Positions 1 to 64,000 of a DNA stretch of 64,000 nucleotides are shown piece after piece. Origin of the DNA: Aphrocallistes beatrix. Lineage: Eukaryota > Porifera > Hexactinellida > Sceptrulophora > Aphrocallistidae. The position numbers were made by a program, and so were the translations under genes. Every line of letters starts with the position of its first letter. The first letter of the stretch is position 1. The DNA is taken from positions 1,984,001 to 2,048,000 of the forward strand of contig OY725502.1 in NCBI GenBank assembly GCA_963281255.1. Direction: 5' to 3'. The notes beneath the pieces were generated by a model that saw only the letters and a program-made list of their open reading frames with translations, had not been told where the DNA came from and searched no databases.

Positions 1-850
1 CGTTCCATTCCAGAAAAAGTTGAATATACTAAAGAATAATATCAAAATCAATTAAAAATCGTGGTAAAATTGGCGAAATTTGTATTCTATTTAAAATATA
101 GGGTGATCCGAAAGTTCTGCAACAATAAATTTTGCTTCATTGATTGGACTAAGATAATTTAGTTTAATCGGTTTGCAAATTGCAACTATGGAATCTACCA
201 CCCTTCTAGTTTAAAAATGAACACTATTTAGTGCGGAAAATATTTTTAGAACAAATTTTTGAAATATTATATACCCGGGACTCCAATTATCTGAATTTTG
301 ACATTATTTTTCAGCACATCCGATTTTATTTAGCGGCGCCTCAAATCATGAATATATTCAAGGTGCAACCTATCAATGCCTCAGGCTCAGATCAGTGTTT
401 CCCTCAGGATTATTAGAAAGCGCGTTAATTTTGCAATTTTTGTGCAGTTTATTCCGGGTAATTGCATTATTTAACAACAAAATCAAGTTATTCGATAAGC
501 TAAGCGTACTAAATAGCGCACTTAACGCGCTCGGCGGGCAACACTGCCTCAGAGTATCTTATTTTTGCTTTGCATATCTTCTCCAAAATACTCTTTTAAA
601 TATATTGATCGCTCACTTATTTAAATCTGGACCGCCATCTCGAAAAAATGTCGAAATTACCCTTCGAGTCACTTTTAATTTTGGGAACCCATCAAACCCA
701 TCAAACATGTTAACGGATCCCCTCCCGTAGCCCAGGGCAATGAAGTAACAACGATATCTCAAGTCAAAATAATAAAAACACGCGGAAATGATACAAAATG
801 AAAGCATATTTACATTCATATGACATTGGTTGTCAAAAGCTGTGAATTGA
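1..850. other. No gene seen; downstream flank of the DDR-like gene
   Basis: AT-rich sequence in which I recognise no gene. Around 101-122 there is a solo sequence resembling the end of the CAGGGTG mariner-type MITEs found elsewhere in the window (agggtgatccgaaagttctg). No kinase-like coding sequence lies here, which matters because this is where a kinase domain of the neighbouring minus-strand receptor-like gene would be expected. Confidence 0.5.
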
Positions 851-2512
851 TTAAATAGATTCTTTCAGTTTTATTGCTCCTTTTCGAGATAAGCCAGACT
901 CCATGTTCTCTCCCGCCTGTTTCAGTCCTTCGCTCGTCTTTTCTCTCCCCCCTGATTGGTCGCTAGGGGGACGAGGAGGGGGACAGGTGGGGGAACTGAC
1001 AATGCCGGGGTTGGATTTCATTTTAATTCCGCCTCGACGCGTGATGGTGGTAGAAGCCTTCTCGGTCTGTTGGAAACCCGCCCCATCTGATGCCGCCTCT
1101 AGCTGAGTCCCGGGGCCGTGCCCGGGAGAGAGGGGCAGACTGCTCCTCATCTGGGACAGCTTCTCCCTTATGCGCGAGAAGAAGCCGCCAGGGCTAGCCT
1201 CCGGCCCATCCCGGATCCTCATGGACATGTAGAAGGACGAGGCAGGGGGCGGAGGGGACGCTGTCCGGGAGGGAGGAGGAATGGGTTGATTCTTGGCAGC
1301 GGTCGACATGTCCACATAGACAGAGGAGGCTTCCAACTCCCCCGGAGGGTTGAGAGTAGCGTAGTTGTGGTCCGTGTCCATCTCCGGCTGAGAGGGATCG
1401 GTGCAGGATTTGTCGCTGGTTTTCATAGTCATGTAGTCCGCCCTGCGCTTATAGCGACGAGTGCGGGAAATCCATCTGGAAATCCCCGTCCGGCGCCGCA
1501 GGCAGAGACAGGACGCAGCCAGGACCAACAGACAGAGGAGGGAGGTGAGGAAGAAGGTGACCAGCACAGCAGCGAGAGTTGCGACGTTGAATAGGCTGGG
1601 CGTGGAAGGCGTGGCGAGGTTGAGGTTAGGAGAGTTCTTGCCGGTCAGCAGTCCAGTCTCCGTCCTGATCCTGACCTCGCTGAGGAGGAAGGGCCCTGCT
1701 GGAATCTCCAGTGAGAGGAAGAGATAGCCGCACTGGTGCAAGCTGACAGCAATCAAGCCAATGGAGTTCGTAGTGACATTGCAGCTATCCTGTCGTGCTG
1801 TCACGGAAACCTGGTTGATGGGAAAAGGGAGGAGAGAGACTAACTCGAGTTCTGTCAAGTTATAAGCTCTGTCAAATCGGAATAAGAAATGCAGGGTTTG
1901 CGCAGTACTTGAATTCCATTCTACACGGGTACGGACATCTCCATCCGTCAGCTTCCCCACCCCGCCACTAACCACGCCCCCGTGCACCAGTCCTGTGTAC
2001 TCCGGGTCCGGGAGGGGCGGGGCTGGAGCGAGGTCGTACTGCAGCAGCTGGCGGGTCTGTACCTGCTGGAGTCGAGCTTCGCAGCCGTAGAGACTGGAGC
2101 TGATGAGCAGGGGACCCGAGTCGGGGGAGAGAGAAAACTCGAGAGAAAGGGTCAGGGACTTGGTGGATACAGGTCCTAGATACAGTTTGAACTGAGCGTC
2201 ATAAGCCCAATTAGATGAAAGATAGAACCGTATGAGGGAAGGGTGTAATGAGACTTGCTTGTCTGTGTGAGAGAGGAAAAGAGCGGAAAGTGTGCCACAC
2301 CCCGCTGCTGTCCGACAGGAGAGAGACATCCCCGTGACGGTGAGGCTGTCCAAGGGCAGGGTCATGTTGAAGAGAGAGGGGGGCTTGTGCAGGGAGCTTA
2401 TTGATAGAGGTACCATCTGTGTCAGAGATAGCAGAGAGCTGTCGCAATAGGCGCTGTGACAGGGAGGGAATAGTGACACAACTGTTACTAGTGTGTATAG
2501 GAAGCTAAGCAT
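851..2512 (-). CDS. Discoidin-domain-receptor-like membrane protein lacking a kinase domain
   Basis: Predicted 553-aa type I membrane protein. The ATG at 2512 gives a clear signal peptide (residues 1-21). Residues ~22-144 look like a diverged discoidin (F5/8 C) domain closing with LYGC. Residues ~160-287 match the DDR discoidin-like domain: GGVGKLTDG, a W at 199, FRFDRAYNLTELEL, and GPFLLSEVRI, compared with GPWLLFSEISF in DDR1. A membrane segment follows at ~308-336, then a basic stop-transfer stretch. The ~215-residue tail has tyrosines at 360 (YMTM), 384 (NYATLNP), 399 (YVDM) and 428 (YMSM). The three YxxM motifs are the type bound by PI3-kinase p85 SH2 domains. The tail also has proline-rich SH3-type stretches and a twice-used basic motif (RRGGIKMKS, RKGAIKLKE). 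DDRs are collagen-receptor tyrosine kinases; here the frame stops with no kinase. A tract ending CCCCAG lies one base before the ATG. The coding GC content is higher than its surroundings. Either a kinase-less paralogue or a novel docking receptor; function is inferred. Confidence 0.75.
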   Translation of the reverse strand: MLSFLYTLVTVVSLFPPCHSAYCDSSLLSLTQMVPLSISSLHKPPSLFNMTLPLDSLTVTGMSLSCRTAAGCGTLSALFLSHTDKQVSLHPSLIRFYLSSNWAYDAQFKLYLGPVSTKSLTLSLEFSLSPDSGPLLISSSLYGCEARLQQVQTRQLLQYDLAPAPPLPDPEYTGLVHGGVVSGGVGKLTDGDVRTRVEWNSSTAQTLHFLFRFDRAYNLTELELVSLLPFPINQVSVTARQDSCNVTTNSIGLIAVSLHQCGYLFLSLEIPAGPFLLSEVRIRTETGLLTGKNSPNLNLATPSTPSLFNVATLAAVLVTFFLTSLLCLLVLAASCLCLRRRTGISRWISRTRRYKRRADYMTMKTSDKSCTDPSQPEMDTDHNYATLNPPGELEASSVYVDMSTAAKNQPIPPPSRTASPPPPASSFYMSMRIRDGPEASPGGFFSRIREKLSQMRSSLPLSPGHGPGTQLEAASDGAGFQQTEKASTTITRRGGIKMKSNPGIVSSPTCPPPRPPSDQSGGREKTSEGLKQAGENMESGLSRKGAIKLKESI

Positions 2513-2875
2513 GCTGGGGCGAACAGAAATAAGAGGAAAATTATTAACTAGTGTCTGGAAACCTGCCAACCATTCCGGGATTCCGGGAGTTTACGGTGAA
2601 GCCAGGGATTTTGAGCCAATTTATGCTCTCATCATTTGCTTTTTGTGTACAAGCGCGCTTCGCTTGCTTGCGCTGTGCGGATTTTTTTGTCCGCTGGAGG
2701 CGTCTTTTGGGCACCTAGGCTCACTTTGATTAATTATAAGGTAGATAACATCTCTAAATACGTCTGTCTCACTGTTATAATCGATATCACTTGAAAAATC
2801 ACATATTTTGTCAATTTTTAATTTTTCTGTTCTTATATCCTGCATCTACTGTAGTAAGGATTAAGGATGGGAAAT
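2513..2875. other. 5' flank of the DDR-like gene with a GC-rich dispersed repeat
   Basis: On the minus strand the bases next to the ATG are a pyrimidine-rich tract ending in CAG, a good 3' splice acceptor. The rest is intergenic and mostly occupied by the dispersed repeat at 2645-2822. Confidence 0.5.
2645..2822 (+). repeat. Dispersed repeat with GC-rich hairpin head, copy 1
   Basis: A GC-rich head (gcgcgcttcgcttgcttgcg, then tgtccgct...ggcgtc) is followed by an AT-rich body containing gtagataacatctctaaata and ataatcgatatcac. The same head and body recur in opposite orientation at 45903-46092, and pieces recur near 18045-18125, 19715-19800, 24660-24690, 36195-36235 and 53765-53805. No coding content is seen. 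Confidence 0.6.
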
Positions 2876-3003
2876 GGACATACCTAATTTACGGAATATT
2901 CCGTAAATTAGGCATTTACAATATCCGGAATGGGATATTCCGTAAATTAGGCATTTACAATATCCGGAACCGCCCAGCCCCACTCCGGAAATTAGGTATG
3001 TCC
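2876..3003. mobile_element. 128-bp MITE with 9-bp target duplication
   Basis: The terminal inverted repeats read GGACATACCTAATTT at the left and AAATTAGGTATGTCC at the right. The element is bounded by exact 9-bp direct repeats ATGGGAAAT (2867-2875 and 3004-3012). Nine-base duplications are typical of Mutator-like elements. Internally, a ~45-bp segment containing attccgtaaattaggcattt is duplicated. Confidence 0.75.
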
Positions 3004-3012
3004 ATGGGAAAT

Positions 3013-3763
3013 GTAAATAATCTGCTCCAAGAATCACAAGAACCTACTAGAATTTGGTTATTAATTAACGAATAAAATTGTGAAATGATTAGCATCTAGG
3101 GGGCTTCAGGTAAAATCCAGGGAATTTTTCTGAAGGGTCGGCAAGTAAGCCCATTACATATGCACACTTAACTCGGCTTAATTGTACACCGCTTGTTCGG
3201 GACAGGCCTCCAGGAACAAAATAATTCGTATTCGATATTGAACTAGCTATGCTAAATTATATGTCCGCTTCACTCCTATCGATAATAATAATCTATTGAC
3301 ATGTTCTCATATATTCTTCAATAATATTATATAATAATAAAAAAGGTTCGATATGGTCTCAATTAAGCGGAGTCGACGCATTTGCGAAATTTGAGATGCA
3401 ATTGAGCTAGCTACGATATATAGGAGATATGTAATTAACGAATCTGGTTTGGAAAGCATATATGTGCAGTAGATTCGTTACTACTTGTATATATAGAATG
3501 CTCTGGGCTATGGTATTTCCAGAATCGTGGTGCAGCAGCCTACGCGTTGTTAATAAGATAGGTTCAGTCCAAAGATGTATGCATAATATAATTCTAATTG
3601 TCAACTTCTGTAATTGTCCAGGTTCTCTATTTTTCCACTTGCCAGAATAGGAGTACTATGTGCACAAACACTTCGAAATATCTAATTGTCCAGGGTTCTC
3701 AAATTGTCCACTTAGCATCCCATTACCCAATGGTGGACAATTAGAGAGGACTTAGTGTATATG
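3013..3763. other. Intergenic, no gene; aattgtcca repeats
   Basis: No gene recognised. Near 3360-3376 there is a fragment resembling a pogo-type end (ttaagcggagtcgac). At 3595-3740 the motif AATTGTCCA occurs several times, with an inverted copy (TGGACAATT) at the right side, suggesting a small uncharacterised inverted-repeat element. Confidence 0.4.
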
Positions 3764-4019
3764 GCTTCACTCTCACAATAGAAATCATTGTACGACAATA
3801 CAGTAGATTGTCATTGTTATAATACTTCAAAACAATAACTTATATAGATGTCTCAAAGTATATTATAGTGTATGGCAATAAAAAAGGTTTTGTGTATATT
3901 TTCACACCTTTATATACATATTTTAACACAATTTGACAAATTTTGAATATTATGACTAGCTTCCAACGGTTTACATGGGGTTTATACGGGTCTAGATCTC
4001 GAATATTATATTTTCAGAT
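3764..4019 (-). repeat. Old interspersed repeat, copy uninterrupted here
   Basis: The reverse complement matches 53930-54091 plus 54669-54780, where the copy is split by a hAT-type insertion. This copy therefore serves as the empty-site comparison for that insertion. Confidence 0.6.
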
Positions 4020-4022
4020 CTA

Positions 4023-4345
4023 CAGGGTGACAAATAAATTCTGCTACAAGCTTGATTAGGTATAAAATTTCTTATATTCAAACAATCTTAGTTATTATGG
4101 TCTTTAGAGGTTGTAATTCAAATATTTTTTATGATTTTAAAAGATTTTTTGAGTCTACGTAAGACTGTGTACTGACTGTGTTTTGTATGGTGAGTTTTGT
4201 GGAGAAAAAATGTGTCCTGATTCACAGTGAAAATCGCGAATCAGGGCCCAATGCTTCTGTAAAAAATGTCTTCATAATCGATGTTCCATGACGATTTAGT
4301 ACCAGATACCTTTCATTCACCATGGAAATATTTCACAAATTCAAA
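4023..4345 (+). mobile_element. Half of a CAGGGTG mariner-type MITE
   Basis: Begins CAGGGTGACAAATAAATTCT after a TA and follows the left arm of the full-length copies at 29466-30221 and 37268-38033 (gattaggtataaaatttctt, then the ctgtaaaaaatgtcttcata block). The right arm is missing, so the element is truncated or recombined. Confidence 0.65.
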
Positions 4346-4780
4346 GGATGAATAGTACGGGCTGCAACGAAATAGACAAGGAAATCATTGAAGATGCTAG
4401 TTATTCTTACATTTGATGAAGTTGCTTTTCAGCACAAAACAAACTTCGCAGATCTAAAGGAGCTATGCATTCAGCTTGTTACATTGCCAGAGCTGTGTAA
4501 GGATAAGAATGCAAAATACACATCTGCGCAGATCATGACTGAAATGGTTCAGGCAATTGGCGTTACGATGTCAAGAAATCCCCAAAATTTCCATCGATCA
4601 TGGATGAGGCCACTGATATCTCAGTGACCATACAACTTGGATCGTGTATTCACTACCTTGATACAAACTAGGAATCTTAAATTGCATGAGATGTCTCAGA
4701 GCACTGCTGATGTTATAACAGAATCAATTGCAATTCCCTGAATTCCAAAGCCCCTATAATATCACTAAATATATCTCAGT
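4346..4780 (+). pseudogene. Decayed transposase fragment, DUF4371/hAT-like
   Basis: Translated across several stops and frame changes, the segment includes GCNEIDKEIIEDASYSYI and MDEATDISVTIQLGSCIHYL, followed by KLHEMSQSTADVITESI. The DE(A/S)TDIS block is characteristic of DUF4371-type, hAT-related transposases and domesticated zinc-finger proteins. It is short and broken, so it is a relic. A protein-domain search would decide. Confidence 0.45.
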
Positions 4781-4864
4781 TTGCTGGTGGTGCTTGTGAT
4801 ATGCTAACGAAGTGTAAACTAAATAACTAATCAAGAGTGGGAACTAGTACTCAACTATAGCATC

Positions 4865-4882
4865 ACCTCCCCTCCAAAAAAT
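4865..4882 (-). other. Candidate polypurine tract and 3' LTR start of the gypsy relic
   Basis: On the minus strand, just past the pol stop codon, AAAAAATTGGAGGGGAGGTGA-type purine-rich sequence precedes TGATGCTATAG, as expected for a polypurine tract abutting an LTR that begins with TG. No second LTR is visible, so this rests on position and composition only. Confidence 0.4.
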
Positions 4883-4930
4883 TAAGAGACGCTACGGGAG
4901 GCGGGTGGGGCACTACAAAAACCTGAAGTG

Positions 4931-7302
4931 CTACGGGGACCAGTCACCTGGCCATTGTTCCTCCTGAAGCCACTGAGGCTTCCTCCTTATACGACTCGAT
5001 CTCCGAACGTTGGAATCTGTAAATCCAATTTCATGTCCCTCCATAAGCTCTGTGTTGACAACATCCGTTTCATCCTGGTCTGATAAACCGATCTCCCTTT
5101 CGCTGGCTGGGTCAGAACCCTGATCTGGAGGGTTTGACATGTTTGTATCGCTGCACGGAAATCCCATATCATGTATAAACCTTTTGCACCGATTAAGATG
5201 GACCACTTTCTCCTTTCCATCGTGGATCCGTACTCTGATATTCGGGCCTGTCTTCTTTAGCACACAAAAAGGGTCTTTGTACAAGGGTTCCAGGCAGTCT
5301 CTCCTGACTTTGTCTCTTATCAATACGAAATCACTAGCTTTAATTATGGAATTAGACTTCCCAACGTCGTAGTTTCAATTCATTACTTCCCTTGATTGTT
5401 CCAGGTTATCGCTGACACTCTGATTGACTAACTCCTCTATCTCCGTAACATCCTTAATCCACTCCTGAACAGATTTATAGTTAACTGGAATTTCTAAATC
5501 AACAGATGCTGTACATATCTGCTTCGGGTCAGTTCCATAGAAGACCTTGTATGCAGAGGCGTAGCCAGCCCAATTTTTAGGGTGCGGCAATTCCGTGGGG
5601 AGGGTTGCGGCACCCAATGCTAATTTGTGAAATTTTAGTGGGCACAGCCTTTGAGGTTGCGGCCTAGGCCCCATGTGCCGCACCCTGGCTACGCCTCTGC
5701 TTGTATGGCGTATACTTGGTACTCGCGTTCGGAGTTGTGTTAATTAATTAGGTAATTAACCTTCGGCAACAGGAGCGCCCAACTGTTCGTCTGGATATTC
5801 CGTTCATTTAGAATACAACGCATTATCTGCTTGGTACTTCTGATTCCGCGCTCAGCCTGGCCGTCCCCTTGAGGATGGTATGGAGAGCTATGCCTTTTCT
5901 CAACTCCAAATTTGGATAACATTTTCTTGAGTCTGTCACCGTCCACATTCGGGACCTGATCGCTGATCATAACTCTAGGCGGACAGTGCCTATAGATCCA
6001 ATTAGTTAATATAGCGTTGACTATTGTTTCGGCTTCTTGATTTGGCATGGAGACAAGTTCTGTAAACTTGGAGAATCCATCGACCATGAGAAGGAAGTAT
6101 CGGTGATTTTCAGAAGACCACGGGAGATATGCGACATCAAAATAAACTACCTCTCTATGTCGACGTTCATACCTCTCCAGTAGAACTTGTTCCGCACAAG
6201 AAGAGTAGTTTTTTCTTTACCAAAATGTCCTTACTATGCACTCTATCCATAATTTCGTGCTTCATCGCGGAAGGGACAACTATCTTTCGCCCAATGCAAA
6301 GAAGTCCATTGGTAATCGCCATGCCAAAATTTTTCTTGAACTGCCCCTCTGAAATCGCTCCCTTCTCTCTGATCTGATTCGATGAGTACTTACCACTCCG
6401 TCTTTTAGCCTTTGAACTAGGTTAGCCTCCTCGTCTAGGATAGAATAGAGATGTCTTTCGAAGTGTTCATTTTCGTCGTTAATACCTTCATCGATTTCTG
6501 AGTGTAATCTTGACAGGCAATTTGAAGTAACATTATTTTTCCCTTTAATTAATGTATTCTATTTGATAATTTAATGCCTCTAACTCTTGTACCCATCGTG
6601 TGAACTTCCCACGAGTATCATTTTGCTTTTTCAGCCAGATAAGGGATTGTGGTCGGATAAAATACCACGCCAGGGGCTCCCTGTAAATATTTTTTGGAAT
6701 TTTCTACTCGAAGCAATAAGAGTCCAACATTCCAATTCTCCCGCGGAATAGTTCGTCTGAGCGGGTGTGAGTCCAGAAGAGAAGTAGGAAATTGGCTTGA
6801 TATGCCCTTCTTCATCTCTTTGTGACCGTAAGGCACCGACTGCGATAGATGAGGCGTCCGTTTGCAAGAGAAACTCCTTTTTCCAATTAGGGTAGGCCAA
6901 AATTACAGGGACATCAGTAAGTTCCCTCTTAAGTGTGGAGTATGCATTATCAGCTGCGTTGTCCCATGTCCACAGCATTTCCTTTTGAGTGAGTTTATGT
7001 AGGGGTTCAGCGATTTGAGCAAAACATGGGACGTGATCCCTGTAGAAATTCGCTAATCCCCAAAACCTCTGCCGATCCTTCTTCCCTTTAGGTGGTTGAA
7101 CACCACGGATCTTCTCGAGGAGGCGTGGCGTGGGATGATGGCCATCGTGCGATATTACATGGACAATGAATTCAACTTCCCTGAACCCGAAATTACATTT
7201 TTCTTTCCTGAGCTGAATATTTGCATTTCCCAGGGCCTGAAATACTGACTCGAGATCCCCGAGATGCTGCTCGAAAGTTCTAGAGTGGACGCAGATATCG
7301 TC
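4931..7302 (-). pseudogene. Ty3/gypsy pol relic: RT end, RNase H, integrase
   Basis: Minus-strand remains of a Ty3/gypsy polyprotein. Around 7302-6980 the frame enters at the reverse transcriptase DD box (DDICVHSRTFEQHL) and continues through the RT connection (FWGLANFYRDHVPCF). RNase H follows at 6978-6631 (LLQTDASSIAVGALRSQ). The integrase core lies at 6087-5740 (DGFSKF, ISDQVPNVDGD, SSPYHPQGDGQAERG). The integrase C-terminal part is at 5323-4931, with a PFCVLKKTGPNIRVRI block and a basic tail. The reading frame is broken several times. An hAT-type MITE is inserted at 5554-5699, and the 5' part (gag, protease, most of RT) is lost where the MULE structure begins near 7305. Confidence 0.85.
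5554..5699. mobile_element. 146-bp hAT-type MITE inside the gypsy relic
   Basis: Terminal inverted repeats CAGAGGCGTAGCCAG / CTGGCTACGCCTCTG. Exact 8-bp direct repeats CTTGTATG flank it (5546-5553 and 5700-5707). Size, termini and 8-bp duplication fit a non-autonomous hAT element. Confidence 0.85.
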
Positions 7303-7775
7303 AATGGGAAGTCCGACATTTCGCTACACGACAATTCGCTACAGACATTTCGCTACACGACAATTCGCTACACGACATTTCGCTACACGACATTTCGCTA
7401 CTAATTTGATTGGCTAATTTTCTAACATATAATATACTATGAAAATATAACGTTTTTGTGCTAAGACGATAATTAAAAGATATCAAAACATCAGTTTTGA
7501 CATATTTAGATGTTTTGAAGTACTTATACCGTAATTAATAGTATGTGAACAATGGAATGTGAATTCTCATCTCTCAAATACTTGTAAGATCGCTTTATGA
7601 CCATGATTTGTAATTTTGGAAATCTGCTGAAATTTACTAGGTTTCTCCTTTAAAGTAACATACTTGTATTATGCTACACTAGATTCATTTTTATCAATTC
7701 TATGCAGGCGTATAATTTTAGTATAAACAATGTTCTTATATAATACACTTCACCTCCATTCTACACTGTTAGTTT

Positions 7776-8009
7776 ATGAAATTTTGTTATCATCATTTCG
7801 ATGTCAGTGGCTTCATCCCAACAAGTTGGGTACTTCTATCTGAGTTTAGGTTTACTGGTGGGATTGCGGACGTCAAAATTAATATGACAGGGAACCTTAT
7901 GTTATATAATGTCACCAAAGGAGTTTACGTAGCAAGGATTTGTGCGAAGAGAGAATGTGGATTATGTGCTGCTAATTATAATACGGTGCACTTCCGAATA
8001 CAGGTGTAG
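7776..8009 (+). other. Unrecognised 77-codon ORF inside the MULE structure
   Basis: ATG-initiated ORF with an SEFRFTGGIADVKINMTGN / CAKRECGLCAANY composition that looks more protein-like than its neighbours, but I recognise no family. It could be a captured host-gene fragment, as known for Pack-MULEs, or chance. Confidence 0.2.
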
Positions 8010-8016
8010 CAGCCCA

Positions 8017-9112
8017 GAATATACCTGGACATATTATGGGCTAGGCCAGATTATACCCGGGTATGAAGTGGGCTAGCTCAGAATACACCCCCATGGGGTG
8101 CATTCTGGGCTAGGACAGATATACTCGGTATAAACTGTCCTGATTATGCCCCCAACCCTGATAGGGGACCAGTCAACTCGTCAAAAATACCAACTCGTCC
8201 TTTTTTGGTCAACTCGTCCCTATCAAAGTGTTCAAAACCTGATAAGGAGGGTTTTGAGGAATCCTTGAGACCAGTGGAGTCTTTGGGGTTCTTTGTGTGT
8301 CTTTGGACGAGTTGGTATTTGGGATACACATAGTATGGGATCACCATAGTACAGTAAGCCTTCGATTAGCCGAACAATCTCACTTCTCCAAATAGAAATC
8401 TTTAAAGTAGCAGACTGATGCTGTTTGTTAACCAAGGGTGTACTGCTACGTATACGGAATTGTTATTTTTACACTTGTACTTGTTATTATAGTGAAATAT
8501 AATTGGAGAAACAGAAATATTTTGTTGAGTTCTGTCCAGGGGCAAATCAAGGTTTATTAAAGAGGACGAACTGTGGTATTAAGCTTATTCTTAGCTAAGA
8601 CTTGACGATTGCACTTTCTCTTTGAGTGGAGGGTGGAGACCCTGGATATCATGCCACCCCTGGGTCCGTCCCTGCTGTCTATCTATAAATGTCATGATCA
8701 TATTAGGAGTAGATGCCATCACTCTACTTCTCTGAGGGAATTTTCCAATTTATAAGACAGTCTCTAACTCCTACAATAAAATGTTAACATAGATACCCCA
8801 AACAGGGCCGTCAGAAGCTCAGAAAAAGTGGCAAGGCCATTGTCACTGTGTTAATCAAATGTGGTAAAGCTCATCCTGAGTCATCCACATCATCGTCCAT
8901 AGAACTAAGACAGTTTATAAAAAAAGTGGTAATGCCATGCCCTTACCAGCCGCACCACTTCCTATGGCCATGCCAAAACATCCACATTCATTTGATATTA
9001 CGAAGACAGGGAGAATATTCTGGGCTAACCCGCTTCATATCCGGGGGTATAATCTAGGCTAGGACAGAATATACCCGGGTATATTCGAGGACGAGGGTAT
9101 AATCTGAGTTGT
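8017..9112. mobile_element. Inverted-repeat element nested in the MULE structure
   Basis: Similar sequences (agattatacccgggtatgaa and gggctagctcagaatac) occur at 8017-8155 and, inverted, at 9010-9112. This suggests a ~1.1-kb non-autonomous element. A second small palindrome inside (8183-8321) has arms ataccaactcgtcc / ggacgagttggtat. No coding content is recognised. Confidence 0.4.
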
Positions 9113-9391
9113 TACACGGGGCCAGTGTCGAATTTTGTAGGAAATCGGGGGACCCATTTGAAAAGTATTATCAGGTGCATAAAGGGGACATAATTGAGGA
9201 ATTTCATTGAAAAACGAGACACTTAAAATTACCTCAATAGATAAGTTACAAAATGGGGCGGGATAATTGCCCTGGTTACAATTCGAAGACACATTTTACT
9301 AATAACTAAGTATGTTTAATATATTGAAGTTTAAGTAACTAATATTAATATGATTAAATACGTAATATAAGAATAAAATATAGAACTAAAT

Positions 9392-10426
9392 ATGCACCAC
9401 ATCTATGCCAGCTGGCCTTCGTCGGTACTGGAGGAGAGAGGAGATGATCACACTGGCAATGGATCGGAGAGGTGTTGCAAAACAAGGGAACAAACAAAGG
9501 GTAAGGAGATAATCAAGGCGAACAATGAGCATCTCCACGGACCAGTAGAACAGGAAGTTGGTTGTCGCGAGACTAAGATAGGCATTAAAAGGAAAGCAGA
9601 GAAAACCCGGGATAGTTCACACAGCATAGTAGGGGAAAGTCTCCTCACGGTATCTGAGGGTACGGCTGCTAAGCTGCCTAAGCTGGACAGTTTAAAGCGT
9701 ACGATACACCGTCAGAGGGAACGAGTGCTAGCTGTTCCAATACAACCAACTACCCTTGAGGAGCCCAACCTTCCACCTGAGTACCAGCAGACAGCGAAGG
9801 AAGAGCAATTCTTGCTCTACGACTCTGGTCCGGAGCCGCAGAGAATTCTCATCTTTGGTACACAGCATAACCTGGATATGTTGCAAGCATCCCAGTGCTG
9901 GCTTGCTGATAGTACTTTTAAGACAGCTCTTAACCTCTTTGCCCAAGTGTATGTGTTGCATGCACTCCGAGGAGGACCGGAATCCCTAAAAGATGGCCAT
10001 CTTTTACCTAGCCTGTTCATCCTCCTACCTAATAAAACCCAAGCTACCTACACACGGATGTGGCAACAGATCCAGTTACTCTGTCCATTTAATGCTCAGC
10101 CATCTCGGATGCTTATGGACTTTGAGAAGGCTGCCATTAACAGTTTCCAGCAGGTGTGGCCTGCTACACAGGTGAAGTGCTGCTTCTTTCACCTCACACA
10201 GAATATCTGGCGCAAAGTACAAGCTGAAGGACTGCAAGCTGCTTACAACCAAGATGAGGAACTAGCCCTACGCTTACGCCTGTTGCCAGCACTCGCCTTT
10301 GCTTCACCCTTTGATGTACTCGAGGTGTTTGGTGATGTAGTACAGGAACTTCCACTTCCAATGCCCCAAGCCACTGGTCTCGTTCTATACTTTGAGAAAA
10401 CCTATGTCGGGCGCAAACTCCCTGGT
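9392..10426 (+). pseudogene. MULE transposase, truncated inverted copy
   Basis: From about 9530 to 10426 this is a near-identical inverse copy of the minus-strand transposase at 12015-11105. It stops abruptly at the KLPGG codons, where it joins the 3' flank of the other copy. The first ~50 codons are strongly diverged: the FLYWCH zinc-finger region is degenerate (for example CCKTREQTKGKEIIKANNEHLHG), while the catalytic region is almost unchanged. It lacks the C-terminal catalytic Glu segment. Confidence 0.8.
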
Positions 10427-10465
10427 GGTTACATAGTTTCTCTACTACGTATTCTGTATTATTAC

Positions 10466-12209
10466 TTAATCTGCCTCTAAATTAAAATGGTGTGCTACAC
10501 CTCGTAAGAATTCCATGGTTGGGCGCCACACATAGCTGGTAACCAGTTGCTTCAAGGCCTCCTCGGTAGCCTGGTTTTTCTTACGTTTAGGAGGATTAGT
10601 ACCAGCGATGAACTTAGCTTGTCGTACTTCCACAAGTCCCTGTTCACGCTTCAAGGCAGTGATAAACTTCCAAATATTTGGATGGTGACAGCCAACAGTA
10701 GCATTGAAAGAGCGGTGCCATGCTTCAACTGCATTGNNNNNNNNNNNNNNNNNNNNNNNNNNNNNNNNNNNNNNNNNNNNNNNNNNNNNNNNNNNNNNNN
10801 NNNNNNNNNNNNNNNNNNNNNNNNNNNNNNNNNNNNNNNNNNNNNNNNNNNNNNNNNNNNNNNNNNNNNNNNNNNNNNNNNNNNNNNNNNNNNNNNNNNN
10901 NNNNNNNNNNNNNNNNNNNNNNNNNNNNNNNNNNNNCCTGTTCACGCTTCAAGGCAGTGATAAACTTCCAAATATTTGGATGGTGACAGCCAACAGTAGC
11001 ATTGAAAGAGCGGTGCCATGCTTCAACTGCATTGGTTGTACGAGGTAACCCAAACGCCGTGTCGTAGTGATAGTTCCACATCTCAATTGGGAACAAGGGA
11101 TCCTGGTAGGTACCACCAGGGAGTTTGCGCCCGACATAGGTTTTCTCAAAGTATAGAACGAGACCAGTGGCTTGGGGCATTGGAAGTGGAAGTTCCTGTA
11201 CTACATCACCAAACACCTCGAGTACATCAAAGGGTGAAGCAAAGGCGAGTGCTGGCAACAGGCGTAAGCGTAGGGCTAGTTCCTCATCTTGGTTGTAAGC
11301 AGCTTGCAGTCCTTCAGCTTGTACTTTGCGCCAGATATTCTGTGTGAGGTGAAAGAAGCAGCACTTCACCTGTGTAGCAGGCCACACCTGCTGGAAACTG
11401 TTAATGGCAGCCTTCTCAAAGTCCATAAGCATCCGAGATGGCTGAGCATTAAATGGACAGAGTAACTGGATCTGTTGCCACATCCGTGTGTAGGTAGCTT
11501 GGGTTTTATTAGGTAGGAGGATGAACAGGCTAGGTAAAAGATGGCCATCTTTTAGGGATTCCGGTCCTCCTCGGAGTGCATGCAACACATACACTTGGGC
11601 AAAGAGGTTAAGAGCTGTCTTAAAAGTACTATCAGCAAGCCAGCACTGGGATGCTTGCAACATATCCAGGTTATGCTGTGTACCAAAGATGAGAATTCTC
11701 TGCGGCTCCGGACCAGAGTCGTAGAGCAAGAATTGCTCTCCCTTCGCTGTCTGCTGGTACTCAGGAGGAAGGTTGAGCTCCTCAAGGGTAGTTGGTTGTA
11801 TTGGAACAGCTAGCACTCGTTCCCTCTGACGGTGTATCGTACGCTTTAAACTGTCCAGCTTAGGCAGCTTAGCAGCCGTACCCTCAGATACCGTGAGGAG
11901 ACTTTCCCCTACTATGCTGTGTGAACTATCCCGGGTTTTCTCTGCTTTCCTTTTAATGCCTATCTTAGTCTCGCGACAACCAACCTCCTGTTCTACTGGT
12001 CCATGGAGATGCTCATTGGTTCGTCTGACTATCTCCATACCCTTCGTAAGAACCCTTGCTTTGCAAATTCCTCTCTTTACGCATTGCCAGTGCTTCACAT
12101 CTCCTACTCTCCTCTGTCTGTCGTATAGGTAACCTCCTTCTACTAGTTTTTCTCCTCCTCTATAAGATCTGATCAGCCTAAACGGCTGATCAGGAGGGTC
12201 TTCTGTCAT
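10466..12209 (-). CDS. MULE transposase with FLYWCH zinc finger, split by a false gap
   Basis: Mutator-like transposase with ATG at 12209 and stop at 10466. The N-terminus is a FLYWCH finger (residues ~10-70; W41, C43, C49, H67, H69). The RNase H-like catalytic core shows D193 in LADSTF, D263 in LMDFEKA, CCFFH near 287, and E396 in NAVEAWHRSF. A 200-N gap interrupts the frame, but the 98 bases at 10639-10736 are repeated exactly at 10937-11034. Removing 298 bp leaves 1446 bp, an intact frame of 481 codons plus stop. The gene is therefore probably complete. A pyrimidine-rich tract ending GGACAG lies 3 bases before the ATG. Its product would cut and rejoin the element's ends. Confidence 0.85.
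10737..10936. other. 200-N assembly gap, probably spurious
   Basis: Exactly 200 N. The 98 bases before the gap (10639-10736) equal the 98 bases after the adjoining stretch begins (10937-11034), so two contig ends overlap. The gap has probably no real content. Confidence 0.9.
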
Positions 12210-12592
12210 TCACTGTCCAAATCGAAAAACAAAATCAGCCAATATGAGTCATGAGTTAAATTGGTTAGATTATTTACATGCTCCTATTTATTTCATTGGA
12301 ATTCAAACAGCTGACAACTTGTTTACGAGAAACCTGTAAGTATCTGCTGATTATTTTATTACAATGGAAGTTCTAGAAAGTATTTGACAGGATGAGAATT
12401 CTAATTTCAAACTGTGAGAGCTCATTTGTCATGATTATGCAAACTATATTCGAACAAACATGTGTTTTGGTTTTTTTAAAATTTTTAAATTTAATGCTAC
12501 AATTAAATTAATCTTATGATGTATTTAATTATCTCCATGAAAATTAGCCAATCAAATTAGTAGCGAAATGTCGTGTAGCGAAATGTCGGTAT

Positions 12593-12855
12593 CCGATAAC
12601 GGAACTATAATTAAATGTTCCATCTTATTTTTTTCTCACATTAACACGTAATATCATATTATATTCTTTCTCTCCATTATAATTTTAATCAAGGTAGATA
12701 CGATTGAGTTATTGTTACGAAGCAAGTAGGAATTTCGCGCTAAGTTAGGATAGTTCCTACTTGGCCCAGATCGGAGTATTTTGTTCGGAGCAGATCTAAG
12801 TAATTAGCGCAATTCCAACTGGTTCAGAACATAATTATTCTGTACAATGTACATA
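12593..12855. other. Spacer between MULE and P-type elements
   Basis: About 260 bp of AT-rich sequence with no gene seen. Confidence 0.5.
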
Positions 12856-13625
12856 CATAGCCTACTCTAATAATGCCTCACAGTAAAATAACCAAGGATG
12901 CGGTAATAGCCGAATGGGTTAATACACGATTAGCCTAAAATCGCTAACCATGCATAATAGGCATTAAGAATGTATTACCAGCATATGTAAACATGGTATC
13001 AAAGTACATATATCCGTTGTCAAAATTTTGATTAGTCATCATATCATTGCGCAACAGGTCATTTTAAGCACGATTTTGCCAATTTTCTAAGTTGTTTTAG
13101 GCCTACCTCTAAATGTTATTAAGGTATAATCTTTGTGTAGAACTAAGATTAGTACGAGTTGATTTGAAAATTTAGAATTTTTGAAAGGAATGTTGTTACA
13201 TTCCTGCGTTGCTATAGTAAAGCATTTTGATCAGTTTGAGCCATATCCTGTAAACTGTAAGAACTAGGTCTTCAAATCTGATCGTATTTGATAGGCAATT
13301 GGCTACTTCCTATTAGGTAATAATACAATTTAAATTTCTAAATTCACAGACTATAGAGTTATGCGACAATTTAGTGTTTTGGTCACATTCTTAAAATCAA
13401 CCCATAACTCAAAACTCGTTGAATTTAGAAGTTCAAGCTGTATTATCACCTAATAGGAAATAGTCCATTGCCTATCAAACACGATCAAATTTGAAGATCT
13501 AGTTACTACAGTTTGCACGAAATGGCCCAAACTGACCAAAATGCTTTACCATAGCAACGCGGGAATGTAACAACATTCCATCGAAAAATTTTCAAATTTT
13601 CAAATCAACTCGTACTAATCTTGGT

Positions 13626-13687
13626 CATAGCCTACTATAAATACAGCTAGGTATGCTAGCGTAAACTAACAAAATATAGTAGTCCGA
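13626..13687 (+). repeat. Left 62-bp TIR of the P element
   Basis: Starts CATAGCCTACTATAAATACA. It matches the reverse complement of 16583-16644 at 60 of 62 positions. Confidence 0.92.
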
Positions 13688-13821
13688 TTTTGAATATATA
13701 ATATATGCACATTATAACGTATTACTGATATACTCTAGTTAGAAATTGATCTGACAATGTAAGATATAATGAATGGGGATGAAGCACACGATTAATACAT
13801 AATAAATATAGATACAAAAGG

Positions 13822-16365
13822 TTAATTTGGGATGGTACGTTGTCTCGATTTAAAAACTTCAACCTGATCTTTTCTCCTCTTTTCATTAATTTCTTTTGTA
13901 AGATTCTTGAAATATATATTAGTTATTATCTTATTCGCGAGATTCTTATTGTTTTCTTCGTGCAAATCACAGCTAAAGTTTTCCCAACGGTCTGACAGGT
14001 TGTTGAGAAGACGAAGAGCGACGTTTTTCCAAGGTGTTAGGAATGAAGTAATTTTCTGTTCTGTATATTCAAGCACAGCGAATGCTGTTTGAACATGATT
14101 ATTCAGGGCAGAAGGTGGGAGTTTGAGACCTCTATCTAAATTATCCACGTATGCATTAGAAACAGGATCAGTTTTTAGAAGGTGTATACAACGCTCGCAT
14201 TGAGTTATTTTTAATAAGCAGTGAGATATATAGCCAGCAATGTAGACAACAACTTCTTCGGTGTCAATAGAGAGGGCTAGATGAGAAAGATCTTCAGTTT
14301 TCATTTCATCAATGAAAACATCAACTGGTTCCTCAGCACAGTCATGGGACAAGTCTGTTAACGCAGATAACTCAAAGTCTCTTTTTAACATACTTTTAAT
14401 CTTGATTATAGATTCTGATCTCAACACTTCGTTTAGGCTGACTAAAAATCTTCCTCCACTCATCTGGCGATATTGGGAGAATCTGCGTTCCAATGGATCA
14501 GTCTGAAGTCTTCCAGTAAGAAAGTACTCGTAACCTTCACGCAAGAGTTCACTTGTTAAGTCAGCAATCGCACGGTTGGTTTTGATTAATGCATCGAAAG
14601 TTTGCCTTGATAATCCAATTGTTTTGTTATCTCTCCAATTCTCAAGCCATAAACTAATCATCCTTAACATATCGCACCTCGAATCATTCATCTTAAGTGC
14701 ATTTCCAATAGGATTTGGATGAAATCTCTCCTTAGAATTAACTATTAGCCACCAAAAATGAAAGAGTTGAAGAAAATCAGCTGTAGTCTGCTCTTCAGGG
14801 AGGTAACTACGAATTGCTGCTATAGTAGTTTCCTCAAAGATAGCCAAGGCCAACGGGACAGATTGTTTGTTGTTACCAGGGTGTAAGACTTTGTAACCCA
14901 CTTTAGGTGCTTTTCGTAGATGAGAATTAAGGTCTAAATCTTTCGCGTGTATTTGATGCAAGTGTGACCAGCGAACGAAACCAGCAGGAACATGCACAGA
15001 GATTTCATTGGTGATACATGAAAATTCTGGAATCTGGAAAAAACGAGAAGCTAAGAGGTTGTTTCGGATGTTTTTAACTAGGTGCACCGTATCGTGTATT
15101 AAATATATTTCTGATAAATGGCATTTTGGATTGAAGATTGCATAGTCCTTGCCTTGAATGGGATACATCTTCAACAAATCCTTGTAAGCACCAACATTAG
15201 TTGAATGATTGTCCGAGATCACAGCGCGTAGTTGGAAATTTGTTTCAGTTAGAGATATGATACAACTGATTATCATGTCTCTCACGAGTACATGTGAAAG
15301 CTTGACGATTGGTATGGCTTTTAGTACAAACGGTATGCATCGTTTTAAAGATATTACCATAAACGTAAGAATACTTTTGTACATCTCCAAATTAGCATCA
15401 CACCCAATAAGAGTTGTGCCAGTGAATTGAACTTGGGGCTGCAAATACATCTCGTCAAGAAGTAGAACAATATCATTCCCAATAAGTCCATTGTTACGAA
15501 GTAAGCACAACACATCACTAGTAATGACAGAACGAGACTTCAACTTTCTGAGAAGAGACTCACTAGGCAGGGGTAAAAATTTAGACAGAAATTGATAAGC
15601 GGAATGTGAAGTGTATCGTAGCATTAGAGCGAACTTCAGGACTTCAGAGGAATACTTTGGCCTTCCTTTAGGACTGTAAAAGCATACGCTGAGTAACTTT
15701 TTTATCACGTCCACATCATAGGAACAAGTTGCATTCCGACAATAGCTCGGAAGGTTTGTTAGGAGGTCTAAGGAATGTAGTTTCCCAGATTGCTTGCAAA
15801 TATAAGCTGGTAATGGGAGCGGAACACCTTCATAACTCAACTGGACATGAAGATCACAGTCAATATGAATACATTCTTTAACAGTTGCGATACCAGAGTT
15901 AATATTGAGAAGGTATGCTGTAATATCGACTTTAGTATTAACAAAGGTGAACCCTTCATATTCTTCAGCACTGTGTAAATATGCAACCACGTCTTCGAAA
16001 GATCTAATGGAGAACTTATCAGAAAATAAGGGCAGTTCATCAGGGCGGAAGATTCTTTCAGCAGGGGACTTTCTACAAGGTTTAGGAATAACTGCTTGAC
16101 TTTGAGGGGTTGAAGAAGGATGAATAGTAGGGATGGGATATAAAGAGGAATCCAATCTCACTCTTTTTGGGTTGCGAATTAAATATTTTTCTTCAAAGTG
16201 ATCTATACAAATACTAGCATTAGCAGATGGAGAATAATCTTGTCGCTGTAAAAATTGTTGCCATTTTTCACGCAGAGAGCTGTCACTTGGGAACTTGAAC
16301 ATAGGTTTCGTACTAGCTGTGAGGTAACCTGTTTTACATCCTGTAACTGCACATTTATTAGGCAT
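13822..16365 (-). CDS. THAP-domain P-element transposase, intact, 847 aa
   Basis: A single open frame with ATG at 16365. Residues 1-~75 are a C2CH THAP DNA-binding domain: C5, C10, the FKFPSD and W35 positions, and CIDHF. The RNase H-like catalytic region has candidate acidic residues in LLLDEMYL (~298) and AVISDNHST (~383), then IHDTVHLVKNIRNNLL, and the late glutamate in DPLERRFSQYRQMSGG (~620). The C-terminus has the VVVYIAGYISHCLL...CERC block seen in THAP9/P transposases. Length is close to Drosophila P (751 aa) and human THAP9 (903 aa). Unlike Drosophila P there is no intron, so repression by intron retention would not apply. A pyrimidine/AG acceptor-like sequence (CTAACTTAG) precedes the ATG by two bases. 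Confidence 0.93.
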   Translation of the reverse strand: MPNKCAVTGCKTGYLTASTKPMFKFPSDSSLREKWQQFLQRQDYSPSANASICIDHFEEKYLIRNPKRVRLDSSLYPIPTIHPSSTPQSQAVIPKPCRKSPAERIFRPDELPLFSDKFSIRSFEDVVAYLHSAEEYEGFTFVNTKVDITAYLLNINSGIATVKECIHIDCDLHVQLSYEGVPLPLPAYICKQSGKLHSLDLLTNLPSYCRNATCSYDVDVIKKLLSVCFYSPKGRPKYSSEVLKFALMLRYTSHSAYQFLSKFLPLPSESLLRKLKSRSVITSDVLCLLRNNGLIGNDIVLLLDEMYLQPQVQFTGTTLIGCDANLEMYKSILTFMVISLKRCIPFVLKAIPIVKLSHVLVRDMIISCIISLTETNFQLRAVISDNHSTNVGAYKDLLKMYPIQGKDYAIFNPKCHLSEIYLIHDTVHLVKNIRNNLLASRFFQIPEFSCITNEISVHVPAGFVRWSHLHQIHAKDLDLNSHLRKAPKVGYKVLHPGNNKQSVPLALAIFEETTIAAIRSYLPEEQTTADFLQLFHFWWLIVNSKERFHPNPIGNALKMNDSRCDMLRMISLWLENWRDNKTIGLSRQTFDALIKTNRAIADLTSELLREGYEYFLTGRLQTDPLERRFSQYRQMSGGRFLVSLNEVLRSESIIKIKSMLKRDFELSALTDLSHDCAEEPVDVFIDEMKTEDLSHLALSIDTEEVVVYIAGYISHCLLKITQCERCIHLLKTDPVSNAYVDNLDRGLKLPPSALNNHVQTAFAVLEYTEQKITSFLTPWKNVALRLLNNLSDRWENFSCDLHEENNKNLANKIITNIYFKNLTKEINEKRRKDQVEVFKSRQRTIPN

Positions 16366-16582
16366 GTCTAAGTTAGCTATAGTTATAAGAGAAAATAAGA
16401 TTTATAAGTTTTAGAAATACGTAATTAAACTGAATAATTAACAAGGGAATGAAGTAGAACAAGTGAAACTTATCGGATAATATTATGTTACTATTAATTG
16501 ACAACGCATTCTATATAAATACTGTACAGTAGCTAGTCGAAGTTCTGGCGCCTAAAAATTGACCAATCAAATTCGAGTATTT

Positions 16583-16644
16583 TCGGACTACTATATTTTG
16601 TTATTTTACGCTAGCATACCTAGCTGTATTTATAGTAAGCTATG
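16583..16644 (-). repeat. Right 62-bp TIR of the P element
   Basis: Inverse of 13626-13687 with two differences (TIR positions 7 and 41). Ends CTATG. Confidence 0.92.
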
Positions 16645-17054
16645 TCTTGGTTAAACACAAAAATCACACCTTAATACCATTTAGAAATAGGGTTAAAACT
16701 GCTTATAAAATCGCTAAAATTGTCCTAAGAATGACCTGTTGCGCAATGATATGATGACTAATCGAACTTTTTCCAACCGATATATGTACTTTGATACCAT
16801 ATTTATATATGCTGGTAATACATCCTTAATGCCTATTCTGCATGGTTAAGCTAATCGTGTATTAACCCATTCGGCTACTACTTCATCCCTAGTCCATAAT
16901 TTTCAGTCTACTGTGAGGCATTATTAGAGTAGGCTATGGTACATATTATTAATGAAGGCTAGAATATAAAAATAAATTATATTTGTATAGCTGGATGAAT
17001 AACTTTAATCCCAGAAAATATGGAATTTAAAAAAGAAGATAATAGTCTACATAA

Positions 17055-17620
17055 AATGAATACTCGTTCAAATCACAAATTGTGATTTCAAAAATTTTTT
17101 GAAGAGACCACCTTAATAATATTCCCTCAAAATAGTATATTTTGGAGAGTTCCCCCAAATGAATCCCAGAGGCTGTGTGAATGGGGAGGGTCTCCCTTAA
17201 AAATGGGTGTGATCCCTCCAAGCATTCCTATTAATTCATAAATTTGGGGAGTCTCCCCCAAATCTGGGGGAGCCCACCCAGGCTTTCATCCAGGCGTACT
17301 GGGCGCGTATTTGATCCCATGGATCATAATTAGGCGTATTATTTTTTGGGGCTAGGCGCGCGGCATACGCCTACTTAGGCGCGTGGCATAAAACATATAT
17401 AAAAATGCTATATAAAAATGAGTCTAGGCGCGTAGAAAAATGGTGACGTCCAATTAGGCGTATGACCTTGGAAAGCTGGATGAAACCCTGAGCCCACCCC
17501 AAATGAAATCAGAGTTATATAAATGAGGGGGGTCCCCAAAAAATGGGGGTGACCCCCCCCCCAAATATTCTTATGAATTTGTCAATTTGGGGGGATTCCC
17601 CCCAAATAGACCCCTACAAG
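17055..17620. repeat. Two degenerate units rich in G/C runs
   Basis: Blocks such as ggggagtctcccccaaat and ggggggattccccccaaat alternate with AT-rich spacers (attcctattaattcataaat, attcttatgaatttgtcaat). This indicates two diverged units of ~200 bp. An hAT-type MITE (17279-17490) separates them. Confidence 0.5.
17279..17490. mobile_element. 212-bp hAT-type MITE
   Basis: Termini CAGGCTTTCATCCAG / CTGGATGAAACCCTG. Exact 8-bp duplications AGCCCACC flank it (17271-17278 and 17491-17498). The interior repeats the motif TAGGCGY several times. A degraded relative lies near 42100-42295. Confidence 0.85.
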
Positions 17621-17639
17621 CATGCTCTCAGTACTTTTC

Positions 17640-17800
17640 AATACTTCCAAAACTCACCCTACAAAACACATTTCTCTTAGACTCTAAAAATCTTTTAAAA
17701 TCATTAAAAATATTTGAATTACAAGACTATAATAACTAAGATTGAGTATAAGAAATTTTATACCTAATCAAGCTTGTAACAGAACTTATTTGTCACCCTG
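17640..17800 (-). mobile_element. Half of a CAGGGTG mariner-type MITE
   Basis: Ends ...TTTGTCACCCTG followed by TA and matches one arm of the full copies. The other arm is absent. Confidence 0.65.
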
Positions 17801-18483
17801 TATATGATAAATTATTTGTTTACTTTTGTGTACAATGGATACATAAAGTAAACGAATCTCAAAAATATGCTATAAACTAGCTTACAACGGTTGACACGGA
17901 GTTTTTAGGGGTGTAGATTCAAAATATCGTATTACCGATCTTATATGAATTTTTTTTTTTTTACAATGCATTCATAAAGTAAACAATTTAAAATTGTATT
18001 AATGAAATTATCATGTTTCATCTGTAGGTGCTTCTGAATTTGTTTAAATTCTCAGACGCCCATAGGGCGACTGCGACATAAAGTGCTCGCTAGCCGCGCT
18101 ATGCAAGTGCACGAAGCGCGCTTTTATTAATTAAAACGCTAGGATTGTTTGTTTGTTCGAATTGATTGAACAATTCTCAAGTCATATAGATATTAAAATT
18201 TACTTTTGAATCGACTGGCGATGTTCAACCTTGATCGGCTTGTATATTGAAAACATCCATCAATATGGCAGTGAGTTGTTAAATTCAATGGTTTTCATAT
18301 ATAATAAGGATAATCTTACTAAAATTTGCTTGGGTCCAAAGTCCTACTCCCCGAAAATTAGAGGGAACGCTAGCCCCCCCCAGTTTTGGTGCTAGGGTTT
18401 GCCTGAAAAATCTCTATCGTCTTTATTAATTAAATTGATGAAAATTGATGATGTTTTAGTAATTATCAATCAGTCTAGTTATT
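17801..18483. other. Upstream region of QTRT1, no gene
   Basis: AT-rich, with an 18045-18125 fragment of the GC-rich dispersed repeat (gcgctatgcaagtgcacgaa region) and a C-run near 18375. The last 30 bases before the QTRT1 ATG contain gatgttttag and cagtctag, possible splice-acceptor ends. Confidence 0.45.
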
Positions 18484-19665
18484 ATGTTTGAGGTTATCGC
18501 TACTTGTACAACTTCAAAGGCAAGAATGGGAGTGCTGAATCTTTCGCATTCATCAGTCCCTACCCCGGTATTTATGCCTGTAGGCACTCAGGGCAGCCTA
18601 AAAGGAATGCTACCGGAACAACTCCAGTCTCTGGGCTGTCGGCTAATGCTGGGTAATACTTATCACTTAGGGAACCGGCCAGGTACACAACTTTTGGAGA
18701 CGGCAGGGGGTCTGCATAAATTCATGAACTGGAAGCATGGGTTATTGACAGACAGCGGTGGTTATCAAATGGTCTCTCTTCTAAAGCTATGTAAGGTAAA
18801 TGATTCCGGAGTAGAGTTTGAGTCTCCTCACGACCATTCGCAGATGCTCCTCACACCTGAGGAATCCATCAGAATACAGAACGTCATCGGAGCAGATATT
18901 ATAATGCAGCTAGACGATGTCGTACCGAGTCTAACTACAGGCCCTCGGGTCGAAGAGGCAATGCGCCGATCAATTCGCTGGTTAGACAGATGCATCGTTG
19001 CTCATAAAAGGAAAGATCAAAGTTTGTTCGGTATCATTCAGGGAGGACTACAGCCTGACTTGAGAGAAGAATGTGTAAAGGAAATGTCCAGCCGGTCTCT
19101 TCCTGGCTACGCTATCGGGGGACTGAGTGGAGGCGAGGAGAAAGATAAGTTCTGGAGTATCGTATCTCTTTGCACTGACTTGCTTCCCACAGACAAGCCC
19201 CGCTACCTCATGGGAGTCGGTTATCCATTGGACATGATCGTCGCAACTGCACTTGGCGTTGATATGTTTGACTGCGTACACCCCACACGTGTTGCAAGAA
19301 ATGGCACAGCTCTAGTACCTAGCGGATTGCTCAATCTAAAAAGAGAGGCCATGTCCTTAGATAATCAACCGATTGACATTGATTGCAGCTGCCACACCTG
19401 TACTCATTATACTCGTGCATTCCTTTACAGTCTCCTGGGCACAGGAGATCCTGCAGCGCTCAGTTATATCTCTATTCACAATGTAGCATTTCTCCTCACA
19501 CTCATGCGAACTGCGAATGAAGCTATAGAGAGTAACAGCTTTCCCTCATTTGTGAAGAACTTTTTGGTCAAAATGTTTCCTGAGTTAGACTACCCAAGTT
19601 GGGCGGTTAATGCGCTGAAATCTGTTGGAATAAATTTATACATAGATAAAAATATCTCAAGTTAG
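18484..19665 (+). CDS. QTRT1: Queuine tRNA-ribosyltransferase catalytic subunit 1
   Basis: The 393-aa product is a TIM-barrel tRNA-guanine transglycosylase. It swaps guanine-34 of tRNAs with GUN anticodons (His, Asn, Asp, Tyr) for queuine, working with QTRT2 in the cytosol and at mitochondria. Visible hallmarks: MPVGTQGSLKG near the N-terminus; TDSGGYQMVSL with the conserved Asp at 90; FGIIQGG; GVGYPLDMI; and GVDMFDCVHPTR at ~258-268, which holds the catalytic nucleophile Asp. The zinc site is CSCHTC (C301, C303, C306) with H332. Length matches animal QTRT1 (~400 aa) and all key residues are present. It is a single exon. No QTRT2 is seen in the window. Confidence 0.96.
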   Translation: MFEVIATCTTSKARMGVLNLSHSSVPTPVFMPVGTQGSLKGMLPEQLQSLGCRLMLGNTYHLGNRPGTQLLETAGGLHKFMNWKHGLLTDSGGYQMVSLLKLCKVNDSGVEFESPHDHSQMLLTPEESIRIQNVIGADIIMQLDDVVPSLTTGPRVEEAMRRSIRWLDRCIVAHKRKDQSLFGIIQGGLQPDLREECVKEMSSRSLPGYAIGGLSGGEEKDKFWSIVSLCTDLLPTDKPRYLMGVGYPLDMIVATALGVDMFDCVHPTRVARNGTALVPSGLLNLKREAMSLDNQPIDIDCSCHTCTHYTRAFLYSLLGTGDPAALSYISIHNVAFLLTLMRTANEAIESNSFPSFVKNFLVKMFPELDYPSWAVNALKSVGINLYIDKNISS

Positions 19666-20146
19666 AAATTATGAAAATTATCAGAATGCGATTTGTTTTT
19701 AAGCAAATGAAAGAACAAATCAAGGTAGATAACATCTCTAAATACGTCTATCCTACTGTTAAAATCGATATCATTCGCAAAATCACCAAATTTGTAAAAT
19801 TTTTGATGTGTAATTATGACGTCATAACAGAGTGATGAGTCATCATTTTTTGATGATAGTTGTATCATATGTGAGATATATTAATATACACATTCTATTA
19901 AAATTATATCCTTCCATCACCTAAAATGGCTGAGTTATGGTTGAAATAACAACCATAACTCAGCCATTTTAGTTCTAATTATAAAAAAGGTGACACTGAC
20001 GTCATAATTTCATGATGAGTCGACATTTTCGTCTGAGCTCAGAAATTAGTGGAGCCATAGCCAAAAGACTCCCACATGCCAAAAATCAGCTTTCTGTGAC
20101 TGGCAGTTTCTTCAATCAATTCGTTACACATATATATATATATACA
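19666..20146. other. Downstream of QTRT1, repeats only
   Basis: Contains a 19715-19800 piece of the dispersed repeat (gtagataacatctctaaata), a short palindrome around 19920-19975 (aaaatggctgagttatggtt and its inverse) and a TA microsatellite at ~20130-20143. No gene seen. Confidence 0.5.
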
Positions 20147-20478
20147 CAGTACACCCTCGCTAATCCGAACAGCTCTGTTCCAATGTTCGAAAAAATCGTT
20201 CGGATTAGTGAATTTGTTCCGATTAGTGAAATAACACTAATTCAATAGGGCATTAATTATAATAAATTTGTATTGTTAGAATATTAAGGATATTATTTCG
20301 CTATGAATGTTTATTTAACGAGGTTTCTCAATCTTATTGATAAATTTAAATTTATAAACGTTTATTCAAATCATAGAAGCGAATAAAATTATATTTTGGG
20401 TGTTCGGATTTTAAGAATGAAGTGTTCGGATTAGCGAGGGTTCGGATTGGCGAGGTTCGGACTAGCGAGGGTGTACTG
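20147..20478. mobile_element. Pogo-type MITE, family 1, copy 1
   Basis: Termini CAGTACACCCTCGCTAATCC / TAGCGAGGGTGTACTG, palindromic near the ends, 332 bp. Closely similar copies lie at 39252-39583 and 40277-40589. Both of those have clean TA target sites, typical of the Tc1/mariner/pogo superfamily. Confidence 0.8.
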
Positions 20479-20561
20479 TATATATATACAACGGGCGTTC
20501 AATAAGTAGTCGTTATTGCGATATATCTTGGTTGTTCCATTTGATTCAGAATTGGGTTAGC

Positions 20562-22628
20562 CATAGCATTCTATACATAAGGCAATGGCAGTCACTATTT
20601 TTTTTTGACCAGGGATTGCTTAGTATATTCAAATTAACATTCATCCTTTATACGTTATATATGATTAATTAAGCATTTTAAGTGACCTCACTCATAAATA
20701 TGACCATTAATTGTCAAGATATATTTGATCTTTGTAATTATTTTTATTCTGGAGAAAACAAATATGACATAATATAAATATTAAGCTCATAAATACAAAA
20801 TAAACATTAGATTTCGAGAAGTACTAATGAGACGGACTTCTACTTCTTGACGGCAGACTATGGCTTGGCTTAGCTTGAGAGACAGACTTGACTTAGCTTG
20901 AGAGACAGACTTGACTTAGCTTGAGAGACAGACTATGGCTTGGCTTAGCTTGAGAGACAGACTTGACTTAGCTTGAGAGACAGACTTGACTTAGCTTGAG
21001 AGACAGACTTGGCTTAGCTTGAGAGATAGACTTGGCTTAGCTTGAGAGATAGACTTGACTTAGCTTGAGAGATAGACTTGACTTAGCTTGAGAGACAGAC
21101 TTGGCTTAGCTTGAGAGATAGACTTGACTTAGCTTGAGAGATAGACTTGACTTAGCTTGAGAGACAGACTTGACTTAGCTTGAGAGACAGACTTGACTTA
21201 GCTTGAGAGACAGACTTGACTTAGCTTGAGAGATAGACTTGACTTAGCTTGAGAGATAGACTTGACTTAGCTTGAGAGATAGACTTGACTTAGCTTGAGA
21301 GATAGACTTGGCTTAGCTTGAGATAGACTTGGCTTCGCGTGAGAGACAGACTTGACCTGAGACGTCATAAGGGAACAATATACTTCTACGAGTAATAAGG
21401 AACAAGCACACACTCTGGCCTTCCAATAGGATATAGTCACACATTTCGGACCTTTACAGCATGAAGTTGACTAAATAAACAATTAATATTATTAAATCAG
21501 TTCTTGAATTTAGCAAGTTTAGTTTACTATTATCATGTTTCAATACTACGGTAGTGCATTATATAGAGGTCTTAACTTTATTAGATAATGAACAGTTGAA
21601 TACAGTGAAAAAAGCTTTGGTAGAATGTCAAACCGTGACGTACTGCATGTGCAAAATTCCTCAAAGTATACAATGTTCTAATTCCAGAGTAGCACATGCC
21701 AAATGAATAAGATGAGTATGGGAAGAGTCAGAATAAAGCTTTAAAATTTCTGCTAAGGGTGCAGATACATCGTCGTTAAAATGACTATTCTTCTCTACCC
21801 AATTCACATTGAACAAACATCATTGATGAATTTCAAGAACTTAACCAGTTGGTTTTTCCATGTTACAAGCTAACTGTTCGACAGAAGTCGACTCATGGAA
21901 AACCTTAAGGGCCAAATTTATATTTTGCCTTTCCAAGCTGATAGTCAGCAGGCTTTCGATGTTAATTTGGGGCACTTCTAAATAAATTGCATTTATCCAA
22001 ATTAAATAAGGTTCTTATGAACTTGTTTTTGGAGTAACGAGGATTGCGTTCACTAAATTGGGGGAAGGTAAACACTTTTCGTAGTTTTTTAAATTCAGTC
22101 AATTGTTTCTAACAAACTTGAGTATATGCATGATTTAGAATAATTACATGACTTATGTCTTAAGAAACCACTCACCTTTGGAATCTTGTAGTTTTGGTAG
22201 TCTTCACAGGACTTGAAATGGCTCATTTTCATTTTCACGAAGAGTACCATCTTTTGGTAAATTGAAAAACTTCATGGAGTGTTCTACTCCTCTGTAATTG
22301 GAAGTAAAGCCAGGGGCGACACAAGACATCTCGTCCAAATATTAATTCATGCAATTAGTGTTGTCAAATGAGTCATTATAAATGAGTAATAGAAATGATA
22401 TACACGTAAATGTAATACACTAGTGTTGTATGCGAAGTAAATATAAATATTGTGGTTACATAATATTTTCAAAATGCATATTTAATCAACCCATGAACAC
22501 AAAATATGTAATAATTATATAGTTGATAATAACAGTATTAATTTAGCGGTTTTAGGATTGAATATACTAAGGAATCCATGGTACTAGTTTTTTGGTGACT
22601 GCCATTGCCTTATGTATAGAATGCTATG
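20562..22628. mobile_element. P-like non-autonomous element with minisatellite, 2.07 kb
   Basis: Inverted termini beginning CATAGCATTCTATACATAAG and ending with the inverse. Exact 7-bp duplications GGTTAGC flank it (20555-20561 and 22629-22635). The CATAG terminus and 7-bp duplication match the P-type family of this window. No transposase is present, and the interior contains a 23-bp minisatellite. Confidence 0.85.
20850..21352 (+). repeat. 23-bp minisatellite, about 21 units
   Basis: Consensus gacttgacttagcttgag + agaca, 23 bp, with variants gacttggctt and gagata. It is purine/pyrimidine-skewed and lies wholly inside the P-like element. Confidence 0.9.
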
Positions 22629-22754
22629 GGTTAGCATATCTAATGTAACCTTACCGATGTTCTTTCTAATGATACTTTACTTTTTCAATTCTGAGCTTTG
22701 GTTTTTATACTGTGGCTATTATTAGTTTGGCATTTTTATATACTGGGATTTATT

Positions 22755-23790
22755 ATGGCTTCCGAGAGTGCAGATTTCAAAATTGAGCAGCGAGCCTATG
22801 TAAAGATTCGTACACTGCTCCAAGTTTCTTCAACCGACATCCACAAGGATTTGATTGAGGTTTATAATGATAGAACTCTTCCATATTCCAAGATAGTTGA
22901 CTGGACCCGACGTTTTCGTGAGGGAAGAGAGTCGATAGAAGATAAGCCCAGAGCAGGGAGGGCGATTTCCGGCGCCAGTGACAAATTTGTCCTCGAGGTT
23001 TCCGAATTACTTGAAGAAGACCCTCGTATTTCATTTGTGGAGATAGCTAATGCAGTTGGGGTCTCAACGGGAACCGCTCATACCATTGTGCATGACAATT
23101 TGCAATTTAGGAAAATCTGCGCTCGGTGGGTCCCGCATGTACTAACACAGGCACAGAAAACTAAGAGGGTTCAATGTACTCAAAAGTTGCTTTCTGACTT
23201 CGATAGAACCGACTCCAGAGGAGTCTATTCGAGATCGTGACTGGTGATGAGAATTGGGTGCGTTATAGCGAGCCTTTTTCAAAGGAAGCAAACAAAGTAT
23301 GGGTAGCTAAAGGCCAGGACCCACCAATGATCCCTCGACATGACTTCCGGAACCCCAAGGTTATGTACTGTTTTTTAATTTTCTTATGGTCCAGTGTGCC
23401 AGATTTGTGTCCCCAATAATATCACTATCACTGGATCATTTTACATGAGCGAGTGCCTATCTGAGGTTGAGAAATTCTACCACAATCGGCGGCCAAGGAC
23501 TGGGACTCGAGGATTGAGATTATTGCATGATAATGCCCGACCCCACAAGACCAAGCTCGTAAGGGAAAAGTTGGAAAGTCTGGGAGTTGTAGAGCTAGAT
23601 CATCCTCCCTAATCACCAGACCTCGCTCCATGCGACTTTTGACTCTTCTCTAAGCTGAAGAAACACCTGTCAGGGAGGGAATTCGAAAGTCGGGCTCACC
23701 TCGGATCGGCGATTTTTCAGTATATGAAAGGTATACCGCGAGAAGACTTCAAAAAAGTTTTTGTTTTCAAATTCGTAAACTACACATTAT
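22755..23790 (+). pseudogene. Mariner transposase (D34D type), broken
   Basis: ATG at 22755. The first 160 codons read as a mariner transposase with two helix-turn-helix motifs (EQRAYVKIRTLLQ, RISFVEIANAVGVSTGTAHTI). The frame then shifts near 23237 to the catalytic block VTGDENWVRY and again near 23400. The later LLHDNARPH and SPDLAPCDF blocks place 34 residues between the second and third Asp. In-frame stops replace residues before SPDLAPCD and after CDF. Non-functional. Mariner transposases excise and insert at TA. Confidence 0.9.
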
Positions 23791-24799
23791 AATTACTCAG
23801 AATTGAGAGCCTCAACTCAATTACTAACCACAAAGTTTAAAAATATCTGCCTTTGATACCTGATGTACTTGTCTCTAGTCACGGCCATTATATATGATGG
23901 CTATTAGTGACACAAAGTGGCACAGGTTGATAATTTACTGCATGAGAACAAGTATTTGTGTTTAAAGTTTCAATAATAAGTAATTTGGATGTGTAGTTTA
24001 CGAATTTAAAATAAAAAATATAACATTTCTTACAGTTTGAGTACATATTCCTTTATGAATAGATCCAGTTTAATATTATTTGTATGGTGGTTTTCGAGGT
24101 GGTCGAATACTTTTGTTCGGGCATTGTATACATTAATCGAGTTTTATTAATAATAACGATAGTTTCTTAGTATCTACGATCTATACCTTTTGGGTTATAA
24201 CTTAAAGCAGGGCTGTCCAACTATATTTACTTCGGGCCGCAACTGCTTCATACCATTTAGTGGCGGGCCGCAATACAGGGGCGTGCACTCGGGATGGGTA
24301 TGGATAGAGGCATTTTGGACGCAACGCGGGCCGCACAAAGTAAGGCCGTTTTGTTAATTGGATGTTTAAGGCTTTAAGCCTTAAACATCCAATTTTTTAG
24401 TTTCCATAACAACTGGGAAATGCATGGACATTCTGATGAAGATTTTCAGATTTCGGGGATTAAGGCCTTCCTATTGTTCGATCAAAATATCAAGCATTTG
24501 AAAAACAGAACAATGTTTAAACTGAGTCGGACTAGGGATATTTAAACTTTGTAGCGTGTTAAACCCGGGCTTCTATTTTTCAGGCTTTCTCGGTGACGCA
24601 CATGGCCATGTATTAAGTAGGCCATGATTCAACCTTTTATCAAATTGTCTTTTCATTTTAATCTTAGACAAGCGCGCTTCGCTGGCATAAATTGTTTTTA
24701 CGCCCTGTCAGATTTTTCGAAAACAACTTGTATGATTCTAGATTTGTATCTCGAGTAACCATTATCCATAGATGATTATCTCTTTAAATGGAATGGCGG
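23791..24799. other. Repeat fragments, no gene
   Basis: At ~24052-24125 lies one end of a Tc1-type MITE (gaatacttttgttcgggcat then TA) related to 59006-62198. At 24208-24370 is a hAT-like fragment starting CAGGGCTGTCCAACT with internal GGGCCGCA repeats. At 24357-24395 there is a perfect short palindrome (attggatgtttaaggc and its inverse). At 24660-24690 there is a scrap of the GC-rich repeat. Confidence 0.5.
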
Positions 24800-25137
24800 A
24801 TATTTCATCGCACGGACATTTCGTCAGATGGACATTTCGTCAGATGGACATTTCGTCGCACGGACATTTCGTCCCTGGAATTTTAGTCACGCGGAATTTT
24901 GTCCCCTGAAATGCCCCTTCCGCACCTTCTTATTTCTCAATCAAAAGCCCTCATTTTTACCATTTCTTTCAAATATACTCCACTCCAAATGCGTCAACTT
25001 CCGTTCCTTACATATTAGTGCCCGTTTATTTTAATTTCTAATGAGACGAAATTCCCGTGGAACAGAGACGAATCTTCCAGGGACGCTATCCATTGTCCGG
25101 CGACGAAATGTCCGTGCGACGAAGTGTCCTTTACCCT
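24800..25137. mobile_element. MULE-type MITE with tandem repeats in its TIRs
   Basis: The left end repeats ggacatttcgtc three or more times; the right end has its inverse (gacgaaatgtccgtgcgacg). The middle (aattttgtcccctgaaatgc ... cgggcactaa-like sequence) is related, inverted, to the element at 42572-42764. The flanks ctctttaaatg / ctctaaatg look like an imperfect target duplication. Confidence 0.7.
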
Positions 25138-25639
25138 CTAAATGAGACATCAAAACCCCTTCACAGACGTGGGTTATCACGATCGTAACCGCATGAGAAA
25201 GGTGGAGGGAAACTTGGGCATCTTTTTGATATTTTATTTATCGTTAACTGATAGTGGCAGCGGTTAGCCGGCTAGCCTGTTAACCGAATCCTGACTTGAT
25301 AACAGTTTAGACTGTTGACAAGGCCGGATTCGGTTAACAGGCTAGCCGGCTAAATGTAGTCATTTTGGTCAAGACCACAGGTTGAGAATGCCTGATGTAG
25401 TGAAGTGTCCTTGAAGCGAAATGTATTTCATTAATGGATTGTCTGTCTACCCAGGAGGATGGCGCCCCCAATAGGATATCACCTAAACCAAAATGGGAAA
25501 CCTTTAACCTCAAACTTTCTCGATTTATCTACCTCCTTAATTACAAAGTTACAAACTGGTCCCCGAAATATTGTTAACAAAAGGACCAGGTTTGGCTCGG
25601 ACCAATTTTGGCACAGTATATTATTTAGTTACCTTAGAG
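25138..25639. other. PSMD3 upstream region with a palindrome
   Basis: An inverted repeat at 25260-25292 / 25327-25356 (ggttagccggctagcctgtt and inverse) is related to the hAT ends at 57086-57460. The last bases before PSMD3 (ttatttagttaccttagag) contain a good AG acceptor two bases before the ATG. Confidence 0.5.
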
Positions 25640-27139
25640 ATGTCTTCTGATCAAAGTGTTCCTAAAGTCACACCTCCTGAAGGAAAGAAGGATGAGATGG
25701 AAGTAGAAGTAGAAAGGAAAGATTCATCTGCTCCTATAGACCATGACTCAGTGACATTTGGAGACATTCGGGAGCAGATACGCCTTCTAGAACGATCGGT
25801 GCAGCTTCAAGAGAATAGATTCATATTCCGAGTTCTGCGATCTCTCAACTCCACTCGTAAACGCATCAACTCGATCGTGCTACACAAGCTCATTTCTTCC
25901 AGCTACCCCCTGGACTCGCACATTCAGAAAGAATTATTAACCTACCTGCCCACTCCGATGGATTCCGAGCAGAAGCTAGCTTCGACTCCAGATTCTCACA
26001 GGAAATCTCCCTCTTCCATCCTTCCTGAGGTGGACGCGTATCTGCATCTGCTGGTACTCCTCCTACTCATCGATAACGGCTCGTTCCTAGACCCCAAAGC
26101 TCGGCCCTGTGCAGACTCTCTATCAGAAAGATTGGGGGAGCACAACCGTAGAACTCTCGACTTGCTCGCGTCGAAGTGCTACTTCTACCACGCGCGCGTC
26201 TACGAGCTGTCTGGGGAGCTGCATGCTCTGAGAGGATTCCTACACGCCCGTCTGCGCACCTGCACCCTCCGGAGAGACGAGCACGGACAGGCAGTGCTGA
26301 TGAACCTACTTCTCCGGAACTACATTCATTACAACCTGTTCGAACAAGCAGGGAAGCTAGTCAGCAAGTCCACGTTCCCCGAGCACGCGAGCAACAACGA
26401 AACCGCTCGCTACCTGTTCTACGTCGGGAGAATCAAGGCCATTCAACTGGAGTACGGGGAGGCTCACCGCTGTCTGCTACAGGCCATCCGTAAGGCGCCG
26501 CAGAACTCAGCCATTGGCTTCAAGCAGACCGCTAACAAGTTCGCGGTGACCGTTCAGCTGCTGCTTGGTGAGATTCCCGAGCGGAGTATCTTCTACGATA
26601 AGCATCTCTCTCGGCCGCTGGCCCTCTACTCGCAGTTGGTGCAGAACGTGAGGAGTGGGGACCTGGAAAAGTTCAGTCAACTGCTGGAGGCGAGCAAGAG
26701 CAAGTTCTTAGAGGACCGCACCTACACGCTGATAATGCGCCTCAGGCACAACGTCATCAAGACAGGCCTTAAGATGATAGCCATGGCCTACTCGCGGATA
26801 TCTCTGCATGAGCTGGGGAGCAAGCTGGGGCTGGGAAGTGCAGAGAACGCAGAATTCATCGTAGCGAAAGCCATCCGAGACGGAGTGATCAGTGCTAGCT
26901 TGGATCATGAAGTGGGGTTCATGCGTTCTAAAGAAATGGGAGATGTGTACGTCACGTCTGAGCCACAGGCTGCCTTCCATCAGCGTATCTGTTTCTGTTT
27001 GGAGGTGAGGAATGAGGCCGTGAAAGCGATGAGGTTTCCTCCGAAAGCGTACCGGCAGCACGGAGAGATAGAGTCCAGAGACATATCGGACCAGATCGAC
27101 CTAGTAGAACTAGCCGATGATGACGATGATTTTTCTTAG
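25640..27139 (+). CDS. PSMD3: 26S proteasome regulatory subunit RPN3 (PSMD3)
   Basis: 499-aa lid subunit of the 19S regulatory particle, needed for lid assembly and ubiquitin-conjugate degradation in nucleus and cytosol. The frame is open further upstream but without an ATG; the first ATG (25640) is the sensible start. It is near-collinear with human PSMD3 (534 aa): EVDAYLHLLV; YHARVYEL...LHARLRT; NLLLRNYIHYNLFEQA; RYLFYVGRIKAIQLEY; LLGEIPERS. A C-terminal PCI domain follows (~330-440), with TYTLIMRLRHNVIKTGLKMI, YSRISL and AEFIVAKAIRDGVI. It ends with the acidic tail DDDDDFS. The N-terminal lysine/proline-rich extension is shorter than in vertebrates. Coding sequence is GC-rich relative to surroundings and has no intron. 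Confidence 0.96.
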   Translation: MSSDQSVPKVTPPEGKKDEMEVEVERKDSSAPIDHDSVTFGDIREQIRLLERSVQLQENRFIFRVLRSLNSTRKRINSIVLHKLISSSYPLDSHIQKELLTYLPTPMDSEQKLASTPDSHRKSPSSILPEVDAYLHLLVLLLLIDNGSFLDPKARPCADSLSERLGEHNRRTLDLLASKCYFYHARVYELSGELHALRGFLHARLRTCTLRRDEHGQAVLMNLLLRNYIHYNLFEQAGKLVSKSTFPEHASNNETARYLFYVGRIKAIQLEYGEAHRCLLQAIRKAPQNSAIGFKQTANKFAVTVQLLLGEIPERSIFYDKHLSRPLALYSQLVQNVRSGDLEKFSQLLEASKSKFLEDRTYTLIMRLRHNVIKTGLKMIAMAYSRISLHELGSKLGLGSAENAEFIVAKAIRDGVISASLDHEVGFMRSKEMGDVYVTSEPQAAFHQRICFCLEVRNEAVKAMRFPPKAYRQHGEIESRDISDQIDLVELADDDDDFS

Positions 27140-29465
27140 TTCTTCCTTGACAAGTGTGAGTGCAGACGTCGGCCCTCTCAGCTGTCGAACTTAGAACTAT
27201 TCGCGTGTGATAACTATTTGTTGTGATATTATAGATGCACATGCTTAGCATGAAATCAAGGAAGTTAGGTAGGAAATAGGTTGATATATGCACTCGTATC
27301 CATGTTACAGTCAAAACGCATTTCCAAGTCGAAACACATTTCAAATACGTTTCCACTATTTAATTAAAACTCATTTTTAGCTTCGATTACGATGTCTATT
27401 ACGTGTAATAATATTTGTCTTTATTTTACAAAATCTTTTAAATGGTTTGTACTTTTAACATTCCTTATAAAATTCCTTAATAAAATAACCCCTGATCGTT
27501 TGTTTGTATCGTAAACGCATTTTGATTATTTGAAACGCATTTCTACTGGAAACGCACTATGAGACTGTAACATCTATATTTTTAAAACCTTTTCTTATAT
27601 AAAATTGTAGTATTTATAATGATTTATATACGTATACGAAATATAGTAGAGTGTTCCAAAAAATTCGAAAGTTTGAATCTTTAGATGCACATTCTCCAAA
27701 TAGTTTACATTGATCACCAAAATTCACCATACAAAATTCAAGCAATTTGGAGATGGTTTAGTAGTCGCGCAAGGTAGGCTTCCCTAGTACAGTTCTATAA
27801 TGGGATCTGTCCGGTTTGAGGCTTAATATTGCAAAAGGCATACTTCTGATATGCAAAGAAACTAGTAACTCTATTTTTGAGATATTTGGACCATTAATAA
27901 TTTCAAGTACGAAGGCTGGTCCCAACTGTTTTCACCAATATCTCCGAACCGGTAGATTTAGGTCCTTAAAATGTATTATTAGCTGATATAAAACCACCTC
28001 TAAATACCTAAAAATAAATCTGCACGAGAGGGAGCCTACATTGTGCAACCACTAAACGACCACTGACTAATTTGGACTATTTCTCGAAAGTTGCAAATTC
28101 TAGATACCAATAAATGGTACCATCAGGTAGGCAATAGGCGACTTCCTATTAACCAATAAAACACTTTATCTCTCTAAATATAACAGTTACATATATAGTT
28201 ATGGAGCAATTTACCATGTATGTCCGAAATTATAAATTGCTCCATAACTATATAACTGTTGATTAGTCTTGATTTAATGAATTTAGATCTGAAAGAATAC
28301 CTTATTAACTTTCGAAATTCCGAGCCGATAAACCTTTGTCCAGCGAGTAGATTTATCAACGTGGAACTGATGTCTTCTACACATCCGCTAAAATACCAAG
28401 ACTATCTATAGGCCTTCCCAATTCAGATCAAGGATTGTTGCCCGAGATTCCGAAAACAAGCAAGTCAATTGCCACTTTTGATGAAGATTTTAGTTGGACC
28501 ACTCTTAACATCTGAATGAATTAAAACAGTCAAAGGTTCATAAGCAACATATTTCCCATTTACTAAGACATCTGGAGGCAGTTGTCGAACAAGATAAGGG
28601 TTCCAGTAAGGTACTCTCCTGATAATCAGAGTAATCGCCCTGCCCTCATTGATGGTGACGATAATGAGCGATGACTCAGCTTCATCTCTTTGTCATATTT
28701 CCTTGTCATAGAGTTATTTCTCACTTCTATCTATACAGTTGTTATTATTAATGTGCTTCCTATACTATGTATATACTTGTAGAACATGGGATCTAGACCC
28801 TATTTATTAGTACAGCTATGTACACACAGTTCTAAGATTACTGTTGGTGGTCGGTCGGCCGTAATGCCTATCCTGGGGACAATTTGAAAGATAATTACTT
28901 GAATTTTTTTGTGATGATGAGACATGATGTGTACATTTGAACCTAACCCTTCGATTTTCAAAATATGCTAAATCATCATGATTACGCAGCATTATGTGAT
29001 TTTCTTATTTTAATTATGACTAGAAAACTTTCGATATATAGCAATTCCATATTCATACAAAGGTAGATGGTGATCTTATCTGAAACCTATTCCCATCCCA
29101 TTTTAATCGGACTTTGCTACGTTCACTTTTTTGCGGCTAAAAGCTACTACTAGAATATTGCGTTTTCAGACTCAGGAAGCACACCCCATTGGTTTGTGGG
29201 GGTGAGGGGATTTGACTATTTAATAACTACTAAATTAATTTTAATCTCGCCCAAAATTTCTACAAATTCAGAGATGAATAGACTAAATAATTTCTGGGGA
29301 AACTCCATTAACAACAACAACATTCACCATATAGTTAAATTTATGACCCACCCTGACAAAATGAGTTACTTGTTTTTACCACATGGACAAAACCTGCACC
29401 CTTATCTGCTCATACACCAGTCGTTAAGTTCATCGGTTTACGAGTTAATCATGGTAATCTTACTA
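27140..29465. other. 2.3-kb intergenic region without a gene
   Basis: AT-rich. Sequences at ~27900-28270 (caataggcgacttcctatta and flanks) resemble the central part of the P-type palindromic MITEs and probably are a decayed fragment. No coding sequence is recognised between PSMD3 and the MITE upstream of aPKC. Confidence 0.45.
28186..28259. repeat. Short hairpin with ~28-bp arms
   Basis: The arms (agttatggagcaattta and tagtt/aacagtt flanks) are inverse copies around a ~15-nt loop, with one 4-nt bulge. It resembles a miRNA-precursor shape but lies in what looks like a decayed MITE core, so a MITE remnant is the simpler reading. Confidence 0.5.
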
Positions 29466-30221
29466 CAGGGTGACTTTTAAGTTCTGTCCCAACTTTATTA
29501 GGTATAAAATTTCTTAAACTCAAACAATCTTAGTTATTATGGTCTTTAGAGATTGTAATTCGAATATTCTCAATGATTTTATAAGATTTTTCGAGTCTAA
29601 GAACTGGAACTGTGTTTTGTATGGGAGTTTTGTGAAAAAAATATGTGTCCTGGAACGCAGCGAAAATCGAGAATCAGGGCCACTGCTTCTGTAAAAAATG
29701 TCTCGATAATCGATTTTCCATGACGATTTAGCACCAGATACCTTCCATTCACCATTGAAATATTTCACAAATCCATTGAATTCATTATCAGAAACGAGAT
29801 AAAGTTATTATTTCACGACTTCAAATTAGGTACATTTTGCAAAATTCCCCAAATGGCACTTTTTTTCACATCACAAAAAAATCTGATCCAATTGGTCCTC
29901 AAAATGCACTGATCTGAACATCTTATATTTCTACAAATTTAGAGTGTTCAAGGAAAATGTGTGTGCTAATTTTTCATAGAATTTGAAGACTCTGGGAAGA
30001 TAATTTGAAAAGCAGTGGTCCCTGATTCTCGATTTTCGCTGCGTTCCAGGACACATATTTTTTTCACAAAACACAGTTCCAGTTCTTAGACTCGAAAAAT
30101 CTTATAAAATCATTGAGAATATTCGAATTACAATCTCTAAAGACCATAATAACTAAGATTGTTTGAGTTTAATAAATTTTATACCTAATAAAGCTTGGGA
30201 CATAACTTAAAAGCCACCCTG
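29466..30221. mobile_element. CAGGGTG palindromic MITE abutting aPKC
   Basis: Starts CAGGGTGACTTTTAAGTTCT and ends AACTTAAAAGCCACCCTG, with TA on both sides (29464-29465 and 30222-30223). The 756 bp are a near-palindrome: the arms carry aaaatttcttaaactcaaac and its inverse. TA target and terminus fit a non-autonomous mariner-like element. Its right end is 27 bp upstream of the aPKC ATG. Confidence 0.88.
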
Positions 30222-30248
30222 TAACTTTGTAACAAGTTAGATTAATTA

Positions 30249-31964
30249 ATGGCTTCGGTAGTTCCTCGCACAGAAGTGACATCATTCCTCACACAACTGC
30301 CAATCAATCTCATATACAAAGGCAAGGAACGGAAGTTTTTTCTACCTACATTCCAGCAAGTGGAGCTTGTCCTACCTGCTATTAGAGAAGCGATTGGAGT
30401 ACATCGGGACATGCATATTAATATCAAGTGGATCGACGACGATGGAGATCCAATCACCTTAGAATCGCAACTTGATTGGGTCGAGTTGCTTCGTCTTTTT
30501 CCATACAATCAAGACGGATTGATCATTATGCACGTGTTCGATGGTCCCAAGCCGCCCCCTGGCCATCTCTGTGAATTAGAGGACATCAACCTATACAAGA
30601 GGAGGGGAGCTAAGCGTTGGAAGAAGCAACTGCGCCTCAATGGTCACATTTTCCAAGCCAAACGTCTCAACGCAGCATTCTGCATCATCTGCAACGATCA
30701 CATCTGGGGCCTGGGTAGACAAGGGTTCCGGTGCACTCAGTGTAGGATCATAGTTCACAAACGCTGTGTTAAGTTCATAAGGCAGATTTGCGAAGGCCCA
30801 TCTCAAGCGGCTCATTCCGACCGCTTGCCAGGGTCTGAAGCCGCCGACTCTCAGCGCGAAGAAAGGATTAAGAAGGCGATCAAGCAACCAGCCTCCAACC
30901 CAGTCTTCGACTCCACCATTTCGATCGACGACTTCAACATCCTCAAGGTGATTGGGCGGGGTTCCTACGCTAAGGTGTTGCTGGCGGAGCAGAAGAAACG
31001 GTCCAAGCTTTACGCAATTAAGGTGGTAAAGAAGGAGCTGCTGACGGATGAGGAAGACTTTGACTGGGTGCAAACAGAGAAGAATGTTTTCGAAGCCGCC
31101 TCGAATCACCCGTACCTGGTCGGTCTGCACTCTTGCTTTCAGTCCGAGTCTCGTCTCTTCTTCGTGATCGAGTTCGTGCGGGGAGGAGACCTCATGTTCC
31201 ATATGCAGCGCCAAAGGAAACTGCCGGAGGACCATGCCCGCTTCTACTCCGCCGAGATCTGCCTCGCCCTGAACTACTTGCATGAGGGGGGGATCATCTA
31301 CAGGGATCTCAAGCTGGATAATGTGCTGCTGGACGAGGACGGACATATCAAGCTCACTGACTACGGGATGTGCAAAGAGAAAGTTTTTAAAGGCGAGACC
31401 ACTAACACTTTCTGCGGCACGCCCAACTACATCGCACCTGAGATTATTCGCGGGCAGAGCTACTCCTACTCCGTGGACTGGTGGGCGTTAGGAGTGCTGC
31501 TCTACGAGATGCTGGTGGGCAGGTCGCCCTTCGACGTGACTACACATCAGCATGAAGCAGGCGACGCCACGGAGGACCTCCTCTTTCAGATGATTCTTGA
31601 GAAGACGATTCGAGTGCCGAGGAGTCTGTCAGTAAGAGCGGCCAACGTCTTGAAAGGATTCCTCGCTAAAAATCCCAAGGATCGGTTGGGTTGCAATCCA
31701 GATGGTGGTTTCTTGGATATTAAGTCTCACCAATTCTTTCGCTCCATTGATTGGAAGCAATTGGAGATGAGAGAAGTAGAGTCTCCATTCATTCCGCGGA
31801 CTGAGGATGAGAGAGATGTGATCAATTTCGATACGCAATTCACCAATGAGCCCCTCGATTTCACTCCAGTGGACAAAGGAGTTCTAGATAGAATCGATCA
31901 GGCAGAGTTTGAAGGCTTCGAATATGTAAATCCGCTTTTTATGACACAAGAGGACCAAGTGTAA
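30249..31964 (+). CDS. aPKC: Atypical protein kinase C
   Basis: The 571-aa Ser/Thr kinase belongs to the PAR3-PAR6-aPKC polarity complex. Domain order: PB1 (~18-100), which binds PAR6; pseudosubstrate YKRRGAKRWKK with Ala121; one C1 finger (NGHIFQAKRL...CIIC...CTQC...HKRC), with one residue fewer than human between the first His and Cys; AGC kinase domain from ~229. Kinase residues: glycine loop GRGSYAKV, Lys258, Asp353 in YRDLKLDN. The atypical-PKC signature DYGMCKE replaces DFG. The activation-loop Thr387 (TTNTFCGTPNY) is the expected PDK1 site, and Thr539 is the turn motif (NEPLDFTP). The hydrophobic motif FEGFEY has Glu558 in place of Ser/Thr, as in all aPKCs. No C2 domain. Complete, intron-free and slightly shorter than human PKC-iota (596 aa). 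The start lies 27 bp after a MITE. Confidence 0.97.
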   Translation: MASVVPRTEVTSFLTQLPINLIYKGKERKFFLPTFQQVELVLPAIREAIGVHRDMHINIKWIDDDGDPITLESQLDWVELLRLFPYNQDGLIIMHVFDGPKPPPGHLCELEDINLYKRRGAKRWKKQLRLNGHIFQAKRLNAAFCIICNDHIWGLGRQGFRCTQCRIIVHKRCVKFIRQICEGPSQAAHSDRLPGSEAADSQREERIKKAIKQPASNPVFDSTISIDDFNILKVIGRGSYAKVLLAEQKKRSKLYAIKVVKKELLTDEEDFDWVQTEKNVFEAASNHPYLVGLHSCFQSESRLFFVIEFVRGGDLMFHMQRQRKLPEDHARFYSAEICLALNYLHEGGIIYRDLKLDNVLLDEDGHIKLTDYGMCKEKVFKGETTNTFCGTPNYIAPEIIRGQSYSYSVDWWALGVLLYEMLVGRSPFDVTTHQHEAGDATEDLLFQMILEKTIRVPRSLSVRAANVLKGFLAKNPKDRLGCNPDGGFLDIKSHQFFRSIDWKQLEMREVESPFIPRTEDERDVINFDTQFTNEPLDFTPVDKGVLDRIDQAEFEGFEYVNPLFMTQEDQV

Positions 31965-32764
31965 CAGCGAGCTAGAGAACGCGTAGCAATGCAATGCACT
32001 GGAATAACCTTTGATATTCCTTTCACAATGCTGCTTCTAGTTGTTGGCTGTTATTTGTATTATCCAGCTTATTTGTGTAGTATTTTCATTAAATTATTGA
32101 GAATTCATTTCAACTAGCAGACTCCTAGTCAGGGGCTGAGCATTTTATACATCAGAATTAGGAATATTTTGAATATAGTATATGTGTCGCTGAATGAGAT
32201 TTTCTGAAATATTTCTTTTACCTTCAGAGTGGTTTGCAGTAGCTGAACAGACGAAATGGTCGGGAAAGCTGTCTTTTTTTGTATGCACAAAAACTGGACT
32301 TAAGTTAGTAGTTTTAGAAAATTTATTTTTTCATATTACTCAATCGCTTTGATTTACTCCATTATTATTAATAATCCCTTATCGTTATTTTCATATACAT
32401 AAGGCATACAGTAGAACCTCTAAAGGTAGGGGAGGTTGGGCCGAGAAGCCGAGGGGGATTCTAGGGGTTTTGGTGCGGAATGTTCTAAAAATTCGCCTGT
32501 AAGGCATTTTTAAGCAATATGTATATATAATTAGTTAGTCACTTCTTTATTCCAGTATTACATATTAGTCGGCCTTATTCCTGTTTGACAATTCAGCCTT
32601 ATTCAGTCAACCCTTTTTGGTGTTCGAATCGAGAAAAGATATATGTTGATAGTACATAGATAGTAGTTCTCAAGGTCTATTCTTGCATGGTTGACGATTG
32701 TTGATCTGTTATTTTTTCGCCGAATTTCATGACTTTCCCAATTATTTTTAGTAGTGAATATTTA
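31965..32764. other. aPKC 3' flank
   Basis: AT-rich, probably containing the aPKC 3'UTR (attaaattattgag near 32090 is the only polyA-like context I see). At ~32412 there is a solo pogo-type end (CAGTAGAACCTCTAAAGGTA) related to the one at 63701. Confidence 0.45.
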
Positions 32765-32952
32765 CAGTTGACTCCGGTTAATAGGGCCACATCGGTCAGA
32801 GGACATTTTGCCCCGATTAATTGGAGAACCCTATTAACCGAAAATATTTTGTATTAGCTCCTATGTGTGAGAGCTATTCCGGTCCTGCCAAAAGTGGGCC
32901 GATTAAGCGGTTGACCCGATTAAACAGTGACCCTATTAAGCGGAGTCGACTG
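32765..32952. mobile_element. Pogo-type MITE, family 2
   Basis: 188 bp, termini CAGTTGACTCCGGTTAATAG / CTATTAAGCGGAGTCGACTG, with TA on both sides (32763-32764 and 32953-32954). Confidence 0.85.
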
Positions 32953-33251
32953 TATATATACTCAAAGCTGTATTAAATGTATTAATAAGATCTCTCCTGC
33001 TAAAATAGGGTATTACTAAGTAGAATCCGATGTTTGTACTTATGTTATATTGTTTATCTCATGAGTTTTTAACATAAGGCCCTTTTAACTGTGCTTTTAC
33101 CGCTCCTCCCATTGCTCCCCATGCTGACATATAACAGCATAGGATTGCATTGGCAACCTACGTAGCTAAGTATATATAAGTAATTAAATCATTTGCAAAT
33201 TGACAATTAAGAGGCATACATGTTTTGACATCAAAAATGCCGTTTTAGTAT
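32953..33251. other. 3' flank of the CatSper subunit gene
   Basis: No gene seen; AT-rich with one less biased stretch (cttttaccgctcctcccatt) near 33100. Confidence 0.4.
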
Positions 33252-35555
33252 TTAAATTTGTTTAAGGTAAGATATGTTATTTGACTTGATTCGTTTGCAC
33301 TTTTTGACATCTTTGAGCATTAGGCATGCTATTCCCATCCCCAGTCCGAACAATGTGGCTGTAATCATTGTAACTGTATGTTCGACCTCCTTTAGCAGCG
33401 GGGCATTTATCACAAATATTTGAACTTGAGATTTGAAAAAACAATACGTCCATATGGAATTAGGCTTGAATTTCGCTTCAAAATGAAATAGACCAGAACC
33501 GAGGAAATGAATATAATGACTGTCACTGATGTTCGAATGAATAAAATCTGATCGATTATTGATCTCTATAAGTGAGAATGGAATTTTCCAGTCATCGATA
33601 TGCTGAATAACTGACCCGTCTTCCCATGATAAGCTGGTCTGAATATGAAGAGGGTGATGATACTGGTGAACCCGAACTCTCTCTTTGCACTCGCTAAGAC
33701 TAATGTCTTCAGAATTTTTCTTTTCTTCATTGCACTTACAATCTTTCCTGGATTTGAAATTAAGACAATGTCTTAATATGAATGGCACTGATTTATAATG
33801 CACGTTTGGTTTTATTTTTAACTCTGGATAGTAATTATAAATATTAGTGCTGGTTGGAACCATATGTCCGTAGGATGAAGGCGGTCTATAATTTGGTGGA
33901 AGTGAGTAGTAGTTCGTTTTGTGTGATGGGGATATTAATGTTAATTTGTACTGTGACGGACAAGCAACTTTGATATTCAGGGATTTCCTATGGAGAGGAA
34001 GTCTACTCGTGCATTTTGGCGCAATTCTGATATTCGTAGCTCCAACTGGTTTGTAAGCTAGTATCAATTCAAGGTGGGTACGGTTCAGTTCGCTCTGCTG
34101 AGAGAGCTTGATCAAATTTGGTCCAAAATGTAACATTTCAAAAATGAGATCAGAAATTCTAAATTCTGATTTAAGAACAATAACACGAATCGTGAAAGTT
34201 TCCCATCGATCAATAACCCTTGCAGATGGTAGATAGGAGGGAATGAATTCTAACTTCCTGACTAAACAGTTGGATTTCTCTATTAACAATTGGGAGAATT
34301 TGGTATTGCTTACATATACGAATGGTTGCCCCCACGTGCCCAGGAATATAGTCGTATTATAATTGAGTATATGGGGATTTGATAAAGAGACGTGGCAGTC
34401 TTCAACATAGTAACTTGAATTGTGTGTGTATATTAAACAGGATACCTCCTGAAATAGAATTGCTTTTATTTGGGGAATATCGAAAGTTTGAGTTTCAAGA
34501 GAATGAGTTATCTGCAATACATTCTTACCAATCGTAAATATTGCGTGGGAATGAGGATTTATGAAGAAATTTGTTGCGAATTGTTCTTTCTCGCCAGTCC
34601 AGACTTCATCTAGAAGTTTAAATTTAGATGAGGTTGGTAGGGATATATTCAAAGAGATTATTTTTGAATGATTATTGGACGTAATTAAAAGCATTAGTCT
34701 ATCAGAAAACAATTTAGCATCCATGATTCGAGTAATAGTAACTTTCCATTCAATCAATAGATCGGTGAGATTAAAATATGTTGTTTGATTTGCAGATGTT
34801 TCGTGAATCGTTATAACGTCACTCTCGTTTATAAGCACTAGTAGGTTTGGGTTTGCTCTTATCAATCTGAATTCAAAATTAAATTCAAATTTTAAAACCT
34901 TTTCTGATAATAGAAATACTTTCCTATCAGATCGGAGCAGCATTGAGAAATGATCTAATTGCTGTACCTCTGTAATAAATAGAGGATTTGAAATATTCAA
35001 AAATTCGGATATATCTATCTGGAATGCTTCGTCTGCGACTGGAGAAATGAACACAGATAATTTTGAATGGTCGTATCCGAGCAGAACCTCAGGGATGGGG
35101 GCATACTGAAAAGTATTATTGGTTAAGTTAGTCTTGTGTTTTTCAATGAAGTTGTCAGAAAATCTGTAGAATATAGGGTCATTGACAATTATCCATAAGA
35201 TAAGTATTCTCGATTCCAAATAGTTGCGAATTTGCAAATAGTATTTGATGCCTTTGAAATAATGTTTTGGGAGTAAAATACTACAAACAGAAGCATCTCC
35301 GTCTGGTTGTATCGTTATATTTACATGGAAAGAGCCGTTATAGAGCAATGCGTTGAAGTCCGAATAATTACAGGAATGATTAGTATCCAGGTACAAAATC
35401 AGGTCTGTATCTTCGTATGATGATCCCCCCAATAGCAAATATACTTGTTCTATTCGAGTGCTTTCTTCGCGGTTCTTCGAGCTAAACAAGGAAAACGGAC
35501 AAGAGAGTGGGATAATTATGCAAGTTATTGCATATAGTACGATATGTAATATCAT
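33252..35555 (-). CDS. CATSPERD: CatSper auxiliary subunit, delta/epsilon type
   Basis: The 767-aa predicted type I membrane protein fits an auxiliary subunit of the sperm flagellar Ca2+ channel CatSper, whose large ectodomains form the extracellular canopy. An N-terminal signal peptide (~1-22) is followed by ~700 extracellular residues with many N-glycosylation sequons and beta-rich sequence. The most telling block is CPSQYKLTL...LPPNYRPPSSYGHMVPTSTNIYNYYPE (~535-575), the conserved NYRPPS..G...P.S.N.Y segment shared by CATSPERD/E. A C-terminal WTYCFFKSQVQIFVINAP leads into one membrane helix (~728-748) and a short basic tail. Length is near human CATSPERD (798 aa) and shorter than CATSPERE (951). 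The ATG immediately follows ATTATTAAG. One exon. Assignment to delta rather than epsilon is uncertain. No other CatSper gene is seen in the window. Confidence 0.72.
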   Translation of the reverse strand: MILHIVLYAITCIIIPLSCPFSLFSSKNREESTRIEQVYLLLGGSSYEDTDLILYLDTNHSCNYSDFNALLYNGSFHVNITIQPDGDASVCSILLPKHYFKGIKYYLQIRNYLESRILILWIIVNDPIFYRFSDNFIEKHKTNLTNNTFQYAPIPEVLLGYDHSKLSVFISPVADEAFQIDISEFLNISNPLFITEVQQLDHFSMLLRSDRKVFLLSEKVLKFEFNFEFRLIRANPNLLVLINESDVITIHETSANQTTYFNLTDLLIEWKVTITRIMDAKLFSDRLMLLITSNNHSKIISLNISLPTSSKFKLLDEVWTGEKEQFATNFFINPHSHAIFTIGKNVLQITHSLETQTFDIPQIKAILFQEVSCLIYTHNSSYYVEDCHVSLSNPHILNYNTTIFLGTWGQPFVYVSNTKFSQLLIEKSNCLVRKLEFIPSYLPSARVIDRWETFTIRVIVLKSEFRISDLIFEMLHFGPNLIKLSQQSELNRTHLELILAYKPVGATNIRIAPKCTSRLPLHRKSLNIKVACPSQYKLTLISPSHKTNYYSLPPNYRPPSSYGHMVPTSTNIYNYYPELKIKPNVHYKSVPFILRHCLNFKSRKDCKCNEEKKNSEDISLSECKERVRVHQYHHPLHIQTSLSWEDGSVIQHIDDWKIPFSLIEINNRSDFIHSNISDSHYIHFLGSGLFHFEAKFKPNSIWTYCFFKSQVQIFVINAPLLKEVEHTVTMITATLFGLGMGIACLMLKDVKKCKRIKSNNISYLKQI

Positions 35556-36578
35556 CTTAATAATCGGAAAGTGATACTGAAATAGTTTATATCTAGTTCA
35601 TACGATATTTATTCACTCTGGAGATTACAGGCTGAAGGAATTCATTTAATTTCGACATACATACCATACATACAATCATTCCATGGGCGCTAAGAGCGGC
35701 TGTAGATATCATAGAATTCTCCTGATGCAAATTTGTTTTACAATTGAATGTTCAAGTGATTTTGTAAAATATTTTATTCATGTATATATTTTATTGGGGA
35801 AGAAGACTTGATCGTAGGACAATATTGAAGTTACACACGTACATATCTTTATAGGGTTGCCAGATGTTATTTTAGATGCGATTTTTGGAAATTAATCATT
35901 TTAAACCAATTTTAAACTAAAATGATATTTTGTTGAGCAAAATTATTTTTTCATAACTGAACTTTAGTTTCTAATCAAGTGTAAACACAAAATGGGGACA
36001 TCTAGTGCAAACACTTATGCGAAATTTCAACTGGTTCTTGGGATAATATGGACGCCTGAAGCTTGTATTAAATTATATTTTTATGATTATTTCTATCAAA
36101 TAACCTCTTTGTTCTACATAAGATCAAAAACGTTGTATACGTACATACTACTAGTACATTAGAATAGTTACTCTTGATAAATAAAGTGTTCGTCAACCGC
36201 ACAGCACAAGCAAGCGAGCGCCCTTGTACTAGTTTACCTCGCAAGAGTGATTTCTTCGACCCGGACAAAATTGTATCATACCTGGACACCGGACATATTA
36301 TCCAAAACCCAAATTTCCGAATCAAACCGTACGTCTGGGAACCCTAAATCTATAATACCCTTGAAGAGTATAGGCCCCGCACATATATTATCAACTAATA
36401 ATCGATGAATTCTGAATCATTTAGTGTTGATTTATTAATCTTAGCATCAATACGCAGAAAAAGAATGGTTTATTTAGATTTATGGTGATTATCACGCCTC
36501 TTTTTGGTTTACTTGGTTTACTTGTGGAACGGTATTACTGTCACGTCAATATTAAAACCTCAGAATTATTATTCAATA
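35556..36578. other. Intergenic, no gene
   Basis: AT-rich. A fragment of the GC-rich dispersed repeat is at ~36195-36235 (cgcacagcacaagcaagcga). Nothing else recognised. Confidence 0.45.
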
Positions 36579-36619
36579 CAAGGTTGAAACCGATTGCACC
36601 GAATATCAGTATTCATGAA

Positions 36620-36770
36620 TAGTTCCTGAACCGAATACGAATACTGATAATATTCTGTACTCTAACCGAATACGAATACTGATAATATTCAGCTACTCTA
36701 ACCGAATACGAATACTGATAATATTCAGCTACTCTAACCGAATATAAATACTGATATTATTCGGGTACTT
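36620..36770 (+). repeat. 36-bp tandem repeat, about four units
   Basis: Unit includes aaccgaatacgaatactgat followed by aatattcagctactct; the last unit is diverged. It is internal to the hAT-type element. Confidence 0.8.
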
Positions 36771-36941
36771 CATAAATTCTAATACTGCGCAGCTGAAATA
36801 AATAATCTTTAATAGAGGACTGTGAATTGTTATAGTACTGTATGTTGACCTATTTTACAGATAGTGACTGGATATGATAGGTAAATAAGTTAGAAAATAT
36901 ATTATAACCAAGGTTGAAACCGATTGAACCGGATATAAATA

Positions 36942-37099
36942 CAGTGGAATTCGCTTATTAGCAACTCGAGTTTTGCTCATAAAATGGTTGCTAATACGCG
37001 AAGTTGCTAATAAGGGAACAGAATTAACACAAAATCTTCACCTGGGACCTGAAGATTGGTTGCTAATAGAGCAATATTGCTAATAAGGGAATTCCACTG
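36942..37099. mobile_element. Pogo-type MITE, family 3, copy 1
   Basis: 158 bp, termini CAGTGGAATTCGCTTATTAG / GGGAATTCCACTG, with TA on both sides. Copy 2 is at 39897-40069. Confidence 0.85.
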
Positions 37100-37267
37100 T
37101 ATTCATGAATATTCCCTAACCGAATACGAATACTGATAATATTCGGTTAGTTCAACCGAATACGAATACTGATATTCGGTCACTCTAACCGAATGCGATA
37201 TTCAGTTCCCAACAGAATATTGAACTATTCGGTTGCAACCTTGAATTCAATTGCTAATATTCATTTA

Positions 37268-38033
37268 CAGGGTAGGGAATAAGTTCTGCCACAAGCTTCA
37301 TTAGGTATAAAATTTCTTATACTCAAACAATCTTAGTTATTATGGTCCTTAGAGATTGTAATTCGAATATTTTAAATGATTTTAAAAGATTTTTCGATTC
37401 TATGACTTATGTGTTTTGTATGGTGAGTTTTGAGAAAAAAAAATGTGTCCTGGTCCGCAGCGAAAATCGTGAATCAGGGCCCACTGCTTCTGTAAAAAAT
37501 GTCTTCATAATCGATGTCCCATGACGATTTAGCACCTGGTAGCTTTCATTCACCATATAAATATTTCATAAATCCACTGAATTCGTTATTAGAAACGAGA
37601 AAAAGTTATTCAGTCGCAGTTCAAATTAGGTACATTTTGCAAAATTCCCCAAATGGCACTTTTTTTCACATCACAAAGAAATCTGATCCAATTGGTCTTC
37701 AAAATACACTGATCTGAACATCTTATATCTCTACAAATTTAGAGTGTTCGAGGAAAATGTGTGAGCTAATTTTTCCTAGAATTTGAAGACTGGGAAGATA
37801 ACTTGAAAAGCAGTGGGCCCTGATTCACGATTTTCGCTGCGGACCAGGACACATTTTTTTTTCTCAAAACTCACCATACAAAACACATTTCTAAGTCATA
37901 GAATCGAAAAATCTTTTAAAATCATTGAGGATATTCGAATTACAATCTCTAAGGACCATAATAACTAAGATCGTTTGAGTATAAGAAATTTTATACCTAA
38001 TGAAACTTGTGGCAGAACTTATTCCCCACCCTG
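37268..38033. mobile_element. CAGGGTG palindromic MITE, full copy
   Basis: 766 bp, begins CAGGGTAGGGAATAAGTTCT and ends AACTTATTCCCCACCCTG, with TA on each side (37266-37267 and 38034-38035). Same palindrome as 29466-30221. ORFs of ~60-95 codons in its arms are by-products of the repeat. Confidence 0.88.
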
Positions 38034-38566
38034 TATATTATATCTAGTTCTGGCAGATGAGAAATTGCGCACCAGGACCCTATCATTCTCTATGACTTTT
38101 TCTCTTGCATTGGTGTCGCGTCGATTCTTCTGGCCTACTTGTCTACTAGGTACTAGGGATCATAATGTATTCGGAATTAGGATGCTCAAGTGCGTTCTAA
38201 GCTGCCTGCCCATAAGTAACTTTATTATTGAGGGTGCTGAGTGTTCTAGATATATGTATTTAATTTGATATTGGAATGCCTGGTAGGCAAACCGGACCAT
38301 ATTCGAATAATCTTCTCGACGTACCACTTTCCAAGTAGATGTTGCTGCGTACGGTTACCTTTTATATGCCCAAAAATTCGGGCCAAATATCAATGATAAC
38401 CAATTAGAAAAATTTTTAAAAACATTAGTTTTAAATATTTGAAATTTTTTCAATAACAGTGCAAATCAAGATCAATTTACGTTCTCATTCATTAAACAGT
38501 TTTCGATTAAAAATTTAAATAATCACTACTATCAAGCAGTGGTGTCGATTTTCAAATATATAAACT
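38034..38566. other. Intergenic, no gene
   Basis: AT-rich, nothing recognised. Confidence 0.4.
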
Positions 38567-38650
38567 CAGTGGCGGCGCGAGGGTAAGGCCTGGTGAAGCA
38601 CAGGCCTCAGGAGAATTTATTTGTGCCTCACTTGTGCCTCACCGCCATTG
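38567..38650. mobile_element. 84-bp hAT-type mini-element
   Basis: Termini CAGTGGCGG / CCGCCATTG with exact 8-bp duplications TATAAACT (38559-38566 and 38651-38658). The interior repeats gtgcctcac. Unusually short for a mobile unit. Confidence 0.8.
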
Positions 38651-38825
38651 TATAAACTTAAAGATTGGGGGAAGTTTGTTTAAATATATTTTGGGATAGG
38701 AATTCTAAACCTATTTTATCATTTTGGAATTAAGTTATATATGCCACCATTATGCAAAACGTTAGTTAGCCCCAGAAAAAAGTATCAAGTGTTTTAAGAT
38801 GAGAGATTAATGGAGGGGGGACGGC

Positions 38826-38971
38826 CATGGGCGCCGAACTTTTCGAAATCTAAGGACAATTTCGGGGTTCCAGGGGGGGGCTCAGTCCTAAATTTTGTAT
38901 TGCGTCTATGGGCCATCTTCGAATCCAGGGGGGGCTCGAGCCCCCCAGCCCCCCCGGGTTCGCCGCCTATG
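38826..38971. mobile_element. 146-bp GC-rich hAT-type MITE
   Basis: Termini CATGGGCGCCGAAC / GTTCGCCGCCTATG. Flanking octamers GGGACGGC and GGCACGGC differ at one base. The interior has G and C runs. Confidence 0.65.
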
Positions 38972-39251
38972 GGCACGGCAACCTCCCGCGAACCATCCTA
39001 CTCTCCTGCTTGAGGGAGATGAATTATGTGTATAGAGGAGAGAAAGACGAGGGTACAAGCACAACAGATATTTTAAAAACAATTTAAAAACAATTGTCAA
39101 ATACTATTAATAGGACAGTTGTGTACAGGATTAGTGTGGCCGTTGTGTACATGGACTTTTGTGTATGGGCGTAGTGTAACAGTAAAGTGATAGGTTAGCC
39201 TATATAGTATAATACTACGTAGCTGTACTACAGCAGTGTTGTTTTGCGGTA
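38972..39251. other. Short intergenic stretch
   Basis: Contains gttgtgtacaggattagtgt-type repeats ("gtgtac" recurring); no gene. Confidence 0.35.
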
Positions 39252-39583
39252 CAGTACACCCTCGCTAATCCGAACAGCTCTGCTCCAATGTTCGAAAAAA
39301 TCGTTCGGATTAATGAATTTGTTCCGATTAGTGAAATAACACTAATTCAATAGGGCATTAATTATAATAAATTTGTATTGTTAGAATAATAAGGATATTA
39401 TTCCGCTATGATTGCTTATTTAACGAGGTTTCTCAATCTTAATGTTAAATTTAAGTTTATAAACGTTTATTCAAATCATAGAGACGAATAAAATTATAAT
39501 TTGGGTGTTCGGATTTTAAGAATGAAGTGTTCGGATTAGCGAGGGTTCGGATTGGCGAGGTTCGGACTAGCGAGGGTGTACTG
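39252..39583. mobile_element. Pogo-type MITE, family 1, copy 2
   Basis: 332 bp, CAGTACACCCTCGCTAATCC ... GCGAGGGTGTACTG, with TA on both sides (39250-39251 and 39584-39585). Nearly identical to 20147-20478. Confidence 0.9.
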
Positions 39584-39896
39584 TATTAAAATACCCATGC
39601 TAAAATGGAATTTGTTTGCATCATCCTATAGAGTGAATATTGGGCTTGACCTCAACATTGTTAACATATTATAAGTTTGATTTTAGTCTTAAGTTCCTCT
39701 ATGTAAGATTGTGACTAGATTAATCAATTATTCATCTTATTAATATAGACCCATCGGACAAAGGTATTGAAACATTTTATTATTTCTCATACAAATAGTG
39801 CTAAATTGGACCTTTTCATGAAGGGCAAGGGCAAGTTCAAATTCTAAGAGATACTTAAAGTCTGATTTCAGATTCGAAATCTGCACATTCGAATTA

Positions 39897-40069
39897 CAGT
39901 GGAATTCGCTTATTAGCAACTCGAGTTTTGCTCATAAAATGGTTGCTAATACGCGAAGTTGCTAATAATGGAACAGAATTAACACAAAATCTTCACCTGG
40001 AGCCTGAAGATTGGTTGCTAATAGAGCAATATTGCTAATAAGGGAGTTGCCCATAAGCGAATTCCACTG
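39897..40069. mobile_element. Pogo-type MITE, family 3, copy 2
   Basis: 173 bp, CAGTGGAATTCGCTTATTAG ... GCGAATTCCACTG, with TA on both sides. Slightly longer than copy 1 because the right terminal 15 bp (ttgcccataagcgaa) is retained. Confidence 0.88.
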
Positions 40070-40276
40070 TAGTTATATGTAGTTGAACATATCTAATAAA
40101 TTACTCAACCATGAATAATCTTATCAGCCTGAGCCACTATATATAATTAATTGCCATCATGTACTATAGTGGTTAAAATGAGCATATGTGGCATAAGCAC
40201 TGATTTTGACTTACGAAAGTTAGGATTGAATTATTAATTAGAAAAATTCAACTGTGAGTAATTGGAATTTGTATTA

Positions 40277-40589
40277 CATTACACCCTCGCTAATCCGAAC
40301 CTCGCTAGTCCGAACCCTCGCTAATCCGAACACTTCATTCTTACAATCCGAACACCCGAAATATAATATTTTTCGCCTCTATGCTTTAAATCAACGTTTA
40401 TAATATTATACACTTCAATAAGATTGAGAAACTTCATTAAAGAAGTAATTATAACAAAATATTATCCTAATATTCTAACAATTCAAATTTTTTATAGTTA
40501 ATACCCCATTGAATTAGTGTTATTTCACTAATCCGAACGATTTTTTAGATCATTGGCACAGAGCTGTTCGGATTAGCGAGGGTGTACTG
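40277..40589. mobile_element. Pogo-type MITE, family 1, copy 3, inverted
   Basis: 313 bp, left terminus CATTACACCCTCGCTAATCC (one substitution), right GCGAGGGTGTACTG, with TA on both sides. Orientation is opposite to the other two copies. Confidence 0.88.
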
Positions 40590-40932
40590 TATTCGAATCT
40601 TGAATCCGATTAGCTGTATCCATGGTTTTATCTAGGATTTTCCAGTCTGGCACTTTTTTGGAGGTGATAAAAGTTATATGGCACCCAAACAGGGGGTTAT
40701 CTTGTAATTCCAGGGGTGATGGAAACCCAGCACCAAAATCGAATCACACTGCAAGCACCTTGGCTCCTCCGACGACACCAGACTGGCACCTAAAAGTGCC
40801 GCCCGAGCACTTAGATAAACCCCTGGCTGTATCCCATACCGTTTAGAGGTAATCTTCTTCATGAATAGACCCATTTTAGTACAATTTGTAAATGAAATAA
40901 TGAAATGAACAAATATTTTTGTCCTCTTGGTG

Positions 40933-41284
40933 TAGAATCAAAGTTAGCTTTTATTTCATCTTTATTTTTATCTCTGTACATAACTGTCCGTACACAAAAA
41001 TCCATGTACACAACTGTCCCATTAACTGTACACAAATGTCTCACTCCGGTGAAATTTTGACCTTTATGAACTAACCAAAATGTTTAGAATATATAACTAA
41101 TGCCTTTATAGAAAACATTAGGGGGTTTTAATTAATAACTTATTCACTAAACTACTGAAACTTATTTGAACTTAGTTTTGACTTAAATTTTTGATAAAAA
41201 ATAGTCTGCTTCTAACTAGACTTAACTCGATATCTTTTAAAATAATGATTTGACAATTTAAAGTAAATTAAAATACGTATATGC
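40933..41284. other. Intergenic; possible end of a larger inverted-repeat element
   Basis: Sequence at ~41111-41185 (cttattcactaaac and gaacttagttttgacttaaa) is the approximate inverse of 43070-43136 (cttagttttgacttggttta and gtttagtgaataag). The two may be ends of one ~2-kb element enclosing the repeats between them. Confidence 0.35.
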
Positions 41285-42041
41285 AAAATTTGGAATTTTT
41301 TCATGGGATGTTGCTACATTCCAGTGTTGCTATGGAAACGTATTTTGGTCAGTTATGGTCATATCTTGGAAACCGCAAGAGCTAGACGTTCAAATTTAAT
41401 TATATTTGATAGCCAATATGCTATTTCTTATTAAGCGATAATATAATTTATATATCTAAATTTAATGGTTTACGATATATTCGACAAATTAACAAATGTG
41501 ACCAATATGATAAATTGTCTACTAACTCGAAAGCCATTGAATTTAGACATAAATTATATTATCGCTTAATAAAAAGTAATATATTGGCTATAAAATAGAA
41601 TTAAATTTGAATGTATAGCTCCAGCGGTTTTCAAGATATGACCTCAACTGACCAAAATGCGTTTCCATGGCAACACTGGAATTTATTAACATTCCATAAA
41701 AAATTCCAAATTTTTCGCATCAACCCATTCACGGCTCACTTCTATGCGAAAAAAATTATAATGAAAACACTTAGAAGTACGTACCCTTATACCGTCTCTG
41801 AAATCACTAAATTTGTCACAAATATAACCTATTGCGCAATCATATGATGACTAATCTAACTTTTAACAACGGATATGGGTACTGTGACACCATATTTATA
41901 TATGCTGGTAATACATTCCTAAGCTCTATTGTGCCTGGTTAATGATTTAAGGCAGCTCATGTATTAGTTCAACCATCTTCTACCGCATCCCTAGTCCAAA
42001 ATCCTCAAGTCACTGTGAGGCCTTATATGTAGTAGGCTATG
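41285..42041. mobile_element. P-type palindromic MITE, left end lost
   Basis: Same subfamily as 46156-47226 (gaattttttcatggaatgtt-like arms and a central inverse). The right end AGTAGGCTATG is intact at 42041, but the outer left arm is missing. Confidence 0.8.
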
Positions 42042-42395
42042 GTATATGTAACATAGGAAACCTAGATGATGAGTAGTGGCTATATCAAGGAATTATCTAG
42101 AAGCGCGAGACGCTCCTTTAGGCGTATTATATTAATTAAGCCCGAAAATGTTTGGAGCGTGAAAGTTTAGAATATTATCCAATTGACTCTACGTAGTATA
42201 TTGTAGTGATACGTATTTATCCATTTAGGCGTATGAAAAATTAGGGGTTTGAGATTAGGAGCGTACCTCTGGAAGACTTTATAACACCCTGGGTTAAATT
42301 GATATCGTGTTTTGAATTCATCATATAAGAAATTTGTGTAAGTTAAAAAAACTTAGCAAAAACTAAGTCAAGTTATCTTATAATAAAAAGTCGAG
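42042..42395. other. Degraded hAT-type fragment and spacer
   Basis: 42100-42295 contains ctttaggcgtattat, atttaggcgtatgaaaaatt and actttataacaccctggg, a diverged relative of the element at 17279-17490. No gene. Confidence 0.45.
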
Positions 42396-42560
42396 AGAGC
42401 ATGCTCGTTAAGTCGAGAGAGCATGCTCGTTAGGTCGAGAGAGCATGCTCGTTAGGTCGAGAGAGCATGCTCGTTATCTCCTTATAATAAAAAGTCGAGA
42501 GAGCATGCTCATTAAGTCGAGAGAGCATGCTCGTTAGGTCGAGAGAGCATGTTCGTTATA
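42396..42560 (+). repeat. 22-bp tandem repeat with palindromic core
   Basis: About seven units of gtcgagagagcatgctcgtt + a(a/g). Each contains the self-complementary GAGCATGCTC. The array is interrupted once by ctccttataataaaaa. The same unit recurs inverted at 42976-43040. Confidence 0.9.
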
Positions 42561-42571
42561 TACTCCATTGG

Positions 42572-42764
42572 GGTAAGCAGAACTTTCGTCCCTGGAATTT
42601 TTGTCTCATTAGAGACAAAAAAAACGGGCACTAATATGTAAGGAAAGGAAATTGAGGCTTTTGGAGTGGAGTATGTTTGAAAAAAAGGGTGAAAATGAGG
42701 CATTTTGATTGAGAAATCATTAGGTGCGAAAAGGGCATTTCAGGGGACGAAAGTTCCGCCATTC
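42572..42764. mobile_element. 193-bp MULE-type MITE
   Basis: Inverted ends contain GAACTTTCGTCCC / GGGGACGAAAGTTC. Exact 9-bp duplications CTCCATTGG flank it (42563-42571 and 42765-42773). The interior matches, inverted, the core of 24800-25137. It sits between the two inverted tandem arrays. Confidence 0.85.
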
Positions 42765-42975
42765 CTCCATTGGTTACCAGCATCATACCTACTTATAATA
42801 GTAGGAAGTTATTACATATATGAAACTTCTCGAACTAATTTAAACCAATTTTACATCAGGATTTTTATAGGTGATACTCTGTACGGGAAGTACAGTATCT
42901 AGGGCACATGTAGTAGATTCAAATCAGTAAATACTTGTACCTTTTTTGAACATAAAGAAGGTATAAATGTAAGGA

Positions 42976-43040
42976 GCATGCTCTCTCGACCTAATGAGCA
43001 TGCTCTCTGGACTTAACGAGCATGCTCTCTGGACTTTTCA
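42976..43040 (-). repeat. Inverted counterpart of the 22-bp tandem repeat
   Basis: Three units of gagcatgctctctcgacc / gagcatgctctctggact, the reverse complement of the array at 42396-42560. The flanks of both arrays share aaaaactaagtcaag, so the pair is likely the two ends of one element. Confidence 0.8.
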
Positions 43041-43525
43041 GTACCTCCAAGTTATATAAGTTAATTAAAAAAAACCTAGCAAAAACTAAGTCAAGACTTA
43101 GTTTTGACTTGGTTTAAGTTTAGTGAATAAGGCCCCCGTTTTCCAAGTTGTTTAAACATTTGCCTTTCTTTGCCAAAATGCCGTCCCTCATTTTGTCGTT
43201 ATGGGCAGCCACCACTTTTGAAGTATACTACTGACCACTTCCGTCCGTCAGCGATATCATAGGAAACAGCGATGGTTTCTAAATTTTGGAAGTGGAGGGA
43301 TGTTCATGAAAATTAAATGGGGAGCCATGATCGTGGAATTAATGGCCTTATCCTACCTAGCCTCCTAGGCATGGAAAAATGATTTACTAATAATAGTGGG
43401 GGGGGGGAACGCCGCGCCATTTCCCCGCGTTCCCCCTGGTAAACCCCCCTGATGGAAAATCTAATAGTCCATTTTCAGCTTAATTTCCTATGTAGGTCTA
43501 TTTATGCTGGAGATGGTACGATATA
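43041..43525. other. Intergenic, no gene
   Basis: Contains a G run near 43400; nothing recognised apart from the possible element end at 43070-43136. Confidence 0.4.
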
Positions 43526-44085
43526 CCGAGTGTACCGGACACAATTCCCAAACAATTCATGGCGGTCGGCAAGCGAATGTTCGCAATTTTCTTCACCACA
43601 AGAGGTCTTCTTGAATTTGTGATGCTTCCTGCGAAGCATACTGTTACCTCACCTTGGTACACCGAGATTTGCCTTCCAAAAGTGTTTCAAGCAGTGGAGA
43701 GGTTTAGACCAAAGTCCGGGGTCCGTGGGATGAAATTTCATCATGATAATGCTCCAGCACACACAGCAGGAAAGACTAAGGAGTTTCTTAGGCAATCAGG
43801 GTTAGAAATGATTGAACATCTTCCCTACAGCCCAGATCTTGCCCCCTGTGACTTTTGGCTGTTCCCAAATCTAAAAAGACACCTAAAAGGCAGTCGTTTT
43901 GAGTCAGTCCGAGCTAATCGCTGCTTTTTAGAGGCAGTCGAGTGCATATCAGCAAGTAGCTATTCTAAGCTATTTGACATGTGGTCACACCGCTGTCAAA
44001 GGGAGTATTTTGAACATTTAGAATAATAATTTGTTAGTTTACTGTAGTTAAAACATATTTTTCCGCGAACTTATTGAACACTCGG
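43526..44085 (+). mobile_element. Internally deleted mariner, second family
   Basis: The right terminus reads ttattgaacactcgg then TA. The left side keeps only the first bases of the inverse (CCGAGTGT, after TA) and then jumps into the coding region. This indicates a deletion of the 5' TIR remainder and the N-terminal half of the gene. Confidence 0.75.
43559..44026 (+). pseudogene. Mariner transposase C-terminal half (D34D)
   Basis: The 155 in-frame codons keep HHDNAPAHTA and YSPDLAPCDFWLF with 34 residues between the two Asp, and the usual C-terminal KRHLKGSRFES block. The N-terminal DNA-binding part and first catalytic Asp are missing, so it cannot be active. It is a different family from the mariner at 22755. 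It ends 180 bp before CCDC115. Confidence 0.9.
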
Positions 44086-44207
44086 TATTTATTCGCATAA
44101 TGAGCCATCGGAGCTGGTTGAGCTGCCTTACCTCCAATCAGTTACTATGTACTATAAACACAGTTGCCATAGACTAATTCTTTTGTTTTAGAATATTTGC
44201 ACCGGAA

Positions 44208-44786
44208 ATGGCCACATCGAGTGACCAAGATGGAGATAACCCAGTATCTGATCAGATAGATTCTAAGATCATTGAGTATTTCAAGAGGTTGGAAGAGCTG
44301 GCTAACACTAAACAGGAATTTGAGAGAGTGATACATGAAGGTTACATTAATCTTTCTCAGGCTCGATATGTTCTCGGTCAGACAGCTATCAGTCCTCTTA
44401 GCTACAATAATGTTATGATTCCAACAGCATTCATGCATCCTGAACAAGGAGATGATTCAATAAGCTTTGATTTGGAATTTATTTCTCTAAATCCCAGTAA
44501 ATCGAAACAGAATAATATCGAAAAAACTGAACTAATACATGAAGGAGAACTCAGCAAAAGAATCAAACAAAGCTTGGATAAAGATACAGAACCTAAACAA
44601 GACCAACTGACTACAAAGAAATTATCAGGTGCTGATCCCTTACGTTGGTTCAGTGCTCTTCCACCGCACAGTCTTAGATCGGCCCAATCGAACTTTCAGA
44701 GAGCCCTCTCCATCATCTCTAACCTTGCCACTCTACAATGCAGCGTTGAAGCTTCTAGAACTCAATTATATATGCTTCTTAAATAA
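44208..44786 (+). CDS. CCDC115: CCDC115/Vma22-like V-ATPase assembly factor
   Basis: The 192-aa protein resembles CCDC115 (human 180 aa), the Vma22 homologue. With TMEM199 it helps assemble the vacuolar H+-ATPase V0 sector in the ER/ERGIC; human defects disturb Golgi glycosylation. An N-terminal helix (~16-42) is followed by GYINLSQARYVLG (45-57), which parallels the human GWLSLAKARYAMG. A charged, variable linker comes next. The diagnostic C-terminal block DPLRWFSALPPHSLRSAQSNF (143-163) parallels the human [21 protein letters not shown], and a final helix follows. Complete and single exon. An excellent acceptor-like tract (ctaattcttttgttttag) ends 17 bases before the ATG. Loosely clustered with POLR1H and TEDC1 on the same strand. 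Confidence 0.88.
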   Translation: MATSSDQDGDNPVSDQIDSKIIEYFKRLEELANTKQEFERVIHEGYINLSQARYVLGQTAISPLSYNNVMIPTAFMHPEQGDDSISFDLEFISLNPSKSKQNNIEKTELIHEGELSKRIKQSLDKDTEPKQDQLTTKKLSGADPLRWFSALPPHSLRSAQSNFQRALSIISNLATLQCSVEASRTQLYMLLK

Positions 44787-45694
44787 TACCATGTGTTCTA
44801 TTGTAACTTATGCCATTGTATATGGGCGCTATTAGTGAGAAGAAATGTATACATTCTCCCATAAAATCTGAGTATGAATAACAATCGAAGGGTGTAAATA
44901 AAGGAATTTTAGGGCTTCACTAAAAATACGGAACAGACATGTGCACTAGTCTATGGAACGGACGACCACAAAGGGAATAAAACGCTTACTAAAAGCCCAA
45001 GAATTATTTGAATATTTGTGATTTCTTCTTTATAGGATTTCATTAATTAAGAATCGAAGAGTATGGTGTGATTTGAATTCTATGAAGCAGGTATGTATAC
45101 GTTTTATTGCCTTTGTGATCGTCCGTTCAGTAAATTAGTGTACATGTGCGTTCTGTTTAGTGTTTTAGTGAAGCCCATATTATAGATCGCTACTAGGGTC
45201 TTTCCATTCCACCCCTGAAATCTAACACCCTGAGAGGCTTTCAGTGCCCATCAGGGGGATAATTATTATAACTTTAAAGCCCCACCGCCCTGATTAGAGT
45301 GAGAGTTAAGCACAACTCTTTGAAGTCAGAGGCTGGATCTAGCTCTTAAATTGCACAACAAAGTTTTCCAACTCAATTATTATTTTATTTGTTTTTATTT
45401 ACAAGACCAATATACATAGAGCAAACAAATCTCAAAAATATGCTAGAGACTAGTAGCTTGTTTGATTATGAAGCAACGACGAAATCGCGAGTTGAGAACT
45501 CTGCAGCTGGACTACTAGCGACTGAAAAGACAACCTGGCAAAGGGGATCATTGAGCCTGGGCATGGATAATTCAGAAAAATACTCAATTTAGTAACGTAT
45601 AGCGGAGCCTCGCAGTTGCGTACCGACGAATAGTAAATTCGCTGGCGCTCGGGGCAAATTCTTAAAGTACCACCCCCTCCCCATCTCTCTAGTC
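44787..45694. other. CCDC115 downstream region
   Basis: Apart from a foldback element at 44911-45176 I see no gene. At ~45230-45330 there is slightly GC-richer sequence without recognisable RNA-gene features. Confidence 0.4.
44911..45176. mobile_element. Foldback element, unknown family
   Basis: The ends GGGCTTCACTAAAA and TTTTAGTGAAGCCC, and the sub-terminal acagacatgtgcactagt / inverse, form arms of ~70 bp. The target duplication is not clear. Confidence 0.6.
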
Positions 45695-45902
45695 CAGTGG
45701 CGGGCAACCTTAATCCTTAAGTGGGCCAGAATTGGGGCCCGCGAGGGGTTTCGCGGGCCCCAAATCTGTCAATTCTATCACCATGGCCGTAGCAAGAACT
45801 GACATTAGAAACTTATATGAAAGCAATGTAACAACTAAAATTATACTTATTAAAGCAAAAATAACTAAGCAAATAAATTGAATCATCCGTCATCATTTCG
45901 CA

Positions 45903-46092
45903 TCAAAATTTTAAAAATTGACAAATTTGGTGATTTTTGGTGCGATATCGATTATAACAGTATAGACAGGCGTATTTAGGGATGTTATCTCCTTGTAATT
46001 AATCAATGTGACCCCAAGCGCCCGCAGGGCGCCTCAGGCGGACACAAAGTGTCCGCCAGCCGCGCAGCGCAAGCAAGCGAAGCGCACTTGAT
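45903..46092 (-). repeat. Dispersed repeat with GC-rich hairpin head, copy 2
   Basis: Reverse-oriented counterpart of 2645-2822, with a longer GC-rich part: gcgcccgcagggcgcc, ggcggacac...gtgtccgcc and cgcgcagcgcaagcaagcga. It contains two perfect small hairpins. Confidence 0.65.
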
Positions 46093-46155
46093 ATATAATA
46101 ATTATAGAAGATATATTGATATTCAGCACCAATTTCACACCAAAATTAGGCAGGC

Positions 46156-47226
46156 CATAGCCTACTATATATAAGGCCTAAGAGTAACTTAACCAGGGAT
46201 GTGGTAGAAGATGGATGAAGAAATACATGAGCTGCCTTAAATCATTAACAAAGCACAATAGAGCTTAGGAATGTATTACCAGCATATATAAATATGGTGT
46301 CAAAGCATCCATATCCGTTGTTAAAATTTAGATTAGCCATCAAATTGCGCAACAGGTTATATTTGGGTCAAATTTAGTGATTTTCAGAGGCCGTTTAAGG
46401 GCACTTCTAAGTGTTTTTATTATAAAATTTTTCGCATAGAACTGAGAAGTGAATGTGTTAATACTAAAAATTTGGAATTTTTTCATGGAATGTTCTTACA
46501 TTCCAGTGTTGCTGTGGAAACGTGTTTTGGTCAGTTGGGGCTATATCTTGAAAACAGCGATAGCTAGACATTCAAATATGATCCTATTTGATAGCAAATA
46601 GGCTACTTCCTATTTAGCTATAATACAATTTCTGTGTCTAAATTCAATGGTTTACGAGATATTCGACAAATTACCAAATGTGACCAATATGATAAATTGT
46701 CTAATAACTCACCATTGAAACCATTGAATTAAGACATAGAAATTGTATTATAGCTAAATAGGAAGTAGCCTATTTGCTATCAAATGGGATTATATTTGAA
46801 TGTCTAGCTATCGCTGTTTTCAAGATATAGCCCCAACTGACCAAAACACGTTTCCATAGCAACACTGGAATGTAAGAACATTCCATGAAAAAATTCCAAT
46901 TTTTAGTATTAACACATTCACTTCTCAGTTCTATGCGAAAAATTTTATAATAAAAACACTTAGAAGTGCCCTTAAACGACCTCTGAAAATCACTAAATTT
47001 GACCCAAATATAACCTGTTGCGCAATCATTTGATGACTAATCTAAATTTTAACAACGGATACGGGTGCTTTGACACCATATTTATATATGCTGGTAATGC
47101 ATTCCTAAGCTCTATTGTGCTTTGTTAATGATTTAAGGCAGCTCATGTATTTCTTCAACCATCTTCTACTGCATCCCTAGTGCCAAATTCGCAAGTTACT
47201 CTGAGGCCTTATTATAGTAGGCTTTG
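46156..47226. mobile_element. P-type palindromic MITE with clean 7-bp duplication
   Basis: CATAGCCTACTATATATAAG at the left; the right end AGTAGGCTTTG has one terminal substitution. Exact duplications GGCAGGC (46149-46155 and 47227-47233). The whole 1.07 kb is an imperfect palindrome centred near 46690. Confidence 0.9.
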
Positions 47227-47339
47227 GGCAGGCCAATTTTGTATTACAATCACTAACACGCGGGCCACATAATATAGTGTTTGAAAAGAGTCGCGGGCCA
47301 TCAAATATAGTCTCGCGGGCCCCAGGTTGCCCACCGCTG

Positions 47340-47951
47340 CTCTAGTCAGATAGCGATGTTAGCTATAAATATACCACAGTGCCGTTTCCACGGAGCTTCG
47401 TCCGGGGCAACCGCCCCATAAGCCCCCCACCTTCGTTCCCCCCCTGAAACCGCGAATTATGACACCCTTGAGACTCTAAATTTATAGTGTTCTGAGACAT
47501 CAACCCTATCTCATCGCTATTTTTTATTCTCGTTGGTAATAATGTTTATTAAATATTTTTGGGAGAATAGAACCTTTGGGTCTTGGAATTTTGAACCATA
47601 TTTCTTACTTTTCCTGACATTTCACGTTGTATGGTCACTAAATATTGAAATCTCAATATTCGCAATAATATGTTTTATTAGGGATAATTTATCTGAATCA
47701 AGTCTATATAGGAATTTTTAAAGGGATTTGCTTTTCATTGTTATCATATTTTAATATATCTTCTCCCTAAGTGGGTGTGCAGATTTATTTCCTGCGAGAG
47801 AGGAATTACTGTCATACACTAACATTCATTTAGTAAAATAAGCACGATAAAAATGCTATTTCTCAGTGGCAAGTTAAGTCAATATGCTCTCCTTGAAAAC
47901 GATATTTGACATTTAGCCCTTGTGAATCTAGCTACCTCTACTTTCTTCAGA
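47340..47951. other. Upstream of POLR1H, no gene
   Basis: AT-rich apart from a C-rich patch near 47400-47450. The ctctactttcttcag tract directly before the POLR1H ATG is a strong 3' splice-site match. Confidence 0.45.
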
Positions 47952-48302
47952 ATGTCTTCCTCACTTTTCAAGCTATCAAACAGTTCTTTCTGTCCTGTAT
48001 GTGGATCTGTACTGCCACTAGTTAATTCAGGTCCCGTTCTCACTTGCCTTGTGTGTAGTTTCAACATTAAAGTGAAAGAACTCGAGTCTATTGAAAAATA
48101 TTCGGTATATGAATGTGCGGACGCTCACAAAGATACCTTGACTGACCAAGTAGAAGTGGAAAGCATTGTGGACAGAGTCTGTATTAAGTGTGGGAACACA
48201 CGCATGAGTTACCACACTCAACAAACTAGATCTGCAGATGAGGGTCAGACAGTTTTCTACAAGTGTATTAGCTGTGGCCATCAAGATATTGAAGCGTCTT
48301 GA
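47952..48302 (+). CDS. POLR1H: RNA polymerase I subunit RPA12 (ZNRD1)
   Basis: 116-aa subunit of RNA polymerase I, the TFIIS-like factor for rRNA transcript cleavage and proofreading. The ATG at 47952 is chosen: upstream the frame has only a GTG, and the ATG is preceded by ctctactttcttcag, an ideal acceptor. The N-terminal zinc ribbon has C14, C17, C32 and C35 (FCPVCGSVLPL...LTCLVC). The C-terminal TFIIS-type ribbon has C77, C80, C105 and C108, with the catalytic acidic loop RSADEGQTVFYKC (D96, E97). This is almost identical to human (RSADEGQTVFYTC). Complete; human is 126 aa. Single exon. It ends 573 bp before the TEDC1-like gene on the same strand. Confidence 0.96.
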   Translation: MSSSLFKLSNSSFCPVCGSVLPLVNSGPVLTCLVCSFNIKVKELESIEKYSVYECADAHKDTLTDQVEVESIVDRVCIKCGNTRMSYHTQQTRSADEGQTVFYKCISCGHQDIEAS

Positions 48303-48875
48303 GTTTCATACCTATGTTTATTTTGTAGGTTGTCAATTTGTCATATTGTATCGTATCAATGAATGAGGAGACCGAGTATACCCTTACACCTGGTAAATCT
48401 ATAACAAGTTATAGTGTTTTAGTATAGGAAATTTTTGTTCGCTCCAAACACGAAATAATTTAGAATCCAAAACATATAAAAGTGGCACATGCTCTTATTA
48501 TAAACAGACAGGTTTTGGATATTTTAAAATGTTAAATTACTCCAATATTTGAAAAATGAAAAAAATGCCCACTTTGTAGCGAAAAAACTGTTGGAATTTA
48601 TAGTTTTGTACTAAAAGCATCCGAAAGGGGATTTTTTAGTACAGAAATATATATTCAGCACTTTCTTTACCCCAAGTGGTATTTTTTTTGCAATTTTCAA
48701 ATGAGACCTTGGCGTAGTGTACCATTAAATATGTAAAGGCATAATTATGTATTGAACAATTTCTTGAGGTGCTGTATTCTATACATACACACGCAACCAT
48801 AACTCCCCAAATTTAATACCAGGGTCTCACTCTCCATATATCTGCTAATCATTTCACACTTCTGATATTTAGAGC
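48303..48875. other. 573-bp spacer between POLR1H and TEDC1-like genes
   Basis: AT-rich with no gene. The distal end (atttcacacttctgatatttag) looks like a splice acceptor three bases before the next ATG. Confidence 0.45.
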
Positions 48876-49961
48876 ATGGCCACTCTTTTCACTGTTGTTA
48901 ACCTATACCAAGTTTTACGAAGTTTTTGTAAAGAAGTGACGGTATTCTTCGGAAAACCCTTTCAATCTTATCAGGTGACTTGCTCTTCTCTACTGGATCT
49001 GATTTGTGAGTATATTTTCTTGATTGAAAGATTAGAGAATGATGATCTCAAATCTCGACAATTAATTTACAAGGAAATCAGAAATAATACTTTGTACAAA
49101 CGAACATTCATTAAAATTTATTTACTGAAATCCAGTTTTCCAGTATCTCTGCTTTATAATGATGCATTATTCTCGTCACCTGACAATTTACTCATTGTGT
49201 TTGGGTGGGTGTTAGAGCAAAGTAGTGTAATATTGTCTCTTTCGAAGCACGTTTTGCAGAGTAGGACAGGAGATCTTTTCTTAGAAGATGGAGATTTAGA
49301 ATATGACCAAGCTACTCTCTTTCCAAACTATCAGCAAGTGCTTAGCGCAGAGATGGAATGGATTGATATATTAATGCTGATACGATTAGAATACTCGAGC
49401 ATCGTTTCAACACTAAGAGAGTTGATCAGAACGATAGAAGAATCTTTGAGAAATGAACAGCACCTCAACAACATTTGTAATAGTACAACGCAAGGAAGGA
49501 GTTTTGATTTGGGACCTTTAGACTGTTATTTTTTGTTATCTAGGTCTCATATCTACCTAAAATTGAACAATCAGGTTAATACTATTTCCAAATTAAAGGA
49601 ATTATATCCGAATATGCAACTATTTTGGGATAAACTAGTTTTAATTCTTCAAGATTCACAAATAGAATTAATTTCCCCAGAAAACATTGAAGTACATCTT
49701 GATGGCAGGATTAGGAATACATTATTGACGTTGAACATGGAGAGGTGCTTTATTCATCATGTCTCTTCTCTTCAACATAATTTTTTCATCTCTTGTTGTA
49801 AGAAAAGCACAATAAAAACAGAAAAAATTCAACAACATTTAGAAAATGTCAAACAGCAGTATGAATATGGAATCAATAGCTGTAACTTGTTAGTTTCTTC
49901 TTTTTGTTGTAAATTCAAGTCTAAAACTTCTGAACTTCTCTTCTATTTCAAAATAAACTGA
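48876..49961 (+). CDS. TEDC1: TEDC1-like centriole protein (tubulin epsilon/delta complex 1)
   Basis: 361-aa soluble, helix-rich protein. I see similarity to TEDC1 (human C14orf80). The N-terminal part has FFGKPFQSYQ. A hydrophobic SPDNLLIVFGWVLEQSSV (~101-118) parallels SRELLLALSWLLARGPV in human TEDC1. EMEWIDILMLIRLEYSSIVSTLREL (~159-183) parallels VQWLMGKLRFRWRQLVSSQQEQ. A coiled-coil-like stretch follows (~315-335). TEDC1 works with TEDC2 and the delta- and epsilon-tubulins to keep triplet microtubules on centrioles, so it fits an animal with flagellated cells. The match is by pattern, not alignment, and another centrosomal or unknown protein is possible. Complete single exon; coding sequence AT-rich. 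Confidence 0.55.
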   Translation: MATLFTVVNLYQVLRSFCKEVTVFFGKPFQSYQVTCSSLLDLICEYIFLIERLENDDLKSRQLIYKEIRNNTLYKRTFIKIYLLKSSFPVSLLYNDALFSSPDNLLIVFGWVLEQSSVILSLSKHVLQSRTGDLFLEDGDLEYDQATLFPNYQQVLSAEMEWIDILMLIRLEYSSIVSTLRELIRTIEESLRNEQHLNNICNSTTQGRSFDLGPLDCYFLLSRSHIYLKLNNQVNTISKLKELYPNMQLFWDKLVLILQDSQIELISPENIEVHLDGRIRNTLLTLNMERCFIHHVSSLQHNFFISCCKKSTIKTEKIQQHLENVKQQYEYGINSCNLLVSSFCCKFKSKTSELLFYFKIN

Positions 49962-50085
49962 AAGAAAGAGTTAATCATGTATTATACTTGTTAGCCCTTA
50001 AAATGAAAAAAATTGGATTGATAGTACCATAACCTAATTTACATGGGTATCGGTCACTTCGTACCCAACACTATTTCGTACCTTA

Positions 50086-50304
50086 ATTATGACACTTTCG
50101 TACCCAATACACTTTCGTACCCAATACTCTTTCGTACTCAATACACTTTCGTACCCAATACACTTTCGTACCCAATACACTTTCGTACCCAATACTCTTT
50201 CGTACCCAATACACTTTCGTACCCAATACACTTTCGTACCCAATACACTTTCGTACCCAATACACTTTCGTACCCAATACTCTTTCGTACTCAATACACT
50301 TTCA
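50086..50304 (+). repeat. 17-bp tandem repeat
   Basis: About 13 units of actttcgtacccaatac. Because 17 is not a multiple of 3, every frame is open on both strands, giving repetitive artificial ORFs. Confidence 0.93.
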
Positions 50305-50305
50305 G

Positions 50306-50690
50306 ATTTGTGTTTTTATAAACACGAAATTGTGTTTTTATAAAAACGAAATTGTGTTTTTATAAATACGAAATTGTGTTTTTATAAATACGAAATTGTG
50401 TTTTCATAAATACGAAATTGTGTTTTTATAAATACGAAATTGTGTTTTCATAAATACGAAATTGTGTTTTTATAAATACGAAACTGTGTTTTTATAAATA
50501 CGAAACTGTGTTTTTATAAATACGAAACTGTGTTTTTATAAATACGAAATTGTGTTAGGTACGAAATTGTAATGAGTACGAAATTGTATTAGATACGAAA
50601 TTGTGTTAGGTACGAAATTGTATTAGGTACGAAATTGTGTTAGGTACGAAATTGCAATTAAGTACGAAATGGTTTAGGTGCGAAATGACT
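50306..50690 (+). repeat. 22-bp array passing into a 17-bp array
   Basis: Ten or more units of acgaaattgtgtttttataa+at (50320-50545), then about eight units of gtacgaaattgtgttag (50545-50690). The shared core TACGAAA / TTTCGTA links it to the left array in inverted orientation. Confidence 0.9.
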
Positions 50691-51936
50691 TGTATTCATT
50701 TACATAATGCCTCACTGTAACTGAATTTTGGACCAGGAATGCGGTCGAAGATGATTGAATTTTTACATAGAGAAGTTAAAATCGTCAACCATGCTGAATA
50801 TACCTTAGTATCCAAGTACATAAATTCGTTGGCAAATTTTTGATTAATCATCATTAGATTCCGCAGCATGCTATTTTGTGGTCGAAATTGCCGATTTCTA
50901 ACCTGTTTTAAGCACACTTTAAACTAAGAATTATAGATTTATTACTTTCGCACAAAACAAAGCTGGGGAGCTGTTGATTTGAAAATTTTGAATTTGTCAA
51001 ATCCACCGGTCCCATGAGTGTATCTTAGGAGCGGATTCGCATATCAGACAAAATCATTTATTAATTAATAAAAAATGAGAGATATCAGGAAACTACTACA
51101 AACAGAGGGGAGGGTTGGGAGATCCCTATGTCATGCTCAAAAAATCAAAATATTTTATGATGACCATGGATGAGTACCTTTTGTCCATATCACAGATTCA
51201 CAGCTAACAGTTATCAACTTGAAAAACATCCATCTAAAATTATTTATTTAGCTACAGTTAATGTCTACCCTTGGGAGACTCTGTTTAAAATTTCAGATAA
51301 AAATAAGTATTTTTGAGAAAATTATAAATGTCCAAATTTTTCACAACTTTTACAATTAAAATATGACAATATACTCGTATATGATTATCATACTGCATCA
51401 AGATGTACAATATAAATGATTTAACGCATATTTGTTCATAATGGGACAATGAATGGTAAATTACGTCATAAGTGTTCGATTCCTTTAACATCTCGCCCTC
51501 TCATATTATAGTCGAGCGGGCGTGGTTTTTACAAACAAAATTTGGAAAATGATATCAATAGCTGTTGGGAATATGTTCAGACACCTGCATCAAGTACTCA
51601 TATATCTGTACTCATATATCTGTCATATCTGTACAGTGTACGTAGTGAATCGCTTTTGTTAAAAAACAAACAACAATAATGACCAAATGCAAGCTAAAAT
51701 TAAAATCGCGAAAATTAAGATCTCTTCTCATTATCAAGAAAAATGTAACAATGCTCCAATTCCACCTGCATTTCCAACAATAAAATAAGGGATGGTGTGT
51801 AATACTCTACTCAATGAGGGATTTGAAGAATCTCTTTCTTTCGATGATGGTTTTAAATTACATCATCATGGTGACGAAATTTAAGATCTCGGATTGAAAT
51901 ATCATTGGGGGTTATATAATTATACTACGTATATGA

Positions 51937-52105
51937 TAGTGGTTCTCAACCGGGGGTGCATGCACCCCCTGGGGGTACGAGGGACGATTCTGGAGGGTGC
52001 GAGAAAGTATATAGTCAGAAAAAGATATTTCGTTTACCAGGGGGTGCGAGAGTTGATATTGAAAGCTGATGGGGTGCGGAAGTCTAAAATGGTTAAGAAA
52101 CACTG
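51937..52105. mobile_element. hAT-type MITE (Charlie-like termini)
   Basis: Termini TAGTGGTTCTCAACC / GGTTAAGAAACACTG with internal gggggtgcatgcaccccc. Flanking octamers GTATATGA and CTTTATGA match at 6 of 8. Confidence 0.65.
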
Positions 52106-52856
52106 CTTTATGAGAATGAAGCTACAAATAAAGTTCTAGAAATTAAACATTTAGTAGCCAGTAGAGAAAAGAAAATATCCCCTGATGGTAATTGCTTATT
52201 TATATCTTCTCCTATGATAATTATTACACGAATAGATTACAATCATCAATTTAAAAGGGAGCTTATAGTTAAGAAAATGAGGGGGAATATAGAGAACATC
52301 TCGAAATATTGTAATGCTCGTAATGACTTATTACCTGAACGTAAATGTCTCATCCATGATCATCATATCATATATTGATTTTTTAACATATAGAAATCTC
52401 CCAACCCTCCTCTACACGTTGGCATAATTAGTTTCTTGATACCTCTTATATTTTTTTATTAATTTATTAATAAACGATTTTGTCTGATATGCGAATCCGC
52501 TGCTAAGAAAACACTCATTGGACCGGTGGATTTGACAAATCCAAAAATTTTCAAATCGACGGCTCCCCTGTTCGGTTCTGTGCGAAAGTAGTAAATCTAT
52601 AATTCTTAATTTAAAGTGTGCTTAAAACAGGCCACAATATAGCATGCTGCGCAATCAGATGATGACTAATCAAAAATTTGACAACGAATTTATGTACTTG
52701 GATACCGTGTTTATATACTAATAGTAATACAATGTTAAGGTATTCTGCATGGTTGACGATTTTAGCTTCTCTGTGTAAAAATGCAATCATCTTCGACCGC
52801 ATACCTGGTAAAATTTTTTAATTCTGATGACAGGCCTTATACTAGAGTGGGCTATG

Positions 52857-53929
52857 GCTGGTCATTATTTCACCTCATAATATGCTGATATGTTTTTTAA
52901 CGATTCTCTTCTAATTTCCCACAATAGCGTTTGACCATCTATTACTGGTAATAATCGTGCTAGAAAATTGCCTGTCCATAAGGGACAAATAGGCGTATAA
53001 TGCGTTTTTAGAAGCTCTGCCCATTTGGGATGAAAATAGAAATGGTGATATTCTGATTAAACTGTCTGTGTATTTATTTTGATTCAGAAATAAAACTTGA
53101 CACCTATTAAGAAGTGTTTCATTTCCCTACAATTAGCATGGTACTCCTCAAGATTTGGTAAAAACTTCGACGAGTAGCCCAGCTAAAGTATATTTCTATG
53201 TGAGCAATTGAATTCTTTATTGAGTATGGCATTTTTTGCATTAGCAATAGTATAACCACTTGCTCAAGAAATAAGATATCTCCCCATTCGTGTGGTCCAG
53301 GCTGTCCTGATATGCTTTGAATACAACCGTTAATTTTGTTTCCTTTAATTGGAACCATGGCTTACCAAATATGTGGCTATATATGTTCCTGACTAGGCCT
53401 TCAAACAAGAAGGCCAGTTTTAACACAGTCAACATTTAATTAGACCGATAAATCAAAAGCCGCTTCTGATAGACATTTAAATGTATTATAACCATATACG
53501 TATGTCATCGCTGAATAGGAAGTCCAATACAGTAGAACCTACTAGCACAGTATTTTCGGAAATTATTGGCATTATATTTTAACTTAATAAATAAAAATTT
53601 AACCAGCATTACCATATATGGAATGGTGTGAAACTGCGAACTCAAAAACCAGTCAAATTTGAATAAATTGAGTATAACTATCCTTTCGACTCAGCATACA
53701 TGATATTCCAATCAAATATAGTAGTACATTTGCCGAGTTTAACTAGAGCCAAATTCGAGTTGTAAGTAGTACAAGCGCGCTTCGCTTGATTGCGCTGCGC
53801 GGCTTGATATTCGAAATCTACACCCCTCAAAACCCCATGTCAAACGTTGGAAGCCAGTGTCTAAGCTTATTTTTGTAATTTGTTTACTTTATGCATCTAT
53901 TGTAAACAAAAGTAAACAAATAATTTATC
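52857..53929. other. Intergenic, no gene
   Basis: AT-rich. Solo pogo-type end near 53530 (cagtagaacctactagca). GC-rich repeat fragment at 53765-53805 (gcgcgcttcgcttgattgcg). Confidence 0.45.
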
Positions 53930-54780
53930 ATATAGATTCGAAAATACGATATTCGAACTCTACACCTAAAAACCCCATGTCAACCGTTGGAAGCTAGTCT
54001 CTAGCAAATTTTTAAAATTCATCAAATGGTGTGAAAATATATATATATAAAGGTGTGAAAATATACATAAAAGCTTTTTATTGCTATAAACCAAGGTTGA
54101 AACCGCTTCAACCAAATGCCAATTTAACCGAATAATGGTCAAACCGAATAATTTGGTCAACCGAATATTTGGTTAACCGAATTATTTGGTCAACCAAATA
54201 ATTTGCATGCTTTCCCAACACAATCACATGTTCTTACATGAGGTGGTCCGAACACAAATATATCTAATAGGCCAACTTATATTTGATTATATTTTTGTAT
54301 AAATGTTTATATATTCAATATATAAACATTTATACAAAAATATATTTAGTGGTTGACTAAATTATTTGGTTGACTAAATTATTCGGTTGACCAAATTATT
54401 TGGTTCTCAACAGAATACCAAATAATGATATTGGGTTACAAACCAAATATCATTATTCGGTTGACCAAATTATTTGGTTCTCAACAGAATACCAAATAAT
54501 GATATTGGGTTACAAACCAAATATCATTATTCGGTTGACCAAATTATTTGGTTCTCAACAGAATACCAAATAATGATATTTACATTTGGGTTACAAACCA
54601 AATATCAACTAGTATTTGCAAATATTATTTTGTTAAACCGAATAATCAACTATTCAGTTGCAACCCTGCTATAAACTATAATCTAATTGAGACATCTATA
54701 TAAATTATTGCTTTGAAGCATTAATAACAATGACAGCCTACAATAGTGTCGTACAATAATTTCTATTGTGATAGTGAAGC
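53930..54780 (+). repeat. Old interspersed repeat split by a hAT insertion
   Basis: 53930-54091 and 54669-54780 are the two parts of one repeat whose uninterrupted inverse copy is at 3764-4019 (tgtcaaccgttggaagctag; gagacatctatataaattat; ttctattgtgatagtgaagc). Confidence 0.7.
54092..54668. mobile_element. hAT-type element, CAAGGTTGAAACCG family
   Basis: Termini CAAGGTTGAAACCGCTT / CAGTTGCAACCCTG with exact 8-bp duplications CTATAAAC (54084-54091 and 54669-54676). The interior repeats ccaaattatttggtt and ataccaaataatgatatt. An empty-site comparison is available (3764-4019). Confidence 0.9.
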
Positions 54781-57085
54781 CGTACGTAGTTTTGTATAGA
54801 AAAGGTGTGAAAAATTGTTTTCCATTTTTTCCGAGGTGTGAAAATTTCGTAGATGTATCATTTGACAATTATATGCCAATTTTCATATCTCTACGACTTG
54901 CAAATTCTTCAATCAATTCAGAAAACAAACAAACAAACAAACAAACAAACAATCCTAGCTTTTGTTTCGCTTTAAATATAAGATTACCATAAAAGAAAGG
55001 TGTAAAATTTAAAATAGGCGCCAAGCCAAAATACGCACTTTTGAAAGTGGGTCCTGATCTTTAAATGAATCTTATGTTGTATAGAATCATTGTACCAAAT
55101 TTCATGCTTGTACCATCAAATGCACAATTCCTTCGCTACCCGCTGCTTTAATTCAGCATTACCTTAAAAGGTATTAATATCTCTTGTGCCACGTTGATCC
55201 ACGTTCCCATAATACTATGTATATTGTCATAACAAGTGGCAAGTGGCACTAGGTGACGCAGGTGCTAGTCATTACGTTTGGAAAGGATTATCTATAGGAA
55301 GCTTCTAAATTGATTTAATCGAGTGTGTAGGTTTCGAAATTGATATATTTCATTAACTCTGGTGGTTTTATTGATTGGCGTCCATAGATATACCCATTTT
55401 ATTATTACTTATGATGCAAAGCAAAATGGTGTTCCAATACTTTTGGCCAGGCAGTGTATATACTTTTTTTACAGGTTTATCCCACCTTTTTTTATAAATT
55501 TACTGGGATGAAGATAATAGATCTATTTCGAAAAGTTTTAAAAATCTCAAATTAAAAAGTTCTCTATCATTTCCTTCTTCATCCCTGATTATTAACAAGT
55601 TTTCTTAATGTCAATGATTTAATGACTTAATTTTATGCTTTGGGCCTGGTCCATGGCATTTGCTAAAGTTGTAGTTAAATATAACTATCGCGATTTAATA
55701 TTGGTGTTTCGTAGAATTTAAATTTAGATTGCACATCGTCGTCATTCACTATGAATTTACGTATATATTAGTTACCCATTGCCAGGCTAATTTTTAAGTA
55801 TAATGATTCCTTCAACCTTCTGTCGCTCTTGACTGAGGTATAGAATAGTTTTTCTATCCTTCGCCCTCTCTCATTTTAGTGCATCGATGCCATTCAAGAT
55901 TTTGGAGATTTCAGGCCTGATCTCCTCCATTGGTACTTGCGATTCGTTGCTATTCGTGTGAGTTACGAGTTGCGAGAGTAGGTAATGAGAATCCCCTTGT
56001 GTTATATCTTATTTATATTTTGCATGTCCGTTAGTATTGCAATTACTTATCGTATAACCTATGCTTGAGAATTGGTTCCTCAGTAATAAAATGCTTAGAC
56101 TAGCGATTTTAATACTACTTGTATCTGACATGCTAAGATAAGATTCAATTATGCAAACGTTCTTTCCTTTATTGGTTTCTTTATTTTACATTTGAAAACT
56201 TGTATTTCCCATCCTTATTAGAAATAAAAAGTGATTAATGGTTACATTAATTGACTTAAAGTCCCTGGATTCGGTGTAAATCACAGATAATCTAGGGATC
56301 CCGGGATGGTTGACAAGTATGTAATTATATTTCAATACTTTGAATGTCTTTATTTTCATATGGCATAACCCAGAGTATACAACAACCTATTATACTTGCA
56401 TTTCATGTTTTGAGTATGTTTCTATTTTTTTGAATAGATATTTGCGCATATTATAGATTATATACATCCAAGAAGGAAACATATTTCCAAATGGACAACG
56501 AAGATGCGTATCCCTTTCTCAATCAGAGTGAGGGCAGTTCTATCGGAGCCCGAAAATATATGGATATATTCAAACTAGTTGAATCCCATTTTAATGCTTT
56601 GAATCTAAATTTAATAAATTAAAGCTATAAAGTTGTCAAGGACAAACTATGTAAAAAGACAAAATATTGACACATGGAATTCTCAACCATTTGTGTTCCC
56701 AACCAAGTGTAGCCATGTAGTGGAAAATATGGAGAAAAAATCACAATAAAAACAATTTTCTATTTATTTCGATCATATACTTTGAAGGAAATCTTTGGGT
56801 TTCAATGACAAAATTATTTACAACGTTGGCGGAAACAATATAATTATAACACTAACATTAAAGTGTTTACAATTGACTAATCAAATTAGTAGCGAAGTGT
56901 CGTGTAACGAAATGTCTGCAACGAAACGTCGGTATCCCAACAAAATAAACAACAACCCGAATTTCACAACCAATAATTTCCTACTATTTGCCATCGAGGG
57001 CAGAAACAATACATGGTACAATTGCCTTCTGATTTCTCCGTTTTCCACTTGATCCACTAACCTCTACTATAGATATTATTTCAGC
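54781..57085. other. 2.3 kb without a gene
   Basis: AT-rich. Contains an (AAAC)n microsatellite at ~54921-54952, one Tc1-type end at ~55422-55456 (gtgttccaatacttttggcc, then caggcagtg and TA), and a solo MULE end at 56879-56940. No coding sequence recognised. Confidence 0.45.
56879..56940. mobile_element. Solo end of the MULE family
   Basis: ctaatcaaattagtagcgaa followed by three degenerate copies of cgaaatgtc, as at the right end of the MULE structure (12541-12590). No partner end is seen nearby. Confidence 0.65.
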
Positions 57086-57460
57086 CAGGGCTGGATTCGG
57101 TTAGCCGGTTAACCGGTTAACCGCCGCTGATGTCAGTTAGTGGCTATCAAAATTTGTGATCGGTTAACCGAATGGTAAAGCTTACATACTAATTCTGGCT
57201 TGTTTTAAAGTCTGGGAGACTTTGGAGATGAAGTAACACACTCAAATGAGGTAATCCACCAGACAAATGGTGATTTTGTTGCTAATTTGGACCTTCGTAA
57301 GATAAAACAAAACATAAATTGATGAGTATGCATAGAAATCTAGTTTATCTGCATTTTTTGTTGTTGTTGTTACATTATCTTTCCAATCGGTTAACCGGTT
57401 AACCGACAAGAAATACAATAGTAGCCGAAGCTTCACATCGGTTAACCAACACCAGCCCTG
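57086..57460. mobile_element. hAT-type MITE rich in ggttaaccg
   Basis: Termini CAGGGCTGGATTCGGTTAG / CATCGGTTAACCAACACCAG then CCCTG. Flanking TTTCAGC is repeated on both sides (57079-57085 and 57461-57467). Related palindromic sequence is at 25260-25356. Confidence 0.8.
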
Positions 57461-59005
57461 TTTCAGCATCAGCTCTCCACAGTTATTTATGCCCGGTGGT
57501 TAACTTTGCTAATATACCTACCATCTCGATGCAGGCTTACAGAAATGTCTCCAACGATGCAGACATGCATGAAGCGAATTAGTGCCTTGTTATCAGAAAA
57601 AACTGGTTATCAAATTGATCTTCCCTCCTGCGATGGAGGTCCCACTCACTACTGGAAATGTTGCAAGATGGGGAACGAACCAAAATACTACAAATCAATA
57701 TTTCCGCTATTTTTGGGGAATTTAACAGCAGCCACAAAATCGATACTACATATACAATTGAGTATTCTTCGCAATGATATTTAGGAGTTTATTTTTGATA
57801 TTATTAACTTTCGTGCCGTATTTAGAGGTCTACCCTGTATGTATATTCATTTACAGATTTAAAAGTAGGGGGGCTAACGATTTAATAGTTAGCGAGGGGA
57901 GGCACATGTACACAAGGTTTAAGAACCTTGATTTATTACGACATATTCTTACTAGTTAAATTCATTTAAAAATTCTCTCTAATTACGAAATTACCAGCCC
58001 AAGTGGTATATCCACATCTTTTTAGCTAATATTGCTGAGTGTGGGCATGGTAGTACTAATCTCATGGAAAGAATGCAGAATAATGGTAAAATGCAGTACT
58101 TCCGTAAATTTCCGCCGCTAGCGACCAGTCTTCCATACCCTGAGTTAAAATCACTGAATACAAAATAGAATTTAATATGAGGATATAACATAGTTTGAAT
58201 TCAGAACTAAAAGTACAATGAACTAGAATAAATGTGGATTAGAAATGAAGAGTAAATGGATATTATATTTGAAAATGTAAAAGATTAAATATCGTGACTT
58301 AAACACTACATGAATTGAATTGTACATGATGTGCAGCCGAATTATCTTGCAAATCTAGAAGTTCGCCGTTCCAAGCAAGAGACCGAATACAGCCACTAAA
58401 GGAAGAACAAATGATTATTAAATAAAATAATTAAGTTGGAAAAATAACATTACAGAGTAAAAAAGGAGATCATTAAATATTGAGAATTAATATAACCAAT
58501 TTTATACGAGTATTGAGCTATTTTCCGTAATGAGTTATTCTGGATTGTATAAAATATCTCTATTTCAGCTTATTAAAAAGAATTGAAGCAATTAAATACA
58601 AATTACATTTCATTTGAAGTTCAATTTTAGCAGCATTCTTATGCAATAAATCATTATTATACTTTTGATCAGGACAATATATTAAGGATGCGCCAGATGT
58701 TCTATGGCAATCAATTTACTTTATCTAATAAATAATATAATTAACATTAATTAAATTTGTCTGCATCAATGAAATCTAGCACCATTCTAGCATTAAAATG
58801 AACTCCACCCAATGTGCAGAAGATAACCTTAAATATTCAGTTCAAGTAAGGTCATACATGTATTTGGCATCCAAAAGGTATCTTTTAAAATTTCTAAACA
58901 CCCACTACATATGGAATAAATTGCGGAAAAACAATGGAATGTAGAATAATAAAAAGAATCCTCTTATTTTAATTAAAAAATCTATCTCAGAAGTTAATTC
59001 ATATA
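57461..59005. other. Intergenic; one unrecognised small ORF
   Basis: An ATG-started ORF at 57545-57784 (79 codons, with CDGGPTHYWKCCKMGNEP) shows no family I know and may be chance. Otherwise AT-rich, no gene. Confidence 0.35.
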
Positions 59006-59170
59006 CACAAAGGGGACAAAAGTACAGGGTGACAAATAAGTTCTGTCACAAGCTTGATTAGGTATAAAATTTATTTTGCTCAAACAAACTTAGTTATTAT
59101 TGCGTTTAGAGATTGTAATTCGAATATTTTCTATGACGTTAAAAGATTTTTCGAGTGTAAGTCTTAGAAC

Positions 59171-60067
59171 CTAAGTTGACTAATTCATTAAAAAATGGCA
59201 AAGTATTATGAATTATTTAGAGCATTAGGATCTTTCGATCCATGATCGAAAGATCCGGATCGCGATCCTTTTTTGAGGATCGAGATCGGATCGACGATCC
59301 TTTTTAAAAGTAGGATCGGGATCGGATCGACGATCCTTTTTAAAAGTAGGATCGGGATCGGGATCGGATCGAAACTTTTACTGAATTCGATCCGATCCTT
59401 TTTCTTTTTAATCCCAAGTTGGAGGTGAGAGTGTTGAAATTTATGTTGATTAAATATATTTTTTTAATGTGTTTTATGGTTTGAATACTAACTTAAGCAC
59501 TAAGTATGCCCCCAGGATGCCGCAGACGGACGGACATTGCACCGTCCATGCCATAAGGCATCTCCTTCCAGGAGCTGTACTAAAAATGATAGTCCTCTGA
59601 CTATTATTGAAAGGATCTTTTTGGGGGATCGTGATCGGATCGAAGATCCTTTTATAAAATTAGGATCTTGATCGGATCGAAGATCCTTTTATAAGTTAGG
59701 ATCGGGATCTGGATCCTTTTTTTGAGGTTCGACTAATGCCCTAGAATTATTCGAATCATTCATAATTCAAGCATGAATTAGTCAATCATAAGCTAAGTTG
59801 ACTAATTCATGAATTAATGAATAATTAATTAATAATGAATAATAATTCATAATTCCTGAATTAGGAATTATTCATAATTCAGGAAATATGAATTATCCGA
59901 ATGATTCAGAATCCTGAATTAAGAATTATTTGAAAGATTCATTCATATAATTCATGATATTTTGTTGCAAAAACTTTCAATTTTAAATAATTCTTCTCAG
60001 GCTTGATGAATTATGAATTATTCGAATTATTCGAATTATTCATTAATTCATGAATTAGTCAACCTAG
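59171..60067. mobile_element. hAT-type element, third layer of the nest
   Basis: Termini CTAAGTTGACTAATTCATTA / TTCATGAATTAGTCAACCTAG with exact 8-bp duplications CTTAGAAC (59163-59170 and 60068-60075). The interior is rich in gaattatt. Confidence 0.88.
59218..59743. mobile_element. hAT-type element, fourth layer, GATC-rich
   Basis: Termini TAGAGCATTAGGATC / CGACTAATGCCCTA with exact 8-bp duplications GAATTATT (59210-59217 and 59744-59751). The body is built from repeated ggatcgggatcggatc-type units of several lengths. Confidence 0.85.
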
Positions 60068-60200
60068 CTTAGAACTGTGTTTTGTAGGGCGATTTTTGTG
60101 AAAAGAAAAGTCCTGACTCCCCCAAATCGGGAGCCATGGCCCACTGCTTTTAAAATTAACTTTCCAGAGTCTTCAAATTCTAGGAAAAATTAGCTCACAC

Positions 60201-61254
60201 CATAGCCTACTCTAATAATGCCTCACAGTAAAATAACCAAGGATGCGGTAATAGTCGAATGTATTAATACACGATTAGCCCAAAATCGTTAACCATGCAG
60301 AATAGGCATTAATAATGTATTAAACATGGTATCAAAGTATATATATCCGTTGTCAAAATTTCGATTAGTCATCATATCATTGCGCAACAGGTCATTTTAA
60401 GCACTATTTTGCCAATTTTCTAAGCTGTTTTAAGCCTACTTCTAAATGTTATTAAGGTATAATTTTTGTTTAGAACTAAGATTAGTACGAGTTGATTTGA
60501 AAAATTTAGAATTTTTTAATGGAATGTTGCTACATTCCTACGTTGCTATGGTAAAGCATTTTGATCAGTTTGAGCCATATCCTGCAAACTGTAAGAACTA
60601 GGTCTTCAAATTAGATCGTATTTGATAGGCAATTGGCTACTTCTTATTAGGTAATAATACAATTTAAACTTCTAAATTCACATACTACAGAGTTATGCGA
60701 CAATTTAGTGTTTTGGTCATATTCTTAAAATCAACCCATAACTCAAAACTCGTTGAATTTAGAAGTTCAAGTTGTATTATCACCTAATAGCGAATAGTCC
60801 ATTGCCTATCAAACACGATCAAATTTGAAGACCTAGTTACTACAGTTTGCACGAAATGGCCCAAACTGGCCAAAATGCTTTACCATAGCAACGCGGGAAT
60901 GTAACAACATTCCATTGAAAAATTCTAAATTTTTCAAATCAACTCGTACTAATCTTGGTTCAACACAAAAATGACACCTTAATACCATTTAGAAATAGGG
61001 TTAAAACAGCTTAGAAAATCGCTAAAATTGTCCTTTGAATGACCTGTTGCGAATGATATGATGACTAATCGAAATTTTTCCAACGGATATATGTACTTTG
61101 ATACCATGTTTATATATGCTGGTAATACATTCTTAATGCCTATTCTGCATGGCTAACGATTTTAGGCTAATCGTGTATTAATCCATTCGGCTACTACTTC
61201 ATCCCTAGTCCATGATTTTCAGTCTACTGTGAGGCATTATTAGAGTAGGCTATG
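60201..61254. mobile_element. P-type palindromic MITE, uninterrupted reference copy
   Basis: 1,054 bp, CATAGCCTACTCTAATAATG ... inverse, with exact 7-bp duplications CTCACAC (60194-60200 and 61255-61261). It is an imperfect palindrome along its whole length. It gives the empty site (single TCTTGGT) for the P element at 13626-16644. Confidence 0.93.
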
Positions 61255-62242
61255 CTCACACATATTCCTCAAACACTCTAAATTTGTAGAAATATAGGAT
61301 GTTCAGATCAGTGCATTTTGAGTACCAGTTGGATCAGAATTTTTTGTGATGTGAAAAAAGTGTTATTTGGGGTTATTTTGTAAAATGTACCTGATTTGAA
61401 TTGTGAATGAATAACTTTTCCTCATTTCTGATAATGAATTCATTGGATTTGTTAAATATTTCCATGGTGAATGAAAGGTTTCTGGTGCTAAATCGCCGTG
61501 GAACCTCGATTATGAAGACATTTTTTACAGAAGCATTGGGCCCTGATTCTCGATTTTGGCTGTGAGTCAGGACACATTTTTTCTTCAAAAAATTCACCTT
61601 ACAAAACATAGTTCTAAGTATTAGACTCGAAACATATTTTAACATCACTGAAAATATTCGAATTACGATCTCTAAAGACCATAATAACTAAGATTGTTTG
61701 AATATAAATTTTATACCTAATCAAGCTTGTAACAGAACTTAGTTGTCACCCTGTATTTGAACAGTTCATTATTTCACATACAAATTGTAATAAAATGGGT
61801 CTATTCATGAAGAAGATTACCTTTATTAAACGGTATGAGATACAGATAATCGGATTCCAGATTCGAATAATACGCATGCCAATTAGTCACAGTTTAATTT
61901 TTCTAATTAATCATCATTCGACTTTTGTAATCATCAATCAGTGCCACTTTATGCCACATATACCATTTTAACCACTATACATGATGGTAATGAATTACCT
62001 ATGGTAGTCCAGGCTGATAAGATTATTAATTGATCTGAGTAATATAGTAACTATGACTAATTCGAATGTATAGATTTCGAATCTGAAATCATACTTTTAG
62101 TATCTCTTAGAATTTGAACATACTACTTCCTGAAAAGATCCGATTTAGTACTATTTGTATGGAAAAGAAAGTGTTCAAATACTTTTGTCCGGTTGGTGTA
62201 TGTAACTCTAATACAGCGAACTTATTAGAGAACTTTGTACGT

Positions 62243-63125
62243 GCCTATATTGAGGTGTAAACGCGTAAACGATTTGGACACGTTTACATCGGTGTACTAT
62301 ACGTGTCCAAACTATTTTTTCTCTGGCGTGAACACGCTATTATTAATTTTTGTCAAACATACAAGTATATGTCGATTTTACATCACCAACACATACAGTT
62401 GACTCTCATTAGTATGTTAACCATAGGATGCTTGAAAACTATCTGTCTTGTTGCCCATTATTGCCCAAACGTATACATTTTGATATTTACTACTAACAAA
62501 AATACCGTTAGATTATGTCATTGCGTTTAGAGACTGAAATAAAAGTCAACATTGTGAAATGGTACTATGAAAATGTTAAGAGTATAGTCAGAACACAAAG
62601 GACTTTCAAGAGAATTTACAAGTGTAAAACAGCTCCATGTGGACAAACAATCAGGAATCTTGTTAAGAAATTCGAGAATGGTTCAGTTGCCAATAAACCA
62701 GCACCAGGTCCAGTTTTCACTGCAAGAACCATCCTTTGTGTTCTAACTATACTCTTAACATTTTCATAGTACCATTTCACAATGTTGACTTTTATTTCAG
62801 TCTCTAAAAGCAATGACATAATCTAACGGTATTTTTGTTAGTAAATATCAAAATGTATAAGTTTGGGCAATAAAACGAGTGGTCATTCCTAAAAATCGAG
62901 AAATTCCTGAAATATAACATTTTAAAATCAGTAGATTATCCGTGGACCACCCTGACTTTCAGATGCGAGTTGTCTTATCCTTGTTTTACTAACGATAATC
63001 TACTGTATGTTCCATTAAAACGCGATTACACCGATGTATACGTGTTTACACTAATTTCCTTGTTGAGGATACATTCACCAAAGATTTGCTGGCATATATA
63101 TATCCCAGTGTAAACGTGATTATTT
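62243..63125. mobile_element. Foldback element carrying a transposase N-terminus
   Basis: The outer arms share gtaaacgcg, acacgtttacatcggtgtac and inverse near 63018-63060. The inner arms 62470-62605 and 62735-62880 are near-perfect inverse copies. No transposase catalytic region. Outer limits are approximate. Confidence 0.55.
62515..62730 (+). pseudogene. DUF4817-type transposase N-terminal fragment
   Basis: The frame LETEIKVNIVKWYYENVKS...TFKRIYKCKTAPCGQTIRNLVKKFENGSV resembles the helix-turn-helix region (DUF4817) at the start of some Tc1/mariner-type transposases (compare IVKWYYENG, PS..TI..WV.KFE.TGSV). It stops after ~70 codons; its first part is repeated inverted on the other strand (62819-62735). 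No catalytic residues. Confidence 0.65.
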
Positions 63126-63141
63126 GACCAAGAACTATGTG

Positions 63142-63698
63142 CAGGGTGGCTTTTAAGTTCTGCCACAAGTTTCATTAGGTATAAAATTTCTTATACTCAA
63201 ACGATCTTAGTTATTATGGTCCTTAGAGATTGTAATTCGAATATTTTAAATGATTTTAAAAGATTTTTCAATTCTATGACTTAGAAATGTGTTTTGTATG
63301 GTGAGTTTTGAGAAAAAAAAAGTGTCCTGGCACGCAGCGAAAATCGCGAATCAGGGCCCACTGCTTCTGTAAAAAATGTTTTCATAATCGATGTCCCGTG
63401 ACGATTTAGCACCAGGTACCTTTCATTCACCATAGAAATATTTAATAAATCCACTGAATTCGTTATTAGAAACGAGAAAAAGTTATTCAGTCGCAGTTCA
63501 AATTAGGTACATTTTGCAAAATTCCCCAAAATGGCACTTTTTTTCACATCACAAAGAAATCTGATCCAATTGGTCTTCAAAATGCACTGATCTGAACATC
63601 TTATATCTCTACAAATTTAGAGCGTTCGAGGAAAATGTGTGAGCTATAAGAAATTTTATACCTAATGAAGCTTGTAACAGAACTTAAAAGTCACCCTG
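63142..63698. mobile_element. CAGGGTG MITE, shortened copy
   Basis: CAGGGTGGCTTTTAAGTTCT ... AACTTAAAAGTCACCCTG, 557 bp; about 200 bp of the right arm is missing compared with 37268-38033. TA follows at the right. Confidence 0.82.
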
Positions 63699-63700
63699 TA

Positions 63701-64000
63701 CAGTAGAACCTCTATAAGTGGGATATCTATACTTGGGGAACCACTTTATGTGGGGCAAATTTATTTCTTCTTTATTCTTTTTCATACAAATGAACCTCTA
63801 TAGTAAGTAGGGAAGTGGGGAATGGGGGAGACAAAAATTATTTTATCATTCAAATAAACCTCTTTAATTGGGAGGGAAAGTGGAGAAAATGTGTTTTCCC
63901 GGACATAATTTGCATTTCGTTTTAAGGTTGGATCTTAACTTGACCTGACTTGAACTGGAAAGTACCTCTCAGACCAACTGGGTTGAAAATATTTGATCAA
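63701..64000 (+). mobile_element. Pogo-type element, left part, runs to the window edge
   Basis: CAGTAGAACCTCTATAAGTG starts directly after a TA shared with the end of the preceding MITE. Internal repeats (aacctctatagtaagtaggg, aacctctttaattggg) follow. No right end is within the window. Confidence 0.6.

Follow-up and report, generated by a model that had tools for sequence, protein, structure and literature searches.

The minus-strand gene at positions 851 to 2512 of the window, by which we mean the whole 64,000-nucleotide stretch analysed (C16:1984001-2048000 in a 28-contig genome of 100.5 Mb), most likely encodes a single-pass receptor that descended from the DDR (discoidin receptor) tyrosine kinases and lost its kinase; this is the best explanation we have for the gene as a whole, and we hold it with about even confidence. 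As read from the gene models, this genome has no fewer than 12 DDR-like genes without a kinase, this one included, a family that went unnoticed in the first reading of the region.

Coding frame and ectodomain of the window gene

The frame reads from 2512 to 851 without interruption, giving 553 codons and a stop with no introns; the remaining frames over this interval hold 20, 18 and 32 stops on the plus strand and 24 and 12 on the minus strand. A putative signal peptide, a hydrophobic leader judged by eye, occupies residues 1–21 (2450..2512; all features of the gene lie on the minus strand) and is followed by residues 22–139 (2096..2449) at the position of the DS domain, unrecognisable as such by a profile of paralog DS domains. 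By profile, residues 140–285 (1658..2095) comprise the end of the DS region (LYGCEA) and the DDR DS-like domain. Hydropathy identified a single strong membrane segment (approximately residues 310–338, 1499..1585; 19-residue windows scoring above 1.6 begin at residues 304–322), past which we counted a cytoplasmic tail of 215 residues (339–553, 854..1498), matching the ~215 residues given in the initial annotation. This frame contains every peptide on which that annotation relied: GVGKLTDG, FRFDRA, GPFLLSEVRI, YMTM, YVDM, YMSM, NYATLNP and the runs of proline.

A DDR kinase profile built from the DDR kinases of the same genome had no match in the tail, as the initial annotation had claimed from the letters, and the intracellular tyrosine kinase of the DDR family was not found by profile search in the window gene. 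The earlier statement that no kinase lies within 850 bp could be extended to ~8.8 kb beyond the stop, as the profile had no match in C16:1976000-1985000; the next gene on the same strand, a SCAF-like gene with CID and RRM domains, opens at C16:1983539, ~1.3 kb past the stop of the window gene. The only kinase match in the window is distant (30246-31961, plus strand), and its PB1, C1 and kinase domains are those of an atypical PKC. The intronless frame, in contrast to the three exons that make up each paralog ectodomain we read, would suit a pseudogene, a retrocopy or an assembly break that removed a kinase, but this is made very improbable by 553 open codons set against the stops in the other same-strand frames, by the presence of the next gene on the same contig ~1.3 kb further on, and by further single-frame genes in the window (the atypical PKC, PSMD3 and TGT).

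Several other features of the window were identified along the way. On the minus strand, retroelement-like pieces adjoin the receptor gene at 5740-6978 (an integrase core at 5740-6087 and, by eye, an RNase H-like frame at 6631-6978), a THAP-domain P-element-like transposase has an 847 aa open frame at 13822-16365, and a CATSPERB C-terminal domain, whose family is named for a sperm calcium-channel subunit, lies in a single frame of 767 aa at 33252-35555. Near-identical transposase frames occur on both strands around an N run at 9392-12209, with MULE and FLYWCH matches in the minus-strand frame.

The kinship of the ectodomain to DDRs became apparent through profiles. Searched alone against PDB, the whole window protein had no match at E ≤ 1, and against the DDR DS-like family PF21114 it fell under the 27-bit cut-off (E 0.22 for the whole protein, 0.05 for the ectodomain alone). 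Searching the genome with the window protein and with PF21114 pointed to loci on C1, C4, C6, C13, C18 and C20; the 10 PF21114 hits all fall short of the family cut-off, the best scoring 24.2 of 27 bits. We built a profile from 11 exon-joined ectodomains of the same genome, three of them from kinase-bearing DDRs and the window protein excluded, and the window protein scored 47.6 bits on it over residues 62-282, compared with at most 2.5 bits when its ectodomain was shuffled 1000 times, which bears out the DDR-like ectodomain of the initial annotation. A profile of nine ectodomains, the window's included, matched only DDR1 in PDB at E ≤ 0.1 (4ag4, 8e-11; 8pe9, 9e-7), and all nine matched PF21114 at that threshold. 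An alignment of the window protein with last-exon rows matched a different protein in PDB twice, at a near-chance level (E 0.66 and 0.67), and we set these matches aside. The DS-like domain of the DDR family is thus recognised in the window protein by profile, with the ectodomain 21–24% identical to those of the three kinase-bearing receptors.

The N-terminal, collagen-binding discoidin domain of the DDR family was not detected by sequence comparison. On a DS profile drawn from the 11 paralogs, residues 22–139 scored −0.3 bits, short of the 9.2 bits attained by the highest-scoring of 2000 shuffles. The region is 118 residues long, compared with 146–168 in nine paralogs and 108 and 118, as cut, in two from C13. 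The DS domain may have either diverged past recognition or been replaced. The initial annotation had called the protein a collagen-type receptor; with the collagen-binding position scoring as it does, the collagen claim for this receptor is weak.

Kinase-bearing and kinase-less DDR-like genes in the genome

Fifteen genes with a DDR ectodomain had a readable tail, in gene models that are reading frames with inferred exon joins, and 12 of these are kinase-less: the window gene, those on C4, C1 and C20, four on C6, three on C13 and C18c. All counts exclude a fourth C13 gene and a C18 gene at ~69.7-71.0 kb, whose last exons are missing from the models. Kinase exons come after the C18a, C18b and C18d ectodomains, all in one array on C18; a genome search for a full-length DDR had been recommended in the initial annotation. 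Against PDB the C18a kinase matched DDR2 best (240.6 bits) and DDR1 next, with the best non-DDR match over a single stretch at 169.4 bits among the best 60 of 869 matches; on these scores it is a kinase of the DDR type. An EGFR entry that nominally topped this search at 246.8 bits was discounted, as its score is the sum of two stretches.

A kinase-less gene at C18 79.6-77.6 kb sits among the kinase-bearing genes, and as the leader of the next gene begins ~370 bp past its stop there is no space for a kinase. At the other loci read (L018-L023, L026-L029) the DDR kinase profile had no match, over a reach that in places extends only ~2–5 kb past the stops, and a genome-wide kinase search in which 143 of 413 candidates were scored listed no DDR kinase beside those kinase-less loci. 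The four C6 genes are similar and lie within C6:5045500-5081000, two per strand, with near-identical tails (YYVPM..NYENV..YSKIENEYVA). The region C1:10498068-10791678 holds several further tyrosine kinases, each encoded by one uninterrupted frame of ~1000 aa, including a 1017 aa frame with an SH2 domain and a kinase close together (C1:10790614-10791678).

Tyrosine motifs of the tails and PI3-kinase partners

Three of the five tyrosines in the window tail stand in YxxM motifs, namely Y360 in YMTM (1424..1435), Y399 in YVDM (1307..1318) and Y428 in YMSM (1220..1231). This layout, which the initial annotation had singled out, exceeds chance (p 0.0003 over 20,000 shuffles, 0.0005 with the tyrosines fixed), although the gene was chosen for its motifs and the p values are uncorrected for that choice; several YxxM beyond chance are a feature of p85-docking scaffolds. 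The tail also carries Y384 in NYATLNP (1346..1366), a YxxL motif, and a proline-rich run PIPPPSRTASPPPP (1244..1285) that may be an SH3 or WW ligand. It showed no firm homology to five other tails, the best match being to that of C4 (4 of 500 shuffles as good).

YxxM motifs are found in nine of the 12 kinase-less tails, more than one only in the window gene. The C4 gene (YVDM), the four C6 genes (YVPM), C18c (YVPM) and two C13 genes (YTDM) have one each, and the C20, C1 and C13c tails have none. Taken singly, only the window tail exceeds chance; the eight tails with one YxxM gave p 0.12 to 0.28 by shuffle and up to 0.31 with tyrosines fixed. We then counted the +3 residue in eight of the 12 tails, one per group, after setting aside C6b, C6c, C6d and C13b, which nearly duplicate tails that were kept. 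Methionine occupies +3 after 7 of 53 tyrosines, where 1.33 are expected (P 0.00036), and 4 of 48 without the window tail (P 0.018). At the +1 position, M, V, I or E is found in six of the seven YxxM, compared with a background of 20% (P 0.00038), and these are the residues that p85 prefers there. The tails contain NPxY, YxN and YxxI/L patterns as well. The idea that the juxtamembranes of kinase-bearing receptors are without YxxM was ruled out by YELM in C18b, the single YxxM among the three when the first juxtamembrane part is counted and the second exon left out.

The same counts bear on the reading that these are adhesion or uptake receptors in which YxxM serves as a YxxPhi sorting signal for AP-2 rather than as a p85 site. 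YxxM fits YxxPhi, and in the eight tails the +3 position also has more isoleucine (5 of 53, P 0.021) and valine (6 of 53, P 0.042) than expected; such a motif has a double use in CTLA-4. However, methionine has the strongest excess, leucine shows none (5 of 53, P 0.26) and phenylalanine is absent, and we consider an exclusively sorting role unlikely.

Docking at YxxM would require p85, and searches of the genome revealed plausible partners. A 440-aa frame on C12 has the order SH2-iSH2-SH2; its best PDB match, to the PI3K regulatory subunit alpha, has E 6.6e-40 and spans the first SH2 and the iSH2. A second SH2-iSH2-SH2 set lies on C2. A p85-like protein with two SH2 domains, the partner of such scaffolds, is encoded in the same genome, although the iSH2 matches themselves, at 28.2 and 25 bits, stay below the Pfam threshold of 31.5, and the search also matched a single one of its 14 control genomes, that of an archaeon. 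The p110 domain that binds p85 is present twice, on C6 and C7, both above cut-off.

The IRS proteins, ErbB3 and CD28/ICOS have YxxM docking tails that are phosphorylated by another kinase and then dock p85. We propose these as the nearest functional comparisons for the window receptor, which differs from them in its DDR-derived ectodomain and in lacking both a kinase-like domain and an IRS domain match; the PH and PTB (IRS) domains of the IRS family had no Pfam match in the window protein at E ≤ 1, and elsewhere in the genome there are 18 IRS-type PTB matches. To DDR1 and DDR2 it is similar in its DS-like domain, single membrane segment and tyrosine-bearing intracellular part, and unlike them in lacking a kinase, in its unrecognisable DS domain and in carrying three YxxM in a 215-residue tail. 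A passage of PMC10050580, citing Lemeer et al., describes DDR1 phosphopeptides as themselves binding PI3K, at Tyr703.

The sequence supports the view that signalling through a kinase of its own is impossible for the window receptor and that its tail offers candidate phosphotyrosine docking sites. We think it most likely that ligand binding or clustering of the receptor would start signalling, that a kinase in another molecule, either a full-length DDR or one of Src type, would phosphorylate Y360, Y399 and Y428, and that the two SH2 domains of p85 would then bind the phosphorylated YxxM motifs and bring PI3-kinase to the membrane. That the window receptor is such a PI3K-docking co-receptor of DDR origin, with its phosphorylation supplied by a separate kinase, is a proposal whose chances we put at about equal either way.

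Mosaic ectodomains and tails

In a tree of 12 ectodomains, nine kinase-less and three kinase-bearing, the kinase state must have changed at least twice, counting well-supported branches; the position of the window gene in it is uncertain because of its long branch. Comparisons of ectodomain and tail were made for six genes, with C6c, C6d and the other groups left out. The ectodomain of the kinase receptor C18a is 83 and 85% identical to those of the kinase-less C6a and C6b, whereas its membrane segment and tail share 45% identity with C18b (none of 500 shuffles equalled the score of the tail by itself) vs 29% with C6 (19 of 500 and 5 of 500 shuffles as good). The C18c ectodomain groups with those of C18b and C18d (53–54%) and its tail with C6 (33–34%, 0 of 500 shuffles). 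At the DNA level, C18a and C18b are 93.8% identical over 1182 bases of the kinase region, the C18a ectodomain exons are 80–90% identical to C6a and C6b exons, and one exon is common to C18b, C18c and C18d at ~95% identity, the flanking exons of C18c having no DNA match. As C18a is like C6 in its ectodomain but like C18b in its tail, an exchange of ectodomains and tails is probable, and these mosaic identities are most simply explained by exchange or gene conversion among the gene copies. Fast change of the tail after kinase loss could explain part of the pattern.

Vertebrate paired immune receptors carry closely similar ectodomains on different signalling tails. The C18 and C6 genes resemble them in having near-alike ectodomains and differing tails, and differ in that the ectodomains are those of DDRs and the alternatives are a kinase and a docking tail, not an activating and an inhibitory one. 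Tentatively, and with somewhat less confidence than we have in the docking role of the window receptor, we suggest a paired-receptor system on DDR ectodomains, with a kinase set and a larger, genome-encoded kinase-less set bearing p85-type YxxM and other tyrosine motifs, in which exchange keeps re-matching ectodomains and tails; the window gene would be a divergent, PI3K-specialised outlier with three YxxM.

The high identity of C6a and C6b to the C18a ectodomain also makes a shared ligand or dimers possible, as would be expected if the kinase-less forms were decoys or dominant negatives that pair or compete with full-length DDRs and damp them, with tail motifs serving turnover only. There is precedent for such forms: kinase-deficient DDR1 splice forms are described in passages of PMC4789497, PMC9554349 and PMC10050580, among them the truncated isoforms DDR1d and DDR1e (PMC4789497), which are called nonfunctional in a passage of PMC10050580. 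The genes described here are like DDR1d and DDR1e in having a DDR ectodomain without kinase activity (PMC4789497), and differ in being separate genes with tyrosine-motif tails instead of splice forms of a kinase gene. Nevertheless, a pure decoy has no need of an excess of YxxM, and the window ectodomain, only 21–24% identical to the kinase-bearing ones, is a poor candidate for direct pairing, which leaves damping as a rather doubtful account; together with AP-2 sorting it is nevertheless the chief competitor of the docking proposal.

We regard the source of the genome as an animal and probably a sponge. DDR orthologues are stated for sponges and ctenophores in a passage of PMC6485061. In the literature searched, which consisted mostly of titles and abstract openings, we identified no separate kinase-less DDR genes with YxxM tails and no combination of DDR1, YxxM and p85; a chapter on invertebrate DDRs (Unsoeld et al. 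2016) is outside that scope and may bear on novelty. If the docking and exchange proposals are true, duplication, kinase loss and tail exchange would have split a matrix-receptor family into kinases and kinase-less PI3K-docking co-receptors, a simple natural case of sensing and catalysis residing in separate molecules, and the repeated origin of YxxM docking tails on one kind of ectodomain would become testable.

Two further observations concern the C18 array (C18:69500-90000). The C18a and C18b ectodomains barely align as DNA despite the near identity of their kinase DNA, and the C18b and C18d ectodomains are 97% identical as proteins, yet their tails are not significantly alike (105 of 500 shuffles did equally well).
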